Source: Geosporobacter ferrireducens (GTDB lineage Bacteria; Bacillota; Clostridia; Peptostreptococcales; Thermotaleaceae). Taken from it: DNA of 64,000 bases. The stretch covers positions 930,001 through 994,000 of the forward strand of contig NZ_CP017269.1 of assembly GCF_001750685.1 (NCBI RefSeq). The letters are read 5' to 3'. A program made the translations under genes and the position numbers. The notes below the pieces were generated by a model. It was not told where the DNA came from. It saw only the letters and a program-made list of their open reading frames with translations, and ran no database searches. This document shows, in pieces, positions 1-64,000 of the stretch (positions are counted from its first letter, which is position 1; each line of letters starts with the position of its first letter).

Positions 1-1
1 G

Positions 2-205
2 ATCAATGTAGGGTTATCCTGGGTAGGGGTTATCGTAGGGGAACTCATGGTATCCCGGGCTGGTATAGGATACCTCATTGTCTATGGTAGTCAGGTGTTT
101 AGACTGGATCTGGTTATGACCAGTGTCATCATCTTAGCCATCTTAGCTACGGTCATGTATCAAGGGGTTGCTTATTTAGAGAAAAAATTAATGAAATGGA
201 GATAG
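2..205 (+). pseudogene. C-terminal part of ABC transporter permease, cut by window edge (copy 1)
   Basis: The reading frame is open from the first codon at base 2 to a TAG at 203-205 and gives 67 residues of a SsuC/TauC-type binding-protein-dependent permease ([19 protein letters not shown], then a last membrane segment ending KLMKWR). The same C-terminal stretch recurs at 2138, 4197, 11690, 20680, 35705, 50510 and 58521. The intact copies elsewhere in the window start inside the permease domain, so this one is probably also N-terminally truncated, but its start lies outside the window. A terminator follows at once. Confidence 0.75.
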
Positions 206-209
206 GAAT

Positions 210-231
210 AGGCTGCTTTTTCAAGCAGCCT
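210..231 (+). terminator. Rho-independent-like hairpin after permease fragment
   Basis: AGGCTGC and GCAGCCT pair around a T-rich loop directly after the permease stop codon. The same hairpin follows the copies at 4197, 11690, 20680 and 50510, so it travels with the repeat. Confidence 0.7.
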
Positions 232-350
232 TATAATCTATATTGGAATACTGGGTTGAAAATACTATTTAAGGGTATGCACGAAGCGACCGCTCATCTT
301 TATAGCATCGGTCTTCTTATCACGAATGGGTTCCACCTTATCCCTCTAAA

Positions 351-528
351 TTATTCCTCATCAATAAATTTCGACTTCTTCATTAATCGAATGATCTCTC
401 CAAGTTTGGCACAGATAATAAATAAGCTCCTACTACCATGCCTCCATAGATTCGATTCCACCATCTCCAGCAAGGCTACCTAGGAAAGTAAACAAAGCGA
501 CTGATATAAAAAATCCTATGATATGCAT
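351..528 (-). pseudogene. Broken copy of a 57-residue membrane protein
   Basis: This stretch matches the intact small gene at 12206-12379 at almost every base, including the AGGAGG ribosome binding site. A 5-bp duplication (GAATC) near the middle and a lost T shift the frame, so translation stops after about 31 residues. It lies convergent to a permease fragment, exactly as the intact copy does, which shows that permease fragment plus small gene were duplicated together. Confidence 0.75.
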
Positions 529-625
529 GAAACTCCTCCTTTTTCATAACGCAACATAATTTACATTGTGTTGCATTCGTACTCATAATGTTAGAATAAA
601 TTATGAGAAGCTTACGTTCATTATC

Positions 626-1153
626 TTATAGTAATTTTTCATATAGTTTGAACCAATTTAACCCGTAATTTCCAAGGCCCAAGTCAACTGTATCAATATA
701 TTTAAAACCACATTTTTCGTACAAATGAATGGCAGGGATATTTCCTTCGTAAACATCCAATCTAATTGACTTAGCGTGTGACTTAACACTGTGTTCAATA
801 GAAAAGTCCATTAATGCTTTTCCTACACCACATTTTAAAAATTGTGGGTGAACTACGAATGTATATATAACAAAAACATCTGAATAATCAGATTCAAACT
901 CCCACTTAACTGTATGATATGCAGGTACAGGTTCATGACTTAAAATAACAGAGCCAACAATTTTCCCATTATGTTTTGCGACATAGAGATTACCATTTTT
1001 AATTCCCTCTACTGCATTTTGTCGAATAGGGTATATCCCCTTTATCCATCCAGGATAGTTTATTCCCTTTGCTAAATGATCATTCAAATCGTTATAAAGC
1101 TGCTCTAATTCATCAATATCACTTACTTTTCCTAATTCAAAAATGATATTCAT
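626..1153 (-). CDS. GNAT family N-acetyltransferase
   Basis: The protein is about 175 residues. It has the GNAT acetyl-CoA-binding signature near residues 100-120 (VHPQFLKCGVGKALMDFSI) and the C-terminal LYEKCGFKY strand-turn typical of the fold. An in-frame upstream ATG at 1216 exists, but the ATG at 1151-1153 follows a GGGGGG ribosome binding site and matches where the domain begins, so I prefer it. The substrate cannot be told. It is the first minus-strand gene of the cassette-like block. No clear attC-like site follows; a short hairpin (GCAACATAAT/ATTGTGTTGC) lies just beyond its 3' end. Confidence 0.9.
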   Translation of the reverse strand: MNIIFELGKVSDIDELEQLYNDLNDHLAKGINYPGWIKGIYPIRQNAVEGIKNGNLYVAKHNGKIVGSVILSHEPVPAYHTVKWEFESDYSDVFVIYTFVVHPQFLKCGVGKALMDFSIEHSVKSHAKSIRLDVYEGNIPAIHLYEKCGFKYIDTVDLGLGNYGLNWFKLYEKLL

Positions 1154-1400
1154 ATGTGTATCCCCCCAATTAACGTAAAGTATAAATAATCTCTGTAATA
1201 ATACATAACAGTGCAATACTGATTTTAATATATTAAAAGTTCTTGGTATTGCTTTGAGATATTTGCTTGTGTAACAGAATTACTAATGTGTTGCATTGAG
1301 CATTTTGCATTTGCAACTTCCTTGAGCCGGTGGAATTGTTGGAACTATATTGTATATTGTTATCGGACGTTATTCTCTATGCCCATACACAAAAATCTCT

Positions 1401-1950
1401 TTAGAAGAATTTAATCTCTGCAGACATACTCTTTGAAACAATACAACCAGTCAGTCCTAGACTGGCGCAAATCATGGACTTTATATTTTCTCTCTCATAT
1501 TCAAATTCAATATCCAAAACAATATTGCATGAGTACCAACCTTCCAAATTCATATCCTCTACTCCTAAAAATTTTAGCTTAACCATGCACTCTTTCTCAA
1601 CATCTTCCGGTTTCGATTGCATAAGAATATTCATTGCAATACCATCAATGCCTAGCGTAACTTCTTTGATAATATCATCATGAAACGAAGGCCAATATCC
1701 ATAAACAGATAAAATATCTTTTGTGCAACTTCACCTGTATATATGCTCCCTTGATATAATGGAAATAAGATTAAATATTCTCCGTCTACATCACGCCCAA
1801 CCTCAACTACAACAGCCCTGCAATCCTTCTCCTGTGGGTAAACTAAACTGATTTGATCAGCTTTTTGGAGAATAGAATCTGTCTCTGCATTATAGTAAGC
1901 CTTAATCAGTCTGCCTCCAACACCACTTATAGATAAAAATTAAATTTCAT
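1401..1950 (-). pseudogene. Imm50-like hypothetical protein, frameshifted
   Basis: Two reading frames join into one protein. The upstream part (about 1720-1940) reads GGRLIKAYYNAETD and so on; the downstream part reads YGYWPSFHDDIIKEVTLG and continues to the stop at 1401. WPSFHD followed by an alternating strand pattern is the hallmark of Imm50-like immunity proteins. One base is missing in an A run near 1716-1720, and a second indel just after the ATG at 1950 is likely. The gene therefore looks dead, though sequencing error cannot be excluded. Immunity-type genes are common passengers of cassette arrays. Confidence 0.6.
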
Positions 1951-2048
1951 AAATTTGTTCTCCAATCATTTATCAAAAACTTTTGAAATCTGCATTCACC
2001 AGTATCCGATAACTTTCAGCTTATCGACATTATGTTTTCGTAAGCATC

Positions 2049-2055
2049 GCCTAAC
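2049..2055 (-). other. Isolated attC-like R box (GCCTAAC)
   Basis: The + strand reads CGCCTAACA, which is GTTAGGCG on the coding strand of the block, the canonical integron core-site heptamer. I could not find a partner arm within 150 bp, so only half a site remains. It lies at the left boundary of the permease remnant that follows. Confidence 0.35.
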
Positions 2056-2137
2056 AAGAATATTATACGACTAAATGGTATTATTTTACACTAAAAATTT
2101 AATTCAATAAATTATTCCCTTATAAACAATTTAGAAT

Positions 2138-2302
2138 ATCGGCTACTTAATCGTTTACGGTAGTCAGGTATTTAGACTGGACTTGATTATGACCAGCGAT
2201 ATAATCCTAGCAGTCCTATCCACTATCATGTACCAAGGGGTGCATATTTTGAGAAAAGAATCATGTAGTAAAGATAAAAAACATTGGGTACTAGCACTAT
2301 AA
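2138..2302 (+). pseudogene. ABC permease C-terminal remnant (copy 2)
   Basis: An open stretch reads [18 protein letters not shown] and continues to the YQG motif, then departs from the other copies after YQGVHIL. It has lost the usual ending and terminator. About 70 bp upstream (2062-2137) also match the DNA upstream of copy 4 (11485-11560), so the repeated unit is larger than the permease fragment. It begins and ends without start signals and is not expressed as a functional permease. Confidence 0.7.
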
Positions 2303-2391
2303 TCCCCAACGTTTTATCCGTCCTTTATCTTTTATCATTGCGTTTCTTCTATATCCTAGTACCTCTACGCTCCATTGATCTGTTTAATAGT

Positions 2392-2853
2392 TTACATATT
2401 ATTATTCATGAGCTTTTTAGCAAAGTCCCGAGCTTTTTCTAAATCTTTATCGTTCGGTCTACCCTTATTGAAACCTCCTAAGTGTTTGGTAAAACTATAG
2501 TTCATAAAGCCTTTGCAATAATACTCTCCCACTATTTGAAATTCTTTTGCTATTAAACTTTTCTTTAAGTTTTTATGCATTGCCTCAACAGGGATCGTCG
2601 AAGTCGAAAAGATAAAAGTATGCTTATGATTTTGAGCCTTTAACTCATCAATAAGATTTAATATGCTTTGATGGTGTTTACCATTATATATTCCTGAGCC
2701 AAATCCAATCAAATCATAATCAGAAATAGTTTTGTTATTAAACTCACTCGGTTTGATGATTTCTGCATTCAATTCTTCTCCTATAGCCTTCGCAATACTT
2801 AAAGTATTATTATGATGGACTGATCTACATATAATCAATACTTTTTTATACAT
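2392..2853 (-). CDS. Flavodoxin family protein
   Basis: The protein has 153 residues. The N-terminal strand and phosphate loop (MYKKVLIICRSVHHNNTLSIAKAI) bind the FMN phosphate in this family, and GFGSGIYNGKHH near residue 50 is the second FMN loop (family knowledge). It presumably carries electrons or acts as an FMN-dependent reductase in the cytosol. The ATG follows a GGGGGTGAT ribosome binding site. It stands alone on the minus strand; an inverted repeat GGTACTAG/CTAGTACC (2287-2363) lies beyond its stop but is not a convincing attC. Confidence 0.88.
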   Translation of the reverse strand: MYKKVLIICRSVHHNNTLSIAKAIGEELNAEIIKPSEFNNKTISDYDLIGFGSGIYNGKHHQSILNLIDELKAQNHKHTFIFSTSTIPVEAMHKNLKKSLIAKEFQIVGEYYCKGFMNYSFTKHLGGFNKGRPNDKDLEKARDFAKKLMNNNM

Positions 2854-3055
2854 ACTATCACCCCCCTTTTATCCATTTTAGTTCATTGATTTTAGGTGCT
2901 TGATTATGAAAAAATATGAAAATCCCATTCCTTATGGTATATATTCTGTAGATACGCCTCCGTAGGCTTGAGGAAACTTATCGAGTAATAGATATACGCT
3001 TGGCATTTCTCTCATATCCACATTTTACTTTAACAAATAATCTTTCTTATATGCC

Positions 3056-3062
3056 GATTAGG
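3056..3062 (-). other. Degenerate attC-like R box (ATTAGGC)
   Basis: ATTAGGC lies 34 bp beyond the stop of the next gene, at the position where other genes of the block carry GTTAGGC. A possible partner (ACGCCTCC near 2954) is poor. I count this only as a possible decayed attC. Confidence 0.25.
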
Positions 3063-3096
3063 CGTTGTGCTGCAAAAGTGTCTTTCATATATCTCG

Positions 3097-3858
3097 TCAT
3101 ATGCTTTCAATATTAGAATTTATTAGAGTATCTTTCCATGGTCGTTTTTCCTGTAACCAACCTTTTTCTCTCCAGTACTCTTTATCTTGATGACCATCAG
3201 GATAGCTATTCATGAGATTTCTAAACATCCTAAATAAGATTCTCATTTTTAAAGGAATACGCTTGTTTTTACGTTCCATTGAATAATGAAAGTCAGATGC
3301 CTTATTCTCTAGACGTACTCTATATTTAGCTTGTTTTTCAGACGGCATTTCACTCCAATTTTTTTCCCAAAGAGTTAAGCCACATTTATATACCTTCGGA
3401 ATTCCCCAGTAACTTAAGCTTCTTTCTATTGGTTTTATTACATGTTTGGTACCTGTACCAGCGGTTGTTGATATTATAAGGGCAGTCTTAGAAAACATTT
3501 CCGCCAATGGTCTATGGCTCATAAAAATACATCCAAAATGATCCAAAAAAACTTTAACTTGCCCAGTTTCAGCTAAAGAGTAAACAGGTGAGGCTATAAT
3601 TAAACCATCTGAGCTTTTCATTGCTTCTAAAATAGGATGGGTATGTTTAGCATGGGGGCAATACTCACCTCCATAATTGCCTTTATCAAGACACAGGAAA
3701 CATCCACTACAGAACGAAGGTAAATCTTTTGGCAAATAGAAGTCAATAAATTCATGTTCTCCAAAGGAATTCAATTTCTCTTTGACAATCTCAATCGTTT
3801 TTTCCGTATTCCCATTTCGCTGACTTCCATGCACTACAGAAACTCTCACATTTTCCAC
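3097..3858 (-). CDS. NADPH-dependent FMN reductase / flavodoxin-like oxidoreductase
   Basis: The protein has 253 residues. VVHGSQRNGNTEKTIEIV at the N terminus is the FMN phosphate-binding loop of the NADPH-dependent FMN reductase superfamily, followed by a cysteine pair CSGCFLCLDKG of the iron-sulfur flavoprotein-like branch and the ASPVYSLAETGQVKVFLD loop. The C-terminal 80 residues are basic and family-specific. The start is a GTG at 3858; a second GTG lies three codons in and either could be used. It likely reduces quinones or other small molecules, but the substrate is unknown. It is a single-gene unit in the cassette-like block. Confidence 0.88.
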   Translation of the reverse strand: MENVRVSVVHGSQRNGNTEKTIEIVKEKLNSFGEHEFIDFYLPKDLPSFCSGCFLCLDKGNYGGEYCPHAKHTHPILEAMKSSDGLIIASPVYSLAETGQVKVFLDHFGCIFMSHRPLAEMFSKTALIISTTAGTGTKHVIKPIERSLSYWGIPKVYKCGLTLWEKNWSEMPSEKQAKYRVRLENKASDFHYSMERKNKRIPLKMRILFRMFRNLMNSYPDGHQDKEYWREKGWLQEKRPWKDTLINSNIESI

Positions 3859-4160
3859 TTCCTCACCAACATCATAGATTCATATTTTATATTATCAATC
3901 ATTGATATACTATTGAATCAAATATTTCTATATAGTTTTGGTATTTCCTGCAAGGTAAAAATATAATTCTTCTAGCGTATATTCCAAAAAAAACCTTATA
4001 ATCTTCTTTGTATTTTTCTCATCTAGTATTCTCTGTAGAAAATCAAATCAAAAACTTTCTTAGGAAGGTAGACCACTCGTCTAATCTTTATTTTCATGAT
4101 TATAAGACATCAATATATATTATTGCATTTTTTATTAATAGTTGCCCAGTTATTTGTAAA
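3859..4160. other. Intergenic stretch, no gene seen
   Basis: AT-rich DNA between the flavoprotein and permease copy 3. I see no coding frame, attC-like site or strong hairpin. Confidence 0.5.
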
Positions 4161-4171
4161 ATCTCTGACTC

Positions 4172-4217
4172 TATTATGGTATCGTAACAAAAGACAATGA
4201 CTGTATCCATTGTCGTA
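4172..4217 (+). repeat. Conserved imperfect palindrome at the 5' end of the permease repeat
   Basis: Outer arms GTATCGT and ACGATAC enclose inner arms ACAATG and CATTGT. The same structure opens the copies at 11690 and 50510 and overlaps the apparent ATG. It marks the left edge of the repeated permease unit and may be a recombination or cleavage end rather than a promoter. Confidence 0.5.
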
Positions 4218-4565
4218 ACGATACTTGGCGTTTATGGAGGATTCAAAGAGGTTGATGGCGATAAGATAAAAATGCTGCAAACCTTTGGTGCCACTAGGCT
4301 ACAAATCCTACAGAAAGTTATCATTCCTGCCAGTATTCCTACAATTGTCAGTGCCGTAAAGATCAATGTAGGTCTATCCTGGGTAGGGGTTATCGTTGGA
4401 GAGCTGATGGTATCCCGTGCTGGGATCGGATACCTCATCGTCTATGGTAGCCAAGTATTTAGACTGGATTTGGTTATAACCAGTGTGATTATCCTAGCTA
4501 TTTTAGCTACGTTTATGTACCAAGGGGTTGCTTATTTAGAGAAGAAATTGATGAAATGGAGATAG
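4197..4565 (+). pseudogene. Truncated ABC transporter permease, C-terminal half (copy 3)
   Basis: The frame encodes 122 residues covering the EAA-loop region (KMLQTFGATRLQILQKVI, with the conserved glycine of the family) and the last membrane segments of a SsuC/TauC-like permease. Such permeases are normally about 250 residues, so the first half is missing. The ATG lies within a palindrome and has no ribosome binding site. No ATPase or binding-protein gene is near. It is one of eight copies in this window and is best read as a non-functional dispersed repeat. Confidence 0.75.
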
Positions 4566-4572
4566 ATAGGTA

Positions 4573-4596
4573 AAGGCTGCTTTTTCAAGCAGCCTT
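4573..4596 (+). terminator. Hairpin after permease copy 3
   Basis: AAGGCTGC/GCAGCCTT stem with a T-rich loop, identical in arm sequence to the hairpin at 210-231. Confidence 0.7.
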
Positions 4597-4716
4597 CTAC
4601 TTAATTACTTAAAGCAGATAATAATATAAAATGGAATTCATGTTTGAACCATTGAACTAAAGACATTAAATAGCAAGACAATCGAAACGTCCCCACGTCT
4701 TTACAGGTTTTACTAA

Positions 4717-4899
4717 CTACAAATTTCTATCGTTTATGATTCTATTTCTATAAACTAAGTCATCACGCCTTAAGAATCCAACAGATTCCCAAAATCCATT
4801 TCCGATTTCATTTTTATCAAAAACAACCAATGCAACGGCATGCATTCCCGGAACCGACGAAGCGGTGTAGTAAGCATGCGGTGTTCTGTGATATGCCAT
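4717..4899 (-). pseudogene. GNAT acetyltransferase C-terminal fragment
   Basis: The last 45 residues (AVALVVFDKNEIGNGFWESVGF, then RDDLVYRN) are the C-terminal strands of a GNAT acetyltransferase: FWESVGF is the usual end of the fold. The acetyl-CoA-binding part is missing, and the first 17 codons look like unrelated junction DNA. It is a decayed cassette gene. Confidence 0.6.
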
Positions 4900-4913
4900 T
4901 TTTTCTGCAAAGC

Positions 4914-4935
4914 AATAGCCACATGGATGTGGCTA
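4914..4935 (-). terminator. Hairpin downstream of methyltransferase gene
   Basis: AGCCACAT and ATGTGGCT pair perfectly 16 bp beyond the stop of the next gene, followed in the direction of that gene by a short T-rich stretch. Confidence 0.6.
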
Positions 4936-4950
4936 TCTTGAAATAATACC

Positions 4951-5508
4951 CTACAAACCGCTTTTTATTACTAATGGCTTCTTTGCATCAATAATTAATG
5001 AAATCATCCTTAACTTCTCAACTGAGTTCCTTGTATCAAATCTAAATGATCTTCCAATCTTGCCATCAGCTTCATTCCAATATATATAATGAAAGTCACC
5101 ATAATCATCACAATATTCAAGTAATTTGACTTCAAATCCTACATTTTCAAACACACTCGCAAAAGTTTCCCAATCATAAACAATCTTATGGGTTGCTGCT
5201 GGATGGTCAGTTGGTCCAGGCCCCCCAACCTGTACCATGTTTTGATACCATTCATTTCTGAAATTCTTGTCCGGTACCGCACATCTTAAATATCCACCGG
5301 GTTTCAAGTACGCATAACAATTCTTTGCTGCTTCAATCCCTTGTTCAAGCGTAAGATGTTCCCACACATGTTCAGCCAAAAAAGCATCTACACTCTCCGG
5401 TAAAAACATTCTTTTCCAGTCATCTATTGAAAGAAGATTTAATTCACTTTCTTGTGTTGCCATCCATCCATCAAATCTTGTTTGCCCTGCGCCCAATATA
5501 ACTTTCAA
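4951..5508 (-). CDS. SAM-dependent methyltransferase (COG4627-like)
   Basis: The protein has 185 residues. It begins at a TTG preceded by a GGGGG ribosome binding site. MKVILGAGQTRFDGW corresponds to SAM-binding motif I of small class I methyltransferases, with the acidic residue of motif II near LLSIDDWK. HVWEHLT and LKPGGYLRCAVPD are motifs IV-VI. The size and the EHVWEHL sequence match the group of predicted methyltransferases acting on unknown, possibly cell-surface, substrates. No partner gene is near. Single minus-strand unit within the cassette-like block. Confidence 0.85.
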   Translation of the reverse strand: MKVILGAGQTRFDGWMATQESELNLLSIDDWKRMFLPESVDAFLAEHVWEHLTLEQGIEAAKNCYAYLKPGGYLRCAVPDKNFRNEWYQNMVQVGGPGPTDHPAATHKIVYDWETFASVFENVGFEVKLLEYCDDYGDFHYIYWNEADGKIGRSFRFDTRNSVEKLRMISLIIDAKKPLVIKSGL

Positions 5509-5694
5509 TGAAAATCCCCCATATCTATTATTTAGCTCACTTAATTTTTCTATAGAGCTATTTTCCCTTTATACCCGTCACACGACAAGGCAGTCTATGC
5601 GTGATATTTCATTTAACCATTTATTTTATTTCATGGCTATGTTTTAAAATAATGTTGATAATATATCATTTATGGCTTCCCTTATATGAAAAAT

Positions 5695-6204
5695 TTATTC
5701 TAAATCAAATGAGAATTCAATTGTAGAATGTTCAATAATATCAATATTTTCTATATATATTTTATCAATTACGGTTTCAAAACTTTCGTCATAACAACTT
5801 AATTCATCAAGTGCTTTATCAAACTCAATCTGTTGATGTAATCTACCGACAGTTAAGTGAGGGCAATACGTTACTTTCCTAAATAAAAAACTCTCTAATA
5901 TTCCACTGTATAATTTATCATGCAGTTCAATTATATTGTCATTTCCCTTCTTTACATTAAGAAACAAATACCCATCTCTAAAGTCCCCTGTAAAATCCTT
6001 TAATTGAACATTAAACTTTTTTATTCCTTTTAACACCTTATTAAAATGCAATTTCAAATCATCTGTTAATATATCACTGTCAAATGGAAAAACAATAGTG
6101 ATATGTGGGGCAATGCAGTTTGCAAGTGGGTCATACTTTTCTCTTATACTTTTAATAATATTAATATTATCGAAACTTGGAAATAAAATTATTGCCCTTT
6201 TCAA
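5695..6204 (-). CDS. 2'-5' RNA ligase / cyclic phosphodiesterase family (LigT-like)
   Basis: The protein has 169 residues with the two HxTx signatures of the 2H phosphoesterase superfamily: HITIVFPF near residue 34 and HLTVGRLH near residue 117, which form the catalytic pair. Members open cyclic nucleotide phosphates or act on RNA 2',3'-cyclic ends; the real substrate here is unknown. The start is a TTG eight bases after TAGGAG. It is a lone gene on the minus strand, with an IS remnant upstream. Confidence 0.88.
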   Translation of the reverse strand: MKRAIILFPSFDNINIIKSIREKYDPLANCIAPHITIVFPFDSDILTDDLKLHFNKVLKGIKKFNVQLKDFTGDFRDGYLFLNVKKGNDNIIELHDKLYSGILESFLFRKVTYCPHLTVGRLHQQIEFDKALDELSCYDESFETVIDKIYIENIDIIEHSTIEFSFDLE

Positions 6205-6298
6205 AAAATCACTCCTAACAAAATCTCGATACCTTTATATGACCTTTGAAAGTATAAAGGTATACTAATTGTAACGTTATTTTCTAAAATGTATATAA

Positions 6299-6767
6299 TT
6301 ATACAAATGCTGGTTTTCTCTTTTTAAAATCTGATATTTTTGTATAAGCACGGGCTACATTGCACTGTACTATAAAGTTCTTGCTTTTAACTATTTTTTT
6401 ATCATTTTCAAATAATCGTAGCCATTTGAACCAGTACATATAATTACTAATATATTTAGTTGCAACACCATTAAACCTATCCATCCACTTTTTAAATTTG
6501 CTGTGTATAGCATTAATATGTTGAATAGGGTATATCCCTTCTTTATGTTTTCCTCTTTTTATACGCTTGTGTTCCAATGAAAAGTCTTTGGCAAATTGAA
6601 CATAACTCTTATGACTATCCGTGCAAAATATAGAGTTATCCCCTATGCGACCTTCATAGACCCTCTCTAATTCTTGATGTGTCATTCTACCTTTACATAA
6701 TAATGCCATAATTAGATTACCCTGCCTATCAATAGCAGCGGCAATTCGGGACGGTCCTTGCTTGCTT
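6299..6767 (-). pseudogene. IS1595 (ISXO2-like) transposase, C-terminal fragment
   Basis: The frame runs on upstream of the ATG at 6709 to about 6767 (RIAAAIDRQGNLIM) and then breaks at a GGGACGGTCC hairpin-like sequence. Residues such as CTDSHKSY, HVHINAIHSK-like QHINAIHSKFKKWMDRFNGV and the YMYWFKW ending are those of the DDE domain of ISXO2-like transposases. The N-terminal zinc ribbon is missing. No inverted repeats were found, so the element is dead. Confidence 0.75.
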
Positions 6768-6957
6768 TAAGAATTAACATTCATGCTACGGCAGCCAGAT
6801 GCAGCAAATATAAGTATATCTAGTGTTAGTGTTCCTTACACGCCAACATAGTATCTCCTATCACATCATGTGTACAACCACAGTCCTAATATAGGAATAT
6901 ATAAGTAGAACATTGATTCCTATACATTTAGATGTCATTCCTTACTTAGTGGAAATC

Positions 6958-7677
6958 CTAGAATTTTGCTTCGTTCAGCCTTTTAATATATAAATCAACA
7001 TATGGAAATTTATTTAATATAGCACAATTTATTGTTTTTTCCAGATCATAGTCTATCTTAAAGCTTGTGCAGATTATATTCTTCTGCTTGATTTCTAATA
7101 TTTCATAAGAAGCTTTTGCCTCTCCGTCTAATGATAAACTTACAGCTCCTACATTGATTATTTTCTTCCCCTTAAACGATGCATAATATGGCATATGTGT
7201 ATGTCCACAAAGCAATATATCAGCATCAATCTCCGTTACAAGCTGTTCAATATTCACCAATGGTGTCATAATACCTATTGGTTCTGAAATTGATTTATGA
7301 GAGCCATGTACACAGAGTATTCGTACACCTTCTATTTCAATCAGTTGCTTTTCTGGCTTAGAAAGTAACATTCTTATTTCTTCATTGTTTAGTCTTTCGT
7401 TAGCATACTGATAAAGCGAATAGATATATTCTTCTCTTTCATTATTTGGTTTGAAGTTGCTATCTATCTCTTCAAACCAATTATCAGTGTTTCCTTTTAT
7501 CCAAACAATGGGATTCAAATCATTTATCATTGTTAATACTTCCTTGGGGCAGGGTCCGTTCATTACTAAATCTCCAAGAAAAATAACTTTCTCAACCCCT
7601 TGTTGTTTCATATGGTCAATAACTGCCTTAAAAGCTTCTACGTTTGCATGAATGTCAGAAATCACTGCTATTTTCAT
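6958..7677 (-). CDS. Metallophosphoesterase (YfcE/MJ0936-like)
   Basis: The protein has 239 residues. All core metal-binding blocks are present: SDIHANVEAF, GDLVMNGP, GNTDNW, CVHGSHKS and CGHTHMPY, in the order usual for calcineurin-like phosphoesterases. Such proteins are cytosolic phosphodiesterases or phosphatases; the natural substrate is not predictable. The ATG is preceded by GAAGGAGAG. The gene upstream (isoprenylcysteine methyltransferase-like) ends 60 bp away in the same direction, so the pair may share one cassette. No attC-like site lies at its 3' end. Confidence 0.9.
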   Translation of the reverse strand: MKIAVISDIHANVEAFKAVIDHMKQQGVEKVIFLGDLVMNGPCPKEVLTMINDLNPIVWIKGNTDNWFEEIDSNFKPNNEREEYIYSLYQYANERLNNEEIRMLLSKPEKQLIEIEGVRILCVHGSHKSISEPIGIMTPLVNIEQLVTEIDADILLCGHTHMPYYASFKGKKIINVGAVSLSLDGEAKASYEILEIKQKNIICTSFKIDYDLEKTINCAILNKFPYVDLYIKRLNEAKF

Positions 7678-7737
7678 AGTCCACTCTCCTTCTTATAGAT
7701 AAGTTGGGACTTGAATAATTGAGTTATATCATATCTA

Positions 7738-8256
7738 TCAAATATAACGTCTTACTTTATTCATATATTTTATATATTCTTCTCCAAATTTCCTAATACA
7801 CCATCTTTCTTCTGAAAGAATAATCCAGTGTGCTGATATTTGAAAACTTATTAATAACACAAGCAATACCCATGAACGAGTTAAAAACACACACCCTAAG
7901 AAATATATAAAATATGCAACGTACATAGGGTTGCGTGATACTTGATATAACCCATTTAAATTTATTCCGTTCATTTTAGGCTTAGCATAATTTACTATAG
8001 ATACAGCATACAAAATAAGCCCTAAACTATATATTATCAGACCTACGTAAAACCACACAGAGTCAGTTTTGATCTTGAGTAGTAATAAATATAGTAAGAT
8101 AAAGGCGGTTGTAATTTGATAAACCCAGAATGCTACCTTTTCTCTTCCAACTAACGGAGCAAAGAAACTTGCACGTTTAAGTGCTTCTTTGTTTATCACA
8201 TTTAAAAGACCATACCTAATAAGAATAATTGGTATCACTATCAAAAACGCATTCAT
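7738..8256 (-). CDS. Isoprenylcysteine carboxyl methyltransferase-like membrane protein
   Basis: The protein has 172 residues with about five membrane segments. The C-terminal half contains GLYQVSRNPMYVAYFIYFLG and EERWCIRKFGEEYIKYMNKVRRY, the signature of the ICMT/PEMT family in which the RNP motif and the EE...F...Y residues bind SAM (family knowledge). It probably methylates a small or lipid substrate at the membrane. The gene starts right at the edge of the attC-like element D, as a cassette gene would. Confidence 0.88.
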   Translation of the reverse strand: MNAFLIVIPIILIRYGLLNVINKEALKRASFFAPLVGREKVAFWVYQITTAFILLYLLLLKIKTDSVWFYVGLIIYSLGLILYAVSIVNYAKPKMNGINLNGLYQVSRNPMYVAYFIYFLGCVFLTRSWVLLVLLISFQISAHWIILSEERWCIRKFGEEYIKYMNKVRRYI

Positions 8257-8337
8257 TTTATCCTCTCTTTAGCTTCTTAATTTGTAACTTTTGTTTTTCA
8301 TCCACACCAGGACGGCGCAGCCTTTGCACGATATGTC

Positions 8338-8511
8338 GTAGACCGTCCTGCAATTCCCGACGCCTTCGAACTGGACCCCAAAGGAATACTCCCTTGGCGG
8401 TGCTTGCACCCAGTGAGAAGGTGTGGTGCTGACCTTGCTCTGTGACGGTGCCTACAGAGACTCTCTTCTTGACCGTGCATCTTGCATCCTTGTGGGAATG
8501 GCTTGTTATGT
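8338..8511 (-). other. attC-like site D (family 2)
   Basis: The element lies 96 bp beyond the nitroreductase stop. Its right end reads GTTATGT and its L box GGGAATGGC pairs with GCAATTCCC on the left. The left R box is degenerate. Internal blocks (CCTTCGAAC, CCAAAGGAAT, CCAGTGAGAAGGT) are shared with sites E, F and G, which makes it a family-2 site. Confidence 0.6.
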
Positions 8512-8606
8512 ACTGTCCGCTATCTCTATCCTATTGAAAAAATTAAGCCTTTTATTTTCTAATTTATTAACTGTATATATTTTTTCATAATGCAAACTAA
8601 ATATTG

Positions 8607-9146
8607 CTACCAACTTTCTTTATGTACGATTTCCTCCAGTTTTTTGCGTGGACGTGCACTCGGCATTTCGTCACTATACCCAACAGTGAGAATGCTAACA
8701 ACATATTTGTCAGAAGGGATATTTAAAATTGGTCTAATTTCTTCTTGAGTAAACCATGCCACCCAGCAAGTCCCTAAGCCTAAATTCTCAGCTTCAAGCA
8801 CAATATGCTCTATTGCAATTGTTGTATCTCTTATTATCTGTTTCAGTTCCTGATGGGGACTACTCTCATCAATTGATACATCAATATCTTCTTTTATTCT
8901 AGAGCGCATATCTGCAACACATACAATGAAAACTGGGGCAGAAAGCATCCAGTTTTGATTATGTGATACTTCACTTAGTTTTTGCCTATTTAACTCTGAT
9001 TTTACTATAATGAAATGCCAAGGCTGTGTATTGCTACCAGAAGGTGCCAATCTCGCACTCTCTAGTAGCTGAACTATTTTTTCCTCTTCTACTGGTTTAT
9101 TAACATATTTTCTTATGCTTCTTCGTGTTTGTATTTGTTTAAGCAT
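8607..9146 (-). CDS. Nitroreductase family protein
   Basis: The protein has 179 residues. IQTRRSIRKYVNKPV at residues 5-19 and ARLAPSGSNTQPWHFIIV at 33-50 are the FMN-binding signature; GLGTCWVAWF and SILTVGYSDEMP complete the fold. These flavoproteins reduce nitro groups, quinones or halogenated compounds with NAD(P)H. The ATG follows AGGGGGAT. A clear attC-like site (D) follows the stop, so gene plus site form a typical cassette. Confidence 0.92.
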   Translation of the reverse strand: MLKQIQTRRSIRKYVNKPVEEEKIVQLLESARLAPSGSNTQPWHFIIVKSELNRQKLSEVSHNQNWMLSAPVFIVCVADMRSRIKEDIDVSIDESSPHQELKQIIRDTTIAIEHIVLEAENLGLGTCWVAWFTQEEIRPILNIPSDKYVVSILTVGYSDEMPSARPRKKLEEIVHKESW

Positions 9147-9311
9147 ACTTAAATATCCCCCTAAATCTGATTATTTTAACTCTATTTACTTAAAGTATAG
9201 TACTTTCATAATATATATCCTTAACTTCAAATTTGCACTTTCAATCTAATATTACTATTTTTTTCAAATCTGCTTTTACCTACTGCCTCCACTTTCTTTA
9301 ATAAGGATGGC

Positions 9312-9442
9312 ACATAACGTCCTCGCACTCAAGACGTTTCTCAGCCTTAGATAGCTCCTATCTTAGGCTGAGGAATGTGCTTTGGCTTCTTCGAAGGCTT
9401 GACCCAAACAAAGCCAAAGCGAACTTGAGTGCATTGTTATAT
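9312..9442 (-). other. attC-like site A (family 1)
   Basis: The 131-bp imperfect palindrome starts ACATAAC and ends GTTATAT. Behind these, L boxes GCACTCAAG and CTTGAGTGC pair exactly, leaving unpaired spacers (GTCCTC and ATT) as in real attC sites. The centre holds CTCAGCCTTAGATAG/CTATCTTAGGCTGAG and GCTTTGGCTTC. It is about 75% identical along its length with site B at 49182 and partly repeated at 13774. It lies 77 bp after the VOC gene stop. Confidence 0.8.
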
Positions 9443-9518
9443 GATGGAAAAGACGGAAGCCGCCAATAGACAACAATTTTGAGATTACTCACCATTACTA
9501 ACAACATCTTTTTTGATT

Positions 9519-9977
9519 TTACTTTTTCCAATTTTGGATCTCAATGAAATTACCTTCTGGATCAGTTACATAAACTGCTGTTAATATTCCAATCTCTCCA
9601 TAATCTTTCTTTATAACTTCTCCTAATTGACTTCCACCATATGCTAATATTATTTTTAAAATTTCTTCTACTGAATCTACATGAAAAGCTATATGTCCAA
9701 ACCCTTTTCGATTAATATAGTTTATATCTGTATCAATAGATTCCGGAGAATACTCAAAAATCTCTAATGTTGGACCGTTATCAAATCCAAGTAAGCTTAA
9801 GTGAATTCCACGTACTTTCACATCAGGAATTCCAGTTAATTTGTCTATCCAATTCCCAGATAAATCTCTTTCAGGAGGTACCGGTTTGCAATTAAGTACC
9901 TGTATGTAAAAGTCAGCTAATTTCTTCCAATCCTTTGCAATTAAATTAGTATGGACATATTTAATATTATTTGCCAT
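9519..9977 (-). CDS. VOC (glyoxalase/bleomycin resistance-like) family protein
   Basis: The protein is about 152 residues from an ATG at 9977, which follows GTGAGTGGGG; an ATG five codons upstream overlaps that site. IKYVHTNLIAKDWKKLADFY opens the first beta-alpha-beta-beta-beta module and GHIAFHVDSVEEIL with DPEGNFIEIQNW the second. The His and Glu residues at the usual metal positions are present. The family includes lyases, dioxygenases and drug-binding proteins; the function here is not known. Followed by attC-like site A. Confidence 0.88.
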   Translation of the reverse strand: MANNIKYVHTNLIAKDWKKLADFYIQVLNCKPVPPERDLSGNWIDKLTGIPDVKVRGIHLSLLGFDNGPTLEIFEYSPESIDTDINYINRKGFGHIAFHVDSVEEILKIILAYGGSQLGEVIKKDYGEIGILTAVYVTDPEGNFIEIQNWKK

Positions 9978-10073
9978 AACAACCCCACTCACTTTCTATT
10001 TCCAGTATATCTGCTTATTACTTGAGGCTTACCGCCAGCGGAAATTTTCTAGTCTTTTCTGTCATATAACTAT

Positions 10074-10115
10074 TGGATTCGCGAACCCATCCCATAGTTC
10101 GCTTTATAGTTATAA
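10074..10115 (-). other. Short attC-like site Q
   Basis: ATATAAC at the left and GTTATAA at the right enclose GCGAAC/GTTCGC arms. The site is only 42 bp. The right half and the DNA beyond recur at 13613. Confidence 0.4.
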
Positions 10116-10184
10116 TCTGGTGGTATTTGCGAATATGGTTCGGAAATACCACCTATAAATAATACTTATACCTACAATACTTGA
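10097..10184. repeat. Dispersed repeat module A (copy 1)
   Basis: About 85 bp (TTCGCTTTATAGTTATAATC through TTATACCTAC) are repeated almost exactly at 13613-13691, with a shorter piece at 11452-11480. The middle forms a hairpin: GGTGGTATTT pairs with AAATACCACC. Confidence 0.7.
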
Positions 10185-10199
10185 AGAGCACTACAATTT

Positions 10200-10440
10200 C
10201 TACTTATTCAACAGGGTGTCTAAAAGACTTTTTATTCTGCGCAAGCTAACATTTGATACATGGGATACACCTCTGTCGTTTTAGAGCTCTCACGACCTAA
10301 CAGTTCCTGTTCAAATTATTCTACATTTTGCTGCTATTCCCTTCAATTTGATACATTTTTTTACAATCTATCCCAATGCTTCCACTTTTATTGTTTTTAC
10401 AAGACAAGAGGGCAGGGTTTGTCAGTTCATGAAAGTATTT
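10200..10440 (-). pseudogene. Tyrosine recombinase C-terminus, decayed (copy 1)
   Basis: On the minus strand the frame reads EQELLGRESSKTTEVY and, after a one-base deletion, the ending SPLDTLLNK-like before a TAG at 10200. ELLGHESS and VYTHVS are the second His box and the tyrosine nucleophile region of XerD-like recombinases. The DNA to about 10440 is shared with the copies at 17733, 20350 and 50135, but no longer reads as protein. No start or N-terminal domain is left. Confidence 0.6.
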
Positions 10441-10445
10441 ATCCT

Positions 10446-10478
10446 ATAGGCAAGTGGGGACAGTCCCCACTTGCCTAT
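10446..10478. repeat. Perfect 33-bp palindromic hairpin
   Basis: ATAGGCAAGTGGGGAC and its exact complement GTCCCCACTTGCCTAT flank a single A. Degenerate versions of the same sequence occur near 6750 and 35550. It could be a bidirectional terminator or a REP-type repeat. Confidence 0.6.
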
Positions 10479-10536
10479 GTGGCTTCGATTACTAACGATG
10501 TTAGAAACCTAATCAGTCAGACTGTTTTCAGTCTAC

Positions 10537-11238
10537 TTATTTATATACTCCTCTATAATTCTCAGGTAATAATTCTCCTATTTTCTTCATTATATATTTT
10601 GTGGCAAAATCTTCATACTCTTTTTTATCTTGCTCTTTTTCTCTTTTGGGAAATTCAAATTGTTTTCCAATTTTGATATAAACATCTGCGTAATTAAAGG
10701 TTTCCGCACTCATATCTCCTTCTTTATTTATAGGTAATAGTTTTTCTGTCCCATATAATCCAATAGGTACAATAGGAGCTCCTGTCATTCTTGCTATAAG
10801 AAAGATTCCTTTCTTTGCCTCTATCAAACTACCAACTCTACTTCTAGTTCCTTCTGGGAAAATCAATAAACTTTCACCTTGGTTAACAAGCGTAATAATT
10901 TTCTTAAGACCCTCTTTATCAGAAGTTTCAGGTTTTATATTTGTAGTCTTTATCACATTAAGCCCTATACTTGTAACAGCATTATTTGACAGCTTTACAC
11001 CTGCTACAAAAGTTGGATCAATCTCCTTTAAAGCCTTGTCTAAAACTAATCCATCAGAATTGCTTAAATGATTACATATAAAAATAGTTGGTGTTTTTAT
11101 TCCCTTTAAGTTTTCACTTCCCTCTATGTTTATATTTGCATATTTTTCCAGGTATTTATCAACAGCTTTTTTAGATATGTATGTGCCAAATTTATCCGGT
11201 AAAATATTTATAATTTTTGCCGTTATAGTAGATATCAT
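10537..11238 (-). CDS. Lysophospholipid acyltransferase (PlsC-like)
   Basis: The protein is about 233 residues. ICNHLSNSDGLVL has the catalytic HX4D motif and FPEGTRSR is motif III, which binds the glycerol phosphate; VPIGLYG is motif IV. It should acylate 1-acyl-glycerol-3-phosphate in the inner leaflet of the membrane. I chose the ATG at 11238 because AGGAGGAG lies just ahead of it; an upstream ATG adds 17 unlikely residues. It lies alone on the minus strand inside the cassette-like block. Confidence 0.9.
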   Translation of the reverse strand: MISTITAKIINILPDKFGTYISKKAVDKYLEKYANINIEGSENLKGIKTPTIFICNHLSNSDGLVLDKALKEIDPTFVAGVKLSNNAVTSIGLNVIKTTNIKPETSDKEGLKKIITLVNQGESLLIFPEGTRSRVGSLIEAKKGIFLIARMTGAPIVPIGLYGTEKLLPINKEGDMSAETFNYADVYIKIGKQFEFPKREKEQDKKEYEDFATKYIMKKIGELLPENYRGVYK

Positions 11239-11640
11239 TTGCTTACTCCTCCTGAATGTTTCTATACTTGAAATTATGTATTGAAACACCTAAAATGTCT
11301 AACAGTAATTCCTACTAATTTAGGTGACCCCAATTTGCGAAATTGATACAAGACTTAATTAGCTCCCAACTAAATACTATAGACCCAAGAAAACAGCTCT
11401 GAAATGAATAGGCAATTGTATATAACTTTCAGACTTCCTGACATCACTGTGTCGCAAATACCACCTATACAAGCTTATTATATACCTAAATGGTATTATC
11501 TTACATATAAATTTTTATCTAACACCTATTCCCTAAAGAACAATTTAGAAACTTGTTGTTTATATAAAGCATGTAAACGAATGGATCGTTTTTGTGCCTA
11601 TAATATATTAAAACGGGGTTTTATACCTATTATTTAGTTC
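11239..11640. other. Non-coding stretch built from repeat pieces
   Basis: Contains a fragment of module A (CGCAAATACCACCTATA near 11453-11470) and a block at 11485-11560 shared with 2062-2137 upstream of permease copy 2. I see no gene. Confidence 0.5.
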
Positions 11641-11689
11641 CCTTCTCCATAGCATTTCTAATGTCACTCTAGTATCGTAACAAAAGACA

Positions 11690-12058
11690 ATGGCTGTATC
11701 CACTGTAGTAACGATACTAGGTGTTTATAGCGGTTTTAAAGAGGTTGATGGGGATAAAATAAAAATGCTGCAGACTTTCGGTGCCACCAGATTGCAGATA
11801 CTACAGAAAGTCATCATTCCTGCAAGTATTCCGACCATTGTCAGTGCCGTAAAGATCAATGCAGGTCTTTCCTGGGTAGGGGTTATCGTTGGAGAGCTGA
11901 TGGTGTCCCGGGCTGGTATCGGATACCTCATTGTCTATGGCAGCCAGGTATTTAGATTAGACCTTGTTATGACCAGTGTGATCATCCTAGCTATTTTGGC
12001 TACAGTCATGTACCAAGGGGTTGCTTATTTAGAAAAGAAATTAATAAAATGGAGATAG
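11690..12058 (+). pseudogene. Truncated ABC transporter permease, C-terminal half (copy 4)
   Basis: 122 residues, nearly identical to copy 3 at 4197 and beginning in the same palindrome (GTATCGT...ACGATAC). It covers the EAA loop (TFGATRLQILQ) through the last membrane segment. The ATG lacks a ribosome binding site and no partner ATPase is present. Among the copies this one, its terminator and the small convergent gene that follows make up the most complete unit. Confidence 0.75.
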
Positions 12059-12061
12059 ATA

Positions 12062-12084
12062 AAGGCTGCTTTTTAAGCAGCCTT
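12062..12084 (+). terminator. Hairpin after permease copy 4
   Basis: AAGGCTGC/GCAGCCTT stem, as after the other copies. Confidence 0.7.
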
Positions 12085-12205
12085 ATAATCTATATGTGAA
12101 TACTGGATTGCAAATGCTATCTAATGAAACACTCGAAACCTCCCCTCGTCTTTATATCATCGATTTTCTTCTTCTCACGAATGGGTTCCACCGTATTCAT
12201 TCAAA

Positions 12206-12379
12206 TTACTCCTCATCAATAAATTTTGACTTCTTCATTAATCGAATGATTTCTCCAAGTTGGGCACAGATAATAAATAAAGCTCCTACTACCATGCCCC
12301 CATAGATTCCACCATCCCCAATAAGGCTACCTAGGAAAGCAAACAAAATGACGGATATAAAAAATCCTATGATATGCAT
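12206..12379 (-). CDS. 57-residue small membrane protein, unknown function
   Basis: This short gene encodes MHIIGFFISVILFAFLGSLI, a glycine-rich turn, a second hydrophobic segment (GGMVVGALFIICAQLGEII) and a charged tail ending KSKFIDEE. The ATG follows AAAAGGAGGAG. Two membrane helices with a GDGGIYGG loop are plain, but I recognise no family. A frameshifted copy lies at 351-528 in the same arrangement with a permease fragment. The integrity of this copy and the strong ribosome binding site suggest it is still expressed. Confidence 0.65.
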   Translation of the reverse strand: MHIIGFFISVILFAFLGSLIGDGGIYGGMVVGALFIICAQLGEIIRLMKKSKFIDEE

Positions 12380-12455
12380 GAAACTCCTCCTTTTTCATGA
12401 TGCAACATATTACATTAATATCATATAATATGTTGCATTCAAAAACAACAAAATA

Positions 12456-12482
12456 AGAAGGTGATTGGTAAGATCACCTTCT
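12456..12482. terminator. Hairpin terminator
   Basis: AGAAGGTGAT and ATCACCTTCT pair exactly around a 7-base loop, with A and T runs on either side. It separates the small membrane gene from the next remnant. Confidence 0.55.
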
Positions 12483-12568
12483 ATCTTAGTTATATCAATG
12501 TTTTTATAGTTTTTTACGAAGGCAACATAATTGCGATTGTGTTGCCTTCAACGTTTCCGCATTCTTCA

Positions 12569-12874
12569 TTATTCAACTTCCAAAAGCATTTTTAGAAGTT
12601 GATCATTTTTTAAATAACTTTTTATAAAACTTCCTGTCTTGGTGGTTTCCTCAAAATACAATCCATGACGTCCCGAAATTTTAATTTTAATATTCCCTGA
12701 TAATGAATTTACAACATCAAGTATTGGTCTTCCCCGAATGCAACATCCGGTATAATAAATTTTTCCACATCCACATTTGAAATAATGTTCGATTGTATAT
12801 AAGTCTTCAATCTCTAAATGCTTTTCTAACTCATCTAACGGACAGCTGCCTGCTAAAAGACAACATCTCCTGTC
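12569..12874 (-). pseudogene. Cysteine-rich hypothetical protein, N-terminally truncated
   Basis: An open frame of about 100 codons ends at a TAA at 12569 and reads YFKCGCGKIYYTGCCIRGRP, then a region ending LKMLLEVE. No ATG, GTG or TTG with a ribosome binding site exists before the in-frame stop at 12875-12877, so the start has been lost. I recognise no family; the CGCG...GCC pattern suggests a metal site. Confidence 0.45.
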
Positions 12875-13012
12875 TTAACAAGATTTCTCGTGAGCACGAA
12901 AGCTTCCATATACTCACATGGGTACATGGACGTTTGGGCTGAGAGTCGTTTGAAATTCGGTCACATTTTTTTAAAATATTTAAGTCGTTTTTTAAAAAAA
13001 TTATTAAGTATT

Positions 13013-13399
13013 TTAGATTGGTGTAATTGGTCTACCAATTTGCTTTTCAATTCTCCATTGCGGAGCTTTTCCATCATCTCCCCAGTATTCATTCAGCACT
13101 TTAATTTTCTCATTATTAAACTCGAAAAATGATGTTGCGTGGAATGATATGTCCTCATTTTTTAGTTGTACTTTCACAACAGAAATTACTAAGCTATCAA
13201 TGCATTCTAATCGTTCAATTCTAATGTTCCAGTCCCCTGGGTATTCTTCGTTAACTCTAATAAATTCTTGTACATTAAACCTTTCATTGGTATTATTCCA
13301 ATTAATTATTGCCTCATCATCAAAATATTTACTTATATTACTCCAGTTCTGCTTATCCATATCATTCCATAAACCTATTATGCATTCTTGGTAATTCAT
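13013..13399 (-). CDS. NTF2/SnoaL-like protein
   Basis: The protein has 128 residues. The N-terminal helix (YQECIIGLWNDMDKQNWSNI), the FDDEAIINW segment and the long strands ending EYWGDDGKAPQWR fit the SnoaL-like/NTF2 cone fold, whose members are small-molecule isomerases, cyclases or binding proteins. No catalytic residue can be assigned. The ATG follows GGGGGATGGT. It is a single minus-strand unit. Confidence 0.75.
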   Translation of the reverse strand: MNYQECIIGLWNDMDKQNWSNISKYFDDEAIINWNNTNERFNVQEFIRVNEEYPGDWNIRIERLECIDSLVISVVKVQLKNEDISFHATSFFEFNNEKIKVLNEYWGDDGKAPQWRIEKQIGRPITPI

Positions 13400-13517
13400 T
13401 AGGTACCATCCCCCTATTCATTTGGCTCAGCAACTTAATATTAAGCAAATGCTTTCATTTCGAATTTCATGTATTTTACGGCATATATTTTTTTATACCC
13501 TATAAACCTAGCCTAGA

Positions 13518-13630
13518 GATGTCACATAGCATTCCCGTGTTTGCGACATCTTTGAACCGTACTCGCTTCACCCTTTCCCTTGGCGGAACTTCGTTCCCAG
13601 TAAAGGGATGTGGTTCGCTTTATAGTTATA
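13518..13630 (-). other. Degenerate attC-like site
   Basis: CACATAGCATTCCCG at the left resembles the left arm of site E (ATAACGTTCC...ATTCCCG), and internal pieces (CCTTGGCGG, CCAGTAAAGGGATGTGG) echo family 2. No good right R box remains. Confidence 0.3.
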
Positions 13631-13691
13631 ATCTGGTGGTATTTGCGAATAGGGTTCGGTAATCCCACCTGTAAATAATACCTATACCTAC
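13613..13691. repeat. Dispersed repeat module A (copy 2)
   Basis: Repeats 10097-10184 with few changes, including the GGTGGTATTT hairpin arm. It joins directly onto the truncated attC-like site C. Confidence 0.7.
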
Positions 13692-13699
13692 TTGGCTTG

Positions 13700-13774
13700 G
13701 TTCAGAAATGTGCTTTGGCTTCTTCGAAGGCATGACCCCACACAGCTAAAGCGAACTTGAGCGCATCGTTATGT
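13700..13774 (-). other. attC-like site C, truncated (family 1)
   Basis: The right half matches site A (GTGCTTTGGCTTCTTCGAAGG through GAGCGCAT) and ends in GTTATGT. The left arm is replaced by module A. It lies 42 bp after the GNAT stop. Confidence 0.6.
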
Positions 13775-13815
13775 GATGCTGCACACGGAAGATGCCAATG
13801 ACGTTTAGATTATGC

Positions 13816-14472
13816 TCATAATATTGGCGTCCTCATTTCCACCAACTGGCGAAATCTTATTTGTGTTGGAAGGTCACTGAGTAGTTCTTTAGGTAAAAAT
13901 CCTTTATCAAATTCTTTAGCTGCCATCTCGTCTATCTCATAGATTTCATCTTCTAAGAAACGACCACTTATGTTAGACAAAGCTCTAGGGTATAATTCAA
14001 GCACCTGCAGTGGAACTGCATACATATTGTCAGATGTTCTAATTTTATAGTTTTCTGCAGCAACAAAACCAAATCTACTGTAATAATCTGGATCCCCGTA
14101 AATAAGTATTGCTGTGTAACCAAGCTCTTTTGCCAATGTCGTAGTATGTTCTATTAAAATCCTACCAATTCCTTTTCCTTGAAAATCAGGCAAAACAGAA
14201 ATTGGGCCAAAAGAAATCACATTATGATAATCACCGTTATCATCAACAATTTTTGCTTTGGTGTAAACGATATTACCAACTATTTTCCCATTCACTTCTG
14301 CGACAATATCCAATTCGGGGATAAACGCATCAGCCTTTCTCATAATGTGTAATAGATAGTGTTCATTACATCCAGGCACATGATGATTCCAAAATGCTTC
14401 TCTTGTCAGTTCTTCAACCGTCTTATAATCCGATACAGTTTCGTTTCGTAACACTACATCTTTTCTATTCAT
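13816..14472 (-). CDS. GNAT family N-acetyltransferase (YhbS-like)
   Basis: The protein has 218 residues. SFGPISVLPDFQGKGIGRILIEHT holds the acetyl-CoA pyrophosphate-binding motif QGKGIG, and GYTAILIYGDPDYYSRFGF is the YhbS/EIS-like signature. The acceptor is unknown. The ATG follows AGAGGGGT. Followed by the truncated attC-like site C. Confidence 0.92.
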   Translation of the reverse strand: MNRKDVVLRNETVSDYKTVEELTREAFWNHHVPGCNEHYLLHIMRKADAFIPELDIVAEVNGKIVGNIVYTKAKIVDDNGDYHNVISFGPISVLPDFQGKGIGRILIEHTTTLAKELGYTAILIYGDPDYYSRFGFVAAENYKIRTSDNMYAVPLQVLELYPRALSNISGRFLEDEIYEIDEMAAKEFDKGFLPKELLSDLPTQIRFRQLVEMRTPIL

Positions 14473-14523
14473 TAGATATCAACCCCTCTATAAATATTCT
14501 CTGTTTTGAAAACCAGCAGGCAA

Positions 14524-14592
14524 TGATAACGTCCTGAATTGCAGACGTGGCTGAGCCTTGGTGTTCATACCCAGTGAAGACATGTGTTATGG
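14524..14592 (-). other. attC-like site L
   Basis: Left end TGATAACGTCC, right end GTTATGG, 69 bp. The left arm shares AACGTCCT with site A. It lies only 8 bp after the stop of the membrane protein gene. Confidence 0.5.
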
Positions 14593-14599
14593 CAACCCT

Positions 14600-15472
14600 C
14601 TATTCAGAGGCTGCCACGGACGGCAGCCCCTTATCATATAAAATGATGTATGTTGTCACAACTCCGGTTAAAAAGAACTGAAAAAACATTTCAACTGTAC
14701 TGGCAACAATAAGCACTGTTGGTAATGAATTAAACTGCTGAAGCATAGGTAGGAGTCCACCGATAATAAACAGTACCATGCCAACCGTTATCATTACTTC
14801 TTTCTTCTGGATTTTTAGATTTAATATTACTGGTAATATTGAAAGAACTAATATTATAGCTCTAATTGTCTCTAAGACTATTATCTCCGTGGCACTAGGT
14901 ATTTGTAGTCCATTAACCTGTGATAAATAATACTCACCAGTAAATAAAAGGGCATTGATACTTCCAAAAACATAATAAAATAAAACATAGCTACCTGAAC
15001 TTATTATGATTCTAACAATCCAATCAATCCAACTTCTAGATTGAATTTTAAAACCTATATCGTCTTCGCTTTTAAACCTATATAAGAAAGCAATACCTGC
15101 GCTAATAAATAACCACATAATAACTTGCTGTCCAAATATCGCTGGTGCCACTTCAATATTTACTATTCCTGGTGCAAAATAAAATGCTTCAAGAATTTGG
15201 GTAACAGAGTTCAGTACAAGCATTACAAATAACACGATAAAAACTCGTAATTTGGATAAACTCAACTTCTTGGCAACTATCCCAAAAATAACTGAAACAA
15301 TAAAGCCAGATAAAAACATTATAAATGTGATATAGCCATAACTACTTTTAACTTCTGGAAACTTTAACCCTAGATTTGTTAGTACTGCTCCGGCTAGTAT
15401 AAGTGAAAACAAATTTAGACTACCAATGATTAAACCTTTCCATAAAAACTCAAAGCATGTCTTAATAATCAT
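14600..15472 (-). CDS. Multi-pass membrane protein of unknown function
   Basis: The protein has 290 residues with about eight hydrophobic segments and short loops; two charged loops (KSEDDIGFKIQSRSW and KIQKKE) probably face the cytosol. I do not recognise a family. The ATG is preceded by AAGGGGAAAG. It overlaps no neighbour, sits between attC-like site L at its 3' end and a DUF1963 remnant at its 5' end, and is not likely to be part of an operon. Confidence 0.75.
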   Translation of the reverse strand: MIIKTCFEFLWKGLIIGSLNLFSLILAGAVLTNLGLKFPEVKSSYGYITFIMFLSGFIVSVIFGIVAKKLSLSKLRVFIVLFVMLVLNSVTQILEAFYFAPGIVNIEVAPAIFGQQVIMWLFISAGIAFLYRFKSEDDIGFKIQSRSWIDWIVRIIISSGSYVLFYYVFGSINALLFTGEYYLSQVNGLQIPSATEIIVLETIRAIILVLSILPVILNLKIQKKEVMITVGMVLFIIGGLLPMLQQFNSLPTVLIVASTVEMFFQFFLTGVVTTYIILYDKGLPSVAASE

Positions 15473-15802
15473 CTAACTTTCCCCTTCACTAAACCGCCCA
15501 GGACGGGCGGTATGATGTTTTAACGGGTTTGAAGAAGTAACTGTTGCTGCAAGAGCCAATAATTCAGCTAATGGCTCTTCGCCAGTAAGGAACTGAATTT
15601 GAGAAGGAAGTTGTGTTAAATTTATCTGACATAATGCATTCATCGGTTTTTCTTTGCAAGTTGGCCACTCTTCACCCGGCAAACAAAGCATGACCTTTCC
15701 AAACCATGAAGATGATAAATCATTATCTGGCTTGAATCTGCCGATTTGTATTACTGTTGCCTTTCGCTTTACTTCATCTTTTATAGTTTCTAAAGAACCC
15801 AT
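15473..15802 (-). pseudogene. YwqG/DUF1963 family fragment
   Basis: Residues 30-68 (SSWFGKVMLCLPGEEWPTC, then NALCQINLTQLP) are the start of a YwqG-like DUF1963 protein, normally over 230 residues. After about residue 70 the sequence turns into low-similarity DNA containing a CCGCCC/GGGCGG hairpin and an AGAGCCA/TGGCTCT hairpin, and the frame ends at 109 codons. The C-terminal two thirds are missing, so the gene is broken. Confidence 0.6.
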
Positions 15803-15858
15803 ATGTTATCCTTTTCTCAACCACAAGGCTGATGAATGTTGGCAACAACCTGTTAAGT
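15795..15858 (-). other. attC-like site J (family 3)
   Basis: GCTGATGAATGTTGG and the GTTAAGT end are shared with sites H and I. The left arm is poorly kept. It lies 59 bp after the isochorismatase stop. Confidence 0.4.
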
Positions 15859-15916
15859 GATGTTGTGGACAGAAGTTACCATCTACACAAAATTAACAAA
15901 CATATAAAAAGCTTTC

Positions 15917-16399
15917 TTATAAGAAATATTCAAGGGCTTGATAGTTTACTATTGGTCGCAATAATTGGATCCGTCTGATTTCTTCTTCATCTAAACCAGC
16001 TATGCCATTCTGTAACAGAAATACATTATACCCTCTTTCTCTAGCTCCATTATAGGTAAAAAGAACACAATGTTCTGCAGCAAATCCACTAACTATAATG
16101 CCATCTATCCTTTCATTCTTTAATACATTATCAAGTTCTGTTTCCCAGAATGCATTGCAATGTTGCTTATGGATTACAATATCATTATCAGAAATAGCTA
16201 GTGCATCTACACACTCAAATTCTTCTGAGCCAGGCGAACCAACCTCAACATCTTTTATGATCACAACCGGATAATTCTTTTTGCGAAAGTACTGGCTAAT
16301 CTCATTTATATATTCTACTGAGCTATCAAATGCCGACTTGCACGGTGTCTCTTCTCGACAACCTTTTTGCATATCTACTATTAATAATGCTACTTTCAA
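15917..16399 (-). CDS. Isochorismatase-like cysteine hydrolase
   Basis: The protein is about 160 residues. ALLIVDMQKGC carries the catalytic Asp, KQHCNAFWETEL the Lys region, and VSGFAAEHCVLFTYNGAR the catalytic Cys of the isochorismatase-like hydrolase family, which includes nicotinamidases. I chose the TTG at 16399 because GGAGGT lies seven bases upstream and the protein then begins KVALLIVD; the ATG at 16417 overlaps that site. Followed by attC-like site J. Confidence 0.88.
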   Translation of the reverse strand: MKVALLIVDMQKGCREETPCKSAFDSSVEYINEISQYFRKKNYPVVIIKDVEVGSPGSEEFECVDALAISDNDIVIHKQHCNAFWETELDNVLKNERIDGIIVSGFAAEHCVLFTYNGARERGYNVFLLQNGIAGLDEEEIRRIQLLRPIVNYQALEYFL

Positions 16400-16449
16400 T
16401 GTATTACCTCCTGTCATTTTATATATTTTTTATTCTTTCAACCAAGCAA

Positions 16450-16513
16450 CGCCCTAATATAGCCTTATCACCAGTCCACAATGTTACTGTCACGGTAGAC
16501 ACGCCGGTTAAGC
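16450..16513 (-). other. Possible attC-like site P
   Basis: GCCCTAAT at the left and GTTAAGC at the right, 64 bp apart, with CGCC/GGCG outer pairing. Weak internal pairing keeps this low. Confidence 0.3.
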
Positions 16514-16632
16514 GGCGTACGGAACTACCGCACCGGGCAATGTCATTCTATTGCAAATACATACTTCTGCTCTTTTGTAAACTTTGATAAATCTTTAATG
16601 TACTTATCTTCACCGTCATAGATGCTCACACT

Positions 16633-16764
16633 TCACCACAAAGGTTCAATAACATCAAATGCTTCATTATTCTTTATAAAGTCTGAATTAATTTCAAAGA
16701 ATTTTGCTGCATTGGGACTTATTACACTTCTATTCAATTTTATTTTTAATTGTAATATTTCACT
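16633..16764 (-). pseudogene. Tyrosine phosphatase C-terminal fragment
   Basis: Bases 16702-16764 are almost identical to the 3' end of the tyrosine phosphatase gene at 42611 (LKIKLNR, ISPNAAK). Here the frame continues past AAK for 23 more codons to a TGA at 16633-16635, whereas the copy at 42611 stops at AAK. The rest of the gene is missing. Confidence 0.6.
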
Positions 16765-16849
16765 AAATATAAAACTAAAAACAAATTTCTGTATTTTTTA
16801 AAAATTTTACGTTTTAGAGACGGATATTTTTTATAATAAAATCATATAA

Positions 16850-16974
16850 AAATAAGCCTAAAATAATCTTACATTCGAAGAAAATTTCGATGTGATACTT
16901 TGTCTACAAAACGGTTTGTCTGCAATGAAGATTACATCGGTGGATTTGATTCAAAAAATTTTGGGGATGATCAG
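16850..16974 (+). pseudogene. Possible methyltransferase fragment on the plus strand
   Basis: An open stretch reads NFDVILCLQNGLSAMKITS then VDLIQKILGMI, resembling motif IV of a class I SAM methyltransferase. Both ends are lost and the right end runs into attC-like site I. One of the few plus-strand coding traces in this block. Confidence 0.35.
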
Positions 16975-17029
16975 CTCTCATGAAGCCCAACCCAAGATGC
17001 TGATGAATGTTGGGAACACTCTGTTAGCT
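16970..17029 (-). other. attC-like site I, truncated (family 3)
   Basis: GATCAGCTCTC through GCTGATGAATGTTGGGAACACTCT matches site H at 46055 over about 60 bp and ends GTTAGCT. It lies 38 bp after the dienelactone hydrolase stop. Confidence 0.55.
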
Positions 17030-17066
17030 AATCTAGGCACTTGACCCATCTAATTATACCTAAACC

Positions 17067-17681
17067 TTAAACATTTTGACTTTTAATTCTTTCAATAAAT
17101 TTTGTCATATCTTTATAAGATTTCAGATATGATTCCAAATTAAACTTTTCAGAATACTGGTCTGCAAATCCGTGTTCACCATTATATATATTGATAACCT
17201 CAATATTTTGTTTACGCCTTAATTCAACTATCAGCTCTTCTACATCAAATGATTTCTCACTTTTAGCAAAATATAATGCTATTGGGCATCTAACATTGAT
17301 TGATACAAAATCTCTTATTCTCGAACCATAAAAACATACGATACCATCACAATAACCTAAGACACTACATAGCCATGATATTGTTGCTCCGATACTGTAA
17401 CCAATTATAAATAGATACTTATATTTTTTTCGCAACTCCCTTAATATAGGTTGTATTTGTTCTACTGACTTTTCAATACCTACAAACTGAATAAAGTTAA
17501 CGTATGCATCTTCTTCCTGATTATAGTTATAACAGTAATCGCTACCTAATAGGTTAGGGCAGAAAACATCATAGCCTTGACTAAATAAATCACTACACTT
17601 TAATTTTATATTTTCATTTATACCATATATCTCATGAATAATTACTACAGCTGTCTCCGAATTGTTTACAAATGAAAGCAT
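17067..17681 (-). CDS. Dienelactone hydrolase-like alpha/beta hydrolase
   Basis: The protein is about 204 residues. VVIIHEIYGINENIKLKCS is the oxyanion-hole loop of dienelactone hydrolases, IIGYSIGATISWLCS contains the nucleophile elbow (Ser here in GYSIG; many family members use Cys), and GEHGFAD supplies the catalytic His. The Asp is probably in YFAKSEKSFD. The ATG at 17681 follows AAGGAGAT; the upstream ATG is not needed. Followed by attC-like site I. Confidence 0.85.
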   Translation of the reverse strand: MLSFVNNSETAVVIIHEIYGINENIKLKCSDLFSQGYDVFCPNLLGSDYCYNYNQEEDAYVNFIQFVGIEKSVEQIQPILRELRKKYKYLFIIGYSIGATISWLCSVLGYCDGIVCFYGSRIRDFVSINVRCPIALYFAKSEKSFDVEELIVELRRKQNIEVINIYNGEHGFADQYSEKFNLESYLKSYKDMTKFIERIKSQNV

Positions 17682-17732
17682 TAATTTATCTCCTTTTATA
17701 TTCTTCACAGTACTTGGATAGCACCACAATTT

Positions 17733-17950
17733 CTACTTATTCAACAGGGTATCTAAAGGACTTTTTATTCTGCTCAAGCTAACATTTGAAACATGGGTAT
17801 ACACCGCTGTCGTTATGGAGCTCTCATGGCATAATAGTTCCTATTCAAATTATTCTACATTTTGCTGCTGTTCCCTTCACTTTGATACAAATTTTTACAG
17901 TCTATCTCACTCTTTCCACGGTTACGGCTTTTGCAAGATAAAGGGGCAGG
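17733..17950 (-). pseudogene. Tyrosine recombinase C-terminus, decayed (copy 2)
   Basis: The best-kept copy: 42 codons read ELLCHESSITTAVYTHVSN, then the ending RIKSPLDTLLNK and TAG. The His box (GHESS with G replaced by C) and the catalytic Tyr region (VYTHVS) of a XerD-like recombinase are recognisable. Upstream of this the frame is broken, and the DNA to about 17950 is homologous to the other copies but non-coding. Confidence 0.65.
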
Positions 17951-18051
17951 GAGTTATCTGTTCATGAAAGTATTTATTCTACAGCACCCCTGACTTTAGA
18001 GCTGGCGTGGAGGTCAGCACCCTAGTAAAACATTGGTTTAGTCTTAAGAAC

Positions 18052-18633
18052 TTACTTAATTTTTTTGAAGATACGCAACTCCCCGTCTATCAGTAACCGT
18101 ATTTCTTCATCAGCAATTTCTCCTTGGAAGTGCTTCGCATTCTTATCTGACCCCTCAACAATATGACTGTTTACCCATATCAGGTTATCGCTTTTTGAAA
18201 CTTCCTCGCTACTTCTATACTTCAATTCAATTGGTTTACTAAACAAATCGCTTTGCTTCAGCTTAATATCAAATGCAATTTCACTCTTATCAATCGAGAG
18301 GCCAATCATATTTGATACATAAAACCCTGGAAAATACCCCTCCCGAGCTTGATCAAAATCATCACTTGTTCCATAGTATATACCTTCAAGTTTACCTTCC
18401 ACACGCCGTAGAACTATATAGTGATCCTCAATCAAATCCTCGGTATCATCTGTATAATCATATTGATAAGTTCCTTCATAACTATTATTGTCTTCATTAG
18501 GTATGTTTGTTGGCATACCAGTTTCTACCGTGGACTTTTCAATATTAACCTGTTCATTGTCCCTTACAATATTACATGAGCTCAGCAATAGAGCACATAA
18601 ACAAATTGCCAGTATCCTGCAGAATGATTTCAT
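18052..18633 (-). CDS. Lipoprotein of unknown function
   Basis: The protein has 193 residues. A signal peptide (CRILAICLCALLLSSC) ends in a lipobox with the acylated cysteine at position 20, so it is exported and anchored on the outer face of the membrane. The rest is hydrophilic with many acidic residues; I recognise no domain. The ATG follows GAGGTT. Four other lone lipoproteins occur in the cassette blocks, at 38000, 46156 and 49404 and, as a class, these are frequent cassette cargo. Confidence 0.8.
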   Translation of the reverse strand: MKSFCRILAICLCALLLSSCNIVRDNEQVNIEKSTVETGMPTNIPNEDNNSYEGTYQYDYTDDTEDLIEDHYIVLRRVEGKLEGIYYGTSDDFDQAREGYFPGFYVSNMIGLSIDKSEIAFDIKLKQSDLFSKPIELKYRSSEEVSKSDNLIWVNSHIVEGSDKNAKHFQGEIADEEIRLLIDGELRIFKKIK

Positions 18634-18651
18634 TTTTTAACCTCTTTTCAC

Positions 18652-18718
18652 TGCCTAATATTCTTTAGCATGATCTTCCTTTGAGGGTAGCAACCTTTAC
18701 GGAAAAACATTGTTATGT
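18652..18718 (-). other. Possible attC-like site M
   Basis: TGCCTAAT and GTTATGT lie 67 bp apart, 106 bp beyond the stop of the next gene. The stem between them is weak. Confidence 0.3.
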
Positions 18719-18823
18719 AAAGTTCCGCACCCCAAGAAGCCAGAGCAGCCACCGACGGCTGCGTCTCAAATAAAATCTATAAAATATGCATGAGGAATAA
18801 CGTTGATTTCTTGCTTGATTATA

Positions 18824-19660
18824 TCATTTTATGCCAAGGTTTTTTAAGATTTCGTGATAGCGTATTGTTGCCAATGCACTTGGTTCACCTTTTTTACAGA
18901 AAGAAAACTTGGCTAGCTTCGGAACAATGCGCTCAACAACAATCTGACCATCCACCGTTTTGGATTCCAGCGCTTTTAAGGCTTCCAGAAACCGTTTGTC
19001 CCCTTTTGTGCGGTCGTAAAAGGATAACACATAGACGTAAACAAAAAGATTGTAGTTACGAAAGGGATATTCTACCTGCATGAACAATGTGCCCATTCCG
19101 TAGTGGCATGGGCCAATCGGTTTCCGGATTGTCCAATGTTCAAGCAAGAAATCCACAGCCCTGTCAAGCGCTGGTTCTTTGTTAAGATAGTCACTAAAGC
19201 GGAATGCGTTCAGGACAGTAAGTGTTGGGAACGGATTTGAATACTGAGTTTCCGGACCTCGACCAAAGCTAAACTTATTGCAACGCCAACCGCCATCGAT
19301 GTATTGGGTATCTAAAAGGTGTTGGAAAGTTTTTTGCAATCTAGTATCGTAAGCAAACCCCATGTGGCAAAGCACATTGGCAGCGTGAGCGGTATGGCAT
19401 GGGTAAATAGAGCCTTGCGGATACAACTTAAAACTTCCATCTTCTTTCCATGCACTAAATATTAAGTCGGCGCACTCTTTCAGTAAAGGCTCGGTAGGTT
19501 CCATGCCCAATTCTAGCAGATAAAGTGCGCAGTCAAGAGTGGAGAAAGGTGACCCTTTTATTAGGCGTTTGTCGGGAGTAGTCCAATAGTCTGCACCATT
19601 ATCATGCCTGTGTGACAATATCGCTTCAAAATCTAATAAATATTGCTTGTCTATAGCCAT
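18824..19660 (-). CDS. Prenyltransferase/squalene cyclase-like repeat protein
   Basis: The protein has 278 residues made of alpha-alpha hairpins with the repeat-type motifs LLDTQYIDGGWR and SAWKEDGSFK, the QW-like signature of the terpenoid cyclase/prenyltransferase superfamily. The catalytic DXDD of squalene cyclases is absent and the length is less than half that of a cyclase, so it is more likely a soluble relative of unknown activity. The ATG follows GGAGTGAAAAG. Single unit. Confidence 0.75.
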   Translation of the reverse strand: MAIDKQYLLDFEAILSHRHDNGADYWTTPDKRLIKGSPFSTLDCALYLLELGMEPTEPLLKECADLIFSAWKEDGSFKLYPQGSIYPCHTAHAANVLCHMGFAYDTRLQKTFQHLLDTQYIDGGWRCNKFSFGRGPETQYSNPFPTLTVLNAFRFSDYLNKEPALDRAVDFLLEHWTIRKPIGPCHYGMGTLFMQVEYPFRNYNLFVYVYVLSFYDRTKGDKRFLEALKALESKTVDGQIVVERIVPKLAKFSFCKKGEPSALATIRYHEILKNLGIK

Positions 19661-19764
19661 TTCTTTTCACTCCATTTCGTATTGCACTATGCCCTAATTT
19701 ATATCTCGCATAAGCCAAATAGCTTTCTTCGTCTTTTACAATTTTCGTAATGGATGACGAATCC

Positions 19765-20340
19765 TCAAACGCTTATTAACACAACATCGTCACCTATCCC
19801 GTAATCACCTTGTCCATAGATATCTAAATAGTCATCAAGTAAATACTCTTTCACAACTTTCTGCTTATCTTCATCTGAAACTTTCATAAATCCGGCTTTT
19901 TCATATGCTCTTACAGCACGTACATTTCTTTTTGATGGTCTAATAATAAATCTCTCAATCCCATGATTTTGCATTAGATAATCACAAAAAATCTTAATAG
20001 ACTCAGAACCAAAACCTCTTCCACAGTTCTTTTCAGTTCCCATCCATATATCAAGTTCAGCACTCTTACCTTTTAAATGAAATGATGAATAGCATATGGC
20101 TCCTATCTCTTCATTTCTGTATTTTATAATCCATAGTTGTCCACACTTTGGTTTTGAGCCGTCAAAATAATAATCTTTAAAATCCTCACAGTATTCTTCC
20201 CAACTCGGTATTGGAGTATCTTCAAAATTAGGGGGTCCCATATGACTCTTAGCTGTTTCTGACAAACACAACCATTCATATACTTTTCTTTTATCACTTA
20301 GTTTTGATGGTTCAATAGTTATTTGTTGTCCTTTAATCAT
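19765..20340 (-). CDS. GNAT family N-acetyltransferase
   Basis: The protein is about 191 residues. DIWMGTEKNCGRGFGSESIKIF carries the acetyl-CoA-binding GRGFGSE loop, and RPSKRNVRAVRAYEKAGF is the typical C-terminal motif of RimJ/RimL- or AAC(6')-like acetyltransferases. The aromatic, acidic C terminus (YGQGDYGIGDD) resembles aminoglycoside 6'-acetyltransferases, but the substrate is unproven. The ATG at 20340 has AAGGAGG seven bases upstream. It is the last gene of the first cassette-like block. Confidence 0.88.
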   Translation of the reverse strand: MIKGQQITIEPSKLSDKRKVYEWLCLSETAKSHMGPPNFEDTPIPSWEEYCEDFKDYYFDGSKPKCGQLWIIKYRNEEIGAICYSSFHLKGKSAELDIWMGTEKNCGRGFGSESIKIFCDYLMQNHGIERFIIRPSKRNVRAVRAYEKAGFMKVSDEDKQKVVKEYLLDDYLDIYGQGDYGIGDDVVLISV

Positions 20341-20349
20341 TTTCATCCT

Positions 20350-20545
20350 CCTTATATTTGAAACATGGGTATATACCTCTGTCGTTTTGGAGCTCTCATG
20401 GCCTAACAGTTCCTATTCAAATTATTCTACATTTTGCTGCTGTTCCCTTCACTTCAATACAAATTTTTACAGTCTATCCCAATCCTTCCACTGTTACGGT
20501 TTTTTCAAGACAGAGGGGCAGGGACTTGTCTGTTCATGAAAGTAC
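20350..20545 (-). pseudogene. Tyrosine recombinase C-terminus, decayed (copy 3)
   Basis: Same sequence as the copies at 10200 and 17733 but lacking the last 18 codons; it starts within the VYTHV region (complement of AAACATGGGTATATACC). It is joined on its right to a remnant of the permease repeat, as at 50135. Confidence 0.55.
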
Positions 20546-20679
20546 TTATCCCATACTCTGTCTTCTTCATGTTGATGTATAAAAAAGCCGTTTAACACGT
20601 ATACTAGCGCTTATCTCCAAGGCCATTCATCTATCTATATCAATAAAGACTCAATTCAAACTGAATGGCTTGGTAAAAG

Positions 20680-20702
20680 AAATTAATGAAATGGAGATAA
20701 TT
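20680..20702 (+). pseudogene. ABC permease remnant, last eight codons (copy 5)
   Basis: Only the final codons (KLMKWR-like, ATTAATGAAATGGAGATAA) remain, immediately before the conserved terminator. About 170 bp to the left (AAAAAAGCCGTTTAACAC onward) match 50348-50450. Confidence 0.6.
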
Positions 20703-20736
20703 GAGTAGAGGCTGCTTTTTTAAGCAGCCTCTACTC
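20703..20736 (+). terminator. Strong hairpin after permease copy 5
   Basis: GAGTAGAGGCTGC and GCAGCCTCTACTC form a 13-bp stem around a T-rich loop; the longest version of the repeat-borne terminator. Confidence 0.75.
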
Positions 20737-20830
20737 AGTTTAAGCAAACTATATTCATAACGGCGAATTTATTGACTAAAGGCATTATTTAATACGACAA
20801 TCGAAGCGTCCCCATATCTTCCATGTCTTC

Positions 20831-21559
20831 TTATACTACCTCATTTTTACCATATCCGATTGCCCCTGCAGGACATTTGGAGGCAACTTCACTGATATGT
20901 TCTTCTAGGTTCTCCCTTGAGATGATCTTCACTTTTCCATCTTTTAGTATAAAATTTTGTGGTAAAAGCCTCGTACAGATACCGCAGCTTATGCAGTATT
21001 CTTCTCTGATCGTAAAATCTACATCCTGATGAGTTGGTTCTTTTGTATTAGGGATATCCTGCACCTTCACCACAAGAGATATAACATACGCCATAATGAA
21101 TATACTTATTGTTGTACTAATCCATCTAACTCCCATGAATCTAAGCCCTAAAAACTTTGCCTCATTAATCAGCATCGGTACTTTCACAACTGCCCATGAA
21201 CTCAGAATAATAACAATGCTGGAAATACTTGCACCCTTTTTTAATAATGTTTTACAGACCGGAAAGGCAGCATAGATTGGTCCTGCAGAAAAGCTTCCCA
21301 ATAAAAATGATACGATAGCTCCCCTTAACCCTGCATCCTTACTAAAGTGTTTCATGATAACTTCTCTCGGAATCCATGCTTCAATTAACGCTGTAAGGAT
21401 AAATATCACAGGCATTATTTCTAGCATTTCAATAATATAGTACTTGCTATTATTGACTGCGGTCATACCCCTATCTGGTTGTGTAATTAGTAAAGCGGCA
21501 TAGACGATCACCACTACAAGCAAAAGCTTGTTTTTCTTTAACTCATGCGCCATATTCAT
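20831..21559 (-). CDS. Permease with C-terminal ferredoxin-like domain
   Basis: The protein has 242 residues: four or five membrane segments of the DUF318/YraQ-type permease (SFLLGSFSAGPIYAAFPV) followed by a single-cluster ferredoxin domain, REEYCISCGICTRLLPQNF ending in KCPAGA. The CxxCGxC...CP pattern should hold one Fe-S cluster. It overlaps the stop of the preceding permease gene by four bases (ATGA), so the two halves are translationally coupled. Related two-domain permeases export organoarsenicals or metals, but the substrate here is not shown. Confidence 0.8.
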   Translation of the reverse strand: MNMAHELKKNKLLLVVVIVYAALLITQPDRGMTAVNNSKYYIIEMLEIMPVIFILTALIEAWIPREVIMKHFSKDAGLRGAIVSFLLGSFSAGPIYAAFPVCKTLLKKGASISSIVIILSSWAVVKVPMLINEAKFLGLRFMGVRWISTTISIFIMAYVISLVVKVQDIPNTKEPTHQDVDFTIREEYCISCGICTRLLPQNFILKDGKVKIISRENLEEHISEVASKCPAGAIGYGKNEVV

Positions 21560-22038
21560 ACCATCACCCCAATCGTCAATGCAATCAGCAGGGCAGCGAA
21601 AAAACTAAACAGGTTTCTTACGAGTGCAAACTTAACTCCAAATTCTCTTTTTTCTAATGGAAATGTTACAAAGCCCACCATTGTAAGAGTTGTTAGGAAT
21701 GCTGCAACAGGTATTAGATTTGCACCATTGTTGACAAAAGACCCTACTAACGGAAATGCGACAAATGCGGGGATTAATGTAACCGTTCCTACAAGCGCTG
21801 AAGCAACAGTTGAACGCAAAATGTTTTCTTCTCCCATTAGCTTATTGATGGTTTCAGATGGTAAAAATGTTAGAATCAGCCCAATCAACAGCAATATAGC
21901 CAATATTTCTCCTCCCATATTTCCCATCATGCTTTTTGCTGATTTCATTGAATTGATCGTTTTATTTTTATCTTTTTTGATAGAAACTAAAAAGAAAGTA
22001 AGGGTTACAATCCATAGAATGACTGTAAAAGGGTCCAT
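21556..22038 (-). CDS. Permease, N-terminal half (DUF318/YraQ-like)
   Basis: The protein has 160 residues and four hydrophobic segments; LVGTVTLIPAFVAFPLVGSF matches the first repeat of DUF318-type permeases. The second repeat is encoded by the next gene, so together they make one two-subunit transporter. The ATG follows GTAGGTGGAT. Promoter and operator probably lie upstream of the cupin gene. Confidence 0.8.
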   Translation of the reverse strand: MDPFTVILWIVTLTFFLVSIKKDKNKTINSMKSAKSMMGNMGGEILAILLLIGLILTFLPSETINKLMGEENILRSTVASALVGTVTLIPAFVAFPLVGSFVNNGANLIPVAAFLTTLTMVGFVTFPLEKREFGVKFALVRNLFSFFAALLIALTIGVMV

Positions 22039-22048
22039 TATTATCCAC

Positions 22049-22372
22049 CTACTTTACCATAGTGTCAGGATGGGGTGCTTTTACAACAAAGAACTCCAAT
22101 ACATCTTCATGGGCATTAGTTACCAACATTTTTATATTAAATGGAATGTTTATAATATCCCCAGCATCATAAATCTGTACCTCTTGTTCTCCAAGCTTTA
22201 TTGACATTTGTCCTCTTACAATAATCATATAGACATTGGAATTTGAATAATGCTCTGGCAGTCCGGTACCTTGTGGCAAGACCATGTGGTTGATCATCAC
22301 ATTCTCGTCACTGATCACCTTTTCAATCATTTTCTCATTCCCTCTAGTAAAGCTGAATTTTTTCTCAATCAT
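22049..22372 (-). CDS. Cupin domain protein
   Basis: The protein is about 107 residues from an ATG at 22372 that follows AAGGAGAG; the more upstream ATG at 22450 overlaps the divergent regulator. It has the two cupin strands (MVLPQGTGLPEHYSNSNVY and GDIINIPFNIKMLVTNA), with the usual first His (EHYSNSN), but lacks the second HxH-type metal site. Probably a sensor or scaffold rather than an enzyme. It heads the permease operon. Confidence 0.8.
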   Translation of the reverse strand: MIEKKFSFTRGNEKMIEKVISDENVMINHMVLPQGTGLPEHYSNSNVYMIIVRGQMSIKLGEQEVQIYDAGDIINIPFNIKMLVTNAHEDVLEFFVVKAPHPDTMVK

Positions 22373-22432
22373 TGGATTCTCTCCTTTCATTTTCTTATTA
22401 CCAATAGTATAATCAATATTACAAACAAAAAC

Positions 22433-22448
22433 GGTAACATTGGTTACC
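22433..22448. promoter_or_regulatory. Palindromic operator between cupin and Crp/Fnr genes
   Basis: GGTAACATTGGTTACC is a perfect GGTAAC-N4-GTTACC dyad in the short space between two divergent genes, one of which is a Crp/Fnr-type regulator. It most likely binds that regulator and controls both directions. Inferred from position and symmetry only. Confidence 0.6.
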
Positions 22449-22469
22449 AAAACTGAAAAGAGGTTTTAT

Positions 22470-23156
22470 ATGAACTTAAAAGAGTACACTCATGTTCTGA
22501 GGAGAATGGAACTTTTTAGCAGTTTTGAGCCTAAGCACCTAATAGAATTTTTTAATCGTGTAGATTATTTTATCAGCAGTTATAAAAAGAGTAGTATCAT
22601 CTTCATGCAGGGTGATTTCTGTACTACGCTGAATGTAGTGCTAAAGGGAACGGTAGAAATTCAAAAGATCGATCCATCAGGAAAGATTCTGACCATCACA
22701 GTATTCAATCCAGGGGACACCTTTGGAGATAATCTGATCTTCGGTGATATAAATATAGTTCCTATGACCATCGTAGTAAAAAAAGATGCAGTCATTTTAT
22801 GTATTCCCAAGGAAACGATTATTCAGCTGTGTCAAACCAATCAGGCTTTTTTGTATGGTTTTCTCAAGCTTATATCCAACAAGAGCCTCACCTTAAGCTC
22901 TAAGATAACCCAAGTAGTTCTAAAAACGATCCGTCAAAAAATCTGCGAGTTTTTACTACTACAATATAGCGCTCAAAAATCCCTAGAAATAAAGATTGGA
23001 ATGAAAAAAAGAGAGTGGGCAGACTCCATCGGCGTCCAGCGACCATCTCTTTCCAGGGAGCTTATGAAAATGAAAAAAGAAAATCTCATCGATTACGATA
23101 ACAAAACCATATACATCAAAAACCTTAAATCAATAGAGAAATGTGCTTTGTATTAG
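22470..23156 (+). CDS. Crp/Fnr family transcriptional regulator
   Basis: The protein is about 228 residues. Residues 20-130 form a cyclic-nucleotide-binding-like domain (GDFCTTLNVVLKGTVEI), and the C terminus has a winged HTH (KREWADSIGVQRPSLSRELMKM). The cysteines of Fnr are lacking. I prefer the ATG at 22470, after AAGAGG, to the one at 22440 that lies in the operator. It is divergent from the cupin/permease operon and probably regulates it. Confidence 0.88.
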   Translation: MNLKEYTHVLRRMELFSSFEPKHLIEFFNRVDYFISSYKKSSIIFMQGDFCTTLNVVLKGTVEIQKIDPSGKILTITVFNPGDTFGDNLIFGDINIVPMTIVVKKDAVILCIPKETIIQLCQTNQAFLYGFLKLISNKSLTLSSKITQVVLKTIRQKICEFLLLQYSAQKSLEIKIGMKKREWADSIGVQRPSLSRELMKMKKENLIDYDNKTIYIKNLKSIEKCALY

Positions 23157-23198
23157 CCATAACAAATAGGATGTCACAACCCCTGTCCCCGTGACACC

Positions 23199-25697
23199 CT
23201 ATGCCAATTGTCTTTGCGCCAGTTTGTAAAAGACTCCTTTTCTTTCCATCAGTGTCTCATAATCCCCTGCTTCTTTTATGATACCCTGATCCAATACAAT
23301 GATCCTATCGCAGTTTTTTACGGTACTAAGTCTATGGGCAATGACGATACGGGTCGCTGCAAAATGGTCAAGACTTTCCTTGATTTTGGCCTGAGTAATG
23401 TTATCCAAAGCACTGGTTGCCTCGTCAAAGAAGAGTATCTTAGGCTTGTTCACCACAGCCCGTGCAATGAGAATCCTCTGTTTCTGACCCCCGGAAATCG
23501 TGCCTGCCCCTTCCATAATAACTGTATGCATGCCCATAGGCATGGCCTTTATATCCTCATCTATACCGGCAACCCTTGCAGCCTTCCAGGCCTCCTCTAC
23601 TGTAAGATGAAGGTTGGACCCAACAATATTGTGATAGATGCTGCCTGTCATCAGCTTTCCTGTCTGCAGTACGACGCCTATTTTCTTTCGCAAATCCCGC
23701 AAGTCAAGGCTGGTGATATCTTGATCATCATAGGTTATCTTGCCCTTGTAAATGACTTCAAACCCTAGTAGAAGCCGCAGAAGTGTGGACTTCCCGCTTC
23801 CGGAGATTCCTACGATACCCACATACTCTCCCGGTTGTATTTCTAAAGAAATATCCTTCAGTATTTCAGAACCATCCTGTGCATAACGGAATTGAAGATG
23901 GTCAACTTCTATTTTACCCGTCGGTTTATCCAGTATTCGTTTGTCTTCTTTCATTTCGGGGATGGTTTGCAATATTATTTTACCCCGGTCATATAAAGGC
24001 AGCACCTGGAAGAGAACATGCATCGAACTAAAAATACTAAATACGGCGGATACGAACATCATATATGCAGCGTTAAAGCCTATATACTGTCCTACCAGAA
24101 GAGAAAAGCCCGGCTGCATCGTAACCAGATAATAGATCATTCCTAATGAAGCCGGTAAAAACAGTCCATTGAATGTCTCCATCCAGGAGATCACCCTGCC
24201 TTTGTTTTGCATAGCCCTATGTTTTTCAGCCTGTTCTTTTGCCCACCTATAATATGCCCTTTCAATCGCTCCGGATTGCTGTATTTTAACAGCCCCTTTA
24301 ATCAGTTGAAAGGACAAGCCTGCCAATTTATTTGTTAATTGATTTATTTGGCTCTCATATACGATTTCCTTTTTTGCTATGAAATAATTGACTGAGATAC
24401 ATATCCCCAGCATTAAGCTGGCAACAACCGCTAGCGAAACATTATAATAGAAAAGCACCAGCCAGCTGAACAAAGAATAAATGCCGGTTAGCAACAAGGC
24501 CATTACAGGTCCGGAAATAATATCTCTTATCATGGTAATGCCCAGGGCCCTGGAGGCCAATTCTGCCGAGGTAAATTGTTTGAAAAAGCTTAAGGGCAAA
24601 TTAAGCAATCGGTCCCAGACAGCTGTCTGCATATCCACGTCAAGCTGCCCTTCTACCCTTAGCATAGTAAATCCTCTGGCCAGGTTAAACAAAAAAGAGG
24701 TTATGGCTACAACAGCCAATAGGATTCCTGCCTGAGAAAGCAAATGAATATTCCCCATGGGAATAATCCAATCTATTGTCAAACCGATCAGGAGAGGTGC
24801 AGCCATCCCCAATAATCCAATACCCAGTAAACTCAGGGCAAAAAGAAGGATATCCTTTTTGTCAATCCTTTCCAAGCCAAAGCCTATCAAATCCCTGCCG
24901 CTCATTTCCTTATCAGGCAATGGGCGATAGATCATAAAAGCATCCTTGAATAATCCGTCTGCTGTTTTCTCATCTACAGGGACCGATATGCCCAGCTGCG
25001 GGTCTACCAGCTCATAGCAGCCTCTCCCCTTTTGCAAAAGAGCAACGGGCTGCTTATTCCCATTAAAGGCTATCAGCATGCCGTCGGTATATTTCCACCA
25101 ATCCTTGTCAAGCTTGACACTTCTATATCTCATGTTCATTTTTTGAAAATATGCCTTCATAAGCGCATAGGGCTGAAGCGGATTCCCATCAAGCTGCTTT
25201 GGCTCCGCAACTTTGATTTTTAAGGCACTTCTTACTATCTGACAGACCTTATAATAATTATTGTAGGATTGCTGATAAGCCGCCTTGCTTTCGTTATCGG
25301 CCAATATGTTTACGGCGGCGCTAAGCAAGGCTGCTTCATTTCGTTTCTTTTTTTTATATTGCTCCTCTTTTTGCTTTGTTTGTGCTTCGATTTCCTCCAC
25401 CTTCGCAAGAAGCTCTTTTTGAAAACCCATAGGAGCCTGATCTATGACAAAGAACTCTATTTTGGCATCGGCAGTTCCAACGGCAATAAGCTTATACTGT
25501 CTGCCTTCCTTCACGGCCCTTCCTCCATAGACGGTCTCCCCCTCTGAAGCACTCGACAAAAAATGGCGTCTATATTGTATTTCTGAGTTATCCTCATGTT
25601 TAACCAGAAAAAGGTTTAAGGTCCCGGAAAGGACATAGTACCCCATATTTTCTTTAAGCTCCACAGGATTACGGTGATTCAAAGACTCTATATTCAT
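23199..25697 (-). CDS. NHLM-type ABC exporter, ATP-binding protein (second subunit)
   Basis: The protein has 832 residues. An N-terminal 250-residue non-peptidase region (a double-stranded beta-helix-like start, MNIESLNHRN, then a helical linker) precedes five to six membrane helices and an ATPase domain with GISGSGKSTLLRLLLG (Walker A), SGGQKQRI (signature) and LFFDEATSAL (Walker B). This is the arrangement of the second ABC protein in nitrile-hydratase-leader-microcin (NHLM) export systems. It closes the RiPP operon and starts eight bases after the C39 transporter gene ends. Confidence 0.88.
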   Translation of the reverse strand: MNIESLNHRNPVELKENMGYYVLSGTLNLFLVKHEDNSEIQYRRHFLSSASEGETVYGGRAVKEGRQYKLIAVGTADAKIEFFVIDQAPMGFQKELLAKVEEIEAQTKQKEEQYKKKKRNEAALLSAAVNILADNESKAAYQQSYNNYYKVCQIVRSALKIKVAEPKQLDGNPLQPYALMKAYFQKMNMRYRSVKLDKDWWKYTDGMLIAFNGNKQPVALLQKGRGCYELVDPQLGISVPVDEKTADGLFKDAFMIYRPLPDKEMSGRDLIGFGLERIDKKDILLFALSLLGIGLLGMAAPLLIGLTIDWIIPMGNIHLLSQAGILLAVVAITSFLFNLARGFTMLRVEGQLDVDMQTAVWDRLLNLPLSFFKQFTSAELASRALGITMIRDIISGPVMALLLTGIYSLFSWLVLFYYNVSLAVVASLMLGICISVNYFIAKKEIVYESQINQLTNKLAGLSFQLIKGAVKIQQSGAIERAYYRWAKEQAEKHRAMQNKGRVISWMETFNGLFLPASLGMIYYLVTMQPGFSLLVGQYIGFNAAYMMFVSAVFSIFSSMHVLFQVLPLYDRGKIILQTIPEMKEDKRILDKPTGKIEVDHLQFRYAQDGSEILKDISLEIQPGEYVGIVGISGSGKSTLLRLLLGFEVIYKGKITYDDQDITSLDLRDLRKKIGVVLQTGKLMTGSIYHNIVGSNLHLTVEEAWKAARVAGIDEDIKAMPMGMHTVIMEGAGTISGGQKQRILIARAVVNKPKILFFDEATSALDNITQAKIKESLDHFAATRIVIAHRLSTVKNCDRIIVLDQGIIKEAGDYETLMERKGVFYKLAQRQLA

Positions 25698-25705
25698 ATG
25701 CCCTC

Positions 25706-27862
25706 CTACATAGCTTTGATTAATTCCCTATAAAGGCCTTCCTGTTCCAGCAAGCTGTCATGATTTCCCCTTTGGACGATTTTTCCCTTATCCAGTACGA
25801 TTATTTCATCACAGTCCCGGATTGTGCTTAGCCGGTGTGCTACGATGATGCAGGTATAGCCAAGCCTGCGCAGGTTCTTATCAATCTCGAGCTCTGTCGC
25901 GGGATCAAGAGCGCTGGTGGCCTCATCCAAAATAAGAACGGAGGGATCCTGTAGAAGCACTCTGGCAATCTCCATGCGCTGCCGCTGTCCTCCACTAAAA
26001 TCCTGTCCCTCTTCAAGCATTCTATGCTCATATCCTCCCCGCGATATGATATCACCATGAATACAAGCATTTTTAGCAGCCTGTATCAGCTTTACTTCAT
26101 CTATATCCTGCTGCCATAAGGAAATATTTTCACCAACCGTTCCTTCAAACAATACAATCTCTTGATCCACCATAGCGATGGCTTTATTGACTATGCTCTT
26201 TGGCAAAGTCCGTACCGGCCTTTCATCGAGATATATTTCTCCGGACCATGGTTTGTATATACCGGAAATAAGCTTGGCAATCGTAGATTTTCCACAACCC
26301 GATCCTCCTACCAGCGCTATACGCTGGCCTGGCTTAAGCTCCAGTGAAAAATCCCGGATTAAGGGATCTTCAAAGGGAGTGAATCCAAAGGTTAGATTTT
26401 CTACCTTTAGACTCCCTTCAAAAATAACTCCACCATCCAAATCCACCTCTTCCGATGCTTCCTTCGATTGAAGATCGGGGTAGTAATAAATATCTTCAAT
26501 CCGTTTCATATCGGCCAGTATTTTAGGAAGCTTCATGCCCACCTCATTTAGAGTTGTACTGGAAGCAAAAAAACTGGCCATAATACTCTGAAATGCAACC
26601 AGGGCACCTACAGTCAAATCTCCATGTATGATTAAATAACCGCCTGTATAGAGCACAGCAACCGTCGCAAGCATCGACATAAGCAGCGGAAGGTTCATGA
26701 GCCCTTGGATATCGGCGCTTGCTTCCTGCTTCTCATTAATCAGTTTCCCTTGATATCCGGCCCACTTTTCAAAAAAGGCCTGCTCGGAGCTGGTCGTTTT
26801 GATCGTCTCAATCAACTGAATATCGGATATCGAAGCCCCCATAAGCTTCATATTGGACATACTGATGCGGTTGTTCATGCCTTCTTGAACCTTCGTATTC
26901 CATGCTAAAATAACCAAATTTATGATAAACAAAGTCAGGATCAAGAAGGTGAGCAAACGGTTATAATGAAACAAAGCAACAATAAATACAATTATAGCCA
27001 TCCAGGCTGCAAACCCATTAATCAAATCGATTGCTATAAAGGCTGTCACATTATCCACATTTTTTACTCTGGCACTCACATCTCCGGCATAACGCTGCAT
27101 AAAAAAATTCGCCGGCAGGTGTATCGTCTTCCAAATCAGTCTGCTGTTCTCGCTCAGTCTAATTTTTTCCAAAAGACGATAGTTAAGAATACGATAGATA
27201 TAGTTTGACAAACCCCTGAGCCCTGCAACGGCCAACAAGCCCAAAAGCACTCCTAAGAGCCAGTGAGTCCGCCCATTGAGCCATATTTCATCCAGAAATA
27301 CCTTAGCCAGCCAAGCTGTGAATAGGGTAGGCAAGGTCATCATAAATCCTAAAAAGCTTGTATAAGCTATCTCCGGTTTGTATTTGTTCAGCAGCTTCTT
27401 AAAATGATCAAGGGTCATCTGCCTGCTTCCTGAGGGCTGAAATTCCCGTTTTTTTTCAAATGCAATGGCTATACCCGTAAAGGATCGATTGAAAAGATCC
27501 CTGTCGACGGTTCGTCGCCCACCAGCCGGATCATTGAGATAGTATTTACCGTTGTGACAGCCTTCCAGTACTAAAAAGTGGTTCATATTCCAGTGGATGA
27601 TCAAAGGCATGGTAAGATCAACCACGGACTCCGTATCCTTACGGTAACCCTGGGCGTTTAACCCATAAGACCGAGCAGCCTTCAACAGATTGCTGGCCTT
27701 GCTTCCATCCCGGTTTACACCGCATTTTTCACGAACCTCCTCCAACGAAACAAACTTCTTGAAATAGCCTAGTACCATTGTCAGAGATGCAGCTCCACAT
27801 TCAACGGCTTCCATTTGCAGTACGGTCGGGACCCTTTTAATAGACTTTGACACTGGGCTCAC
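25706..27862 (-). CDS. C39-peptidase-containing ABC exporter (NHLM type)
   Basis: The protein has 718 residues. The N-terminal peptidase domain holds the catalytic Cys in EAVECGAASLTMVLGYF and the catalytic His in HWNMNHFLVLEG, then DPAGG, all as in bacteriocin-processing C39 peptidases that cleave after GG. Membrane helices and an ATPase (GGSGCGKSTIAKLISG, LSGGQRQR-like SGGQRQRMEI, LILDEATSAL) follow. It should remove the leader after GG of the precursor at 29743 and export the core. The start is a GTG; a second GTG three codons later has the better-placed GGAGGTG. Overlaps the adaptor gene stop. Confidence 0.93.
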   Translation of the reverse strand: MSPVSKSIKRVPTVLQMEAVECGAASLTMVLGYFKKFVSLEEVREKCGVNRDGSKASNLLKAARSYGLNAQGYRKDTESVVDLTMPLIIHWNMNHFLVLEGCHNGKYYLNDPAGGRRTVDRDLFNRSFTGIAIAFEKKREFQPSGSRQMTLDHFKKLLNKYKPEIAYTSFLGFMMTLPTLFTAWLAKVFLDEIWLNGRTHWLLGVLLGLLAVAGLRGLSNYIYRILNYRLLEKIRLSENSRLIWKTIHLPANFFMQRYAGDVSARVKNVDNVTAFIAIDLINGFAAWMAIIVFIVALFHYNRLLTFLILTLFIINLVILAWNTKVQEGMNNRISMSNMKLMGASISDIQLIETIKTTSSEQAFFEKWAGYQGKLINEKQEASADIQGLMNLPLLMSMLATVAVLYTGGYLIIHGDLTVGALVAFQSIMASFFASSTTLNEVGMKLPKILADMKRIEDIYYYPDLQSKEASEEVDLDGGVIFEGSLKVENLTFGFTPFEDPLIRDFSLELKPGQRIALVGGSGCGKSTIAKLISGIYKPWSGEIYLDERPVRTLPKSIVNKAIAMVDQEIVLFEGTVGENISLWQQDIDEVKLIQAAKNACIHGDIISRGGYEHRMLEEGQDFSGGQRQRMEIARVLLQDPSVLILDEATSALDPATELEIDKNLRRLGYTCIIVAHRLSTIRDCDEIIVLDKGKIVQRGNHDSLLEQEGLYRELIKAM

Positions 27863-28695
27863 CTCCCGTATATGACTAAATCAATGGGTTTCTTCATTTC
27901 CAGTATAAAATCCGCATAGCATAATGTTCCTTCATAAATATTAAAGGGAGGTCCATTTGGCGTTGACCATTGATAGCCGCTCATGGTTTTATCATTTAAG
28001 ATAAGGTCAACCTCAACCTCGAGCACTACCTGTCCATCTGAAAAACGAGATACCAAAGCCTCCGATCCCAGAAGGGCCAGGAGTCTTTTCCTGCTCACAG
28101 GATACTCGGATACCTGCTGCACCACTCCCTTGATAAAACCATATTCTTCCTTATTCACATTAGAAGGCTGAATATGGACATCGAGTCCCTGTCTTAAATT
28201 TTTTCCCTGCTCTATTGGAACAAAAATGATTGCCTCCAGTATATTCTGGTTCTCTACCACGGATACTACGCTGAATAGCTTTTCCTTGCTTTCTACAAAA
28301 TCTCCGGACAGCGACCGTACCTCTGATACCCGTCCATTAATCCCTGCAATGATATCCATCCGCTTCGTATTCCCACTCTCATCCACTACTTCCAGGCTGC
28401 CTACAATTTCTCCATCACGGACATACTCCCCCTGCTTAACCAGTATGTCCCGGACAATTCCTTGCTGCTGCGAAATGATATAATGCATGCCCCCATCCGG
28501 CATAATGATTCCACTTCCTTGTAAAATTACGGGAATTGAACCATTAAAACCCCAAAAAATTCCTGCTAGTATAATAAAAACTATTCCAAAGGTCATAAGG
28601 TGAATTTTCCGGTCTGTAATTCTTATAGCCTGATCTAAGCTGTCAGGGGAGGTTATCTCCGAAATAGCTTCTTTTCTAAACAGATTATTGTCCAT
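27859..28695 (-). CDS. HlyD-family secretion adaptor (NHLM type)
   Basis: The protein is about 278 residues: a short cytosolic N terminus, one membrane helix (LMTFGIVFIILAGIFWGF), and a periplasm-type beta-barrel/lipoyl region (QQQGIVRDILVKQGEYVRDGEIVG) as in membrane fusion proteins. It bridges the exporter and the outside. The ATG at 28695 follows GATGAGGAG. It lies between the radical SAM gene and the C39 exporter gene, 4 bp overlapped with the latter. Confidence 0.9.
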   Translation of the reverse strand: MDNNLFRKEAISEITSPDSLDQAIRITDRKIHLMTFGIVFIILAGIFWGFNGSIPVILQGSGIIMPDGGMHYIISQQQGIVRDILVKQGEYVRDGEIVGSLEVVDESGNTKRMDIIAGINGRVSEVRSLSGDFVESKEKLFSVVSVVENQNILEAIIFVPIEQGKNLRQGLDVHIQPSNVNKEEYGFIKGVVQQVSEYPVSRKRLLALLGSEALVSRFSDGQVVLEVEVDLILNDKTMSGYQWSTPNGPPFNIYEGTLCYADFILEMKKPIDLVIYGR

Positions 28696-28737
28696 GGCAC
28701 TACTCCTCATCCTTATTTATGGCTGCAGAAATATAAG

Positions 28738-29682
28738 CTATACTTTTAGATATTTTGCGTATTGAAGGCTCAATAGAAAATCCTTCATGAAAGGCTCCAT
28801 ATTTCGAAGAAAGTCCTCATCTTCGGCAATTTCGTGGCATAAATGACACATTGAAACATATTCATTCTGTTTATTTTTCAGAAAGCAGCCTCTGGCTTCC
28901 CCAGCTTCCTTCAGCCACTTTGGCCCCCTCCATGTCATGATATTTAAAAATACAGAATTTTCCTTAGCTTTTAGCAGTTCATCCAATGATAATTCATAGG
29001 CTGACCCAAACCGCATCGCGCTCACCTTAATTCCAGGACTGCAGCAGGGATAGCAGGAGCCGTCGGGCAGGATGGTCAACTTATCCATATCGGTGCACCT
29101 TCCGCTATAATCACCATAAATAAGTTCACCGGATGGAATTTCCTTTGCTCTCCCCATCGGTACACAGGCACCCTTGTGCCAGCTGCAGTGGCTGTACTTC
29201 ATCTGAAGCGGGTGCATCGCTGAGCCTTTGACCAGTATCTCATATATTTTCAGGGGAATTTGAACGCTTTCATTTGCTGTAAGTATGTTTTCTATATACC
29301 CATAGGGTACAAAGGGCTGGTGAAATTCATCTGTACTGAGTACAAGCTCATTTAACCCCTTTTCCTTAAGGAGCTTTAGCTTATGCAATGCATCCTCGAG
29401 GGTTCTTCCCCAGAAGCCATTGGTTGTCAGTGAAGTTTTAAAGCCAAGTCTGCGGGCATATTCTATAATCCTTACCACCTCATCCTCATAGAACAAAGCT
29501 TCTCCGCCGGAGATGCCCACTTTGTCAAAGGCCTTGCTTTCGAATGCCTGGTCAATATAATGAAGTGCCTCCTCCGCCTTCATCTTCGACTGAAGCTTGG
29601 GATGACTTTCGAAACAACAGTGTGCACAACTTGCGTTGCATGCAAGCGTATATATTAAACCTAATCTTAATAAGTTGTCCAT
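28738..29682 (-). CDS. Radical SAM peptide maturase (second of two)
   Basis: The protein is about 314 residues. TLACNASCAHCCFESH has the CX3CX2C cluster that cleaves SAM, and a C-terminal Cys set (GSCYPCCSPG, GCF, CHLCHE) binds auxiliary Fe-S clusters like a SPASM-type domain. It should install a radical-derived bond in the precursor peptide. The ATG at 29682 follows AAGGTGG; an ATG eleven codons upstream has no such site. It lies 3' of the precursor gene. Confidence 0.88.
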   Translation of the reverse strand: MDNLLRLGLIYTLACNASCAHCCFESHPKLQSKMKAEEALHYIDQAFESKAFDKVGISGGEALFYEDEVVRIIEYARRLGFKTSLTTNGFWGRTLEDALHKLKLLKEKGLNELVLSTDEFHQPFVPYGYIENILTANESVQIPLKIYEILVKGSAMHPLQMKYSHCSWHKGACVPMGRAKEIPSGELIYGDYSGRCTDMDKLTILPDGSCYPCCSPGIKVSAMRFGSAYELSLDELLKAKENSVFLNIMTWRGPKWLKEAGEARGCFLKNKQNEYVSMCHLCHEIAEDEDFLRNMEPFMKDFLLSLQYAKYLKV

Positions 29683-29742
29683 TTTGCACCACCTTTCAGT
29701 AAATATAATAAGCACACGGCTGTGTGCTTATTATATTCAACA

Positions 29743-29973
29743 TTAGAAAATGACCGAAACATACACTGTGCAATTACCGTAGCCGCCAGCCACTTGATCC
29801 AGCTGGTCATCGGAAACCTTGCTGGCATCCTCCAGCTCCTTGACTGTAATGTTATAGCCCAGGTCTTTCGCAAGAGCAACTTGCTCTTCCTTTGTTTTGC
29901 ACGCTTTAAATTGCTTCTGCAGATTTTCATCTGCACTTACTTTTTCAACTAGACTTTTTAATGCTTCTGACAT
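29743..29973 (-). CDS. Nif11/NHLP-leader RiPP precursor peptide
   Basis: The 76-residue protein has a charged helical leader (MSEALKSLVEKVSADENLQK, then LAKDLGYNITVKELED) of the Nif11-like type and ends SDDQLDQVAGG followed by the core YGNCTVYVSVIF. The GG is the C39 cleavage site. The core holds one Cys, two Ser/Thr and two Tyr, so it cannot make a conventional multi-ring lanthipeptide. The ATG follows AGGAGGTGAG. It sits between two radical SAM genes. Confidence 0.9.
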   Translation of the reverse strand: MSEALKSLVEKVSADENLQKQFKACKTKEEQVALAKDLGYNITVKELEDASKVSDDQLDQVAGGYGNCTVYVSVIF

Positions 29974-29997
29974 ATTCTCACCTCCTCATATAATGAA

Positions 29998-31335
29998 TTA
30001 TTCTTCTAAAATTTTGAATAGCCGTTGTGCTTCCTTCTTTAGTCTTTTATCTTCATAAGCCTTGTTGATAAAATGGAGGCATCTTTGTCTTATACCCTCG
30101 CAAAGGGCTGCCTGGCTATCTCCTTTGCTTATACAGCCTCCTGCACAAAGATATTTTGCAAAGCATTCCTTACATCTGCTGTTGCAGTCCACATTCTTCT
30201 CTCCAAGGCTTCGAATCTTCTCGTCATTAAAATACAGCTGTTTTTGGTTGAAATCAAACCATCCAATTTTCATGGACTCACTTTTTTCCTCCATACATGC
30301 ATACATATCTCCGTTTAGGCTCATACTCCAGTTGGGTTTGGCAGTAGATGAGCAATAATGCCTTCTGGGGTTGAGATGGGTACTCCCATGCTTTACTTGT
30401 ACTTTTATGGAGGTACTTTCAGCATATTGGATTGCACAAAGCAGCTGTTCGTCGAAGCTCTGCTGCTCGACGGCCAATTCCATTTGCTCCGCAGAAGCCC
30501 TGCCTATTAGATTGACCTGCCCGAAAGAAACCATACTGCCGGGAAAGTGTTCATGAAAAAAATCGATCGTATCCTTTAAATGATAAAGATTGTGCCTGGT
30601 CACAACACCACTGAAGCACACTTTCTTCCCGCTTTGGAATAAGGCTTTACTGTTTTCAAATACACGCTGAAATGAAGGTTCTCCGTTGGCAAGCGGCCGG
30701 TGGAGATTCTGAACCCAGGGCAAACCTTCAAAGGATATGGATACAGTATGAAAATATTGGATAATGAAGGTCCTCAGATCATCATGAAAAGCACCATTCG
30801 TAGGCAATATAAAAATTGGCTTTATTTTAAATACTTTTGCCTTCTCAATAGCTGTCATAACCGTGTATCGAAGCAAATCCGGAGCAAAGGTAGGCTCTGC
30901 ATCGTTTGTAAAGGCAATGGAACAGTCGGTGCCTTCTTTATAGCAGGGGGATGTGTATAAATGATGAAAATAGGCATCGAGAATCATATCTATATGTTCT
31001 TTTTGCTGATACTTATAGTCTCCCTCTCCACGTCCTGCATAGCAATAAATGCATCGCATATTGCATCCCGTCGACAAATCGATATTCAGCATAGGGAGAC
31101 CCTTTTGCATCACATCCAAGTCCTTGAGAGGCATTTTTTGAAGCTCTTTGATTAAGCTATTGAAATTTGGGTTTTCCTTTAAGTCTTCTTGCGAATCAAT
31201 GCTGCTGCAGATGATTCGATCTGCCGTATTCTTCTCAATCAGCTCTACCCACCCTCGAACAGGTGCATAAATAAGTTTTTTGTCCAAAGCGTTTTCATAG
31301 GGCAATATATATATTTCTTCATCCAATAACACCAT
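29998..31335 (-). CDS. Radical SAM/SPASM peptide maturase (first of two)
   Basis: The protein has 445 residues. An N-terminal 85-residue region, perhaps a peptide-recognition element, precedes the SAM cluster motif STGCNMRCIYCYAGRGEGD. The SPASM domain (CNSRCKECFAKYLCAGGC, then GIRQRC) holds auxiliary clusters. It likely acts on the precursor encoded right after it. The ATG follows AAGGTG. Upstream lies a terminator and then the response regulator, so the RiPP operon probably begins here. Confidence 0.9.
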   Translation of the reverse strand: MVLLDEEIYILPYENALDKKLIYAPVRGWVELIEKNTADRIICSSIDSQEDLKENPNFNSLIKELQKMPLKDLDVMQKGLPMLNIDLSTGCNMRCIYCYAGRGEGDYKYQQKEHIDMILDAYFHHLYTSPCYKEGTDCSIAFTNDAEPTFAPDLLRYTVMTAIEKAKVFKIKPIFILPTNGAFHDDLRTFIIQYFHTVSISFEGLPWVQNLHRPLANGEPSFQRVFENSKALFQSGKKVCFSGVVTRHNLYHLKDTIDFFHEHFPGSMVSFGQVNLIGRASAEQMELAVEQQSFDEQLLCAIQYAESTSIKVQVKHGSTHLNPRRHYCSSTAKPNWSMSLNGDMYACMEEKSESMKIGWFDFNQKQLYFNDEKIRSLGEKNVDCNSRCKECFAKYLCAGGCISKGDSQAALCEGIRQRCLHFINKAYEDKRLKKEAQRLFKILEE

Positions 31336-31438
31336 GATTCAGCACCTTCTTCTTTTGAGGACTATGCCTTCGTTGTATTTATTGTAATATTTTTCGATGT
31401 TTTCTGACAATGTGTCTAAGTACAGTTTCAAAAAAAAT

Positions 31439-31475
31439 AAAAGTACAGTCTTTTTTATATCAGACTGTACTTTTT
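31439..31475. terminator. Bidirectional terminator
   Basis: AAAAGTACAGTC and GACTGTACTTTT pair over 12 bp around a T-rich loop. It ends the kinase/regulator operon ahead of the RiPP operon. Confidence 0.8.
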
Positions 31476-31499
31476 GATAGTATTGAATAGTACTGCCGG

Positions 31500-32165
31500 T
31501 TATTTATATTCTGTAAGCCCCATACGGGCTGCATAGGCAATCACCTGAGCCCTGTTTTCCAGGTGTAATAGCTCGAGAATTCTTCCCATATGATACTTAA
31601 CAGTACGTTCAGAGAGTCCCAATATCTCCCCTGTTTCTTTATAGGTTACTCCCTTTGCCACCATCTCCAGGACCTCCAGCTGTCGGTCTGTGAGCTGTCC
31701 ATGCATTGCATCCTCTGATATTTCCTGAGTCATCTGATTGCTTGTATTGCGTCTGAACTCCTTCAGCAATCTGGCAGCAAGACCCGGAGAAAGCGGAACC
31801 TCGTTCTTTTCCAGAGAAGAAAGCATATCCACCAGATTCTGAGCGTTGGTATTTTTCAATAAGTATCCTGACGCACCACACTTTACTGCATCAAACAGAT
31901 CATCATCCTCATCGGATGTAGTCAGCATTACAACCTTGATATCCGGCATTTCTGCCTTGATAAGCTTTAGTGCGTCCAATCCGCTGCCCCCGGGCATCCG
32001 AATATCCATTAAAATAATGTCCGGTTTTAGTATACTGGCTTTTTCAAAGGCTTCCCTGCCGTTATTTGCTACCCCGATTACATCAATCTCATGGGTTCCC
32101 AGAAGATATTGAAGCCCTTCAATAAACAGGGGATGATCATCCACCAGCATTAATTTCATTTGCAT
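31500..32165 (-). CDS. NarL/LuxR-type response regulator
   Basis: The protein has 221 residues. The receiver has LVDDHPLF, the phospho-acceptor Asp in DIILMDIRMPGGSG and LLKN; the C-terminal HTH reads LTDRQLEVLEMVAKGVTYKETGEILGLSERTVKYH. It is encoded four bases after the histidine kinase stop codon, so both are cotranscribed. Its likely target is the RiPP operon that follows. Confidence 0.93.
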   Translation of the reverse strand: MQMKLMLVDDHPLFIEGLQYLLGTHEIDVIGVANNGREAFEKASILKPDIILMDIRMPGGSGLDALKLIKAEMPDIKVVMLTTSDEDDDLFDAVKCGASGYLLKNTNAQNLVDMLSSLEKNEVPLSPGLAARLLKEFRRNTSNQMTQEISEDAMHGQLTDRQLEVLEMVAKGVTYKETGEILGLSERTVKYHMGRILELLHLENRAQVIAYAARMGLTEYK

Positions 32166-32168
32166 ATT

Positions 32169-33878
32169 CTATCCCTCCTCAGTAATCGGTACACGCAATA
32201 CAATCCTGCTTCCCTTTCCCACAGCTGAACTTATTTCAATGTCTGCACCAATTTCCCCCGCACGTTCCCTCATAATGTTTAATCCAAACTTGCCTTTGAT
32301 GCTGTTATCCTGCTGATTTACATCAAATCCCCTTCCATCATCCTCAATCGTTATACACAATTGCTCCTTCTCCAATGAAAAAATGATTCCTGTATGATGG
32401 GCGTCTGCATGTTTTCGAATATTGTTCAGTGCTTCCTTGACAATGTTCAGTATATGAATCCGTGTATTCGGCCTAAATTCTTCCATAGTTAATTCTCCCG
32501 GTATTTCCAGCCTTACATTCAAACCGGTCTGCTCTTCAAAGCTTGATAAATCCTTTTTCAATGCAGTGATAAAGTTCTTTTCCCTATGCTTTGCATTCCT
32601 TACAGTATGGATATATTCTCTTATATCGCTATGGGCAGATTGAGCTGCATGCGCCAGCTTCTCAAGTTCGGCTGAAACACTGTCGATCCCTGCATTCTTA
32701 AGCTCCTGCTTGATACCCTGGGCTTGAAGGCTGATAAATCCCAGCACTTGTCCCAGATTGTCATGCATATCACGAGCCATTCTCTCCCGTTCTTCAATAA
32801 CGGCAAGGGCCCACTGCTGTTCTAAAAACGTCTGCTGTACCTGTTTCTTTTCTGTAATCTCATAGATGACGGCCAGTCGGCCTATGAGATTACCCTTCCT
32901 GTCAGCAAGGGGGGAAAGCAGTACTTCATATACTCTTTGCTTTTCCCTTGTATGAATTGAAAACTCCGTTTGGCTGATACCCCTATCCTTGCAAGCCCTT
33001 AGCAGCTCAGGGATTTCCCTGCAGACCTCTTCAACCGGCTTTATTGTTGCCCTTGAAGCTGTGCAGCCCACTATCCTTTCAAAGGCAGGATTGATATCCA
33101 AGACTCTATCCTGCAGATCCAGAACAATGATTCCCGCATCCATCGTTTCAATCACTGTAGCCCGTGCTACGGGAATTACATCAAACAGCTTGTAGCGGAA
33201 TATTCCCCAGGAAACAATCAATCCGGCGGGACCGAAAAAAAGTGGTGTAATATCAAATCGTTTCACAGGACTTAAACCTGAAATATACATGATATTCGGT
33301 ATGATAATCAAGCTTAATCCAAAAAGTAAGGAAAGTGCTTGTCTTCTATAAACAGTATTCTTAAAGAACACTGCCTTGATCAAAAGTATCCATGCCAATA
33401 TGTTCAGAAGCTGGGAATAGAATGCATGGACAAAAAAAACAGGACCGTATTTTTTACTAATTACAGGGAATGAGCCGCTGTAATCCATATACATATCATA
33501 TCTTATCAAACCGTGTAATCCATCAGTCCATACAAGTAAGATGATCATTGTAGGTATCACTGCAATCCATAGAGCCTTTCGATTGCGAATCCAACGGTCA
33601 TATCCGGTAAATTCCAGGCACAAAAACATCAATGTCACGGGAGAATAGCAGTAGGCAATATACTGTACATTCGCCCAAAATAACTTGGTGGAGAAGGTAG
33701 TGCCTGCCATTTCCAGCGCATTGGCAGAAGACCATATTGTAATAACAACCATACTGAGTATAAAGCTATTGGCGCCCTTTGCTTTTCGCCGTCTCAGCAT
33801 CGCATATGCACCAAGAGATAGTGTTATGCATGCAGATAAAATCAGTGGCCATATGTAAGGAATATATTGATACTCCAT
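32169..33878 (-). CDS. Membrane sensor histidine kinase
   Basis: The protein has 569 residues. Seven hydrophobic segments (residues 1-230) form a 7TM sensor region of the histidine kinase N-terminal type, followed by a PAS domain (MDAGIIVLDLQDRVLDINPAFERIVG), a HisKA_3 dimerisation helix with the phospho-His (ERERMARDMHDNLGQVLG) and an ATPase domain (NIVKEALNNIRKHADA, ITIEDDGRGFD). The pair with the LuxR-type regulator is NarX/LiaS-like. The ligand is unknown; a peptide signal would fit the neighbourhood. Confidence 0.92.
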   Translation of the reverse strand: MEYQYIPYIWPLILSACITLSLGAYAMLRRRKAKGANSFILSMVVITIWSSANALEMAGTTFSTKLFWANVQYIAYCYSPVTLMFLCLEFTGYDRWIRNRKALWIAVIPTMIILLVWTDGLHGLIRYDMYMDYSGSFPVISKKYGPVFFVHAFYSQLLNILAWILLIKAVFFKNTVYRRQALSLLFGLSLIIIPNIMYISGLSPVKRFDITPLFFGPAGLIVSWGIFRYKLFDVIPVARATVIETMDAGIIVLDLQDRVLDINPAFERIVGCTASRATIKPVEEVCREIPELLRACKDRGISQTEFSIHTREKQRVYEVLLSPLADRKGNLIGRLAVIYEITEKKQVQQTFLEQQWALAVIEERERMARDMHDNLGQVLGFISLQAQGIKQELKNAGIDSVSAELEKLAHAAQSAHSDIREYIHTVRNAKHREKNFITALKKDLSSFEEQTGLNVRLEIPGELTMEEFRPNTRIHILNIVKEALNNIRKHADAHHTGIIFSLEKEQLCITIEDDGRGFDVNQQDNSIKGKFGLNIMRERAGEIGADIEISSAVGKGSRIVLRVPITEEG

Positions 33879-33988
33879 GTACGATCCCCTTCTACTGTGT
33901 TTTATTCCTTTATTGTCATATTTTGTATAATCTTGTATATTTTTATATTAGCACAAAGGGGGCTCCATGGGCAGTCCCAAAATTAATG

Positions 33989-33995
33989 GTTAGGC
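33989..33995 (-). other. attC-like half-site at the boundary of the second block
   Basis: GTTAGGC lies five bases from the stop codon of the first gene of the second cassette-like block. To its left is a GGGGGCTCCATGG stretch and the kinase gene, with no partner arm. This is the pattern left when a site-bearing cassette is joined to chromosomal DNA and the distal half is lost. Confidence 0.5.
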
Positions 33996-33999
33996 TGAG

Positions 34000-34839
34000 T
34001 CATGTGATAGATAGTTCCGGAAACTTAAACTCACCTAAATCACAATTTATACCCCTAATAAATATGGGGTCAGTTTCATATTCCTGCATAACATATTCAA
34101 TATCTGACCAATAAGGCATAAACCCAAATTCCACCTTAGTAACGTTACTAAATGGAAGAAATTTAGCAAGTTGGGTAAAGTTAATATTTCTAAGTAAGTA
34201 GACACCTATCAACTTCAGTGTTGATTCCTTTTGCTCTGCTATTATTAAAGTATCAAGTTCAGGTATTTCATAGATAGAATCTTTAAGATAACCCCAGTAT
34301 AAATGAAAGATATTAATACTGGCAGTATTTAAGCAGTCTAGTTTATGTGAAAAATTAACCCGCTTGTGAATATAATTCCAGACCTTTGGATCGTCGTATT
34401 GTAGCTTAACTGGTTTTATGTCATTTTTTATCTCAAATTCACAAACAGGTAACTTTTCAAAAGTCCGCTCAAAACCGAACTTTGGATAGAAATTTACAAC
34501 TCCATTATTTGCAGATAAATACATTGGAAGATCCTGATATTTTTCAATAATGTGCTCCATCAATATCCTTGATAATCCCCTGCCTCTACACTCTTTTTTT
34601 GTTGCTACTGCCCCAATTGATAAAGCAGAATATTGTTTTTGGTTAAACAATAACTTCGTCTTAAAAACGCAAATATTGGATATTATCTCTCCATTTTCGA
34701 TAATTGAATAACTCTCATAATTTTCATCCCACAAATTCAGGTCATACCAAAATTGGAAATCTAAAAAGATATCTTTTAAAAGTTTATTTAGCTTATGTTG
34801 ATAATTTTTATCGTTCCCATTATTAAATGAAATTCGCAT
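34000..34839 (-). CDS. GNAT family N-acetyltransferase
   Basis: The protein has 279 residues. ALSIGAVATKKECRGRGLSRILMEHII contains the acetyl-CoA-binding RGRG loop and MYLSANNGVVNFYPKFGFE the YhbS/EIS-like motif; a long C-terminal region follows that is characteristic of larger EIS-type GNATs. It is the first minus-strand gene after the kinase. The substrate is unknown. The ATG follows GAGGGGGAT. Confidence 0.88.
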   Translation of the reverse strand: MRISFNNGNDKNYQHKLNKLLKDIFLDFQFWYDLNLWDENYESYSIIENGEIISNICVFKTKLLFNQKQYSALSIGAVATKKECRGRGLSRILMEHIIEKYQDLPMYLSANNGVVNFYPKFGFERTFEKLPVCEFEIKNDIKPVKLQYDDPKVWNYIHKRVNFSHKLDCLNTASINIFHLYWGYLKDSIYEIPELDTLIIAEQKESTLKLIGVYLLRNINFTQLAKFLPFSNVTKVEFGFMPYWSDIEYVMQEYETDPIFIRGINCDLGEFKFPELSIT

Positions 34840-35028
34840 AGTTAATCCCCCTCAGTACTTTCTTCCACTTTACCGGGTTAAATGGGCGGTCTTTTGTGCT
34901 GTATTTCGTAGAACATTCCTGGGATTTGAGAACTTGGCAGTTGGCGCGATTTTTAAAATCAGTAAGTATATATCTTCAACAGGGGTATAATTATATCTTA
35001 TCTTTGATGTTTCCAGCTATTTAACAAT

Positions 35029-35490
35029 TTAAGCCCTCGCCTTTTCTGGAACAGATCGTCTCATTTTCTCGATGCATCTTAAAATCTCATCCCTGTTTTT
35101 ACCATTCTTTATCCACTTAGGCAATCGGCTAACCATACTATTATTCTTCCATCCATGCTCATCACAATAACCCTCTCGAATACTTGCATAAACAAAACGC
35201 TCAATGTATTCTAAGTGTTCCAAATTATATGCCCAAAGTTTTTCACCACAACAGTTTGATTCTAACCAGAGAGGGTAATCGCTTCCAATAATACCCGGTG
35301 AATTCTTATATACCTTTATAAATCCGCAGAAACCACAAATCAACGACCTTTTCTCATAAAAAAGAAATGAGCCTTTTTCATCTGGAAATGATTTGACAAC
35401 CGCAAACTTTTCACATTGAGGGCACTTTACATAAAACTCATATATAAAATCATAAATTGTTTTACCTTCGTCTTGAAACTTATGATCCAT
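35029..35490 (-). CDS. Zinc-ribbon protein of unknown function
   Basis: The protein is about 153 residues with two CxxC pairs (VKCPQCEKF and ICGFCGFI) making a zinc ribbon, and further Cys/Trp (NCCGEKLWAYN, REGYCDEHGW). The C terminus is basic with a KMRR cluster. I recognise no precise family; similar short zinc-ribbon proteins occur singly in Firmicutes. The ATG at 35490 follows AGGGAG; the upstream ATG has no site. Confidence 0.7.
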   Translation of the reverse strand: MDHKFQDEGKTIYDFIYEFYVKCPQCEKFAVVKSFPDEKGSFLFYEKRSLICGFCGFIKVYKNSPGIIGSDYPLWLESNCCGEKLWAYNLEHLEYIERFVYASIREGYCDEHGWKNNSMVSRLPKWIKNGKNRDEILRCIEKMRRSVPEKARA

Positions 35491-35499
35491 ATTAAATCT

Positions 35500-35847
35500 C
35501 CCTACACTCAATTAGATTGGTAAGATATAGAGCAAGTCGGTGGCAAGTCGGGACGGTCCTTACTTGCTTTCAAGAGGCTGCCGATTCCAAACACGCTGCT
35601 TTACGAAGAAGGACAAGATATGTGAAATGGAAGAACCAGTGTTGAAGGAAAACGACCATAAAGTAGCCTGCCACCTATATGATTAGCTGCTAGGTGTGCG
35701 TCAAAGGATTGCTTATTTAGAGAAGAAATTAATGAAATGGAGATAAATAGATAAAGACTCTTTTCAAGCAGCCTTTTTGATTCGTTTAGGCAAATTGAAA
35801 TTTGTATAATTTGATGATCCTTATCCACAAATCTGAATATCTTATAT
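35500..35847. other. Junction DNA with decayed repeats
   Basis: Contains a degenerate version of the 10446 hairpin (GGCAAGTCGGGACGGTCC near 35551) and the permease remnant at 35705. No gene is visible. Confidence 0.5.
35705..35746 (+). pseudogene. ABC permease remnant, last 13 codons (copy 6)
   Basis: Reads [12 protein letters not shown] and stop, as at the end of the other copies, preceded by unrelated DNA. A decayed AAGCAGCC hairpin arm follows. Confidence 0.6.
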
Positions 35848-36480
35848 CTAATAAGAATCAAGTTCTAATTTATCTATAAATTCTTTCATTTCATCAAAAT
35901 GTTGTTGGTTAGAAGATGCGTAAAGCATATCGTAATCACTATTCTCAATCATACAAATTACCTCATCATCACAATTTCCATAATATGAGATATTCATCCA
36001 CTGATGTAATTCATAATCTATCTTTTTGTATCGATTTCTAATGATCTGAGCCTGTTCCTCGCTAATCATATATAAATCTTCACTACAATATTCAAGCCCC
36101 CAACTAGCCGCCTGGAAAAATGCCATTGCATATAAAAAATCAAGTAAATTTTCACTTTCAAGTTTAAACTCATTTTCATTCCATGAGCAATAAACAGGTG
36201 GATTATCTTTGTTCAAATCACTCTTTTTTATAGCCCATTGAACAACATACTGATTTTCCTTGTAAAATATAAGATATTCTTTAGCTTCAATCAATTCACT
36301 TGGCTGGCATAAAATATTCTGCGTTTGATTTATCTGCTTGTAATTACCTAATTGTCTGTAATATTCTTGTAATATAAAAGGTAAACTTCCATGTTTTTCA
36401 CAAGCTTTACGTATATCATTTTCTGAAAAGCCATCATTCTGTTTTATATTAAAAAGTTTTCTAATAACTTCAAACTCCAT
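35848..36480 (-). CDS. SMI1/KNR4 (SUKH)-like protein
   Basis: The protein has 210 residues. GSLPFILQEYYRQLGN is the helix-loop at the start of SUKH-domain proteins, and LIFYKENQYVVQWAIKKSDL, PPVYCSWNENEFK and FLYAMAFFQAAS follow in the order usual for the SMI1/KNR4 family, whose bacterial members are mostly toxin immunity proteins. No cognate toxin is next to it. A lone gene in the cassette-like block. Confidence 0.8.
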   Translation of the reverse strand: MEFEVIRKLFNIKQNDGFSENDIRKACEKHGSLPFILQEYYRQLGNYKQINQTQNILCQPSELIEAKEYLIFYKENQYVVQWAIKKSDLNKDNPPVYCSWNENEFKLESENLLDFLYAMAFFQAASWGLEYCSEDLYMISEEQAQIIRNRYKKIDYELHQWMNISYYGNCDDEVICMIENSDYDMLYASSNQQHFDEMKEFIDKLELDSY

Positions 36481-36607
36481 TTATTTCTTCCTTCCTATTT
36501 TATAAATTCCACCTACAAATTACTATTTATCTGCAGGTTATATATTTATATAATCTTTACTTCGCAGTTTTACAAATGTGTATTAATAAAGCTACAACAT
36601 CAAACCC

Positions 36608-36790
36608 TTATAAAACCGGGCAGAACGCCCGGATATGTCTGTCATTCTCAATTTGTGCATATATTATTTTAATTATTTCATTAAAGCATTGTAATCCCGC
36701 ATCATAATATTCTCTCAAGATTTTTGAGATCTCATCATCATTATCTATAACCGCTGAATACGACAATTGAGGATTTTCGGTCAAATGAAA
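36608..36790 (-). pseudogene. C-terminal fragment of an unknown protein
   Basis: An open frame reads TENPQLSYSAVIDNDDEIS, then EYYDAGLQCFNEIIKIIY and on to a TAA at 36608. It overlaps the 3' end of the adenylyltransferase gene in another frame and has no start. I do not recognise the family. A CCGGGC/GCCCGG hairpin (36617-36633) lies within its last codons. Confidence 0.4.
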
Positions 36791-37647
36791 ATAAGGTTGT
36801 CAGGTAAGTTTTTTACATGTTGTAGATATTCTGACATCAATTTGTCATCATGGTAAGGATAACAATAAGAAAATTGGTTTGAAATCTCTGTAGCTAATAA
36901 TCTATATAATTTACATGCACAAAACAAAGACTTCCAAATGTCTTCATAGTTTCCAGTTGGAAAGGTATCCTTATATAAATTCCATAGGTTTTCATCAAGA
37001 TATCTTTCAAGGTATTTACCCATTTTACCAGTTGAAACTTTAAAATCATGTTTCATCCCAATATACCAAGATACAACAGCATCTAAATCGTTTCTAGCTA
37101 TATTAAGCATTTTGATTGCATAAGGAAGTTCTCTCCTTTTAATTCCTTTTGCTACATTTTGAAGAATCCACCAAAACGAATTACATGAGTTTTCAAAAGC
37201 TTTTTTCGTTGGTTTAGATATAAAATACACTTCAACTCCTGAAAATTCTACGCCTTGTAATAGACCATCCTTATCAAGTAATGTAATTCCAACTCTGTCA
37301 TTTTCAATAACATTATCAATATTTTCAATTGAAGCGAAGGTTAAATCTATTCTGTTACCATCTTTAAAAAGCATTTGATAGTTAAACCTACCGTTATACT
37401 CAGAGACTTCATAGTCCTTATAGGAAGGCATTTCTAGCATAATTCTTTCTCCGAAAATATCAATCCAGGAATGATTGCATGCAAAAAATTCAAAGTCATT
37501 TACAAAGTAAACTATATCATAATCCTGGAAACAATCTTTATTTGAAGGATTGCTTACTCGTGAACCATTCATGACTACGGCACGAATACGCGCATCTTCC
37601 TTTGCAGTATTTAGGACTATGTCCATCATCTCTTTTTCCGTCCTCAT
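36781..37647 (-). CDS. ANT(6)-like aminoglycoside adenylyltransferase
   Basis: The protein has 288 residues, the usual length of streptomycin 6-adenylyltransferases. VVMNGSRVSNPSNKD is the nucleotide-binding loop, with the GSR signature, and FQDYDIVYFV holds the metal-binding acidic pair of the family; DLTFASIENID contains the third acidic residue. It would inactivate streptomycin by adenylation, though chromosomal relatives are not always active. The ATG follows GAAGGAG. A resistance-type gene as cassette cargo. Confidence 0.85.
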   Translation of the reverse strand: MRTEKEMMDIVLNTAKEDARIRAVVMNGSRVSNPSNKDCFQDYDIVYFVNDFEFFACNHSWIDIFGERIMLEMPSYKDYEVSEYNGRFNYQMLFKDGNRIDLTFASIENIDNVIENDRVGITLLDKDGLLQGVEFSGVEVYFISKPTKKAFENSCNSFWWILQNVAKGIKRRELPYAIKMLNIARNDLDAVVSWYIGMKHDFKVSTGKMGKYLERYLDENLWNLYKDTFPTGNYEDIWKSLFCACKLYRLLATEISNQFSYCYPYHDDKLMSEYLQHVKNLPDNLIFI

Positions 37648-37757
37648 TACTTAATCTCCTTCATTAATCAGTGTTTAATTCGTATTACCCTGCTATTATG
37701 TATTAGCCTTGTCTTTCATAATAGACCCCCAAAAAACAACCCCGACATCACTATTTC

Positions 37758-37904
37758 TTATAACGTTCCTGCCATTCCCGGCACATTCGAACCGGACTCT
37801 TAAGGAATGCCCCTTGGTGGTACTGCCCCCAGTGAGAAGGTATGGTGCTGAAGCTGCTTCGTGACGGTACTTCTTGTATCCAAGCGGGAATGGTCATGTT
37901 AGTT
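37758..37904 (-). other. attC-like site E (family 2)
   Basis: Left end TTATAACGTTCC, right end GTTAGTT, 147 bp. L boxes GCCATTCCCG and CGGGAATGG pair over ten bases. The internal CCCCTTGG, CCAGTGAGAAGGTATGGTGCTG is the same as in site D. It lies 96 bp beyond the stop of the lipoprotein gene, the same distance as site D from its gene. Confidence 0.75.
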
Positions 37905-37999
37905 GATACCACAACCTATCTTTCTCATGGCACATTATAGAGATAGTGAGAGACACCACTGTATATAGTTATTATGCCTACTATCTTTATGCAGAACAG

Positions 38000-38593
38000 T
38001 TACATGAAACCAAAATCAAAGATCCTATAATCATTATCATCAGCAGTTTTCCCAACAATAAAACTTCTACTAAATGTTCCGTTCCCCCATTGTGCTCCAT
38101 ATTCGATTGCTCTTTTCGAAAGAGTTTGTGTGAATTTTATATTGATTATTTCATATTCGGTTAACTTGTATTTTTCAATACATTCCTTCCACCCATAATA
38201 ATACAAAGGATTTTGTTCACCATTATCTAATTTTTGCTCACTGTATTCTTTTTCTGATAATGTTGAAATTCTATGTATGATATATGATTGGGTATAAATA
38301 TTGTCTTCAAATTGCTTCTTTTGATTTTCTATTGAAATTTTGTGTGGTTCTATGTCTGATAAAATGTCGTACTTAGCATCAAATTCAGCAGTAATCGTAT
38401 ATAAAAAATCCTTTATTACAGTTTCTTCCGCAATGTTTTGAGGAGTATCTTCTAATACAAAATTACGGTCATCTATGCTTATGTTACTTTTGTCTTTGAA
38501 AGCATATGTTTCTTGAGATATTTGTATCTGGGTACACGCCGATAGACAAATACTCACCAAAATTAAAATAACTAAAATTATTGATCTTCTCAT
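38000..38593 (-). CDS. Lipoprotein of unknown function (DUF4829-like ending)
   Basis: The protein has 197 residues. The signal peptide (MRRSIILVILILVSICLSAC) ends in a lipobox with Cys at position 20. The C-terminal part (GWKECIEKYKLTEYEIINIK, then GTFSRSFIVGKTADDNDYRI) is typical of DUF4829-like Firmicutes lipoproteins. Surface role unknown. Followed by attC-like site E. Confidence 0.8.
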   Translation of the reverse strand: MRRSIILVILILVSICLSACTQIQISQETYAFKDKSNISIDDRNFVLEDTPQNIAEETVIKDFLYTITAEFDAKYDILSDIEPHKISIENQKKQFEDNIYTQSYIIHRISTLSEKEYSEQKLDNGEQNPLYYYGWKECIEKYKLTEYEIINIKFTQTLSKRAIEYGAQWGNGTFSRSFIVGKTADDNDYRIFDFGFM

Positions 38594-38770
38594 TTTTATT
38601 CCTCCTGAAAAATTATAAATAATCTATAGCTACGCATATTCTACTGATATTCAAAATACCAGGTAATCCAATTGACACCAACGCCCTTGATCCTTAATGA
38701 AAGCGCCCTCCGTCTCCTCTGCACTTTAAATTAACACTATCAAAAACTACTCCACATCCAGAACATATAA

Positions 38771-39016
38771 ATGATGCGACATACAGGGGAACACCACAGG
38801 GAGTGTTTCATGCATCACATACCGACAGGCTGTTATTTCCTGTAGGGGAGAACATTGTTCTCCCGATGCATATCATTAGCGGGCGCACACTGTGCGCCCC
38901 TACATTGTCTCTCACATAAGGATAGCGATAGGGGTAGACCTGTGTGTCTGCCCAAAGAGACGGCAAAATTAACGGGTGGACGCATAGGTCCACACTCCAC
39001 CACTATGTCGCATTAT
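38771..39016. mobile_element. 246-bp MITE-like palindromic element
   Basis: ATGATGCGACATA and TATGTCGCATTAT are inverted terminal repeats. Inside lie four stem-loops with GGGG/CCCC ends, including GGGGAGAACATTGTTCTCCC and GGGCGCACACTGTGCGCCC. No coding frame. The last 130 bases carry two further inverted repeats (GGGGTAGACC, GGACGCATAGGTCC). It looks like a non-autonomous element just ahead of the IS91-like element. Confidence 0.65.
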
Positions 39017-39051
39017 GAATAGCATTGTATTCGGAAGTTGAGCCTATTAAA

Positions 39052-39083
39052 ACCAACACCCTTAATCAAGATTAAAAGTGTTG
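39052..39083. terminator. Hairpin at the transposase end of the IS91-like element
   Basis: CCAACAC and GTGTTGG, with CTTAATC/GATTAA inside. May be the IS end or a transcription terminator. Confidence 0.5.
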
Positions 39084-39296
39084 GTAGAATTTACAATTGC
39101 TCAATTTCCGAAACATAATATAGAACGAAGCCGCGTCACCACTACCTATGGGATTTCAATATTTTTCATCCTCCATAAAGGACCAATTTTCATATTTTCG
39201 TAGTAGAAACTTATTAGTTTCAGCCTTACTATATTAATATTTTACACTATTTTCCTATAAAAGGGTATAGTTCCCCCCTCCCCCAGAAATATTGAT

Positions 39297-40484
39297 TTAT
39301 GCCGTTTTGATTTCTCTTTCTGGCGGTGAACAATTTTTAGGAATTGGCTTTTCTTTTGTAAGCATTTTTCCCTTTTCACAGCAAGGACATCTAGTAATAT
39401 CTACACCTGTTAATTTTAAAAGTAGCTCTGCTACACTTAGCTTAACTACGGCGTTATCATCTTTCCTTAAAACGACACCCATCATTACCTTGCACTTCGT
39501 AATCTTTATCTTTCGATTTCGATTGCTTAAAATCCCATAATGTCTAATTTTTACAAATCTACTGGGTAGAATATGGATTAAAAACCTACGGATGAACTCC
39601 TCAACAGTAAGAGTCATAAGTTTTTTCTTGTTTCCATCACGATAGTTCCTCCAACGGAATGTAACCTGTCCATTATCAAGCTTTACAATTCGATGATTTG
39701 AAATGGCTACCCGATGGGTATAGCGTCCAAGGTACTCAAGTACGTGCTCCGCACTCTGAAAAGGAGGTTTGCAATATACCACCCATTCTTTTTTGTACAA
39801 TTTGCCAACGAAGTATTTAAAATCCACTTCATTCTTAAGAATCTTAACATCTCCTACAAGCTTCAACTTTTTTTCAGAATAAATACGTTTAAGATAATAC
39901 AGGAACTTACCACGAAACTTTCTTGATAAAACCTTTACTGGAATGAAAAAATTTTTTCTCGCACTGATCCACCGACTACCGTCATGGGACAGTCCACCCC
40001 CAGGAACAATACAATGAATATGAGGATGATCCATTAAATTTTGTCCCCATGTATGGAGAATAGAGATAAATCCAATCTCACCACCCAAATATTTTGCATC
40101 TCTACCTAGTTCCAGAAGGGTTTCCGATACTGCTTTAAAAAGAATGGAATATATTTCTCTTTGGTTCAATAGGGTCATGAAATTTAATTCTTCAGGCATG
40201 GTAAATACCACATGAAAATACCCTACGGGTAACAAGTCCTTCTTTCTGTTTTCAATCCATCTTTCTTTTGTAAGGGTCTGACACTTAGGACAATGCCTAT
40301 TCCGGCAGGAATTATATGAAACCCTTATGTGACCACAGCTATCGCACTCATCAACATGCCCGCCAAGGGTATGGGTTCTACAGGACGCAATGGCAGACAT
40401 CGCCTTTAATATATGATTGGGCAATCTATGTTTTTCCCTATAGCCCTGTCCATATTGATTGAATATATCTTGTAGCTCAACCAT
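39297..40484 (-). CDS. IS91 family transposase
   Basis: The protein has 395 residues. The N terminus has a zinc-binding domain (CDSCGHIRVSYNSCRNRHCPKC). HPHIHCIVPGGGLS is the HUH metal-binding motif of rolling-circle (Y2/Y1) transposases, and the catalytic tyrosine lies in the ENYRDGNKKKLM/YRDGN-like and LEYLGRYTHRVAISNHRI segment. The C-terminal CPCCEKGKM is a second zinc site. It initiates single-strand transposition. It overlaps the recombinase gene upstream by eight bases. Confidence 0.93.
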   Translation of the reverse strand: MVELQDIFNQYGQGYREKHRLPNHILKAMSAIASCRTHTLGGHVDECDSCGHIRVSYNSCRNRHCPKCQTLTKERWIENRKKDLLPVGYFHVVFTMPEELNFMTLLNQREIYSILFKAVSETLLELGRDAKYLGGEIGFISILHTWGQNLMDHPHIHCIVPGGGLSHDGSRWISARKNFFIPVKVLSRKFRGKFLYYLKRIYSEKKLKLVGDVKILKNEVDFKYFVGKLYKKEWVVYCKPPFQSAEHVLEYLGRYTHRVAISNHRIVKLDNGQVTFRWRNYRDGNKKKLMTLTVEEFIRRFLIHILPSRFVKIRHYGILSNRNRKIKITKCKVMMGVVLRKDDNAVVKLSVAELLLKLTGVDITRCPCCEKGKMLTKEKPIPKNCSPPEREIKTA

Positions 40485-41325
40485 TATTTACACCTGTTAA
40501 AGAGTCTAGGGGACTTACTATATTTAGCAAATCCATTCTTCTTAAATGCAAGTAAATGGTTGTGGTATTGATGGAAGTATGACCAAGAAGTCTCTGAATG
40601 TAGCAAATGTCGGTTCCTGCCTCCAAAAGATGGGTAGCAAAACTATGTCTTAGGGTATGTACAGAAGCATTCTTCTTAATTCCGACCCTATCTTTGGCAT
40701 CTTCAAATACTCTTTGAATGGTACGTGCAGTAATGGGACTTTTACCATCTGCGCCCATAAACAGATAATCACTAGGATGATATCGCATCCAATATTCTCG
40801 TAAAATATCAAGATTGGTCTTAGACAAAAGTGTATATCTGTCTTTTTTACCTTTTCCACAGCGAACAGAAATTTGCATGTTCTTACTATCAATATCAGAA
40901 ACCTTAAGTTTTGCAGCTTCGCTGACCCTAAGACCTGCAGCATAAATAGTCATAAGGATTGCTTTATGTTTAAGATTAGATACTGCATCAAGAATGGATT
41001 TTACCTCAGACTGAGACAAAACAACAGGCAGTTTCTTAGGCTCTTTAATTCTTGAAAGTTTTTCTACATTCCATTCTCTCGTAAGAGTTTTAGAAAAGAA
41101 GAACTTCAGAGCACTATGAATCGTATTGACAGTTCCTTCACTCAAACCTTTATTTATGATACAATGGTGTAAATATTGACGAATTTCATCTTCACCTAAT
41201 AGATCTGGGGACTTACCAAAATACTTGGCAAAACGGCTCACATGAGCTACATAGTACTTTACAGTAATTGGACTATACCCCCTAAGCTCCATGTCCGTTT
41301 GCATTCTTAATCTTAATTCAGACAT
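40477..41325 (-). CDS. Tyrosine recombinase of IS91-like element
   Basis: The protein has 282 residues. The N-terminal SAM-like domain (MELRGYSPITVKYYVAHVSRF) and the catalytic domain (AAGLRVSEAAKL, HTLRHSFATHLLEAG, LLGHTSINTTTIYLHL) give Arg, His-X-X-Arg, His and Tyr residues of an active XerD-type recombinase. It lacks the extra helix insert between boxes that marks integron integrases, so I do not call it IntI, although it ends SPLDSL. Such genes often accompany IS91 transposases. It could in principle act on the repeats here, but nothing shows that. Confidence 0.9.
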   Translation of the reverse strand: MSELRLRMQTDMELRGYSPITVKYYVAHVSRFAKYFGKSPDLLGEDEIRQYLHHCIINKGLSEGTVNTIHSALKFFFSKTLTREWNVEKLSRIKEPKKLPVVLSQSEVKSILDAVSNLKHKAILMTIYAAGLRVSEAAKLKVSDIDSKNMQISVRCGKGKKDRYTLLSKTNLDILREYWMRYHPSDYLFMGADGKSPITARTIQRVFEDAKDRVGIKKNASVHTLRHSFATHLLEAGTDICYIQRLLGHTSINTTTIYLHLRRMDLLNIVSPLDSLTGVNNG

Positions 41326-41535
41326 ACTAACACTTCCTCTCTATTTTTCTCGGGATAGTTAAATATTAAAGGAAGTGTTGATATGAATAAAGTGGCATCT
41401 TTAATCAAGATACCACTTTATTTTTATATTCTAAGTAGGTTTAAAGGGGTCAGCAGCCACCGCGATAGCGGTTTAGTTCAATAAAACAAATGTACACTAA
41501 ACCTATTTCCAATAATTATTCATTTACAAGTCAAC
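41326..41535. other. End of IS91-like element and junction DNA
   Basis: Contains the AAAGTGG/CCACTTT hairpin at 41399-41424 and AT-rich DNA. No gene seen. Confidence 0.5.
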
Positions 41536-41537
41536 AC

Positions 41538-41623
41538 TTGGTTCGAAAGGATTTCCGGTAGCGTTCTGAGAATTTGCAACGTCGGGTTACTCTATCTCCG
41601 ATCTTGCAAACCCTTTGTTAGAC
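41538..41623 (-). other. attC-like site K
   Basis: Right end GTTAGAC, which fits GTTRRRY. Arms TTTGCAA and TTGCAAA with CGTCGG/CCGA pair close to it. The left R box is not clear. It lies 22 bp beyond the stop of the DJ-1/PfpI gene. Confidence 0.55.
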
Positions 41624-41644
41624 GAAGCCGCCCGTTTCCCAAAA

Positions 41645-42241
41645 CTAAATACTAATATCATACTCCATTCTCTTAGCTGTTGTCCTGGCAATCTCTTCTC
41701 CAATAAGTTTTATAATCAGATAAAACGACATATTAATTCCGGCTGAGATCCCCCCAGATGTTAGTATTGAACCCTCGTCAACATACTTAACACCTCGTTG
41801 CACTATAACCTTTTGGAATTCCCTCTCTAACCTATCAATATCCATCCAGTGAGTTGTAGCTCTTTTACCGTCTAACAAACCCGCTTTAGCCAGTAAAAAT
41901 GCACCAGTGCATACAGATGCGATTAATGTAACCTTATTCATTTGATCTTTTATCCAACGAATAACTATATCATTATGGATTTCAATCTCTTCCGCACCAT
42001 ATCCACCAGGGATAATCAAGACATCGAAGTTAGGATTATCGGCAAAGCTATAATCAGGTAAAACTTGAAGTCCGTAGCGAGCCCTAACTGTTTCTTTTGT
42101 TTGAGCAACCGTCTTAACGTCAAATGGTTTAACATTGGACCCTGGATAAGTTGTAATGGATAATACCTCAAATGGTCCAGCAAAGTCCATTACCTCAACT
42201 TCATTAAAAAGTAATATCCCTATCTTCCACTGATGATTCAT
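41645..42241 (-). CDS. DJ-1/PfpI family protein (GATase1-like)
   Basis: The protein has 198 residues. LLFNEVEVMDFAGPFEVLS opens the fold, FDVLIIPGGYGAEEI holds the Glu-type loop, and LIASVCTGAFLLAKAGLLDGKRATTHW holds the nucleophile-elbow Cys followed by the His. It matches the N-terminal domain of AraC-type GlxA regulators without the DNA-binding part. Function is probably small-molecule detoxification or binding. Followed by site K. Confidence 0.9.
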   Translation of the reverse strand: MNHQWKIGILLFNEVEVMDFAGPFEVLSITTYPGSNVKPFDVKTVAQTKETVRARYGLQVLPDYSFADNPNFDVLIIPGGYGAEEIEIHNDIVIRWIKDQMNKVTLIASVCTGAFLLAKAGLLDGKRATTHWMDIDRLEREFQKVIVQRGVKYVDEGSILTSGGISAGINMSFYLIIKLIGEEIARTTAKRMEYDISI

Positions 42242-42280
42242 ACTTTCTCCTCCTATTTAAAAACTGCATGCAAGGCAGTT

Positions 42281-42420
42281 TTATCTGTTCATAGAAATAA
42301 AAGCACGCTCATTATATCCGTTAATATAAAATTCTGCTATTCCTTCCGTCGTTGCTCCTATGGATCCTCCGCCTCTAAAAAAGTATCCAAAAGAAAGACC
42401 TGGCCGATTGATATATAGAA
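42281..42420 (-). pseudogene. C-terminal fragment of an unknown protein
   Basis: An open frame of about 45 codons (GLSFGYFFRGGGSIGATTEG, IAEFYINGYNERAF) ends in TAA at 42281. No start can be found upstream. Not recognised. The rest of this 370-bp gap holds the attC-like half-site at 42490. Confidence 0.4.
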
Positions 42421-42489
42421 TATGAATTATTCAATATATACTGAATGTTTTGCCCCCAAAGGAATAGCCGATATGAATGAGTTAATTTC

Positions 42490-42530
42490 TTATAACGTCC
42501 TGAGTGTTCTCGAAGTCTGGTTACTACATT
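42490..42530 (-). other. attC-like half-site
   Basis: TTATAACGTCCTGAGTG is the left arm of a site resembling A and L. The right arm is missing, having been replaced by the 3' end of the phosphatase gene. Confidence 0.4.
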
Positions 42531-42610
42531 CATATTATACCAGATTTTTGGAACAATCTGGTATCTCTAAAGACATTAAAGTTTTTTCTCAAATTGTGCT
42601 ATCCGTATTA

Positions 42611-43327
42611 CTATTTTGCTGCATTGGGACTTATTGCATTTCTATTCAATTTTATTTTTAATTGTAATATTTCACTATCACTTAAACCAATTTGTAAAAA
42701 ATACGCTTCTGCTGAATTATATTTTTGTTGGAACATGTTCAGAAATTTTTCCATGTACTCTATTTTCGGAGTTATAATATTCACGTCAATATTCTTATTG
42801 CTATTACAGAACTGTTGCAACATAGAGCTTAAGTATGCTTGGGAAAGTTGATAATCAGCTAAAATATCTGTTTTACAAACACCGGCTAATAACAAAAGTA
42901 ATGCTGAAATTACTCCAGTTCTATCTTTCCCTGCTGTACAATGGTAGAGAACACCGTCTTTAGCTTTCGCAAATACTCTCATGATATTAAGTACGCTTGT
43001 TTGCTCATCCACCATTTCAAAGTATGATTCTGGAACAGCTTCAACACTTGTAGGTAAATGTCCATCTCCATAAATCTTACAATGATAGTATTCGAAGTTT
43101 TTATGACTTTTAAGAGCACAAGGTCTATCTTGAACCTCATTATCGCTTCTTAAATCAACAATTGTTGTTATATTATTAGATAATAATATTTTTATGTCAT
43201 CGTCGGATACTTTAATTGGAGCATCGCTACGCAAAAACACCTTATATGCGGTTACATTGCCACAATCTGTGGGATAACCTCCTATATCGCGTGTGTTAAG
43301 CGTGCTGCTTAATAAGAATCTACGCAT
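42611..43327 (-). CDS. Tyrosine/dual-specificity phosphatase
   Basis: The protein is about 238 residues. LYHCTAGKDRTGVISALLL is the HCX5R catalytic loop with Cys and Arg, and TLNTRDIGGYPT with VDLRSDNEVQ are the conserved blocks of the Tyr_phosphatase3 family. It dephosphorylates protein or small phosphates in the cytosol. I chose the ATG at 43327, after GGAAGG. A 3' fragment of a second copy lies at 16633. Confidence 0.9.
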   Translation of the reverse strand: MRRFLLSSTLNTRDIGGYPTDCGNVTAYKVFLRSDAPIKVSDDDIKILLSNNITTIVDLRSDNEVQDRPCALKSHKNFEYYHCKIYGDGHLPTSVEAVPESYFEMVDEQTSVLNIMRVFAKAKDGVLYHCTAGKDRTGVISALLLLLAGVCKTDILADYQLSQAYLSSMLQQFCNSNKNIDVNIITPKIEYMEKFLNMFQQKYNSAEAYFLQIGLSDSEILQLKIKLNRNAISPNAAK

Positions 43328-43525
43328 ATAATCACTTCCTTCCGATAAAGGTAATCCAGAAATACCATATTCACATTTTCTATGGCTATATATCACTTAT
43401 TTTATCACATATTTAAAGCTCCTAGAGTAAATCTGGGAACTATCTTGAGAAGAGGATCATAAAGTGGAGATAATTGAAAAATGCGCATCTTTATCATTGG
43501 ATGAAAACCCCTACTCTGCAATTAT

Positions 43526-43569
43526 AAAAAGTTTGCGGGTCTACTGAATGATAGATCCACAAACTTTTT
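43526..43569. terminator. Terminator downstream of the msr(D)-like gene
   Basis: AAAAAGTTTG and CAAACTTTTT with GGTCTA/TAGATCC inside form a long stem 40 bp beyond the stop, flanked by T runs on both strands. Confidence 0.75.
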
Positions 43570-43607
43570 TACAGTCTCACCAACCTAAGTTTTCTAGTTA
43601 CTTCAAA

Positions 43608-45071
43608 CTACCTTACCAGATTCAAGCTTCTGTCTTTTATTTCATAAACCAAATCCGCCACATTATCAATCAACCGTTTATCGTGGGTGATAAATAAAAT
43701 TGTCCCTGCATACCCTTTCATTAGCTTTTCTAAAGCCTCTAAACTTGGTAAATCAAGGTAGTTGCTTGGTTCGTCCATTAGCAAGATATTATACTTGCCA
43801 AGAAACATTTTGGCTAACAACAACTTGATAATTTCACCGCCGCTTAAAACCGATAATGTTTTGTTAATATCATTCTGTAGAAAGTTCATTGAGGCTAGTA
43901 CTGAACGTATTTCGGAAACATTGTAATCACAATCCTCCTGCATGAATTTCATAACTTCCTGATTACGATTATACTTATAGCCATTTTGGGCAAAATAACC
44001 TATCTTTGCCTTAGGAGAAATGGAGATTCCATCTTCACGGTTTAAGATCATTTGTATTAAGGTTGTTTTTCCTGTACCATTACCTCCAATCAATGCCACC
44101 TTTGCTGCAAGTGGAATGCTAAAAGATGCCTTTTCAAACAACAACTTATCTTCAAACCTTTTACTTATTTCTGTTCCAATGATCGGATATGGATTATGGA
44201 GTTCTAATGCAGTACTTTGTCGAAAACAAATTGTGCGGGTGTTTTCTGGAGCTTCCACATCGCTCAAAGCTGCAATTCTGTGTTCCATAGACTTAGCAGC
44301 ATTATACAGTTTTTTTTGCTTACTTCCCACTGTTTTCTGATGTGCCAGACGTCCACCGCTTTCAGAACTGTTTTTCTTAGCAGCACCTTTTACTTTCTGA
44401 TCTATTTTACGTGCTTGTTTTCGCTTGTCCTCAGCAGCCTGTTCCAGTCGGTCTCGTTCCGCTACAAACTGTTCGTATTTTGCTGCCTGATTTTTACGCT
44501 CTTCCTCTTTCTGGCGAAGATAATCAGAGTAGTTTCCCCAATACTCCATGATTTTTCCGTCTTTCAGTTCCCATATCTTATCTACCACCTCATCAAGGAA
44601 ATAGCGATCATGGCTGATAACTAACAATGCACCAGAAAAATATTTTAACTGTCTGATTAAAAAATTGATTCCTTCATGGTCTAAATAACTGGTGGGTTCA
44701 TCTGCCAAAATACCATGCACCTGTTCTGAAAGAGCTTGTGCTATTTTAAGTCTTGTTTCTTCACCACCGCTCATGGTCTTTACCTCTAGTTGTTCAACGC
44801 CGAGTTTGCTCATAAGTGCAAAATCTTTTACCTCCTGCAAAGCTGCTTCATCTAGCTGAGGGATATAGGCAAACTCTCCAAGACGATGGATTTTACATCC
44901 CGGTGGGGTTAATTCACCCAAAAGTACCTTGAGTAAGGTACTTTTTCCTGCACCATTTTCTCCCACCAGACCAATACGGTCATAATCATATAACACCAAT
45001 TCAGCTATATCTAACACGTCACGCCCTGTGTATTCTACACGAACGTCTTTTGCTTTTATTATTAATTCCAT
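43608..45071 (-). CDS. Msr(D)-like ABC-F ribosomal protection protein
   Basis: The protein has 487 residues, the same length as Msr(D), and matches what I remember of Msr(D) across most of its length. Two ATPase domains are present: [20 protein letters not shown] with [12 protein letters not shown], and [15 protein letters not shown] with [12 protein letters not shown], joined by a charged helical interdomain linker ([19 protein letters not shown] onward). Such proteins eject macrolides or related drugs from ribosomes. A leader peptide and RNA stems precede it. The ATG follows AGGAGGAAGG. Confidence 0.9.
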
Positions 45072-45081
45072 TTTCCTTCCT

Positions 45082-45144
45082 CCTGTCTAAAATCGCATGT
45101 TTTCATTCACCTGTTCGCAGGGAAAACCCTGCGATTTAAGCAGG
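45082..45144 (-). promoter_or_regulatory. Translational attenuator of the msr(D)-like gene
   Basis: In the coding sense CCTGCTTAAATCGCA (45130-45144) pairs with TGCGATTTTAGACAGG (45082-45097), whose last bases are part of the AGGAGG ribosome binding site. A competing short stem CGCAGGG/CCCTGCG (45116-45133) uses four of the same bases. A ribosome stalled at the leader stop, six bases before the first arm, would break the long stem and free the start. Inference from sequence and known Msr regulation. Confidence 0.65.
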
Positions 45145-45149
45145 AAGGA

Positions 45150-45170
45150 TTATATGAATATATAATACAT
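45150..45170 (-). CDS. Leader peptide of the msr(D)-like gene
   Basis: A six-codon frame MYYIFI and stop, preceded by AAAGGAGG at the right distance. It closely resembles the MYLIFM leader reported upstream of msr(D), on which macrolide-bound ribosomes stall. Followed by competing stems. Confidence 0.75.
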   Translation of the reverse strand: MYYIFI

Positions 45171-45195
45171 AAGTGTACCTCCTTTACATTTTAAG

Positions 45196-45540
45196 TTATT
45201 TTTTCTTCATGCCAATTATTAATGTTAAATCTACAGTTATAGTAGATGTATTCTTTTCATATATATCATTTAATCTATCAGCACTCTGTCCCCAAGTTAA
45301 TGGTGTCATACTAACGAAATATGGTAAAAGCTCTTTTTTAACATCAAAAGAATAGTTGATATTTTGAATCTCTTTAACATCTAGCTTTTGTCTAAAATAA
45401 TTGATCACTTTACCATTAGAATAATCAGAGACATCCTTACCACTATGAATTGTTTCCCGTAATTCTTTAAGATACTTCGATCCTGGAATCACCTTTATAA
45501 CAATTCCTTGATTATTTAGTATTCTATCAAATTCACCTCA
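45196..45540 (-). pseudogene. RlmA/TlrB-like 23S rRNA methyltransferase, C-terminal fragment
   Basis: The frame is open from about 45534 to a stop at 45196 and reads NNQGIVIKVIPGSKYLKEL, later NYSFDVKKELLPYFVSMTPL and TWG. This is like the C terminus of RlmA-type rRNA guanine methyltransferases (MTP-F/L-W motif). The zinc-binding and SAM-binding N-terminal parts are missing. If so it was once a macrolide-resistance-type gene ahead of the msr(D)-like gene. The family call is moderate. Confidence 0.5.
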
Positions 45541-45584
45541 TTTATTAATCTGATGTGAATTCTTGAAAATGACCATTCAACGTT

Positions 45585-45624
45585 AAAAAGGGCTGCAAAT
45601 GAACATAATCCATCTGCAACCCTT
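45585..45624 (-). terminator. Intrinsic terminator ahead of the methyltransferase fragment
   Basis: In the direction of the genes GGGTTGCAGATG pairs with CATTTGCAGCCC and is followed by TTTTT. Being upstream of a gene, it may be an attenuator. Bases 45708-45850 beyond it form two more hairpins (ATTTAGTT/AACTAAAT; GAATGTT/AACATTC). Confidence 0.6.
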
Positions 45625-45629
45625 ATATC

Positions 45630-46031
45630 TCTATAAAAAATATGGGACATCAAAAACTACACGAAGGCAGTCTAAGCTTAATGTCTATAATAGGATACAA
45701 TTTAAAAGTGTATGAATGTTCATTGCAAGAATCCTAAAATAAGGTATAACAAACAAACCTAAAGCAATAGGCTTTTTCACACCTTATCTCTATTTAGTTA
45801 TTTGTATTAAACTAAATAACGGAGTCTCATTCTATAAATAAACATTCACATACCTCTTTTCAAAATATTTGCTCTTAGTATAACACATATGAAAATAATT
45901 ATCAATATGCCCTTACATTAGCAAGATTTGTCCCCATATTTTTAATGGTCAACAATAAACTAGATATACGCTTAAAAATACTATTCTCATACAAAACCCT
46001 TGCACTTTTATGAAGAACTAATAAACACGTA
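45630..46031. other. Possible 5' leader region, no gene
   Basis: 400 bp with no coding frame. Inverted repeats GAATGTT (45714) and AACATTC (45841) frame a stretch with a second stem (ATTTAGTT/AAACTAAAT), as expected of an antibiotic-responsive leader RNA reading towards the terminator at 45585. Confidence 0.4.
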
Positions 46032-46114
46032 ATATTAGAGTGTTCACGACGTTTATCAGCTCTCGCGAAGCCTGACCCAAGATGCTGATGAATGTTGGAA
46101 ACACTCTGTTAGGC
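46032..46114 (-). other. attC-like site H (family 3)
   Basis: AGAGTGTT and AACACTCT are L-box arms; the right R box is GTTAGGC. In the middle, TTATCAGC and GCTGATGAA pair. The left R box has decayed. Site I at 16970 shares most of it. It lies 42 bp beyond the lipoprotein gene stop. Confidence 0.65.
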
Positions 46115-46155
46115 CACGGAAAACACGAAAACTGCTAATTGATATTAAAAATTTG

Positions 46156-46725
46156 TTATTCAAACATAACCAGCCGATATGGTGAAACGCTTTTTATGTA
46201 CTCCATATTACTTGATACCAACGACTTCATGACATCATTAAATTTCAAAGTATTGTCATTAGTTAATACAACAACCCTACTATCTCTTAATGGATTCCCA
46301 AACTTTCCTTCTAGCATTAACAAGTATTGGTACGGTTGCTTTTTTTGGTTTTCAGAACTGCTATCAAATAAATAGTAATAATCATCATCGAAAAATAAAT
46401 CGTTAAAATACACAATGGTATCATCTTCTGTTTCTGTATAAAATTTAACTATGCGAATACTAGTATTTTTACCTTTTGATGCGTCTTCAATAAAACTGTT
46501 CCACAATTCTTTATTTGCAATGTCCTTTGAATCTTGTTTAACAAAACATCCATCTTTTTTAGCATCTTCTACAGTATACTTCGTTGGTAGATTTGAAAAA
46601 CCTGTATACTTTCCATTATCGTCAAATGAAAATTTTATGCTTTGATTATCATATTTTTCAGCACATGATATTAATAATCCGACAATGCAAATAATTGTAA
46701 AAAATGATACTATAATCTTCCTCAT
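46156..46725 (-). CDS. DUF4362-like lipoprotein
   Basis: The protein has 189 residues. The signal peptide (MRKIIVSFFTIICIVGLLISC) ends in a lipobox. The sequence YTVEDAKKDGCFVKQDSKDI, then NKELWNSFIEDASKGKNTSIRI, is typical of DUF4362 proteins, which are membrane-anchored with unknown function. A lone unit followed by attC-like site H. Confidence 0.85.
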   Translation of the reverse strand: MRKIIVSFFTIICIVGLLISCAEKYDNQSIKFSFDDNGKYTGFSNLPTKYTVEDAKKDGCFVKQDSKDIANKELWNSFIEDASKGKNTSIRIVKFYTETEDDTIVYFNDLFFDDDYYYLFDSSSENQKKQPYQYLLMLEGKFGNPLRDSRVVVLTNDNTLKFNDVMKSLVSSNMEYIKSVSPYRLVMFE

Positions 46726-46907
46726 ACAAATTACCTCTCACTAAGAATGCTAGTTTTTTTCTTTCAATCTAAAATAAGTATTATTGCAATCATTGAAAAT
46801 ACTAGAGTTGACTTTTTAAAACTAATAATTTTACTTTGCATTATTTCCTCCTCAATGCTCTTTTTAAACAGTCTTCACATGTTATACTGACTCTTTCAGT
46901 GTATTTC

Positions 46908-47042
46908 GGCTGACCTTCCGCATTTTCCACACCTTCGAATTGTACACCAAAGGAATACCCCATAGCGGAGCTTCGAAGATGTGGTACTGCCCCTGCCCTT
47001 GACACGTGCTTCCAGCACCTTTATGCAAATGCATTGTTAGGT
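46908..47042 (-). other. attC-like site F (family 2)
   Basis: Right R box GTTAGGT, L boxes CCGCATTTT and AAATGCATT, 135 bp. CCTTCGAATTG and GTACACCAAAGGAATACCCC match site D. The left R box GGCTGAC deviates from the consensus. It lies 28 bp beyond the TudS-like gene stop. Confidence 0.65.
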
Positions 47043-47069
47043 GACAGCTCAACACTCAGATGGTTTGCC

Positions 47070-47618
47070 CTATGCATTCAACAGAGTATCAATTGACTCT
47101 ATTGCCTCATCCATTTTGGAACTCTTAATTCCTACTATGTTCAATTCAATATTCCTGTTCTTTAACGATGTTCTAAGTGCCTTAATGAAAATCCCTTCAC
47201 CTACAACTTCTTCATCATTTTCTGAAGTAGTGTTTACACCGCAGCTCGGAGATCTATTTATGCCAACAACACCAGAAATCTGGAAACCATGCTTCAAGTA
47301 TTCTTCAATTTGATAAACCGTGTTCTCAACAAGTCTATCGATAGTTTGCAGTTGTTCATCCTTGAGCAGTTCTTTTCTTATCCTTGTATTTTCAACAACA
47401 ACAGGTCGCTCTGCACCTTTGATGTCGCCACGATCAAGCCCTAAACACATCAATTCAGGGCATGGCATCTGTACAACACCTACTTTTGCTTCCATCAGTC
47501 TTTTTACAATTTCCTCATTTGTACCTGGAAAGTCAGCTGTTCCATCAGAGATTGAATTTTGATTTAGAACGCAATGACATACGAATACTATTTTTTTACT
47601 TCTTACATCGTTGAACAT
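47070..47618 (-). CDS. TudS/DUF523-like protein
   Basis: The protein has 182 residues. VCHCVLNQNSIS, MPCPELMCLGLDRG and NRSPSCGVNT contain the three cysteines that in TudS-like thiouracil desulfidases hold a [4Fe-4S] cluster (family knowledge). It may remove sulfur from thio-nucleobases, or bind a cluster for another reason. The ATG follows GAGAGGTG. A typical cassette with site F behind it. Confidence 0.82.
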   Translation of the reverse strand: MFNDVRSKKIVFVCHCVLNQNSISDGTADFPGTNEEIVKRLMEAKVGVVQMPCPELMCLGLDRGDIKGAERPVVVENTRIRKELLKDEQLQTIDRLVENTVYQIEEYLKHGFQISGVVGINRSPSCGVNTTSENDEEVVGEGIFIKALRTSLKNRNIELNIVGIKSSKMDEAIESIDTLLNA

Positions 47619-47682
47619 AAAGCACCTCTCATCCTTTATTTTTGTATCTTAAGTTCTCTGTTTTTTCCCTGTTGTGCTGTTC

Positions 47683-47824
47683 ACCTAACTTCCCGCATTC
47701 CCACCGTCGTCGAGTTGAGCCCTATAGCCTTACCTCTGAGTGGTGCTAACCCTGCTTAACGGTACAAGCAGAGACTTTCTTCATGACTGCACTTCTTGCG
47801 CCCCTATGGAAATGCATGTTAGTT
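47683..47824 (-). other. attC-like site G (family 2)
   Basis: Left end ACCTAAC fits RYYYAAC exactly, right end GTTAGTT, 142 bp. L boxes CCCGCATTCCC and GGAAATGCAT pair. Between its right end and site O are only 100 bp with no coding frame, so the cassette behind this site is empty or has lost its gene. Confidence 0.75.
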
Positions 47825-47927
47825 GATCCTACAACCTAACTCATTTTGTTATGGTACATTTGGAAGAAACATCGAAATAGTCATTAATAGGCTTCTTTCA
47901 CAGTTTACATATTATAAGAAGAATGTG

Positions 47928-48017
47928 TCACAACAGGGTCGCGGGTTTGCGAAGTTGATTTGGAGGACGAGTGATCTTCTTGTCCGGAAAAGCAATTTCC
48001 CAAACCTGCTGTTAGGC
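47928..48017 (-). other. attC-like site O
   Basis: Right end GTTAGGC; left TCACAACAGG; arms GGGTTTGCGAA and TTTCCCAAACC pair imperfectly, with CCTGCT/AACAGG next to the R boxes. It lies 49 bp beyond the stop of the C45 gene. Confidence 0.6.
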
Positions 48018-48065
48018 GATGTAGGACGCGACCCGCGGTGTTATTATCATTTTTTGTTTTGTCTT

Positions 48066-49121
48066 CTAAAACTCATACCGTACATATTCATACTCACAGG
48101 GGTGGCCAGCGGCTATATATATTGCCCCTTCAGCTGGAACCATGATAAACGAAGCAACTGTTGTCGATGATGTTGGGACCGTGGGATTAAAGTGGCGGCA
48201 TATGGAATCGGGATGGTGGTCGTGATCGGCCAGGATTTTCATAATGATTTCAGTATTTATGTGACCATAATGCTGGTCCAATAAACTGCGAATTCTGTCT
48301 AAGCGATGGTAGCTGTCGGGCTGTAATTGCAGTGCAGTGTCCACTTCCTTGAAACGTTCTGTAAGATAATGATTTGAATGCAACAACATATCCCTTTCTG
48401 GGTATAGAAGTTCAAAATCGTTATGAATACTCTCAATACCGGACATATGCCCGTTTATGTCCGCTAAATGATAGTAGCCAAGGCCACGGACAACTTGTTT
48501 AAGAATATCTATGGCATCGTGGATATTTTTTTCTCTCATCACTCGGGGAAGATAACAGCCTACTGGAATATTAAATGAGTAGTCTTGACCTATGGTAGCA
48601 TTTGCGCATATACCGATTCCGGCAGATGAAAGTGTGAATTCACTGGAGTTTGAAAAGCTTAATATGAATTGTACGAGGCCATTGGCATGATGAATTTTTA
48701 ATAAATCTATCGGTGTTCCAGGCAAAAAATCTATGTTTTGCCCCAGAATGGTTTTCCCGTCTTGTGTTGCCTTTCCTGTTGCCGCAAAGGAGGTGCACAA
48801 GCCTGAAATATTGTTGTAGTAGAAAGTAAGCTCATTAAAGCACTTCTGAGTAAATATTTCTTCCAAACTAAGCCCGGTAGCGTCAGCCTGCCCCCGCATT
48901 ATTTCAACCAGATAAGGATCAAACTCTTGAACTGCAGGGAGAAACTTCATAGCATTGGAGACGACCTCTTTCTTTGAGGCTTTGTAAAAAAGCGCCATAC
49001 TATTGCAAATGTTCTCCGAGATTTTTAAAATGTTTTCTTTACAACCTTCCCCCCACTGCCGGCCGATTTCATAGGGAGTACCCCGGCACTCAATTAGTTT
49101 AAACTCTTTAGCATTTTTCAT
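48066..49121 (-). CDS. C45 (acyl-CoA:6-APA acyltransferase-like) Ntn-hydrolase
   Basis: The protein is about 351 residues. RGTPYEIGRQWGEGCKENI at the N terminus and GLCTSFAATGKATQDGKTILGQNIDF, with Cys following Gly as the autocatalytic cleavage site and nucleophile, mark the C45 family of Ntn hydrolases. Relatives hydrolyse or transfer acyl groups of beta-lactam-like amides and N-acyl amino acids. The frame is open back to 49286, but that part overlaps the attC-like site B, so the ATG at 49121 after AAAGGAG is the true start. Confidence 0.88.
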   Translation of the reverse strand: MKNAKEFKLIECRGTPYEIGRQWGEGCKENILKISENICNSMALFYKASKKEVVSNAMKFLPAVQEFDPYLVEIMRGQADATGLSLEEIFTQKCFNELTFYYNNISGLCTSFAATGKATQDGKTILGQNIDFLPGTPIDLLKIHHANGLVQFILSFSNSSEFTLSSAGIGICANATIGQDYSFNIPVGCYLPRVMREKNIHDAIDILKQVVRGLGYYHLADINGHMSGIESIHNDFELLYPERDMLLHSNHYLTERFKEVDTALQLQPDSYHRLDRIRSLLDQHYGHINTEIIMKILADHDHHPDSICRHFNPTVPTSSTTVASFIMVPAEGAIYIAAGHPCEYEYVRYEF

Positions 49122-49181
49122 TAGGTTTTCTCCTTTCTTTTTGACGGCTCGGGTTAACACCCTAGAGCTACGTCCTATCTC

Positions 49182-49311
49182 GCCTAACGTCCCCGCACTC
49201 AAGATGTTTCTCAGCCTTAGATAACTCTTATCTTGGGCTGAGAAATTTGCTTTGCCTTCTTCGAAGATATTACCCCAAACAGCCAAAGTGAACTTGAGTG
49301 CATTGTTAGGC
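49182..49311 (-). other. attC-like site B (family 1), the most canonical site
   Basis: Left R box GCCTAAC and right R box GTTAGGC are the exact integron consensus and complementary to one another. L boxes GCACTCAAG and CTTGAGTGC are inner arms with unpaired CGTCCCC/ATT spacers. The centre folds through CTCAGCC/GGCTGAG and GCTTTG/CAAAG pieces. Length 130 bp. It is homologous to site A. It lies 93 bp beyond the stop of the lipoprotein gene. Confidence 0.85.
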
Positions 49312-49403
49312 GGCGGACTATGGCCCTCGGGGCAAGAGCAGCACGGATGCTGCGGCCTTATAAAAACATCTTCATCCTATTACTTTGTGAAATTGTCAAT
49401 AAC

Positions 49404-50000
49404 TTACTTAGAAATGAAATCGTCTATGTTGTCTATTCTAATATCAATATAGTTGTCTAAATTATTTGCTTTTACCAAGCGAATGTACATGGGCTTTTCA
49501 TCTATGCTACCACCACCAATAAGCAGATAATAATTTTTATCAATATCATAGTGTCGAATATATAATCCACTGCCAATATCAATGCTATGATATTTTTCAA
49601 AATCTTCCCACGAAAGTTCATTACCCTTTTTAGATAATTCTATTACTTTTTCTAAGGATAATTTGTCTGTTTCTTTTCTGAAAAATTGCCATTCATTATT
49701 TATCATAACAACAATACCATCATCACAATAAGCATATGCTGCACCAACACAGCCAAAATTACTTTGACCATTTTGAGTAGGAATTTCCGAACCATCAACT
49801 TCCGAAGTAATTGTACCTATAATAGCCGAATCATCTATTTCAACTGGCATTTTCTCACCCGTATCCAGATAAAGCTGTTCTTCAACCATTACCATAGGGA
49901 TTCTATCCCATAACATTTTCTCTTCAACTTCCTTATTTCCACAAGCAGTTATTGCTATAATCAAGAATAATATAAGAACCAAACTCAGAATTTTTTTCAT
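49404..50000 (-). CDS. Lipoprotein of unknown function
   Basis: The protein has 198 residues. The signal peptide (MKKILSLVLILFLIIAITAC) ends in a lipobox. The mature part is acidic with aromatic strands (NFGCVGAAYAYCDDGIVVMI, LSWEDFEKYHSIDIGSGLYI), without a domain I know. Followed by attC-like site B. It is the last minus-strand gene of the second block. Confidence 0.82.
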   Translation of the reverse strand: MKKILSLVLILFLIIAITACGNKEVEEKMLWDRIPMVMVEEQLYLDTGEKMPVEIDDSAIIGTITSEVDGSEIPTQNGQSNFGCVGAAYAYCDDGIVVMINNEWQFFRKETDKLSLEKVIELSKKGNELSWEDFEKYHSIDIGSGLYIRHYDIDKNYYLLIGGGSIDEKPMYIRLVKANNLDNYIDIRIDNIDDFISK

Positions 50001-50134
50001 CTACATTACCTCCAAATCCTGATTTATCTTCATGTTATATAAATAATCATTGATTCACAACATCAAACAAATGTGAATTATCAAAGCGCTTAAGATGTTC
50101 TTCCATAATCCGCAGCAGGACGCCGCGACCTTTG

Positions 50135-50310
50135 CGTATGGTTTCAGAGCTCTCATGGCCTAACAGTTCCTGTATAAATTATTCTACATTTAGCTACTAT
50201 TTCCTTCATTTTTCATACAAATTTTTACAGTCTATCCCAATCCTTCCACTGCTACGGCTTTTACAATATAAAGGGGCAGGGACTTGTCTGTTCGTGAAGG
50301 TATTTATCCT
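50135..50310 (-). pseudogene. Tyrosine recombinase C-terminus, decayed (copy 4)
   Basis: GAGCTCTCATGGCCTAACAG and the following 150 bp match the DNA around copies 1-3. Only the ELLGHESS region is recognisable; the end of the gene is replaced. It lies next to permease copy 7, the same order as at 20350-20702. Confidence 0.5.
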
Positions 50311-50505
50311 ATAGCAACCCTGTCTCCGTCTTCTTTATGTTGATGTATAAAAAAGCCGTTTAACACCGTAGACTAGCTCTTACCGTCAAAATCCTAGACC
50401 TTTCATCTATCTATATCGATAAAGGCTCAATTCAAACTGAATGGTTTGGTATGACTTGCGATCTCTTAGTAAAAACCATAAATCAAGTTTGGTATCGTAA
50501 TAAAA
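50311..50505. repeat. Spacer repeated from 20555-20670
   Basis: GTCTTCTTTATGTTGATGTA, AAAAAAGCCGTTTAACAC and CAATTCAAACTGAATGG recur in the same order in 20555-20670 between recombinase copy 3 and permease copy 5. No gene is visible. Confidence 0.65.
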
Positions 50506-50509
50506 GACA

Positions 50510-50698
50510 ATGGCTGTATCCATTGTCGTTACGGTACTTGGTGTCTATGGTGGTTTTAGGGAAGTAGCTTCAGATAAGGTAAAAATGCTGCAAACCTTTG
50601 GTGCCGCAAGATTACAGATCCTACAGAAAGTCATCATTCCTGCCACTATTCCGACAATCGGCAGTACGAATAGGCTGCTTTTTCAAGCAGCCTATTGA
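50510..50698 (+). pseudogene. ABC permease remnant with internal deletion (copy 7)
   Basis: The first 50 codons match copies 3 and 4 (KMLQTFGAARLQILQKVI), then about 190 bp are missing and the frame runs into the conserved terminator. Confidence 0.7.
50671..50694 (+). terminator. Hairpin after permease copy 7
   Basis: TAGGCTGC/GCAGCCTA stem as after the other copies. Confidence 0.7.
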
Positions 50699-50793
50699 TC
50701 TGGAAAAATAATATTTTCATTCGTTTAAGACAATGGAATAATTCTCTCAAAAAAGGAGATCACAAGTTAAGTGCTTGGCATTTTTCGAAACAG

Positions 50794-52005
50794 CTAGATA
50801 ACCGTCGCTAGACTTTTGCTGCTTTCACAAAAATCCAGTGCTGCTTGTACCATCAATGCTACTCCTATCGGCAGGGCTTTTTCATCCGGATTGAATTTTG
50901 GATTATGAATAGGTGCGGCTTCCTCAAAAGGAATTGTTCTGTCTCTGCAGCCCAACCAAAAATAAGCTGAAGGAACCTTTGTGGCAAAGAAGGCAAAGTC
51001 TTCTCCTCCAAGGGCTGATGTGGGAGCAATAAGTGCATCATTTCCCAGCACATGCTGCATGGCCCTAAATACGAGATTTGTCATATGGGAATCATTGATT
51101 GTTGGCGGATAGCCTTTTACATATTTAAAGGCATATTCTCCTCCCATCGCTGAGGTAACTCCCTTTATTAGGTTTTCTATTCTCTTTGGCATGGCATTTC
51201 GGATATCTGGATCAACCGTTCTAACGGTACCCTCTAATTGCACTTTATCGGCAATTACATTATATTTCGTACCTCCATAGATTTTGCAGATGGAAATGAC
51301 TGCCGCGTCTAATGGGCCTATGTTTCTAGCTACTATGGATTGTAGGACAGAAACAACATTTGAGGCGATAGCAACGCTATCGATGCCGTTTTCCGGTTGG
51401 GAACCATGACTGCTTTTTCCCTTTATGCTTATAAAGATTCTATCGGAGGCACCCATAATAGTGCCTGTTTTTATGGCAGCTGTCCCTGTTTGTAATTGGG
51501 GCCAAACATGGAGGGCCAGCATGGCATCCACTTTGGGGTTTTCTAAAACGCCATCATCGATCATTCCTGGTGCTCCCCCGACAGGGTTGTTCTCTTCTGC
51601 CGGCTGAAAGATGAATTTGATGGTTCCTTTTAGTTCTTCCTTGAGTTCTGTCAAAACATGGGCACAACCTAATAGGATGGCGGTATGCATATCATGACCA
51701 CAGGCATGCATCACATCTTTGTTGACTGAGGAGAATGCTAATCCTGTCTCTTCCTGTATTGGTAAGGCATCCATATCCGCCCTCAAGGCAAGTACTTTTC
51801 CTTTTTCTCTCCCGCTTAAGATACCAACAACCCCTGTTTTGCCAACATTTCTTTTGACCTCCATCCCTAAGCCCTCTAAAACCTCTGCTACTTTTTCAGC
51901 CGTTCTTTTTTCTTGATAGGCTAACTCCGGATGTTGATGAAAATCTCTTCTATACTTTATTATTAATTCTTCATATTTTTTCGTTAATTCTTGTATTTCC
52001 TTCAT
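50794..52005 (-). CDS. M20 family amidohydrolase (AbgB/hippurate hydrolase-like)
   Basis: The protein has 403 residues. ALRADMDALPIQEETG and HACGHDMHTAILLG hold the metal-binding His/Asp residues, and QPAEENNPVGGAPGMIDDGV carries the catalytic Glu; SALGGEDFAFF is the last metal ligand. The family cleaves acyl or aminobenzoyl groups from amino acids or peptides. It lies downstream of an AbgT transporter gene, which suggests uptake and hydrolysis of the same compound. ATG after AAAGGGGAG. Confidence 0.93.
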   Translation of the reverse strand: MKEIQELTKKYEELIIKYRRDFHQHPELAYQEKRTAEKVAEVLEGLGMEVKRNVGKTGVVGILSGREKGKVLALRADMDALPIQEETGLAFSSVNKDVMHACGHDMHTAILLGCAHVLTELKEELKGTIKFIFQPAEENNPVGGAPGMIDDGVLENPKVDAMLALHVWPQLQTGTAAIKTGTIMGASDRIFISIKGKSSHGSQPENGIDSVAIASNVVSVLQSIVARNIGPLDAAVISICKIYGGTKYNVIADKVQLEGTVRTVDPDIRNAMPKRIENLIKGVTSAMGGEYAFKYVKGYPPTINDSHMTNLVFRAMQHVLGNDALIAPTSALGGEDFAFFATKVPSAYFWLGCRDRTIPFEEAAPIHNPKFNPDEKALPIGVALMVQAALDFCESSKSLATVI

Positions 52006-52128
52006 CTGTTTTTCTCCCCTTTATTGTACTTGCTGTATCTTATTTTTCTTTTATTTTTCTCTCCTATGTATTTTATCTCTTTTGTATTTCAATCCCATGC
52101 CTGCCGTCTTTTTCTCGGTAGAAGGTAT

Positions 52129-53667
52129 TTACATAAATATACTGCTTCCAGGTCCTAGTGGTAAAGCTAGCAGGAACCAAATGATTAGTTGCAGAATCCA
52201 TACTGCACCAAAGACTAATGTGTAGGGTAATATATAGGACATGGCTGTTCCAACCCCCGCACTGTCATCGTATTTTTTCATAAAGCCCAGTAGTATTGGA
52301 AAATAGGGAAACAAAGGCGTAATGGCATTGGTGGTAGAGTCCCCTATTCTATAGGCTAGCTGGGCAAAGGATGGCGAATAGTCGAGCATCATAAACATGG
52401 GGACAAATACGGGTGCCAGTAGTGCCCATTTTGCGGAACCGCTTCCTATAAATATGTTGATGATGGTACTGATGATTAAAACCCCAATGATCATGGGAAG
52501 CCCTGTGAAGTTTAAGGCTGACAATGCCTTTGTCAAGGTAACAGATATCACCATACCCAGGTTTGTCCAATTAAAGTAGTTAACAAACTGTGCAATAACA
52601 AATACTAAAACAATGTATCCGGCCATTCCCTTCATTGCATTGGCCATCAGTCTTGGGATATCTGCTTCGGACCGTATGGCACCAACTGCTTTTCCGTAGG
52701 CAATACCTGCAATGACAAACCATAGGAAAATAAAAGGAACGATTCCACTAATAAAAGGAGAGGGAATGATGGTGCCATTATCACTTCTAAGGGGTGAGTT
52801 TTTGGGAATGAGGCTGATGATCATAAGTCCCCAGTAAACCAAGGTGACAATACCGGCCTTCCTCAATCCGGTTTTTTCTGCTTTTGTTATTTCTAAATTT
52901 TGGTCTTCTTTTATGGTACCTTTGGAGATATAGTCTCCTGCTAAGGGAATGACATATTTATTGGTTACCCATACTCCAGCAAAGGTTAGGATGAGGGTAG
53001 ATGCAACCATAAAGTAGTAGTTGACAGTCGGGTTAACGGTGATGTTTGGATCTATGATTTTTGCAGCTTCTTCTGTTATACCGGCTAATAGAGCATCTGT
53101 CCCTGCAATCAATAGGTTGGCAGAAAAACCTGCACAGGCGGCTGCATAACCTGCAGCAATCCCCACAAGCGGATTACGTTTTGTGGCATAAAAAATGGCT
53201 CCTGCTATGGAGGGGACGATGACTGCTGCTGCATCAGAGGCAATGTTACCGCAAATACCTACTAAGAAAATACTAATTAGCAGCATTCTGTCACTGGCCC
53301 CAACCATGAATTTTTTCATAAAGGCTGTCATAAGTCCTGCTTCTTCTGCCATCCCTACCCCCAGCATCATGGTTAATACCAGCCCAAGAGGTGCAAAATC
53401 CGAAAAGTTTTTGACCATGTTTAGAATCATGTAACGAATGCCTTCTGCACTCATGAGACTTTTTACTATAACTTCTTCTCCGCTGGTGGGATGTTGTACC
53501 GATAGCTCCATTCTTGCTGCAATAAAAGAGATTGCAATAACGGCTGCACATAGCAGGATAAATAGGGTAAAGGGATGGGGTAATTTATTTCCCGCCCTTT
53601 CTACGCCATCTAAAATCCGGTAAAAAAATGTCTTTTTTTCTGTACCTTTCACACCTGACATTACCAT
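52129..53667 (-). CDS. AbgT family transporter
   Basis: The protein has 512 residues with 11-12 membrane segments. The family signature SGSAKWALLAPVFVPMFMML is present near the C terminus, along with AGTDALLAGITEEAAKIIDP and GRIGD-like YRIGDSTTNAITPLFPYFP. AbgT proteins import p-aminobenzoyl-glutamate or export sulfonamides (family knowledge). It precedes the M20 hydrolase, 123 bp away, in one transcription unit. Confidence 0.92.
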   Translation of the reverse strand: MVMSGVKGTEKKTFFYRILDGVERAGNKLPHPFTLFILLCAAVIAISFIAARMELSVQHPTSGEEVIVKSLMSAEGIRYMILNMVKNFSDFAPLGLVLTMMLGVGMAEEAGLMTAFMKKFMVGASDRMLLISIFLVGICGNIASDAAAVIVPSIAGAIFYATKRNPLVGIAAGYAAACAGFSANLLIAGTDALLAGITEEAAKIIDPNITVNPTVNYYFMVASTLILTFAGVWVTNKYVIPLAGDYISKGTIKEDQNLEITKAEKTGLRKAGIVTLVYWGLMIISLIPKNSPLRSDNGTIIPSPFISGIVPFIFLWFVIAGIAYGKAVGAIRSEADIPRLMANAMKGMAGYIVLVFVIAQFVNYFNWTNLGMVISVTLTKALSALNFTGLPMIIGVLIISTIINIFIGSGSAKWALLAPVFVPMFMMLDYSPSFAQLAYRIGDSTTNAITPLFPYFPILLGFMKKYDDSAGVGTAMSYILPYTLVFGAVWILQLIIWFLLALPLGPGSSIFM

Positions 53668-53740
53668 AGTTTTTTAACCTTCCTTTCCAAAATATGTATT
53701 GTATGAATAATTTGGAAAAAGTAAAATGTAAGTCGACTTT

Positions 53741-53762
53741 TTATAACGATATATCGTTATAA
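53741..53762. promoter_or_regulatory. Perfect palindrome between abgT-like and XRE genes
   Basis: TTATAACGATA and TATCGTTATAA form a 22-bp perfect dyad in the divergent promoter region; a second half-like sequence (AACGATATGTCG) lies at 53788. It is the probable operator of the XRE regulator. Confidence 0.6.
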
Positions 53763-53858
53763 ATTATAATATAGTTCGTTTTAGTTGTCAACGATATGTC
53801 GGTAATTCTTTTATTGGTATTTTGTTATACTTTTTAAAAAAGTGTTAAGAGGTGTATT

Positions 53859-54098
53859 ATGACTATAAAAAAGGCAATTTCTCAAAGAATATTGCAACTA
53901 TGTGAGGAAAATAATATAACTCTAAATAAACTATCTACAATGGCGGGTATAACCCAATCAACTCTCAACGATGTTGTCCATGGCAAAAGCAAAAATCCTA
54001 CTGTTAAGACCATATATTACATTTGCTTTGGTTTAGGGATTGAGATGAAAGATTTCTTTGACTCTGATTTATTTCATAACTTAACTGATAATGACTAG
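53859..54098 (+). CDS. XRE family transcriptional regulator
   Basis: The protein has 79 residues and is nearly only a helix-turn-helix: ILQLCEENNITLNKLSTMAGITQSTLNDVVHGKSKNPT. It is divergent from the AbgT/M20 operon and probably represses it. The gene starts after AAGAGGTG. Confidence 0.9.
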   Translation: MTIKKAISQRILQLCEENNITLNKLSTMAGITQSTLNDVVHGKSKNPTVKTIYYICFGLGIEMKDFFDSDLFHNLTDND

Positions 54099-54100
54099 AA

Positions 54101-54464
54101 AAAACAGGTATAACTGAGGCTGGTTTGTCACGACATGAAAATAATCTTAGAGAACCAAAAGCTGAAATAGTAACTAAAATTTCACGGGCTTTAGGCTGCT
54201 CTACTGATTATCTTTTAGGGAGTATCGATGTGAAAAATCAGATTGTATTACAGAAAGGCAGTTTAGAAAAAAAATAATATTAATTATAGAAATTATAAAG
54301 AAATCGAAAATAAACTCTTAAGAAGGCTTATAGATGAGAAGATTATTCATGAAGAAGAACCTCTTTCTGAAGAAGCATTGGACAAGATCATCAAATACGG
54401 CGTTGACGCAGCTGTGGAAATACTGAGACTGAAAAAAATGCACCAAAATAATAAGCCTGACTAG
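54101..54464 (+). pseudogene. Second XRE regulator, truncated and frameshifted
   Basis: Two frames make one protein: TGITEAGLSRHENNLREPKA with SRALGCSTDYLLG (HTH part lacking its first helices) and, after a break near 54277, NYKEIENKLLRRLIDEKIIH with DKIIKYGVDAAVEILRL to a TAG at 54464. The missing start and the shift show that it is dead. Confidence 0.65.
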
Positions 54465-54503
54465 GAAACAATTAGATCAAGTACCTATCGCCTATAGCTT
54501 TTT

Positions 54504-54578
54504 GAACGGTGCCCGATTTGCTAGACGCACAGGAGTCATTACCTAATTCTTGTGTGTCTAGCAAATCGGGCATCGTTC
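54504..54578. repeat. 75-bp long hairpin, copy 1
   Basis: A 28-bp stem (GAACGGTGCCCGATTTG and so on; two G-T wobbles) closes a 19-base loop holding ATTACCTAATTCT. It lies between the XRE remnant and the PHP gene, so it may also terminate both. Copy 2, inverted, is at 58391. Confidence 0.8.
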
Positions 54579-54580
54579 AG

Positions 54581-55495
54581 TCATTTATCTATGTCTAAGA
54601 TAAAGTACTTTTTCAAACTACTTATTAACTCATTCTCGGAAATTAAACACCCATGTTGTCCTAATGAAATGGTAGGTTTTGTTTTTCCGTGAAAATCACT
54701 TCCGCAAGTAACAAATAGTTTAAAATCCTTAGCCTCTCTAAAAAAATGAAAAGCTTGTGATGGTGTATGGTAACTACTAAAAGCTTCTATTCCATCTATT
54801 CCTGTACATATAAGGGGATGTAACAGATCGTAATGATCTTTCAGGTTTACATTTGGATGTGCCAAGACCGCTTTCCCGCCATTTCGGTGAATAATATTTA
54901 CTACGTCTTCTAAAGGAGGGTACTCAATTTTAACATAACAAGATTTCCCCTGTGAATAATAGTCCCAATAAAAATTAACATAGGGATTATTGCTTTTTAC
55001 ACCACCTGAACGATAAGGACGTAATAATGGATGATTATTGTATTCAGGCTTATTCAGTAATACTTCGGCAAACATCTCACCGGTCCAACTTCCCTGCCAA
55101 AAATTATTCTTTGAAACTTCCCACATATCATTTTCTGTTATGCGAAAACCTAACGCTTGAGTTTCCGCAAGCATTTTCAAAGAAGCATCAAAGCTTTGAT
55201 CATCAATATTTTTTTCAATTCTAACAAAGTCACTATTCTGATAGTCAATATCATAGCCAAGTACATGAAAATTTTTGTTTTGGAAAACGCAATCAATTTC
55301 TATACCGGGAATATAACTAATTCCCTTTTTCTTAGCTGCCCTTTGTGCTTCAGCATTTGCCCGAACCGTATTATGATCTGTAATAGACATAGCCTGAATA
55401 CCACTTGCAACACATTTCTCCACCAACTCTGTTGGTGTGAATTCACCATCATCGCTGTACCTACTGTGCATATGTAAATCAATCGAATTATTCAT
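54581..55495 (-). CDS. PHP-domain phosphoesterase
   Basis: The protein has 304 residues. The metal-binding PHP motifs are present: DLHMHSRYSDDGEFTPTEL, SITDHNTV, PGIEIDC, AVLAHPNV and TCGSDFHG. It should be a trinuclear-metal phosphoesterase or 3'-5' nuclease of the YciV/RNase AM type. It overlaps the MFS transporter gene by eight bases, so both are cotranscribed, perhaps using one substrate. Confidence 0.9.
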   Translation of the reverse strand: MNNSIDLHMHSRYSDDGEFTPTELVEKCVASGIQAMSITDHNTVRANAEAQRAAKKKGISYIPGIEIDCVFQNKNFHVLGYDIDYQNSDFVRIEKNIDDQSFDASLKMLAETQALGFRITENDMWEVSKNNFWQGSWTGEMFAEVLLNKPEYNNHPLLRPYRSGGVKSNNPYVNFYWDYYSQGKSCYVKIEYPPLEDVVNIIHRNGGKAVLAHPNVNLKDHYDLLHPLICTGIDGIEAFSSYHTPSQAFHFFREAKDFKLFVTCGSDFHGKTKPTISLGQHGCLISENELISSLKKYFILDIDK

Positions 55496-56669
55496 TTACT
55501 GTCCTCCTATCTGAATGAGACTTGCGGTTACAATATTCAATCAGTAAAATCATTGCGACAGTAAACATCAACTGAAACAGCGGGAAAATTGTAATACTGA
55601 TTTTCTCGGTTAATAATCCAATCAAGGGAGGAGAAAAGGTGCTACCAATGTAGGCACACGCCATCTGTAAGCCCATCATCGATTGAGAAGCATTTTTACC
55701 AAAGCGTTCCGGAGTCTGATGCAATAAGCTAGGATAGATTGGCGCACAACCAAGGCCAATCAATATCAGTCCGGTAGACATGACTGTGCGATTTATAGAA
55801 ACAAATAATAATGCTACACCAAGTATTATCAGTCCCTGTCCTAACCGTATCATACCTTTCGTATTTAATTTTAAGGTAAGTAGTCCACTAAGAAAGCGTC
55901 CTCCTGTAATACCGAGATAAAACAAAGAAATGAACGAAGCTGCAGCCTCTGAAGTAATACCTTTTTTCAAGACCATATAACTGCTTCCCCACAACCCTGT
56001 CACCTGTTCTAAAGAGCAGTAGCAAAACAAAGCAATTAAAGTCTGCTTGGCACCGGGGAGTCCGATAAGCTGTTTGTATTTTAAAGACGAAGAGGCATTA
56101 TGTTTATCTTCCTTTTGGTCAAGGTTCTTTTTCCACAATGGCAGCGAAAAAAGAAGTATTGCAGTTAAAGCAATCTGGATCAAAGAAATCGTGCGATAAC
56201 CATAATGCCAGCCTAAATTCCCTGTTAAACTTACCCCCATAATATAGGGACCAAGGGTAGCGCCTATACCCCAGAAACAATGAAGCCAGCTCATGTGCTT
56301 TGCTTTATAGTGCAACGCAACAAAGTTATTCAACACGGCATCTACTGAACCTGCTCCTAATCCATAGGGAACGGCCCATATACATAGCGATACAAATGCA
56401 TGTGAAATAGAAAAGCCAAACAGCGCCGTTGCCGTCGTTCCCACGCTGATAGCTGTTATCCATCCTGTCCCAATTTTTCGGACTAACCGATCACTCAGTA
56501 AACTGGAAATGATAGTACACCCAGCTATAATCATAGATATGATTCCAGCATATGATATTGGCACTTTAAGTCCTAAATACATACTAGGCCAGGCAGAGCC
56601 TAGAAGAGAATCCGGCAGCCCTAGACTGATAAAAGTAATATAGATAATTACAAGCAATAATTGAAACAT
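55488..56669 (-). CDS. MFS transporter
   Basis: The protein has 393 residues and 12 membrane segments. The loop between helices 2 and 3 (SSLLSDRLVRKIGTG) is the MFS motif A region, and the second half has the related GGRFLSGLLTLKL. Resembles sugar-type FucP/YfkF-like MFS carriers; the substrate is unknown. Divergent from the AraC regulator, which probably controls it. Confidence 0.9.
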   Translation of the reverse strand: MFQLLLVIIYITFISLGLPDSLLGSAWPSMYLGLKVPISYAGIISMIIAGCTIISSLLSDRLVRKIGTGWITAISVGTTATALFGFSISHAFVSLCIWAVPYGLGAGSVDAVLNNFVALHYKAKHMSWLHCFWGIGATLGPYIMGVSLTGNLGWHYGYRTISLIQIALTAILLFSLPLWKKNLDQKEDKHNASSSLKYKQLIGLPGAKQTLIALFCYCSLEQVTGLWGSSYMVLKKGITSEAAASFISLFYLGITGGRFLSGLLTLKLNTKGMIRLGQGLIILGVALLFVSINRTVMSTGLILIGLGCAPIYPSLLHQTPERFGKNASQSMMGLQMACAYIGSTFSPPLIGLLTEKISITIFPLFQLMFTVAMILLIEYCNRKSHSDRRTVNE

Positions 56670-56779
56670 CTTTTTCTCCTTACGTTTTATTTTTTATTAT
56701 AATAATATCGTCTTAATAATCTTGATACAATTAGATTTTGGACGTATAATATAAGAATATCGACAAAGGAGATATTCGT

Positions 56780-57673
56780 ATGGCACTTCAAAAATGCGGA
56801 TTAAACCTTAACAGGAATGGAAGGGAGCTTCAGCCACATGGTACATTTGATTTTCCATGTGCCGGATATTGTTCACAACATACAGAAAGTGCTGACGACG
56901 TTATCCCATGGCATTGGCATGAGGAAATGGAGATTATATATTTGCTGTCGGGTCAACTGAAACTGAAAGTACCAGGAAAGACATTTCGCTTACAACAAGG
57001 CGAAGCTATTTTTATTAACTCCAATATATTGCATTTTGCAGCAGCAGAAATGCATTGTGAGATTCATTCTTTGGTTTTTCACCCTACTCTTATCACTGGC
57101 CAAGATAAATCTGTATTCGCTCAGAAATATATCACTCCCCTTGTCAATTGTGTGGCTCTTGACAGCTGCCACATAGCTCTTGCTTTTAATTGGGGAAAAA
57201 ATATAATAACTGATTTTATTCATACATTTGAAGCGATCGCTTTCGAACCAACAGGATATGAATTTACAATCAGAGAGAATTTATCGCATATATGCCTCAC
57301 TCTGTATCAGCAATATGAGCAAGAAATAAAAAAGTGGAATACCGAACTTAATCAAGATAGCACCCGCATTCGAAAAATGCTGGACTTTATACATGAACAT
57401 TATTCAGAAGACTTGACATTGGCACAAATTGCAAAATCGGCAGATATAGGAGAACGCGAATGTCTACGATGTTTCCAGCGAGGAATACAGATTTCTCCCA
57501 TACAGTACTTAATAAAATATCGGGTGATGCAGGGCGCTACTATGCTTTTGCAAACTCCCAACAGTAGTATTTCAGAAATTTCCATTCAATGTGGTTTTGA
57601 CAGTCCCAGTAATTTTTCACAAATGTTTAAACGTTTTTTTAAATGTACTCCCAGAAATTATAGAAAACGATAA
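56780..57673 (+). CDS. AraC family transcriptional regulator
   Basis: The protein has 297 residues. An N-terminal cupin sensing domain (PWHWHEEMEIIYLLSGQLKL) is followed by two HTH motifs ending FDSPSNFSQMFKRFFKCTPRNYR, the AraC/XylS signature. Likely activates the divergent MFS/PHP operon in response to a small molecule. The ATG follows AAAGGAGAT. Confidence 0.92.
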   Translation: MALQKCGLNLNRNGRELQPHGTFDFPCAGYCSQHTESADDVIPWHWHEEMEIIYLLSGQLKLKVPGKTFRLQQGEAIFINSNILHFAAAEMHCEIHSLVFHPTLITGQDKSVFAQKYITPLVNCVALDSCHIALAFNWGKNIITDFIHTFEAIAFEPTGYEFTIRENLSHICLTLYQQYEQEIKKWNTELNQDSTRIRKMLDFIHEHYSEDLTLAQIAKSADIGERECLRCFQRGIQISPIQYLIKYRVMQGATMLLQTPNSSISEISIQCGFDSPSNFSQMFKRFFKCTPRNYRKR

Positions 57674-57722
57674 AAATGAATTTATATATCAAAATGGTTG
57701 TGTATTCGCTGTGAATTATACA

Positions 57723-58217
57723 TTAACCGATTTCCTTTCCCATATACACAACACTAAAATACTTATTAAACTTCTTTCCTATATTTTTGAGCCGACCATA
57801 TTCAACAAACCCATTTTTCTCATGAAATTTAATACTGCAGATATTCTCTGATGAAATATCTGCTAATAATTTTTTGATACCTCTTTTTTTCGCTTCAACT
57901 TCAAGTTTTTCTAAGGCAAGAGTACCAACCCCTTTACCCGTATAATCAGGATGAATAAAATACATTATTTCAGCTACTTCTGAAAATGTAGAATAAGACC
58001 CATAAGGTTCTAATAAGCAAAACCCAACAACTCCATTTTGACTATTTTTAATAGCGTATCCACAATGAACCTCTGAATCGTCTATAAATTTTAGAAAATG
58101 TTCATTTTTAACAGCTTCTTCTCTATAAGCAGCAAATGTTTCTTCAATATAATAGTTTAAAATGCTAACAACAGCTTCTTGATGTTCAAGTTTTAAATTT
58201 TCAAATGTAAAGTTCAT
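57723..58217 (-). CDS. GNAT family N-acetyltransferase (phosphinothricin-type)
   Basis: The protein has 164 residues. MYFIHPDYTGKGVGTLALEKL includes the acetyl-CoA-binding loop GKGVG, and SSENICSIKFHEKNGFVEYG is the terminal motif usual in Pat/YwnH-like acetyltransferases. Convergent with the AraC gene. The ATG follows AGGAGGAAT. Confidence 0.9.
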   Translation of the reverse strand: MNFTFENLKLEHQEAVVSILNYYIEETFAAYREEAVKNEHFLKFIDDSEVHCGYAIKNSQNGVVGFCLLEPYGSYSTFSEVAEIMYFIHPDYTGKGVGTLALEKLEVEAKKRGIKKLLADISSENICSIKFHEKNGFVEYGRLKNIGKKFNKYFSVVYMGKEIG

Positions 58218-58390
58218 TAAATATTCCTCCTATTGAATTGATATTTTTATTTGGAACCGCGGGCGTATTTAACAGTTATATTATCCCACATATACAATTA
58301 TTTGGATATGAAATAAACAATTTAAATTATTTACTACATATAGACACAATTTTTCAGATGCATGTCCTGTCTCTAAGTTCTCAGAGTTCT

Positions 58391-58465
58391 GAACTATGCC
58401 CGATTTTCCGGACACACAAGAATTAGGTAATAAGTTCTGTGTTCCCGGAAAATCGGGCATAGTTC
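58391..58465. repeat. 75-bp long hairpin, copy 2 (inverted)
   Basis: Same length, same loop (here AGAATTAGGTAAT) and same stem skeleton TGCCCGATTT as copy 1 in reverse orientation. Stem bases differ from copy 1 at several paired positions (CTAG to CCGG, GG to TA) but keep pairing. Confidence 0.8.
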
Positions 58466-58520
58466 ACCTGCTTGTAATCATAACGAAATTTCCAATCCCT
58501 ACAAGAGCTGCTACAATATT

Positions 58521-58590
58521 AGACTTGCTTATGACCAGTGTAATCATCCTAGCTATCCTTGCAACGGCCATGTATCAAGGGCATGTCTAT
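58521..58590 (+). pseudogene. ABC permease remnant (copy 8)
   Basis: Reads [20 protein letters not shown], one segment of the permease, and is then replaced by other DNA. Lies just beyond hairpin copy 2. Confidence 0.6.
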
Positions 58591-58607
58591 TTTAATCATT
58601 TTTATTA

Positions 58608-59975
58608 CTACTTACTCTTCAAGTTTATAATTATTTTGCCATCATTGACTTCAAACAAATTATTCTTTCTTCTCATTGTTATCGTATTATCCCGAACTAA
58701 ATAGCCTGATTTAAACACTGAAAGCATTATTCCAATTAGAATCATATTTATTATTGTACCTGTTGTATCATAAGAAATAAGTGGCAACGTCAGTGGAGAA
58801 TATAGTGGAAACCCTAAATTAAATACTACATAAAGTACAACCTGAATTGTAAAAGTTATCAAAACAGATGTAGATACCAATTTTCCCAAAACACTTTTTT
58901 GCTTAGAACAAAGCCTTAAAAAACGAATGATTAATGTCAAAATAACTGTCATTATGATAATAAACGAAATCCAGCCAAACTCATGAATTAAATATGTTAA
59001 CAAACTATTAGTATGTATTTGCGGCAATACCGCTTTAACGCCATTAGAATACGTCAATTCTCCTTGGTCAAAAAATTTAGCTCCTTTAATTATATCTTTT
59101 ATTATTGCTCCTAAATATCCTCCACCCATCGGATCGAGAGACGGATTAAAAGCATGTCGTAGTCTGTTCAAACGATAAGGTTTAGAAATATATATATAAA
59201 TATTAGTCATCGCTATAATAACAGTTGGTATGTAAACCAGCAACATCGCTTTTAACTTATTGACATAAAACCATCCCTTTAAAATAGCTAATGTTATTAA
59301 TATAAGGCAAGCCACCGAATATAAAATGGCGCTTGATAAACTTGGGATAAGCCTACCTATAAATATAGGTACAACTACATACCCTCCGCTCAAAATAATT
59401 CCCAGGTACCCTTTAGATCTCATGCTGTAAATTATTCCTGCAAAAGCTGTTGGAAAAAGCAATAATATAAACTCAACATGCTGATATCGTCCATTGACCG
59501 CCGGCGATACGATCATAATTCCAATTGTTATGGCAAGAATACTAAAATAGAAGGCTCTAGGGTATTTCCCTATAGTTGTAAAATCTAAAAAATAGACAAT
59601 TATCATACATCCTATACCGAGTATTATGCTAATGATACTCTTATTCAGTATCCACTGCATATCAAAATCATAGCTAATAAATATTCTAATAGCAAGCCCC
59701 ATCAAAAGTGTAATACCAGTTAATATAATTATGCTCCATTCAATTTTGGGTCTATGGGTTCTATCGAATTCTGATCCAACAAGAATTGGGTCCCCCATCT
59801 CCGCTATTGCTCTTTCTGTTGCTGTTTCTTCATCTAATCCATTAACTACAAATGCATTCTTTTGATCAATAATATGATCTTCAATTTCTTTTGAAATGAC
59901 CTCATGGGCCTTTTTCCATCTTATTTGCTCACAAACAGCCTTTAGGTACTCACTTATTTTACTAGATTGTTTCAA
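58608..59975 (-). CDS. FtsW/RodA/SpoVE-like membrane protein with N-terminal HAAS domain
   Basis: The protein has 455 residues. The first 80 (HEVISKEIEDHIIDQKNAFV, ATERAIAEMGDPILVG) are the permease-prefix (HAAS) domain seen in proteins encoded with PadR regulators. Ten to eleven membrane segments follow with LPLISYDTTGTI near the end, the site of PxxSYGG in FtsW/RodA glycosyltransferases. A role in peptidoglycan polymerisation is possible, but the YDTTG variation makes activity unsure. The PadR gene upstream overlaps by 14 bases. Confidence 0.85.
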   Translation of the reverse strand: MKQSSKISEYLKAVCEQIRWKKAHEVISKEIEDHIIDQKNAFVVNGLDEETATERAIAEMGDPILVGSEFDRTHRPKIEWSIIILTGITLLMGLAIRIFISYDFDMQWILNKSIISIILGIGCMIIVYFLDFTTIGKYPRAFYFSILAITIGIMIVSPAVNGRYQHVEFILLLFPTAFAGIIYSMRSKGYLGIILSGGYVVVPIFIGRLIPSLSSAILYSVACLILITLAILKGWFYVNKLKAMLLVYIPTVIIAMTNIYIYISKPYRLNRLRHAFNPSLDPMGGGYLGAIIKDIIKGAKFFDQGELTYSNGVKAVLPQIHTNSLLTYLIHEFGWISFIIIMTVILTLIIRFLRLCSKQKSVLGKLVSTSVLITFTIQVVLYVVFNLGFPLYSPLTLPLISYDTTGTIINMILIGIMLSVFKSGYLVRDNTITMRRKNNLFEVNDGKIIINLKSK

Positions 59976-60309
59976 AATTTTTACCTCCTTGCAAAACCTG
60001 ATTAACAGCAGAAATATAAGCTTGCCATTCGTTTTTTTTCTCAGAGAGCATTCCCTTGCCTTTTTTGGTGATGCTATAATATTTTCTCACCCTTGCACTA
60101 TCTACATTTTCCTCATAAGAGCTTATCATTTCCTGCTCCTCGAGGGTATGCAACAAGGGATAAAGTGTCCCCGCCTTTAACGAAAATGTATTATCTGATC
60201 TTTTTGCAAGTTCTTCAATCATCTGATATCCATACATATCCTGATCTTCAAGTAATTTTAATATCAGCATTGTTGTGCTACCGGTCAGCAAACTTTTGTT
60301 AATAGTCAT
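59962..60309 (-). CDS. PadR family transcriptional regulator
   Basis: The protein has 115 residues. A winged HTH (MLILKLLEDQDMYGYQMIEELAKRS) and KAGTLYPLLHTLEEQEMIS, then RKYYSITKKGKGML, are the PadR signature. It regulates the FtsW-like gene that follows it. A long inverted repeat lies 17 bp upstream. Confidence 0.93.
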   Translation of the reverse strand: MTINKSLLTGSTTMLILKLLEDQDMYGYQMIEELAKRSDNTFSLKAGTLYPLLHTLEEQEMISSYEENVDSARVRKYYSITKKGKGMLSEKKNEWQAYISAVNQVLQGGKNFETI

Positions 60310-60325
60310 AACTCCCTCTCCTTTC

Positions 60326-60374
60326 TATATATAGATGATCTATATATAAATTATATGTAGATCATCTATATATG
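60326..60374. promoter_or_regulatory. Inverted-repeat operator upstream of padR
   Basis: TATATATAGATGATCTA (60326) is repeated as its complement TAGATCATCTATATATG (60358) around a 15-bp AT spacer. Position just before the PadR gene suggests autoregulation. Confidence 0.65.
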
Positions 60375-60624
60375 TCAACAACAAATCAAATAAAAAAGAT
60401 GCGATCTAATTTAAATGGTATACTTTAGCACTTCTTCCAAAAATAGAAGAAGCCCCCTGTGATTTTTCATCAGAAGAGGCAGTTGTTTAAAAATGCTATT
60501 ATATTTGTTTAGTCAAGGACCATATTAGAGTACTCTAATTTGTAAAAATTAAGTATACATAAGCTATCATATTTTTAACCGGTGTCAACTATATTGCAAA
60601 AAAAGTTCACTTTTTTCTCAAATA
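60375..60624. other. Intergenic region, no gene seen
   Basis: AT-rich region with a weak GAAGAAGCCCC/GAGGC structure near 60446-60480. I see no coding sequence. Confidence 0.4.
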
Positions 60625-61782
60625 TTAGTCCCCATCCGTATATGCCTTGTTAAATAGCATAACATAGGCATCTTTAGTTATTTCTCTTGGATTGCTCTCA
60701 TTAGAACCATTTTTTACAGACATTTCTGCTAACAGTTCAAAATCCTCAGGATTCACATTCAATGACTTTATCCCTGGTAAACCTATTTTCTTTGACAAGT
60801 TTTTAATATGTTCTATGCCTTTCATCGCGGCTTTAAAATCATCTTTTTCTTCTATACCCATAGCTCTCGCTATCCTGGCATATTTAAATTCTGCTGCGGA
60901 CAGGCTGTACTCCATCACATAAGGGAGCAGTATGGCATTGCACATGCCATGAGGTGCATCGTAAATACTGCCCAGTGCTTCTGCCATACAGTGCACGGAC
61001 GCAACATCCGCATGACTAAAAGATAATCCGGCCAAAAGGCTTCCCATCATCATTTTATCCCTGGCTTCTATATTTCCACCATTCTTAACAGCTTCCACAA
61101 TGTTTTGGGATATGTATTCAACTGCATATAAGCCTACGGCTTCAGCAATAGGTTCCGTGCAGTTTGCTGTATAGCCTTCTATCGCATGGGTTAACGCATC
61201 TACACCCGTAGCAGCTGTAATACTAGGTGGAACCGTCAGCGTAAGTTCAGGGTCTATTATTGCTGTTTTGGCTGCTATTGCCGTACTTTTTATCGTAAAT
61301 TTAAACTTTTCCTGTGTATCTGTTATAACCGAAGAAAAGGTTACCTCACTGCCAGTGCCAGCTGTTGTAGGGATGGTTAGTAAAGGCAGGCAATCATCTT
61401 TGATTTTCCCCTTTCCCTGATAATTCCTTGCCTTTCCGCCTTGCTTTGCTAAAACGGCTACCGCTTTTGCGGCATCTATTGGACTTCCACCGCCAAAGGC
61501 TACTAAGGTATCAATGGATTCCTCTTTAGCTTTTTGCGCACATGCTTCTACATTATAATCCTTTGGATTTGCCTCAATTTCATCATATAGGATGAAGTTC
61601 ATACCTTCTTTTTCAATGATTTCCGTAATCTTTTTTACCATGCCTGCATTCACAAGACCTTTATCCGTTATTATCATTATCTTTTTTGCTTTTAATAAGG
61701 CCAGTTCTTCCCCTAATACTTTAATGATGCCTGCACCGTATCTTATCTTTGTGGGTAATATAAAATCAAAAAGACCAATCAT
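60625..61782 (-). CDS. Iron-containing alcohol dehydrogenase
   Basis: The protein has 385 residues, the usual length. FGGGSPIDAAKAVAVLA binds the NAD(P) phosphate, and SHADVASVHCMAEALGSIYDAPHGMCNAILLP contains iron-ligand His residues. Likely 1,3-propanediol/butanol-type reduction. The ATG follows GGGGGAGGAG. Stands alone. Confidence 0.93.
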   Translation of the reverse strand: MIGLFDFILPTKIRYGAGIIKVLGEELALLKAKKIMIITDKGLVNAGMVKKITEIIEKEGMNFILYDEIEANPKDYNVEACAQKAKEESIDTLVAFGGGSPIDAAKAVAVLAKQGGKARNYQGKGKIKDDCLPLLTIPTTAGTGSEVTFSSVITDTQEKFKFTIKSTAIAAKTAIIDPELTLTVPPSITAATGVDALTHAIEGYTANCTEPIAEAVGLYAVEYISQNIVEAVKNGGNIEARDKMMMGSLLAGLSFSHADVASVHCMAEALGSIYDAPHGMCNAILLPYVMEYSLSAAEFKYARIARAMGIEEKDDFKAAMKGIEHIKNLSKKIGLPGIKSLNVNPEDFELLAEMSVKNGSNESNPREITKDAYVMLFNKAYTDGD

Positions 61783-62341
61783 TTTTTCTCCTCCCCCTTA
61801 TTTTATATTATTATTGACATCTGTGGATCTAGAAAACAGGAGCTAATATTGTTTCAGATACTACTCTTCCAAAACAACTAAACTGAATCATTATAATATT
61901 CTAATTATAATATAACAGAAATAGTAAACGTAATATAGGTACTCCTGAACAAAATAACCTGGTAATAAAAAACTTACAGAACACCCCCATACCGCCTTCC
62001 TTTTATCATACTAAAAGTCGAAATATAGTAAATTTGATATGGTTCCGCATACACTCTATTACCACGACAAGGGGACAGTTCTCGATTGTCGCAAAATACT
62101 CCTAAATAAAGAAAAGTACGGCAATTAAGAACTGTACCCCTGTCGCACTTGTTTTTTTGAAATTTTATAACTGTTCTAAAATATGAGTGTATATGATACT
62201 GACTTAGATCGCTGTTATCCTTTGAGCAGTCATTTTCATTTTGTCGATTGAAATTGCTTATCACCATTAAATGATATTTGTTTTCATCACATCTTTTTGT
62301 AATTGCAATTTTATGATAAACTCTTTATGAAAAATATCTAT
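61783..62341. other. Intergenic region with a REP-like hairpin
   Basis: Apart from the hairpin at 62065-62145, this 560-bp gap holds only AT-rich DNA; a 97-codon frame here shows no coding pattern. Confidence 0.5.
62065..62145. repeat. REP-like long imperfect hairpin
   Basis: CGACAAGGGGACAGTTCTCG pairs with its near complement (AAGAACTGTACCCCTGTCG) over about 26 bp. The shape resembles repeats mobilised by IS200/REP-associated tyrosine transposases; none is present nearby. Confidence 0.55.
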
Positions 62342-62355
62342 CCCAGGAGGCCGTC

Positions 62356-63327
62356 ATGAACTTTACTGAAAAATATCAATCGCTTATTGTATTAACTTCT
62401 GTATTTATTGGTGTAACATTAGGACAAATATCTTTCTTTCAGCTTTATGCTGAACACCTTATTATCCCTTTTCTCATGATTATGTTAACGGGAGTTTTTA
62501 TACAAATCCCTCTATCAGATATAAAAAATTCTTTTACTAAAATCCATTTTACCGTTGCCAGTCTCTGTATAAATTTTATATGGACTCCATTATTTGCATG
62601 GGCTTTAGGCTATGTTTTCCTACGTGAAACGCCTCCGCTCTGGATTGGTTTTATGATGCTAATGGTTACTCCATGTACCGATTGGTATCTTGTTTTTACG
62701 GGTATTTCAAAAGGAAATGTCGCTTTAGGTACGTCTATCCTGCCCCTTAATTTTATTTTGCAGTTAACATTATTGCCCTTATATTTACTTATATTGGGCG
62801 GCTCTGTCATAACCATCGATCCTATAAGCCTGTTTTATGGGGTATTCCTGGTTTTAATTATTCCAATTATTTCATCTAATCTTCTCCGAAGACTGGCCTT
62901 AAGATTTAAAAATGATGCATGGCTAAAGGAGAAAATATTATCTAAAATCGGTCTGAATCAGATGATATTCTTAAATCTTGCTATTATAGCAATGTTTGCA
63001 TCTCAAAGCACTATACTTTTAGATCACCCTAAAATTATGCTGATATTGCTGGTTCCTGTGCTCATATTCTTTGCGGCGAACTTTGTTATAGGGCAGCTGG
63101 TTAGCCGCTATTTAAAATTTAAATATGAGGATGCGGCAGCTTTTAATCTTACTACGCTTGCCCGAAACTCTCCTATTGCTTTAGCGATTGCAGTGGCATC
63201 ATTTCCTGATCAACCCATGATTGCCTTAGCTTTAATCATTGGTCCACTTATTGAATTGCCTGTTTTGACTGCTGTATCACAAGTATTGTTAAGAATGAGA
63301 GGTAGATATATTAGAGCTTATTCCTAA
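62356..63327 (+). CDS. ACR3/bile-acid:sodium symporter family transporter
   Basis: The protein has 323 residues and 10 membrane segments. MLMVTPCTDWYLVFTGISKGN contains the conserved Cys in the fourth helix (PCT) as in ACR3 arsenite exporters, and the AFNLTTLARNSPIALAIAVA sequence is the matching motif of the second repeat. Arsenite export is possible, but no arsR or arsC gene is near. The ATG follows AGGAGG. Confidence 0.85.
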   Translation: MNFTEKYQSLIVLTSVFIGVTLGQISFFQLYAEHLIIPFLMIMLTGVFIQIPLSDIKNSFTKIHFTVASLCINFIWTPLFAWALGYVFLRETPPLWIGFMMLMVTPCTDWYLVFTGISKGNVALGTSILPLNFILQLTLLPLYLLILGGSVITIDPISLFYGVFLVLIIPIISSNLLRRLALRFKNDAWLKEKILSKIGLNQMIFLNLAIIAMFASQSTILLDHPKIMLILLVPVLIFFAANFVIGQLVSRYLKFKYEDAAAFNLTTLARNSPIALAIAVASFPDQPMIALALIIGPLIELPVLTAVSQVLLRMRGRYIRAYS

Positions 63328-63366
63328 AACACTTACAAAAAGGAGATGCCGAAACATCCCCTTATT

Positions 63367-64000
63367 TTATTTAATCCCCTGTGTGAATTCCATCTCTTCC
63401 GGATTTCTCAATTTTTGATGTCTGTAAATAGGAATCTGATACTTTTCGCTTAGCTTGCGTACCAAATCTTTATAGCAGCCTTTTAATTTATCATGGAATA
63501 CAATTGCTTCTATGCCACCATCAATAGAGTCAATGCAGGCACATGCCCGTTCAAAACCAGTTTCATTTTCATATGCACCTGATACCAGCCATTGGTTTGC
63601 CATGATATGAGATACTCCGAAAGCCTCATTGCCCCATTCTGTAAAAACTGCCTCTGCAAAATTCGGATCAAAATGAACCCCTCCGATACAAAGCAAATTA
63701 TGTACTCTTTTTTCATCATCTACAAATATTTGTGTCAGAGAATGTGCCAGAGCCTTACACGCTGTAATATTATTCCAACTGCTTTCATCGCTTCCAATTT
63801 CAATATCCATCATCGCCACCGGATATTTCGTCAATAGATGGGGGGCACCCTGCTCCTCATGTACACCTGACCAGTGCGTTGCTTCTGTAACAACCTGATA
63901 ATCATCCAAACCCAGCTCTTTTTTGTTCCGATTCATTGCCAGCATTAGATTACGCATATATCTTGGTTTCACAGCTCCAAATACACCTGAATTTACATCT
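63367..64000 (-). CDS. GEK1/DTD2-type D-aminoacyl-tRNA deacylase, partial
   Basis: The frame is open from the stop at 63367 to the window edge, with at least 211 codons, so the N terminus lies outside; the GTG at 63972 is internal. EATHWSGVHEEQGAPHLLTK, MMDIEIGSDESSWN and CIGGVHFDPNFAEAV are the metal-binding and catalytic blocks of the archaeal/plant-type enzyme, normally about 250-300 residues. It would free tRNA from D-amino acids. The HF replaces the usual HY in the GGxHYxP block. Confidence 0.8.
   Translation of the reverse strand, partial: DVNSGVFGAVKPRYMRNLMLAMNRNKKELGLDDYQVVTEATHWSGVHEEQGAPHLLTKYPVAMMDIEIGSDESSWNNITACKALAHSLTQIFVDDEKRVHNLLCIGGVHFDPNFAEAVFTEWGNEAFGVSHIMANQWLVSGAYENETGFERACACIDSIDGGIEAIVFHDKLKGCYKDLVRKLSEKYQIPIYRHQKLRNPEEMEFTQGIK

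Follow-up and report, generated by a model that had tools for sequence, protein, structure and literature searches.

Two homologous inverted hairpins in Geosporobacter ferrireducens and a cross-family gene block that includes neither of them

Results

We describe two homologous hairpins, A and B, whose stems have been preserved through sequence divergence, which were found in two copies in the Geosporobacter ferrireducens genome, and which flank a segment containing a gene block common to two bacterial families that includes neither hairpin. The window is a 64,000-nucleotide stretch of contig NZ_CP017269.1 (positions 930,001 to 994,000). Our preferred reading, held tentatively and with slightly less than even confidence, is that A and B represent a 77-bp non-coding, MITE/REPIN-like palindrome of one lineage, present in two copies at gene 3' sides and copied in trans.

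Structure and position of the hairpins

The original prediction placed an inverted pair of hairpins at 54504-58465, and such a pair is present there, with coordinates that differ by only 1-2 bp.

54503..54579, + strand: hairpin A, a 77-bp palindrome with 32 pairs (3 of them G-T) and the loop strand TTACCTAATTCT on the + strand
58390..58466, - strand: hairpin B, the inverted second copy, identical to A at 62/77 positions, with 30/32 pairs formed

The hairpins are equal in length, as predicted, but the proposed dimensions of 75 bp with a 28-bp stem need revision, because each measures 77 bp, made up of a 13-nt loop on a stem of 32 positions. The sequence ATTACCTAATTCT, which covers the loop plus the top of the 3' arm, is conserved in A and B. 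Both copies have the ends TGAAC...GTTCA, where their homology stops sharply, and the flanks are unrelated. Each hairpin is extragenic and adjoins gene 3' ends. Hairpin A lies between convergent reading frames, beginning 38 bp past position 54464, the end of the last XRE-side frame, and is separated by 1 bp from the stop codon of a PHP-domain gene. Hairpin B is located between a GNAT gene (start 58217, - strand) and an FtsW/RodA-like gene (end 58608, - strand). DNA folding gave z-scores of -10.0 to -12.9 for both strands of both copies, and 0/200 shuffles were equally stable in each case. When 464 kb of this genome (the window plus a 400-kb sample) was scored for hairpins, A and B ranked first and second among the 55 above the score threshold.

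Divergence between the copies preserves the stem

Comparison of A with B showed that 23/32 stem pairs are identical and 9/32 differ. Both sides are altered with retention of Watson-Crick pairing in four of the differing pairs. Three others have a change on one side and keep standard pairing, with G-T in one copy, and the remaining two are broken in B. The four compensated pairs compare with a mean of 0.42 expected under a null model in which the stem carries the same 13 changes (P(>=4) = 9e-5). These data bear out the predicted covariation of stem bases and support conservation of the hairpin structure between A and B. The accompanying claim, that the structure is under selection, goes further; selection is unproven, because template switching during replication also yields compensated stem changes and two sequences cannot separate the two processes.

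Template switching also enters into the possibility that the hairpins are inert palindromes, in which a replication accident would have produced a nearby inverted copy and template switching would have kept the arms symmetrical, with neither function nor transposition. According to PMC8794818, template switching can generate perfect stems as well as multibase compensatory changes, and the existence of two copies only, close together and inverted, agrees with such an origin. However, conservation extends beyond the stem to the loop and the closing bases, which correction of the arms alone does not explain, and the flanking sequence was not copied along. Moreover, long palindromes tend to be lost. 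We consider an inert palindrome improbable.

The hairpin family has two copies in this genome

BLAST and a covariance model of the hairpin (R1) both recovered A and B as the only copies in the 5.8-Mb genome. A genome-wide terminator or repeat family is thus rejected, and the scatter of copies at gene 3' ends that had been named as evidence against mobility did not appear. The chance of a second copy within 3.9 kb is P ~0.0014, computed after the pair was seen; such proximity indicates that A and B are probably connected, either because one was copied locally from the other or because they belong together. With one mismatch permitted, a 14-base loop pattern occurs at four genomic places, namely the two hairpins and two others that R1 does not match. 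R1 gave one weak match in the 400-kb sample (L137, 15.8 bits, E 0.33), which was not counted, and with filters off it picked up further short hairpins of the window (best 23.1 bits, 20702-20737), which were treated as background.

R1 found no match in other genomes among 2 of the genus, 16 of the family, 391 of the class and 393 of the order, with the source genome included in each set; class and order were sampled, and stricter filters applied to them. A stem pattern run over GTDB genome contigs yielded 11 stretches, seven from one Chlamydiales MAG with simple arms of the TGCCCTTGCCC type and four from other phyla, and by eye none of the 11 carries the loop TTACCTAATTCT. Five of these stretches match R1 at E <= 0.1 (L099, 54.7 bits; L089, 38.0; L090, 31.9; L091, 27.0; L096, 25.1). 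The top-scoring stretch, L099, comes from a Saprospiraceae MAG. We did not count the five as relatives, because they were preselected on stem bases and the R1 match is not independent.

In viral contigs the loop pattern gave 79 stretches, none with an in-register hairpin (best 20/32 pairs, versus 32 and 30 for the controls) and none matching R1 at E <= 0.1. The stem pattern gave 0 viral stretches. A shorter stem pattern gave 100, and the 80 listed contained six R1 matches (E <= 0.1) in four loci; these were not counted as relatives, and the best of them, at 22.5 bits, has a shorter middle part. The hairpin itself had a single 21-bp match among plasmids (E 0.8) and no match among phages.

A gene block shared with another family ends short of hairpin B

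Pfam confirmed the predicted assignments of the four genes between the hairpins and named no transposase among them. Three of the genes belong to a block shared with G448, a genome of the same order and another family; no other close relative of the segment was found.

54467..54481, + strand: 15-nt stretch with a 14/15 match left of the G448 block (L197, 8520-8534)
54576..57716, unstranded: shared block, 93.3% nucleotide identity with G448
54581..55495, - strand: PHP-domain protein (PF02811), 93.8% amino acid identity in G448, within the shared block
55488..56669, - strand: MFS transporter (PF07690), 91.3% amino acid identity in G448, within the shared block
56780..57673, + strand: cupin/AraC-family regulator (PF12833, PF02311), 93.9% amino acid identity in G448, within the shared block
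57723..58217, - strand: GNAT acetyltransferase (PF00583), between the hairpins and outside the shared block

This comparison makes it evident that PHP-MFS-AraC has moved as a block from family to family. Its left edge overlaps hairpin A by 4 nt, at A's inner edge, and its right edge falls 674 bp short of hairpin B. At the G448 locus (L197), tblastn found no GNAT match at 1e-5, and neither A nor B occurs in the 16.6 kb read. G001, the one further species of the genus that was searched, has no MFS match at E <= 1e-40. Plasmids contained only short pieces of the MFS region (67-73% identity, 3 records) and relatives of PHP (25 records) and GNAT (1,308 records), all of the latter two below 60%; PHP was not found in viral contigs. 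A PHP paralogue in the same genome (C1:5290843, 43%) has no MFS or AraC neighbor, by eye, in the frames listed around it.

The sequences to the left of A and of the G448 block have a 12-mer in common; of 2,373 random 100x100 pairs, 2 shared a 12-mer or longer. The 15-nt stretch hints that hairpin A sits inside an older 3' spacer, and the shared 12-mer would fit a hairpin that was inserted into such a spacer or replaced part of it. The remainder of the spacer, from the 12-mer to the block, fails to align (P = 0.54), which leaves insertion into a known empty site unproven.

The hairpins as possible transposon ends

One role suggested for the hairpins was that they end a transposable unit. In this scheme they would be inverted ends, recognized as single strands, of a 3,964-bp element carrying PHP, MFS, AraC and GNAT and moved by an enzyme in trans. 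Exactly two copies were found, inverted and near each other; PHP-MFS-AraC is evidently mobile between families, and the left boundary of the shared block coincides with the inner edge of A. The prediction was nevertheless not upheld. The block shared with G448 stops at 57716, without GNAT and B, and G448 is hairpin-free at both block ends. In addition, the four genes lack a transposase domain, the genome has no other full copy, and no direct repeat of 3-10 bp abuts A, B or the whole interval. The missing target-site duplication is not decisive, because IS200-like elements make none. On balance we regard such a unit as very unlikely. A variant in which the hairpins are the folded single-stranded ends of a trans-mobilized cargo element, with the entire palindrome as the recognition unit, would have this element capture an already mobile PHP-MFS-AraC block together with GNAT and would make the G448 locus the pre-capture block; we give it very little credence. 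The case shows that covarying hairpins, paired and inverted around some genes, do not suffice to call a transposon: the limit of the DNA actually shared across families, as read in a single relative, conflicts with them on the right.

A proposed small palindromic element copied in trans

Under our preferred reading, A and B would be copies of a small extragenic hairpin that some transposase, acting in trans, moved as folded single strands. The three-gene PHP-MFS-AraC block would have traveled between bacterial families on its own, and copy A would have inserted into its 3' spacer. Copy B would have landed 3.9 kb away, inverted, past a GNAT gene that is not in the moved block. The genome has 15 matches to the Y1 (IS200-like) transposase family PF01797, 12 of them over the cut-off, and IS200-like enzymes produce no target duplication. 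No transposase with matching ends was found in the genome. A pattern for the hairpin ends, with up to two mismatches, has 11 genomic matches, of which four are the hairpin arms and seven carry 1-2 mismatches; a reversed control pattern has five. The arms do not resemble the sequences around RAYT genes (best common piece, 11 bases), and R1 finds no flanking copy at E <= 0.1 in 15 loci of ~3 kb around the PF01797 matches. Two copies are very few for a MITE or a REPIN. If this is a young two-copy palindromic element, it affords a rare glimpse of such a family soon after its origin, in a genome where IS200-like transposase genes already abound.

The hairpins as possible RNA 3'-end elements

Alternatively, A and B may act in RNA, as 3'-end or insulator elements whose very stable hairpin protects or ends the transcripts of inward-reading flanking genes. 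On the loop strand the XRE-side frames read into A and the FtsW-like gene reads into B, and the convergent frames around A suit this role. Predicted RNA folding energies range from -47.6 to -59.0 kcal/mol, and the non-Watson-Crick pairs on the loop strand of A and B together (5 G-T, 1 A-C and 1 A-G) weakly hint that this strand folds. B, however, folds about equally well on either strand (-47.6 versus -49.1 kcal/mol), and the sequence after each copy contains no T-tract, whichever strand is read. Given this and the finding of two copies only, the idea of a bifunctional terminator family was not sustained. Moreover, no Rfam 15 family reached its gathering score anywhere in the window, and no terminator was called at A or B by a scan whose loop limit of 3-8 could exclude these hairpins. 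We regard an RNA 3'-end role as a rather unlikely alternative.

Comparison with known systems

A and B resemble intrinsic (bidirectional) terminators in forming a stable hairpin beside a stop codon, with A between convergent frames, but differ from them in lacking a T-tract and in having a 32-position stem and a 13-nt loop. Integron attC sites were dropped as candidates, since the copies are oppositely oriented and their ends appear unlike the core sites. In mobile insertion cassettes, a pair of inverted ends encloses ordinary genes and no transposase. The same arrangement is seen here, but the ends are 77-bp palindromes and the evidently moved gene block does not coincide with them. MITEs are short, non-coding, palindromic repeats, and A and B are likewise short, non-coding, palindromic, sharply bounded and beside genes. 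They depart from MITEs in having no target duplication, no identified parent transposase with the same ends, and two copies only.

REPINs are described in PMC3116915 as inverted REP doublets that form hairpins and are linked to RAYT transposases. By a rule given in PMC6006769, a GTAG or GTGG tetranucleotide stands 0-2 nt 5' of the REP/REPIN hairpin; the same paper lists classes 2.6 and 3 without this foot, so that the rule has exceptions. Inspection of both strands by eye showed no such foot in the immediate 10-nt flanks of A (TATAGCTTTT / GTCATTTATC) and of B (CTCAGAGTTC / CCTGCTTGTA). A and B thus differ from REPINs in lacking the GT[AG]G foot, in having no adjoining RAYT, in arms that bear no resemblance to what surrounds the RAYT genes of this genome, and in numbering two copies rather than many. 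They resemble REPINs in being short extragenic inverted-repeat hairpins, without target duplication, in a host genome rich in Y1_Tnp/RAYT genes.

Structure of the hairpin pair

The original prediction held that two inverted, covarying hairpins bracket a segment with PHP, MFS, AraC and GNAT genes. Both hairpins are present, and their dimensions are slightly larger than predicted (77 bp, 32 stem pairs):

Hairpin A, 54503-54579, loop on the + strand, 77-bp near-perfect palindrome in opposite orientation to B
Hairpin B, 58390-58466, loop on the - strand, 77-bp near-perfect palindrome in opposite orientation to A

The copies are identical at 62 of 77 positions, and their homology is bounded by TGAAC...GTTCA ends, beyond which the flanks are unrelated. 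Among the 32 stem pairs, 23 are identical between copies, four are altered on both sides and still Watson-Crick, three are altered on one side with a standard pair still formed, and two are broken in B. When the same 13 stem changes were placed at random (200,000 simulations), the mean number of compensated pairs was 0.42, and the probability of reaching the observed four or more was 9e-5. A and B are also the two strongest of 55 hairpins above the score threshold in 464 kb, comprising the window and a 400-kb sample of 20 stretches from the same genome. Because the compensated pairs exceed random placement and A and B rank highest, we conclude that the pair is real and unusual.

The covariation had been taken as a sign of selection on the structure. 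As read from two sequences, symmetry has been kept while letters changed. Selection does not follow from this, because template switching during replication can create stems together with multibase compensatory changes, according to PMC8794818. Besides the stem symmetry, the loop and the closing pairs have been conserved, and correction between arms does not by itself explain that conservation.

Copy number

Searches of the 5.8-Mb genome (2 contigs) with BLAST and with a covariance model, the scan proposed originally, returned only the two known places rather than many copies; each was matched on both strands because the elements are palindromes. A looser end pattern gave 11 genome matches (four hairpin arms and seven with one or two mismatches), and its reversed control gave five. 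The model found no match outside the own genome among 2 genus genomes, 16 family genomes, a class sample of 391 or an order sample of 393, each count including the own genome. With only two copies and no relatives in these searches, a genome-wide family of bifunctional terminators is disfavored. A second copy within 3.9 kb has a chance probability of ~0.0014, computed after the pair was seen, so a connection between A and B is probable, either through local copying or because they belong together.

Hairpins retrieved with a stem pattern from GTDB genome contigs and with patterns from viral contigs were judged unrelated to A and B. Five of the 11 GTDB stretches score with the model (best 54.7 bits), but they had been picked by their stem letters, and the loop is missing from them.

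Several other palindromes were noticed. Two related GGGGACAGTTCTCGATTGTCGC-type hairpins (window 62065-62145; 5302-5372 of L125, a sampled stretch adjoining the window) resemble repeats around some of the genome's RAYT genes (IS200-like transposase genes). A two-copy TTTCTCAGCCTTAGATA hairpin occurs in the same orientation at 9334-9378 and 49207-49245, and the 400-kb sample showed no copy of it with two or fewer mismatches. A third type, TATAATAGAAAAGTAAAACTTTCCTATTATA, turned up in just two of the sampled stretches, those adjoining the window (L124 5254-5302 and 8462-8514; L125 10262-10313). A palindrome with 23-bp arms (60327-60373) overlaps a promoter-like site (12/12 TTGACA-17-TATAAT) just upstream of a PadR-family gene (59962-60309), and is possibly its operator.

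The segment shared with another family

In G448, a genome from a different family of the same order, there is a relative of the MFS protein with 91% identity; the 15 other own-family genomes gave no match at E<=1e-40 (at most four candidates per genome scored). L197, a 16.6-kb stretch of G448, has a single DNA match to the window (window 54576-57716, L197 8567-11709; 93.3% identity). It carries PHP, MFS and AraC at 93.8%, 91.3% and 93.9% amino acid identity, and tblastn at 1e-5 found in it neither GNAT nor the FtsW-like protein that the window encodes beyond B. The MFS search gave 29 loci outside the own genome, in 28 genomes, mostly ~4 kb long. An AraC relative adjoins MFS in five (L168-L171, L176); among these PHP is also present only at the G448 locus (L168), although short pieces could miss PHP beyond the flank. 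In longer stretches of two of the same genomes (L198, L199), AraC is present and PHP was not seen. Given 93% nucleotide identity across families and no close MFS match in the 15 other own-family genomes searched, the PHP-MFS-AraC block has evidently been transferred horizontally as a unit between two families of one order. Identity at third codon positions is 94% for PHP and 91% for AraC, suggesting that the transfer was fairly recent.

The left edge of the shared block falls within the final 4 nt of A, 5 bp away from the stop codon of PHP; the right edge, at 57716, lies just short of GNAT and 674 bp before B. Neither hairpin is in L197 (unfiltered model, best 16.9 bits vs 103.5 for A and 100.1 for B). 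From these edges, the DNA common to both families is the three-gene block and not the hairpin-bracketed interval, as judged from one relative. The proposal that A and B are ends of a transposable unit carrying the genes between them is thus disfavored. That the left edge meets A is less remarkable than it seems: of the 116 bp separating the last XRE-side frame (54464) from the PHP gene (54581), 77 are taken up by A itself.

A 15-nt stretch of the window (54467-54481, its start 36 bp left of A) recurs in G448 with 14 of 15 positions identical (L197 8520-8534), its start there being 47 bp left of the block. P against shuffles is 0.003-0.007, and a common 12-mer or longer occurred in 2 of 2,373 random 100x100-bp pairs, a test chosen after the match was seen. 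This hints that an older 3' spacer also extends to the left of A, and that A was gained in this lineage or lost from G448; it stays a hint because the rest of the spacer does not align (P = 0.54).

In the window (53838-54464), a short XRE-type repressor (HTH_26) precedes two pieces that are out of frame and, by eye, resemble a decayed second repressor. In L197, a decayed RAYT-like gene (7822-8453; tblastn pieces 7849-8411, minus strand) lies between REP-like repeats, with ~110 bp separating it from the left edge of the shared block.

Possible origin and comparison with known elements

On the loop strand, each hairpin lies 3' of a flanking reading frame pointing inwards, as RNA 3'-end elements of those genes would. 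They may thus have a role there. Both sites lack a T-tract, and a terminator scan calls nothing at either, although its loop limit of 3-8 makes it a weak test.

Neither hairpin, nor the interval as a whole, is bordered by a target-site duplication of 3-10 bp, and none of the four genes that A and B enclose is named a transposase by Pfam. Y1 enzymes are not known to leave target duplications. The genome holds 15 Y1_Tnp (PF01797) matches, 12 over the cut-off, and GGGACGGTTCTC-type repeats surround several of these genes. Since Y1 enzymes work on single-stranded DNA in folded form (PMC6006769), the most economical account is that a putative enzyme of this type copied a small palindrome in trans. 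Against this, A and B are unlike the sequences around the genome's Y1_Tnp/RAYT genes. Most likely, A and B represent an ordinary-to-mildly-interesting small palindromic element.

Among the papers listed, titles and the beginnings of abstracts showed nothing recognizably on this element; this is no claim of absence from print. Membership in REP/REPIN, as characterized in PMC3116915 and PMC6006769, was rejected: A and B differ in copy number (two), lack the GT[AG]G foot and have no cognate RAYT that we could find. PMC3733652 describes RAYT genes bordered by long TIRs that have no relation to GTAG repeats, and unusual ends therefore exist.
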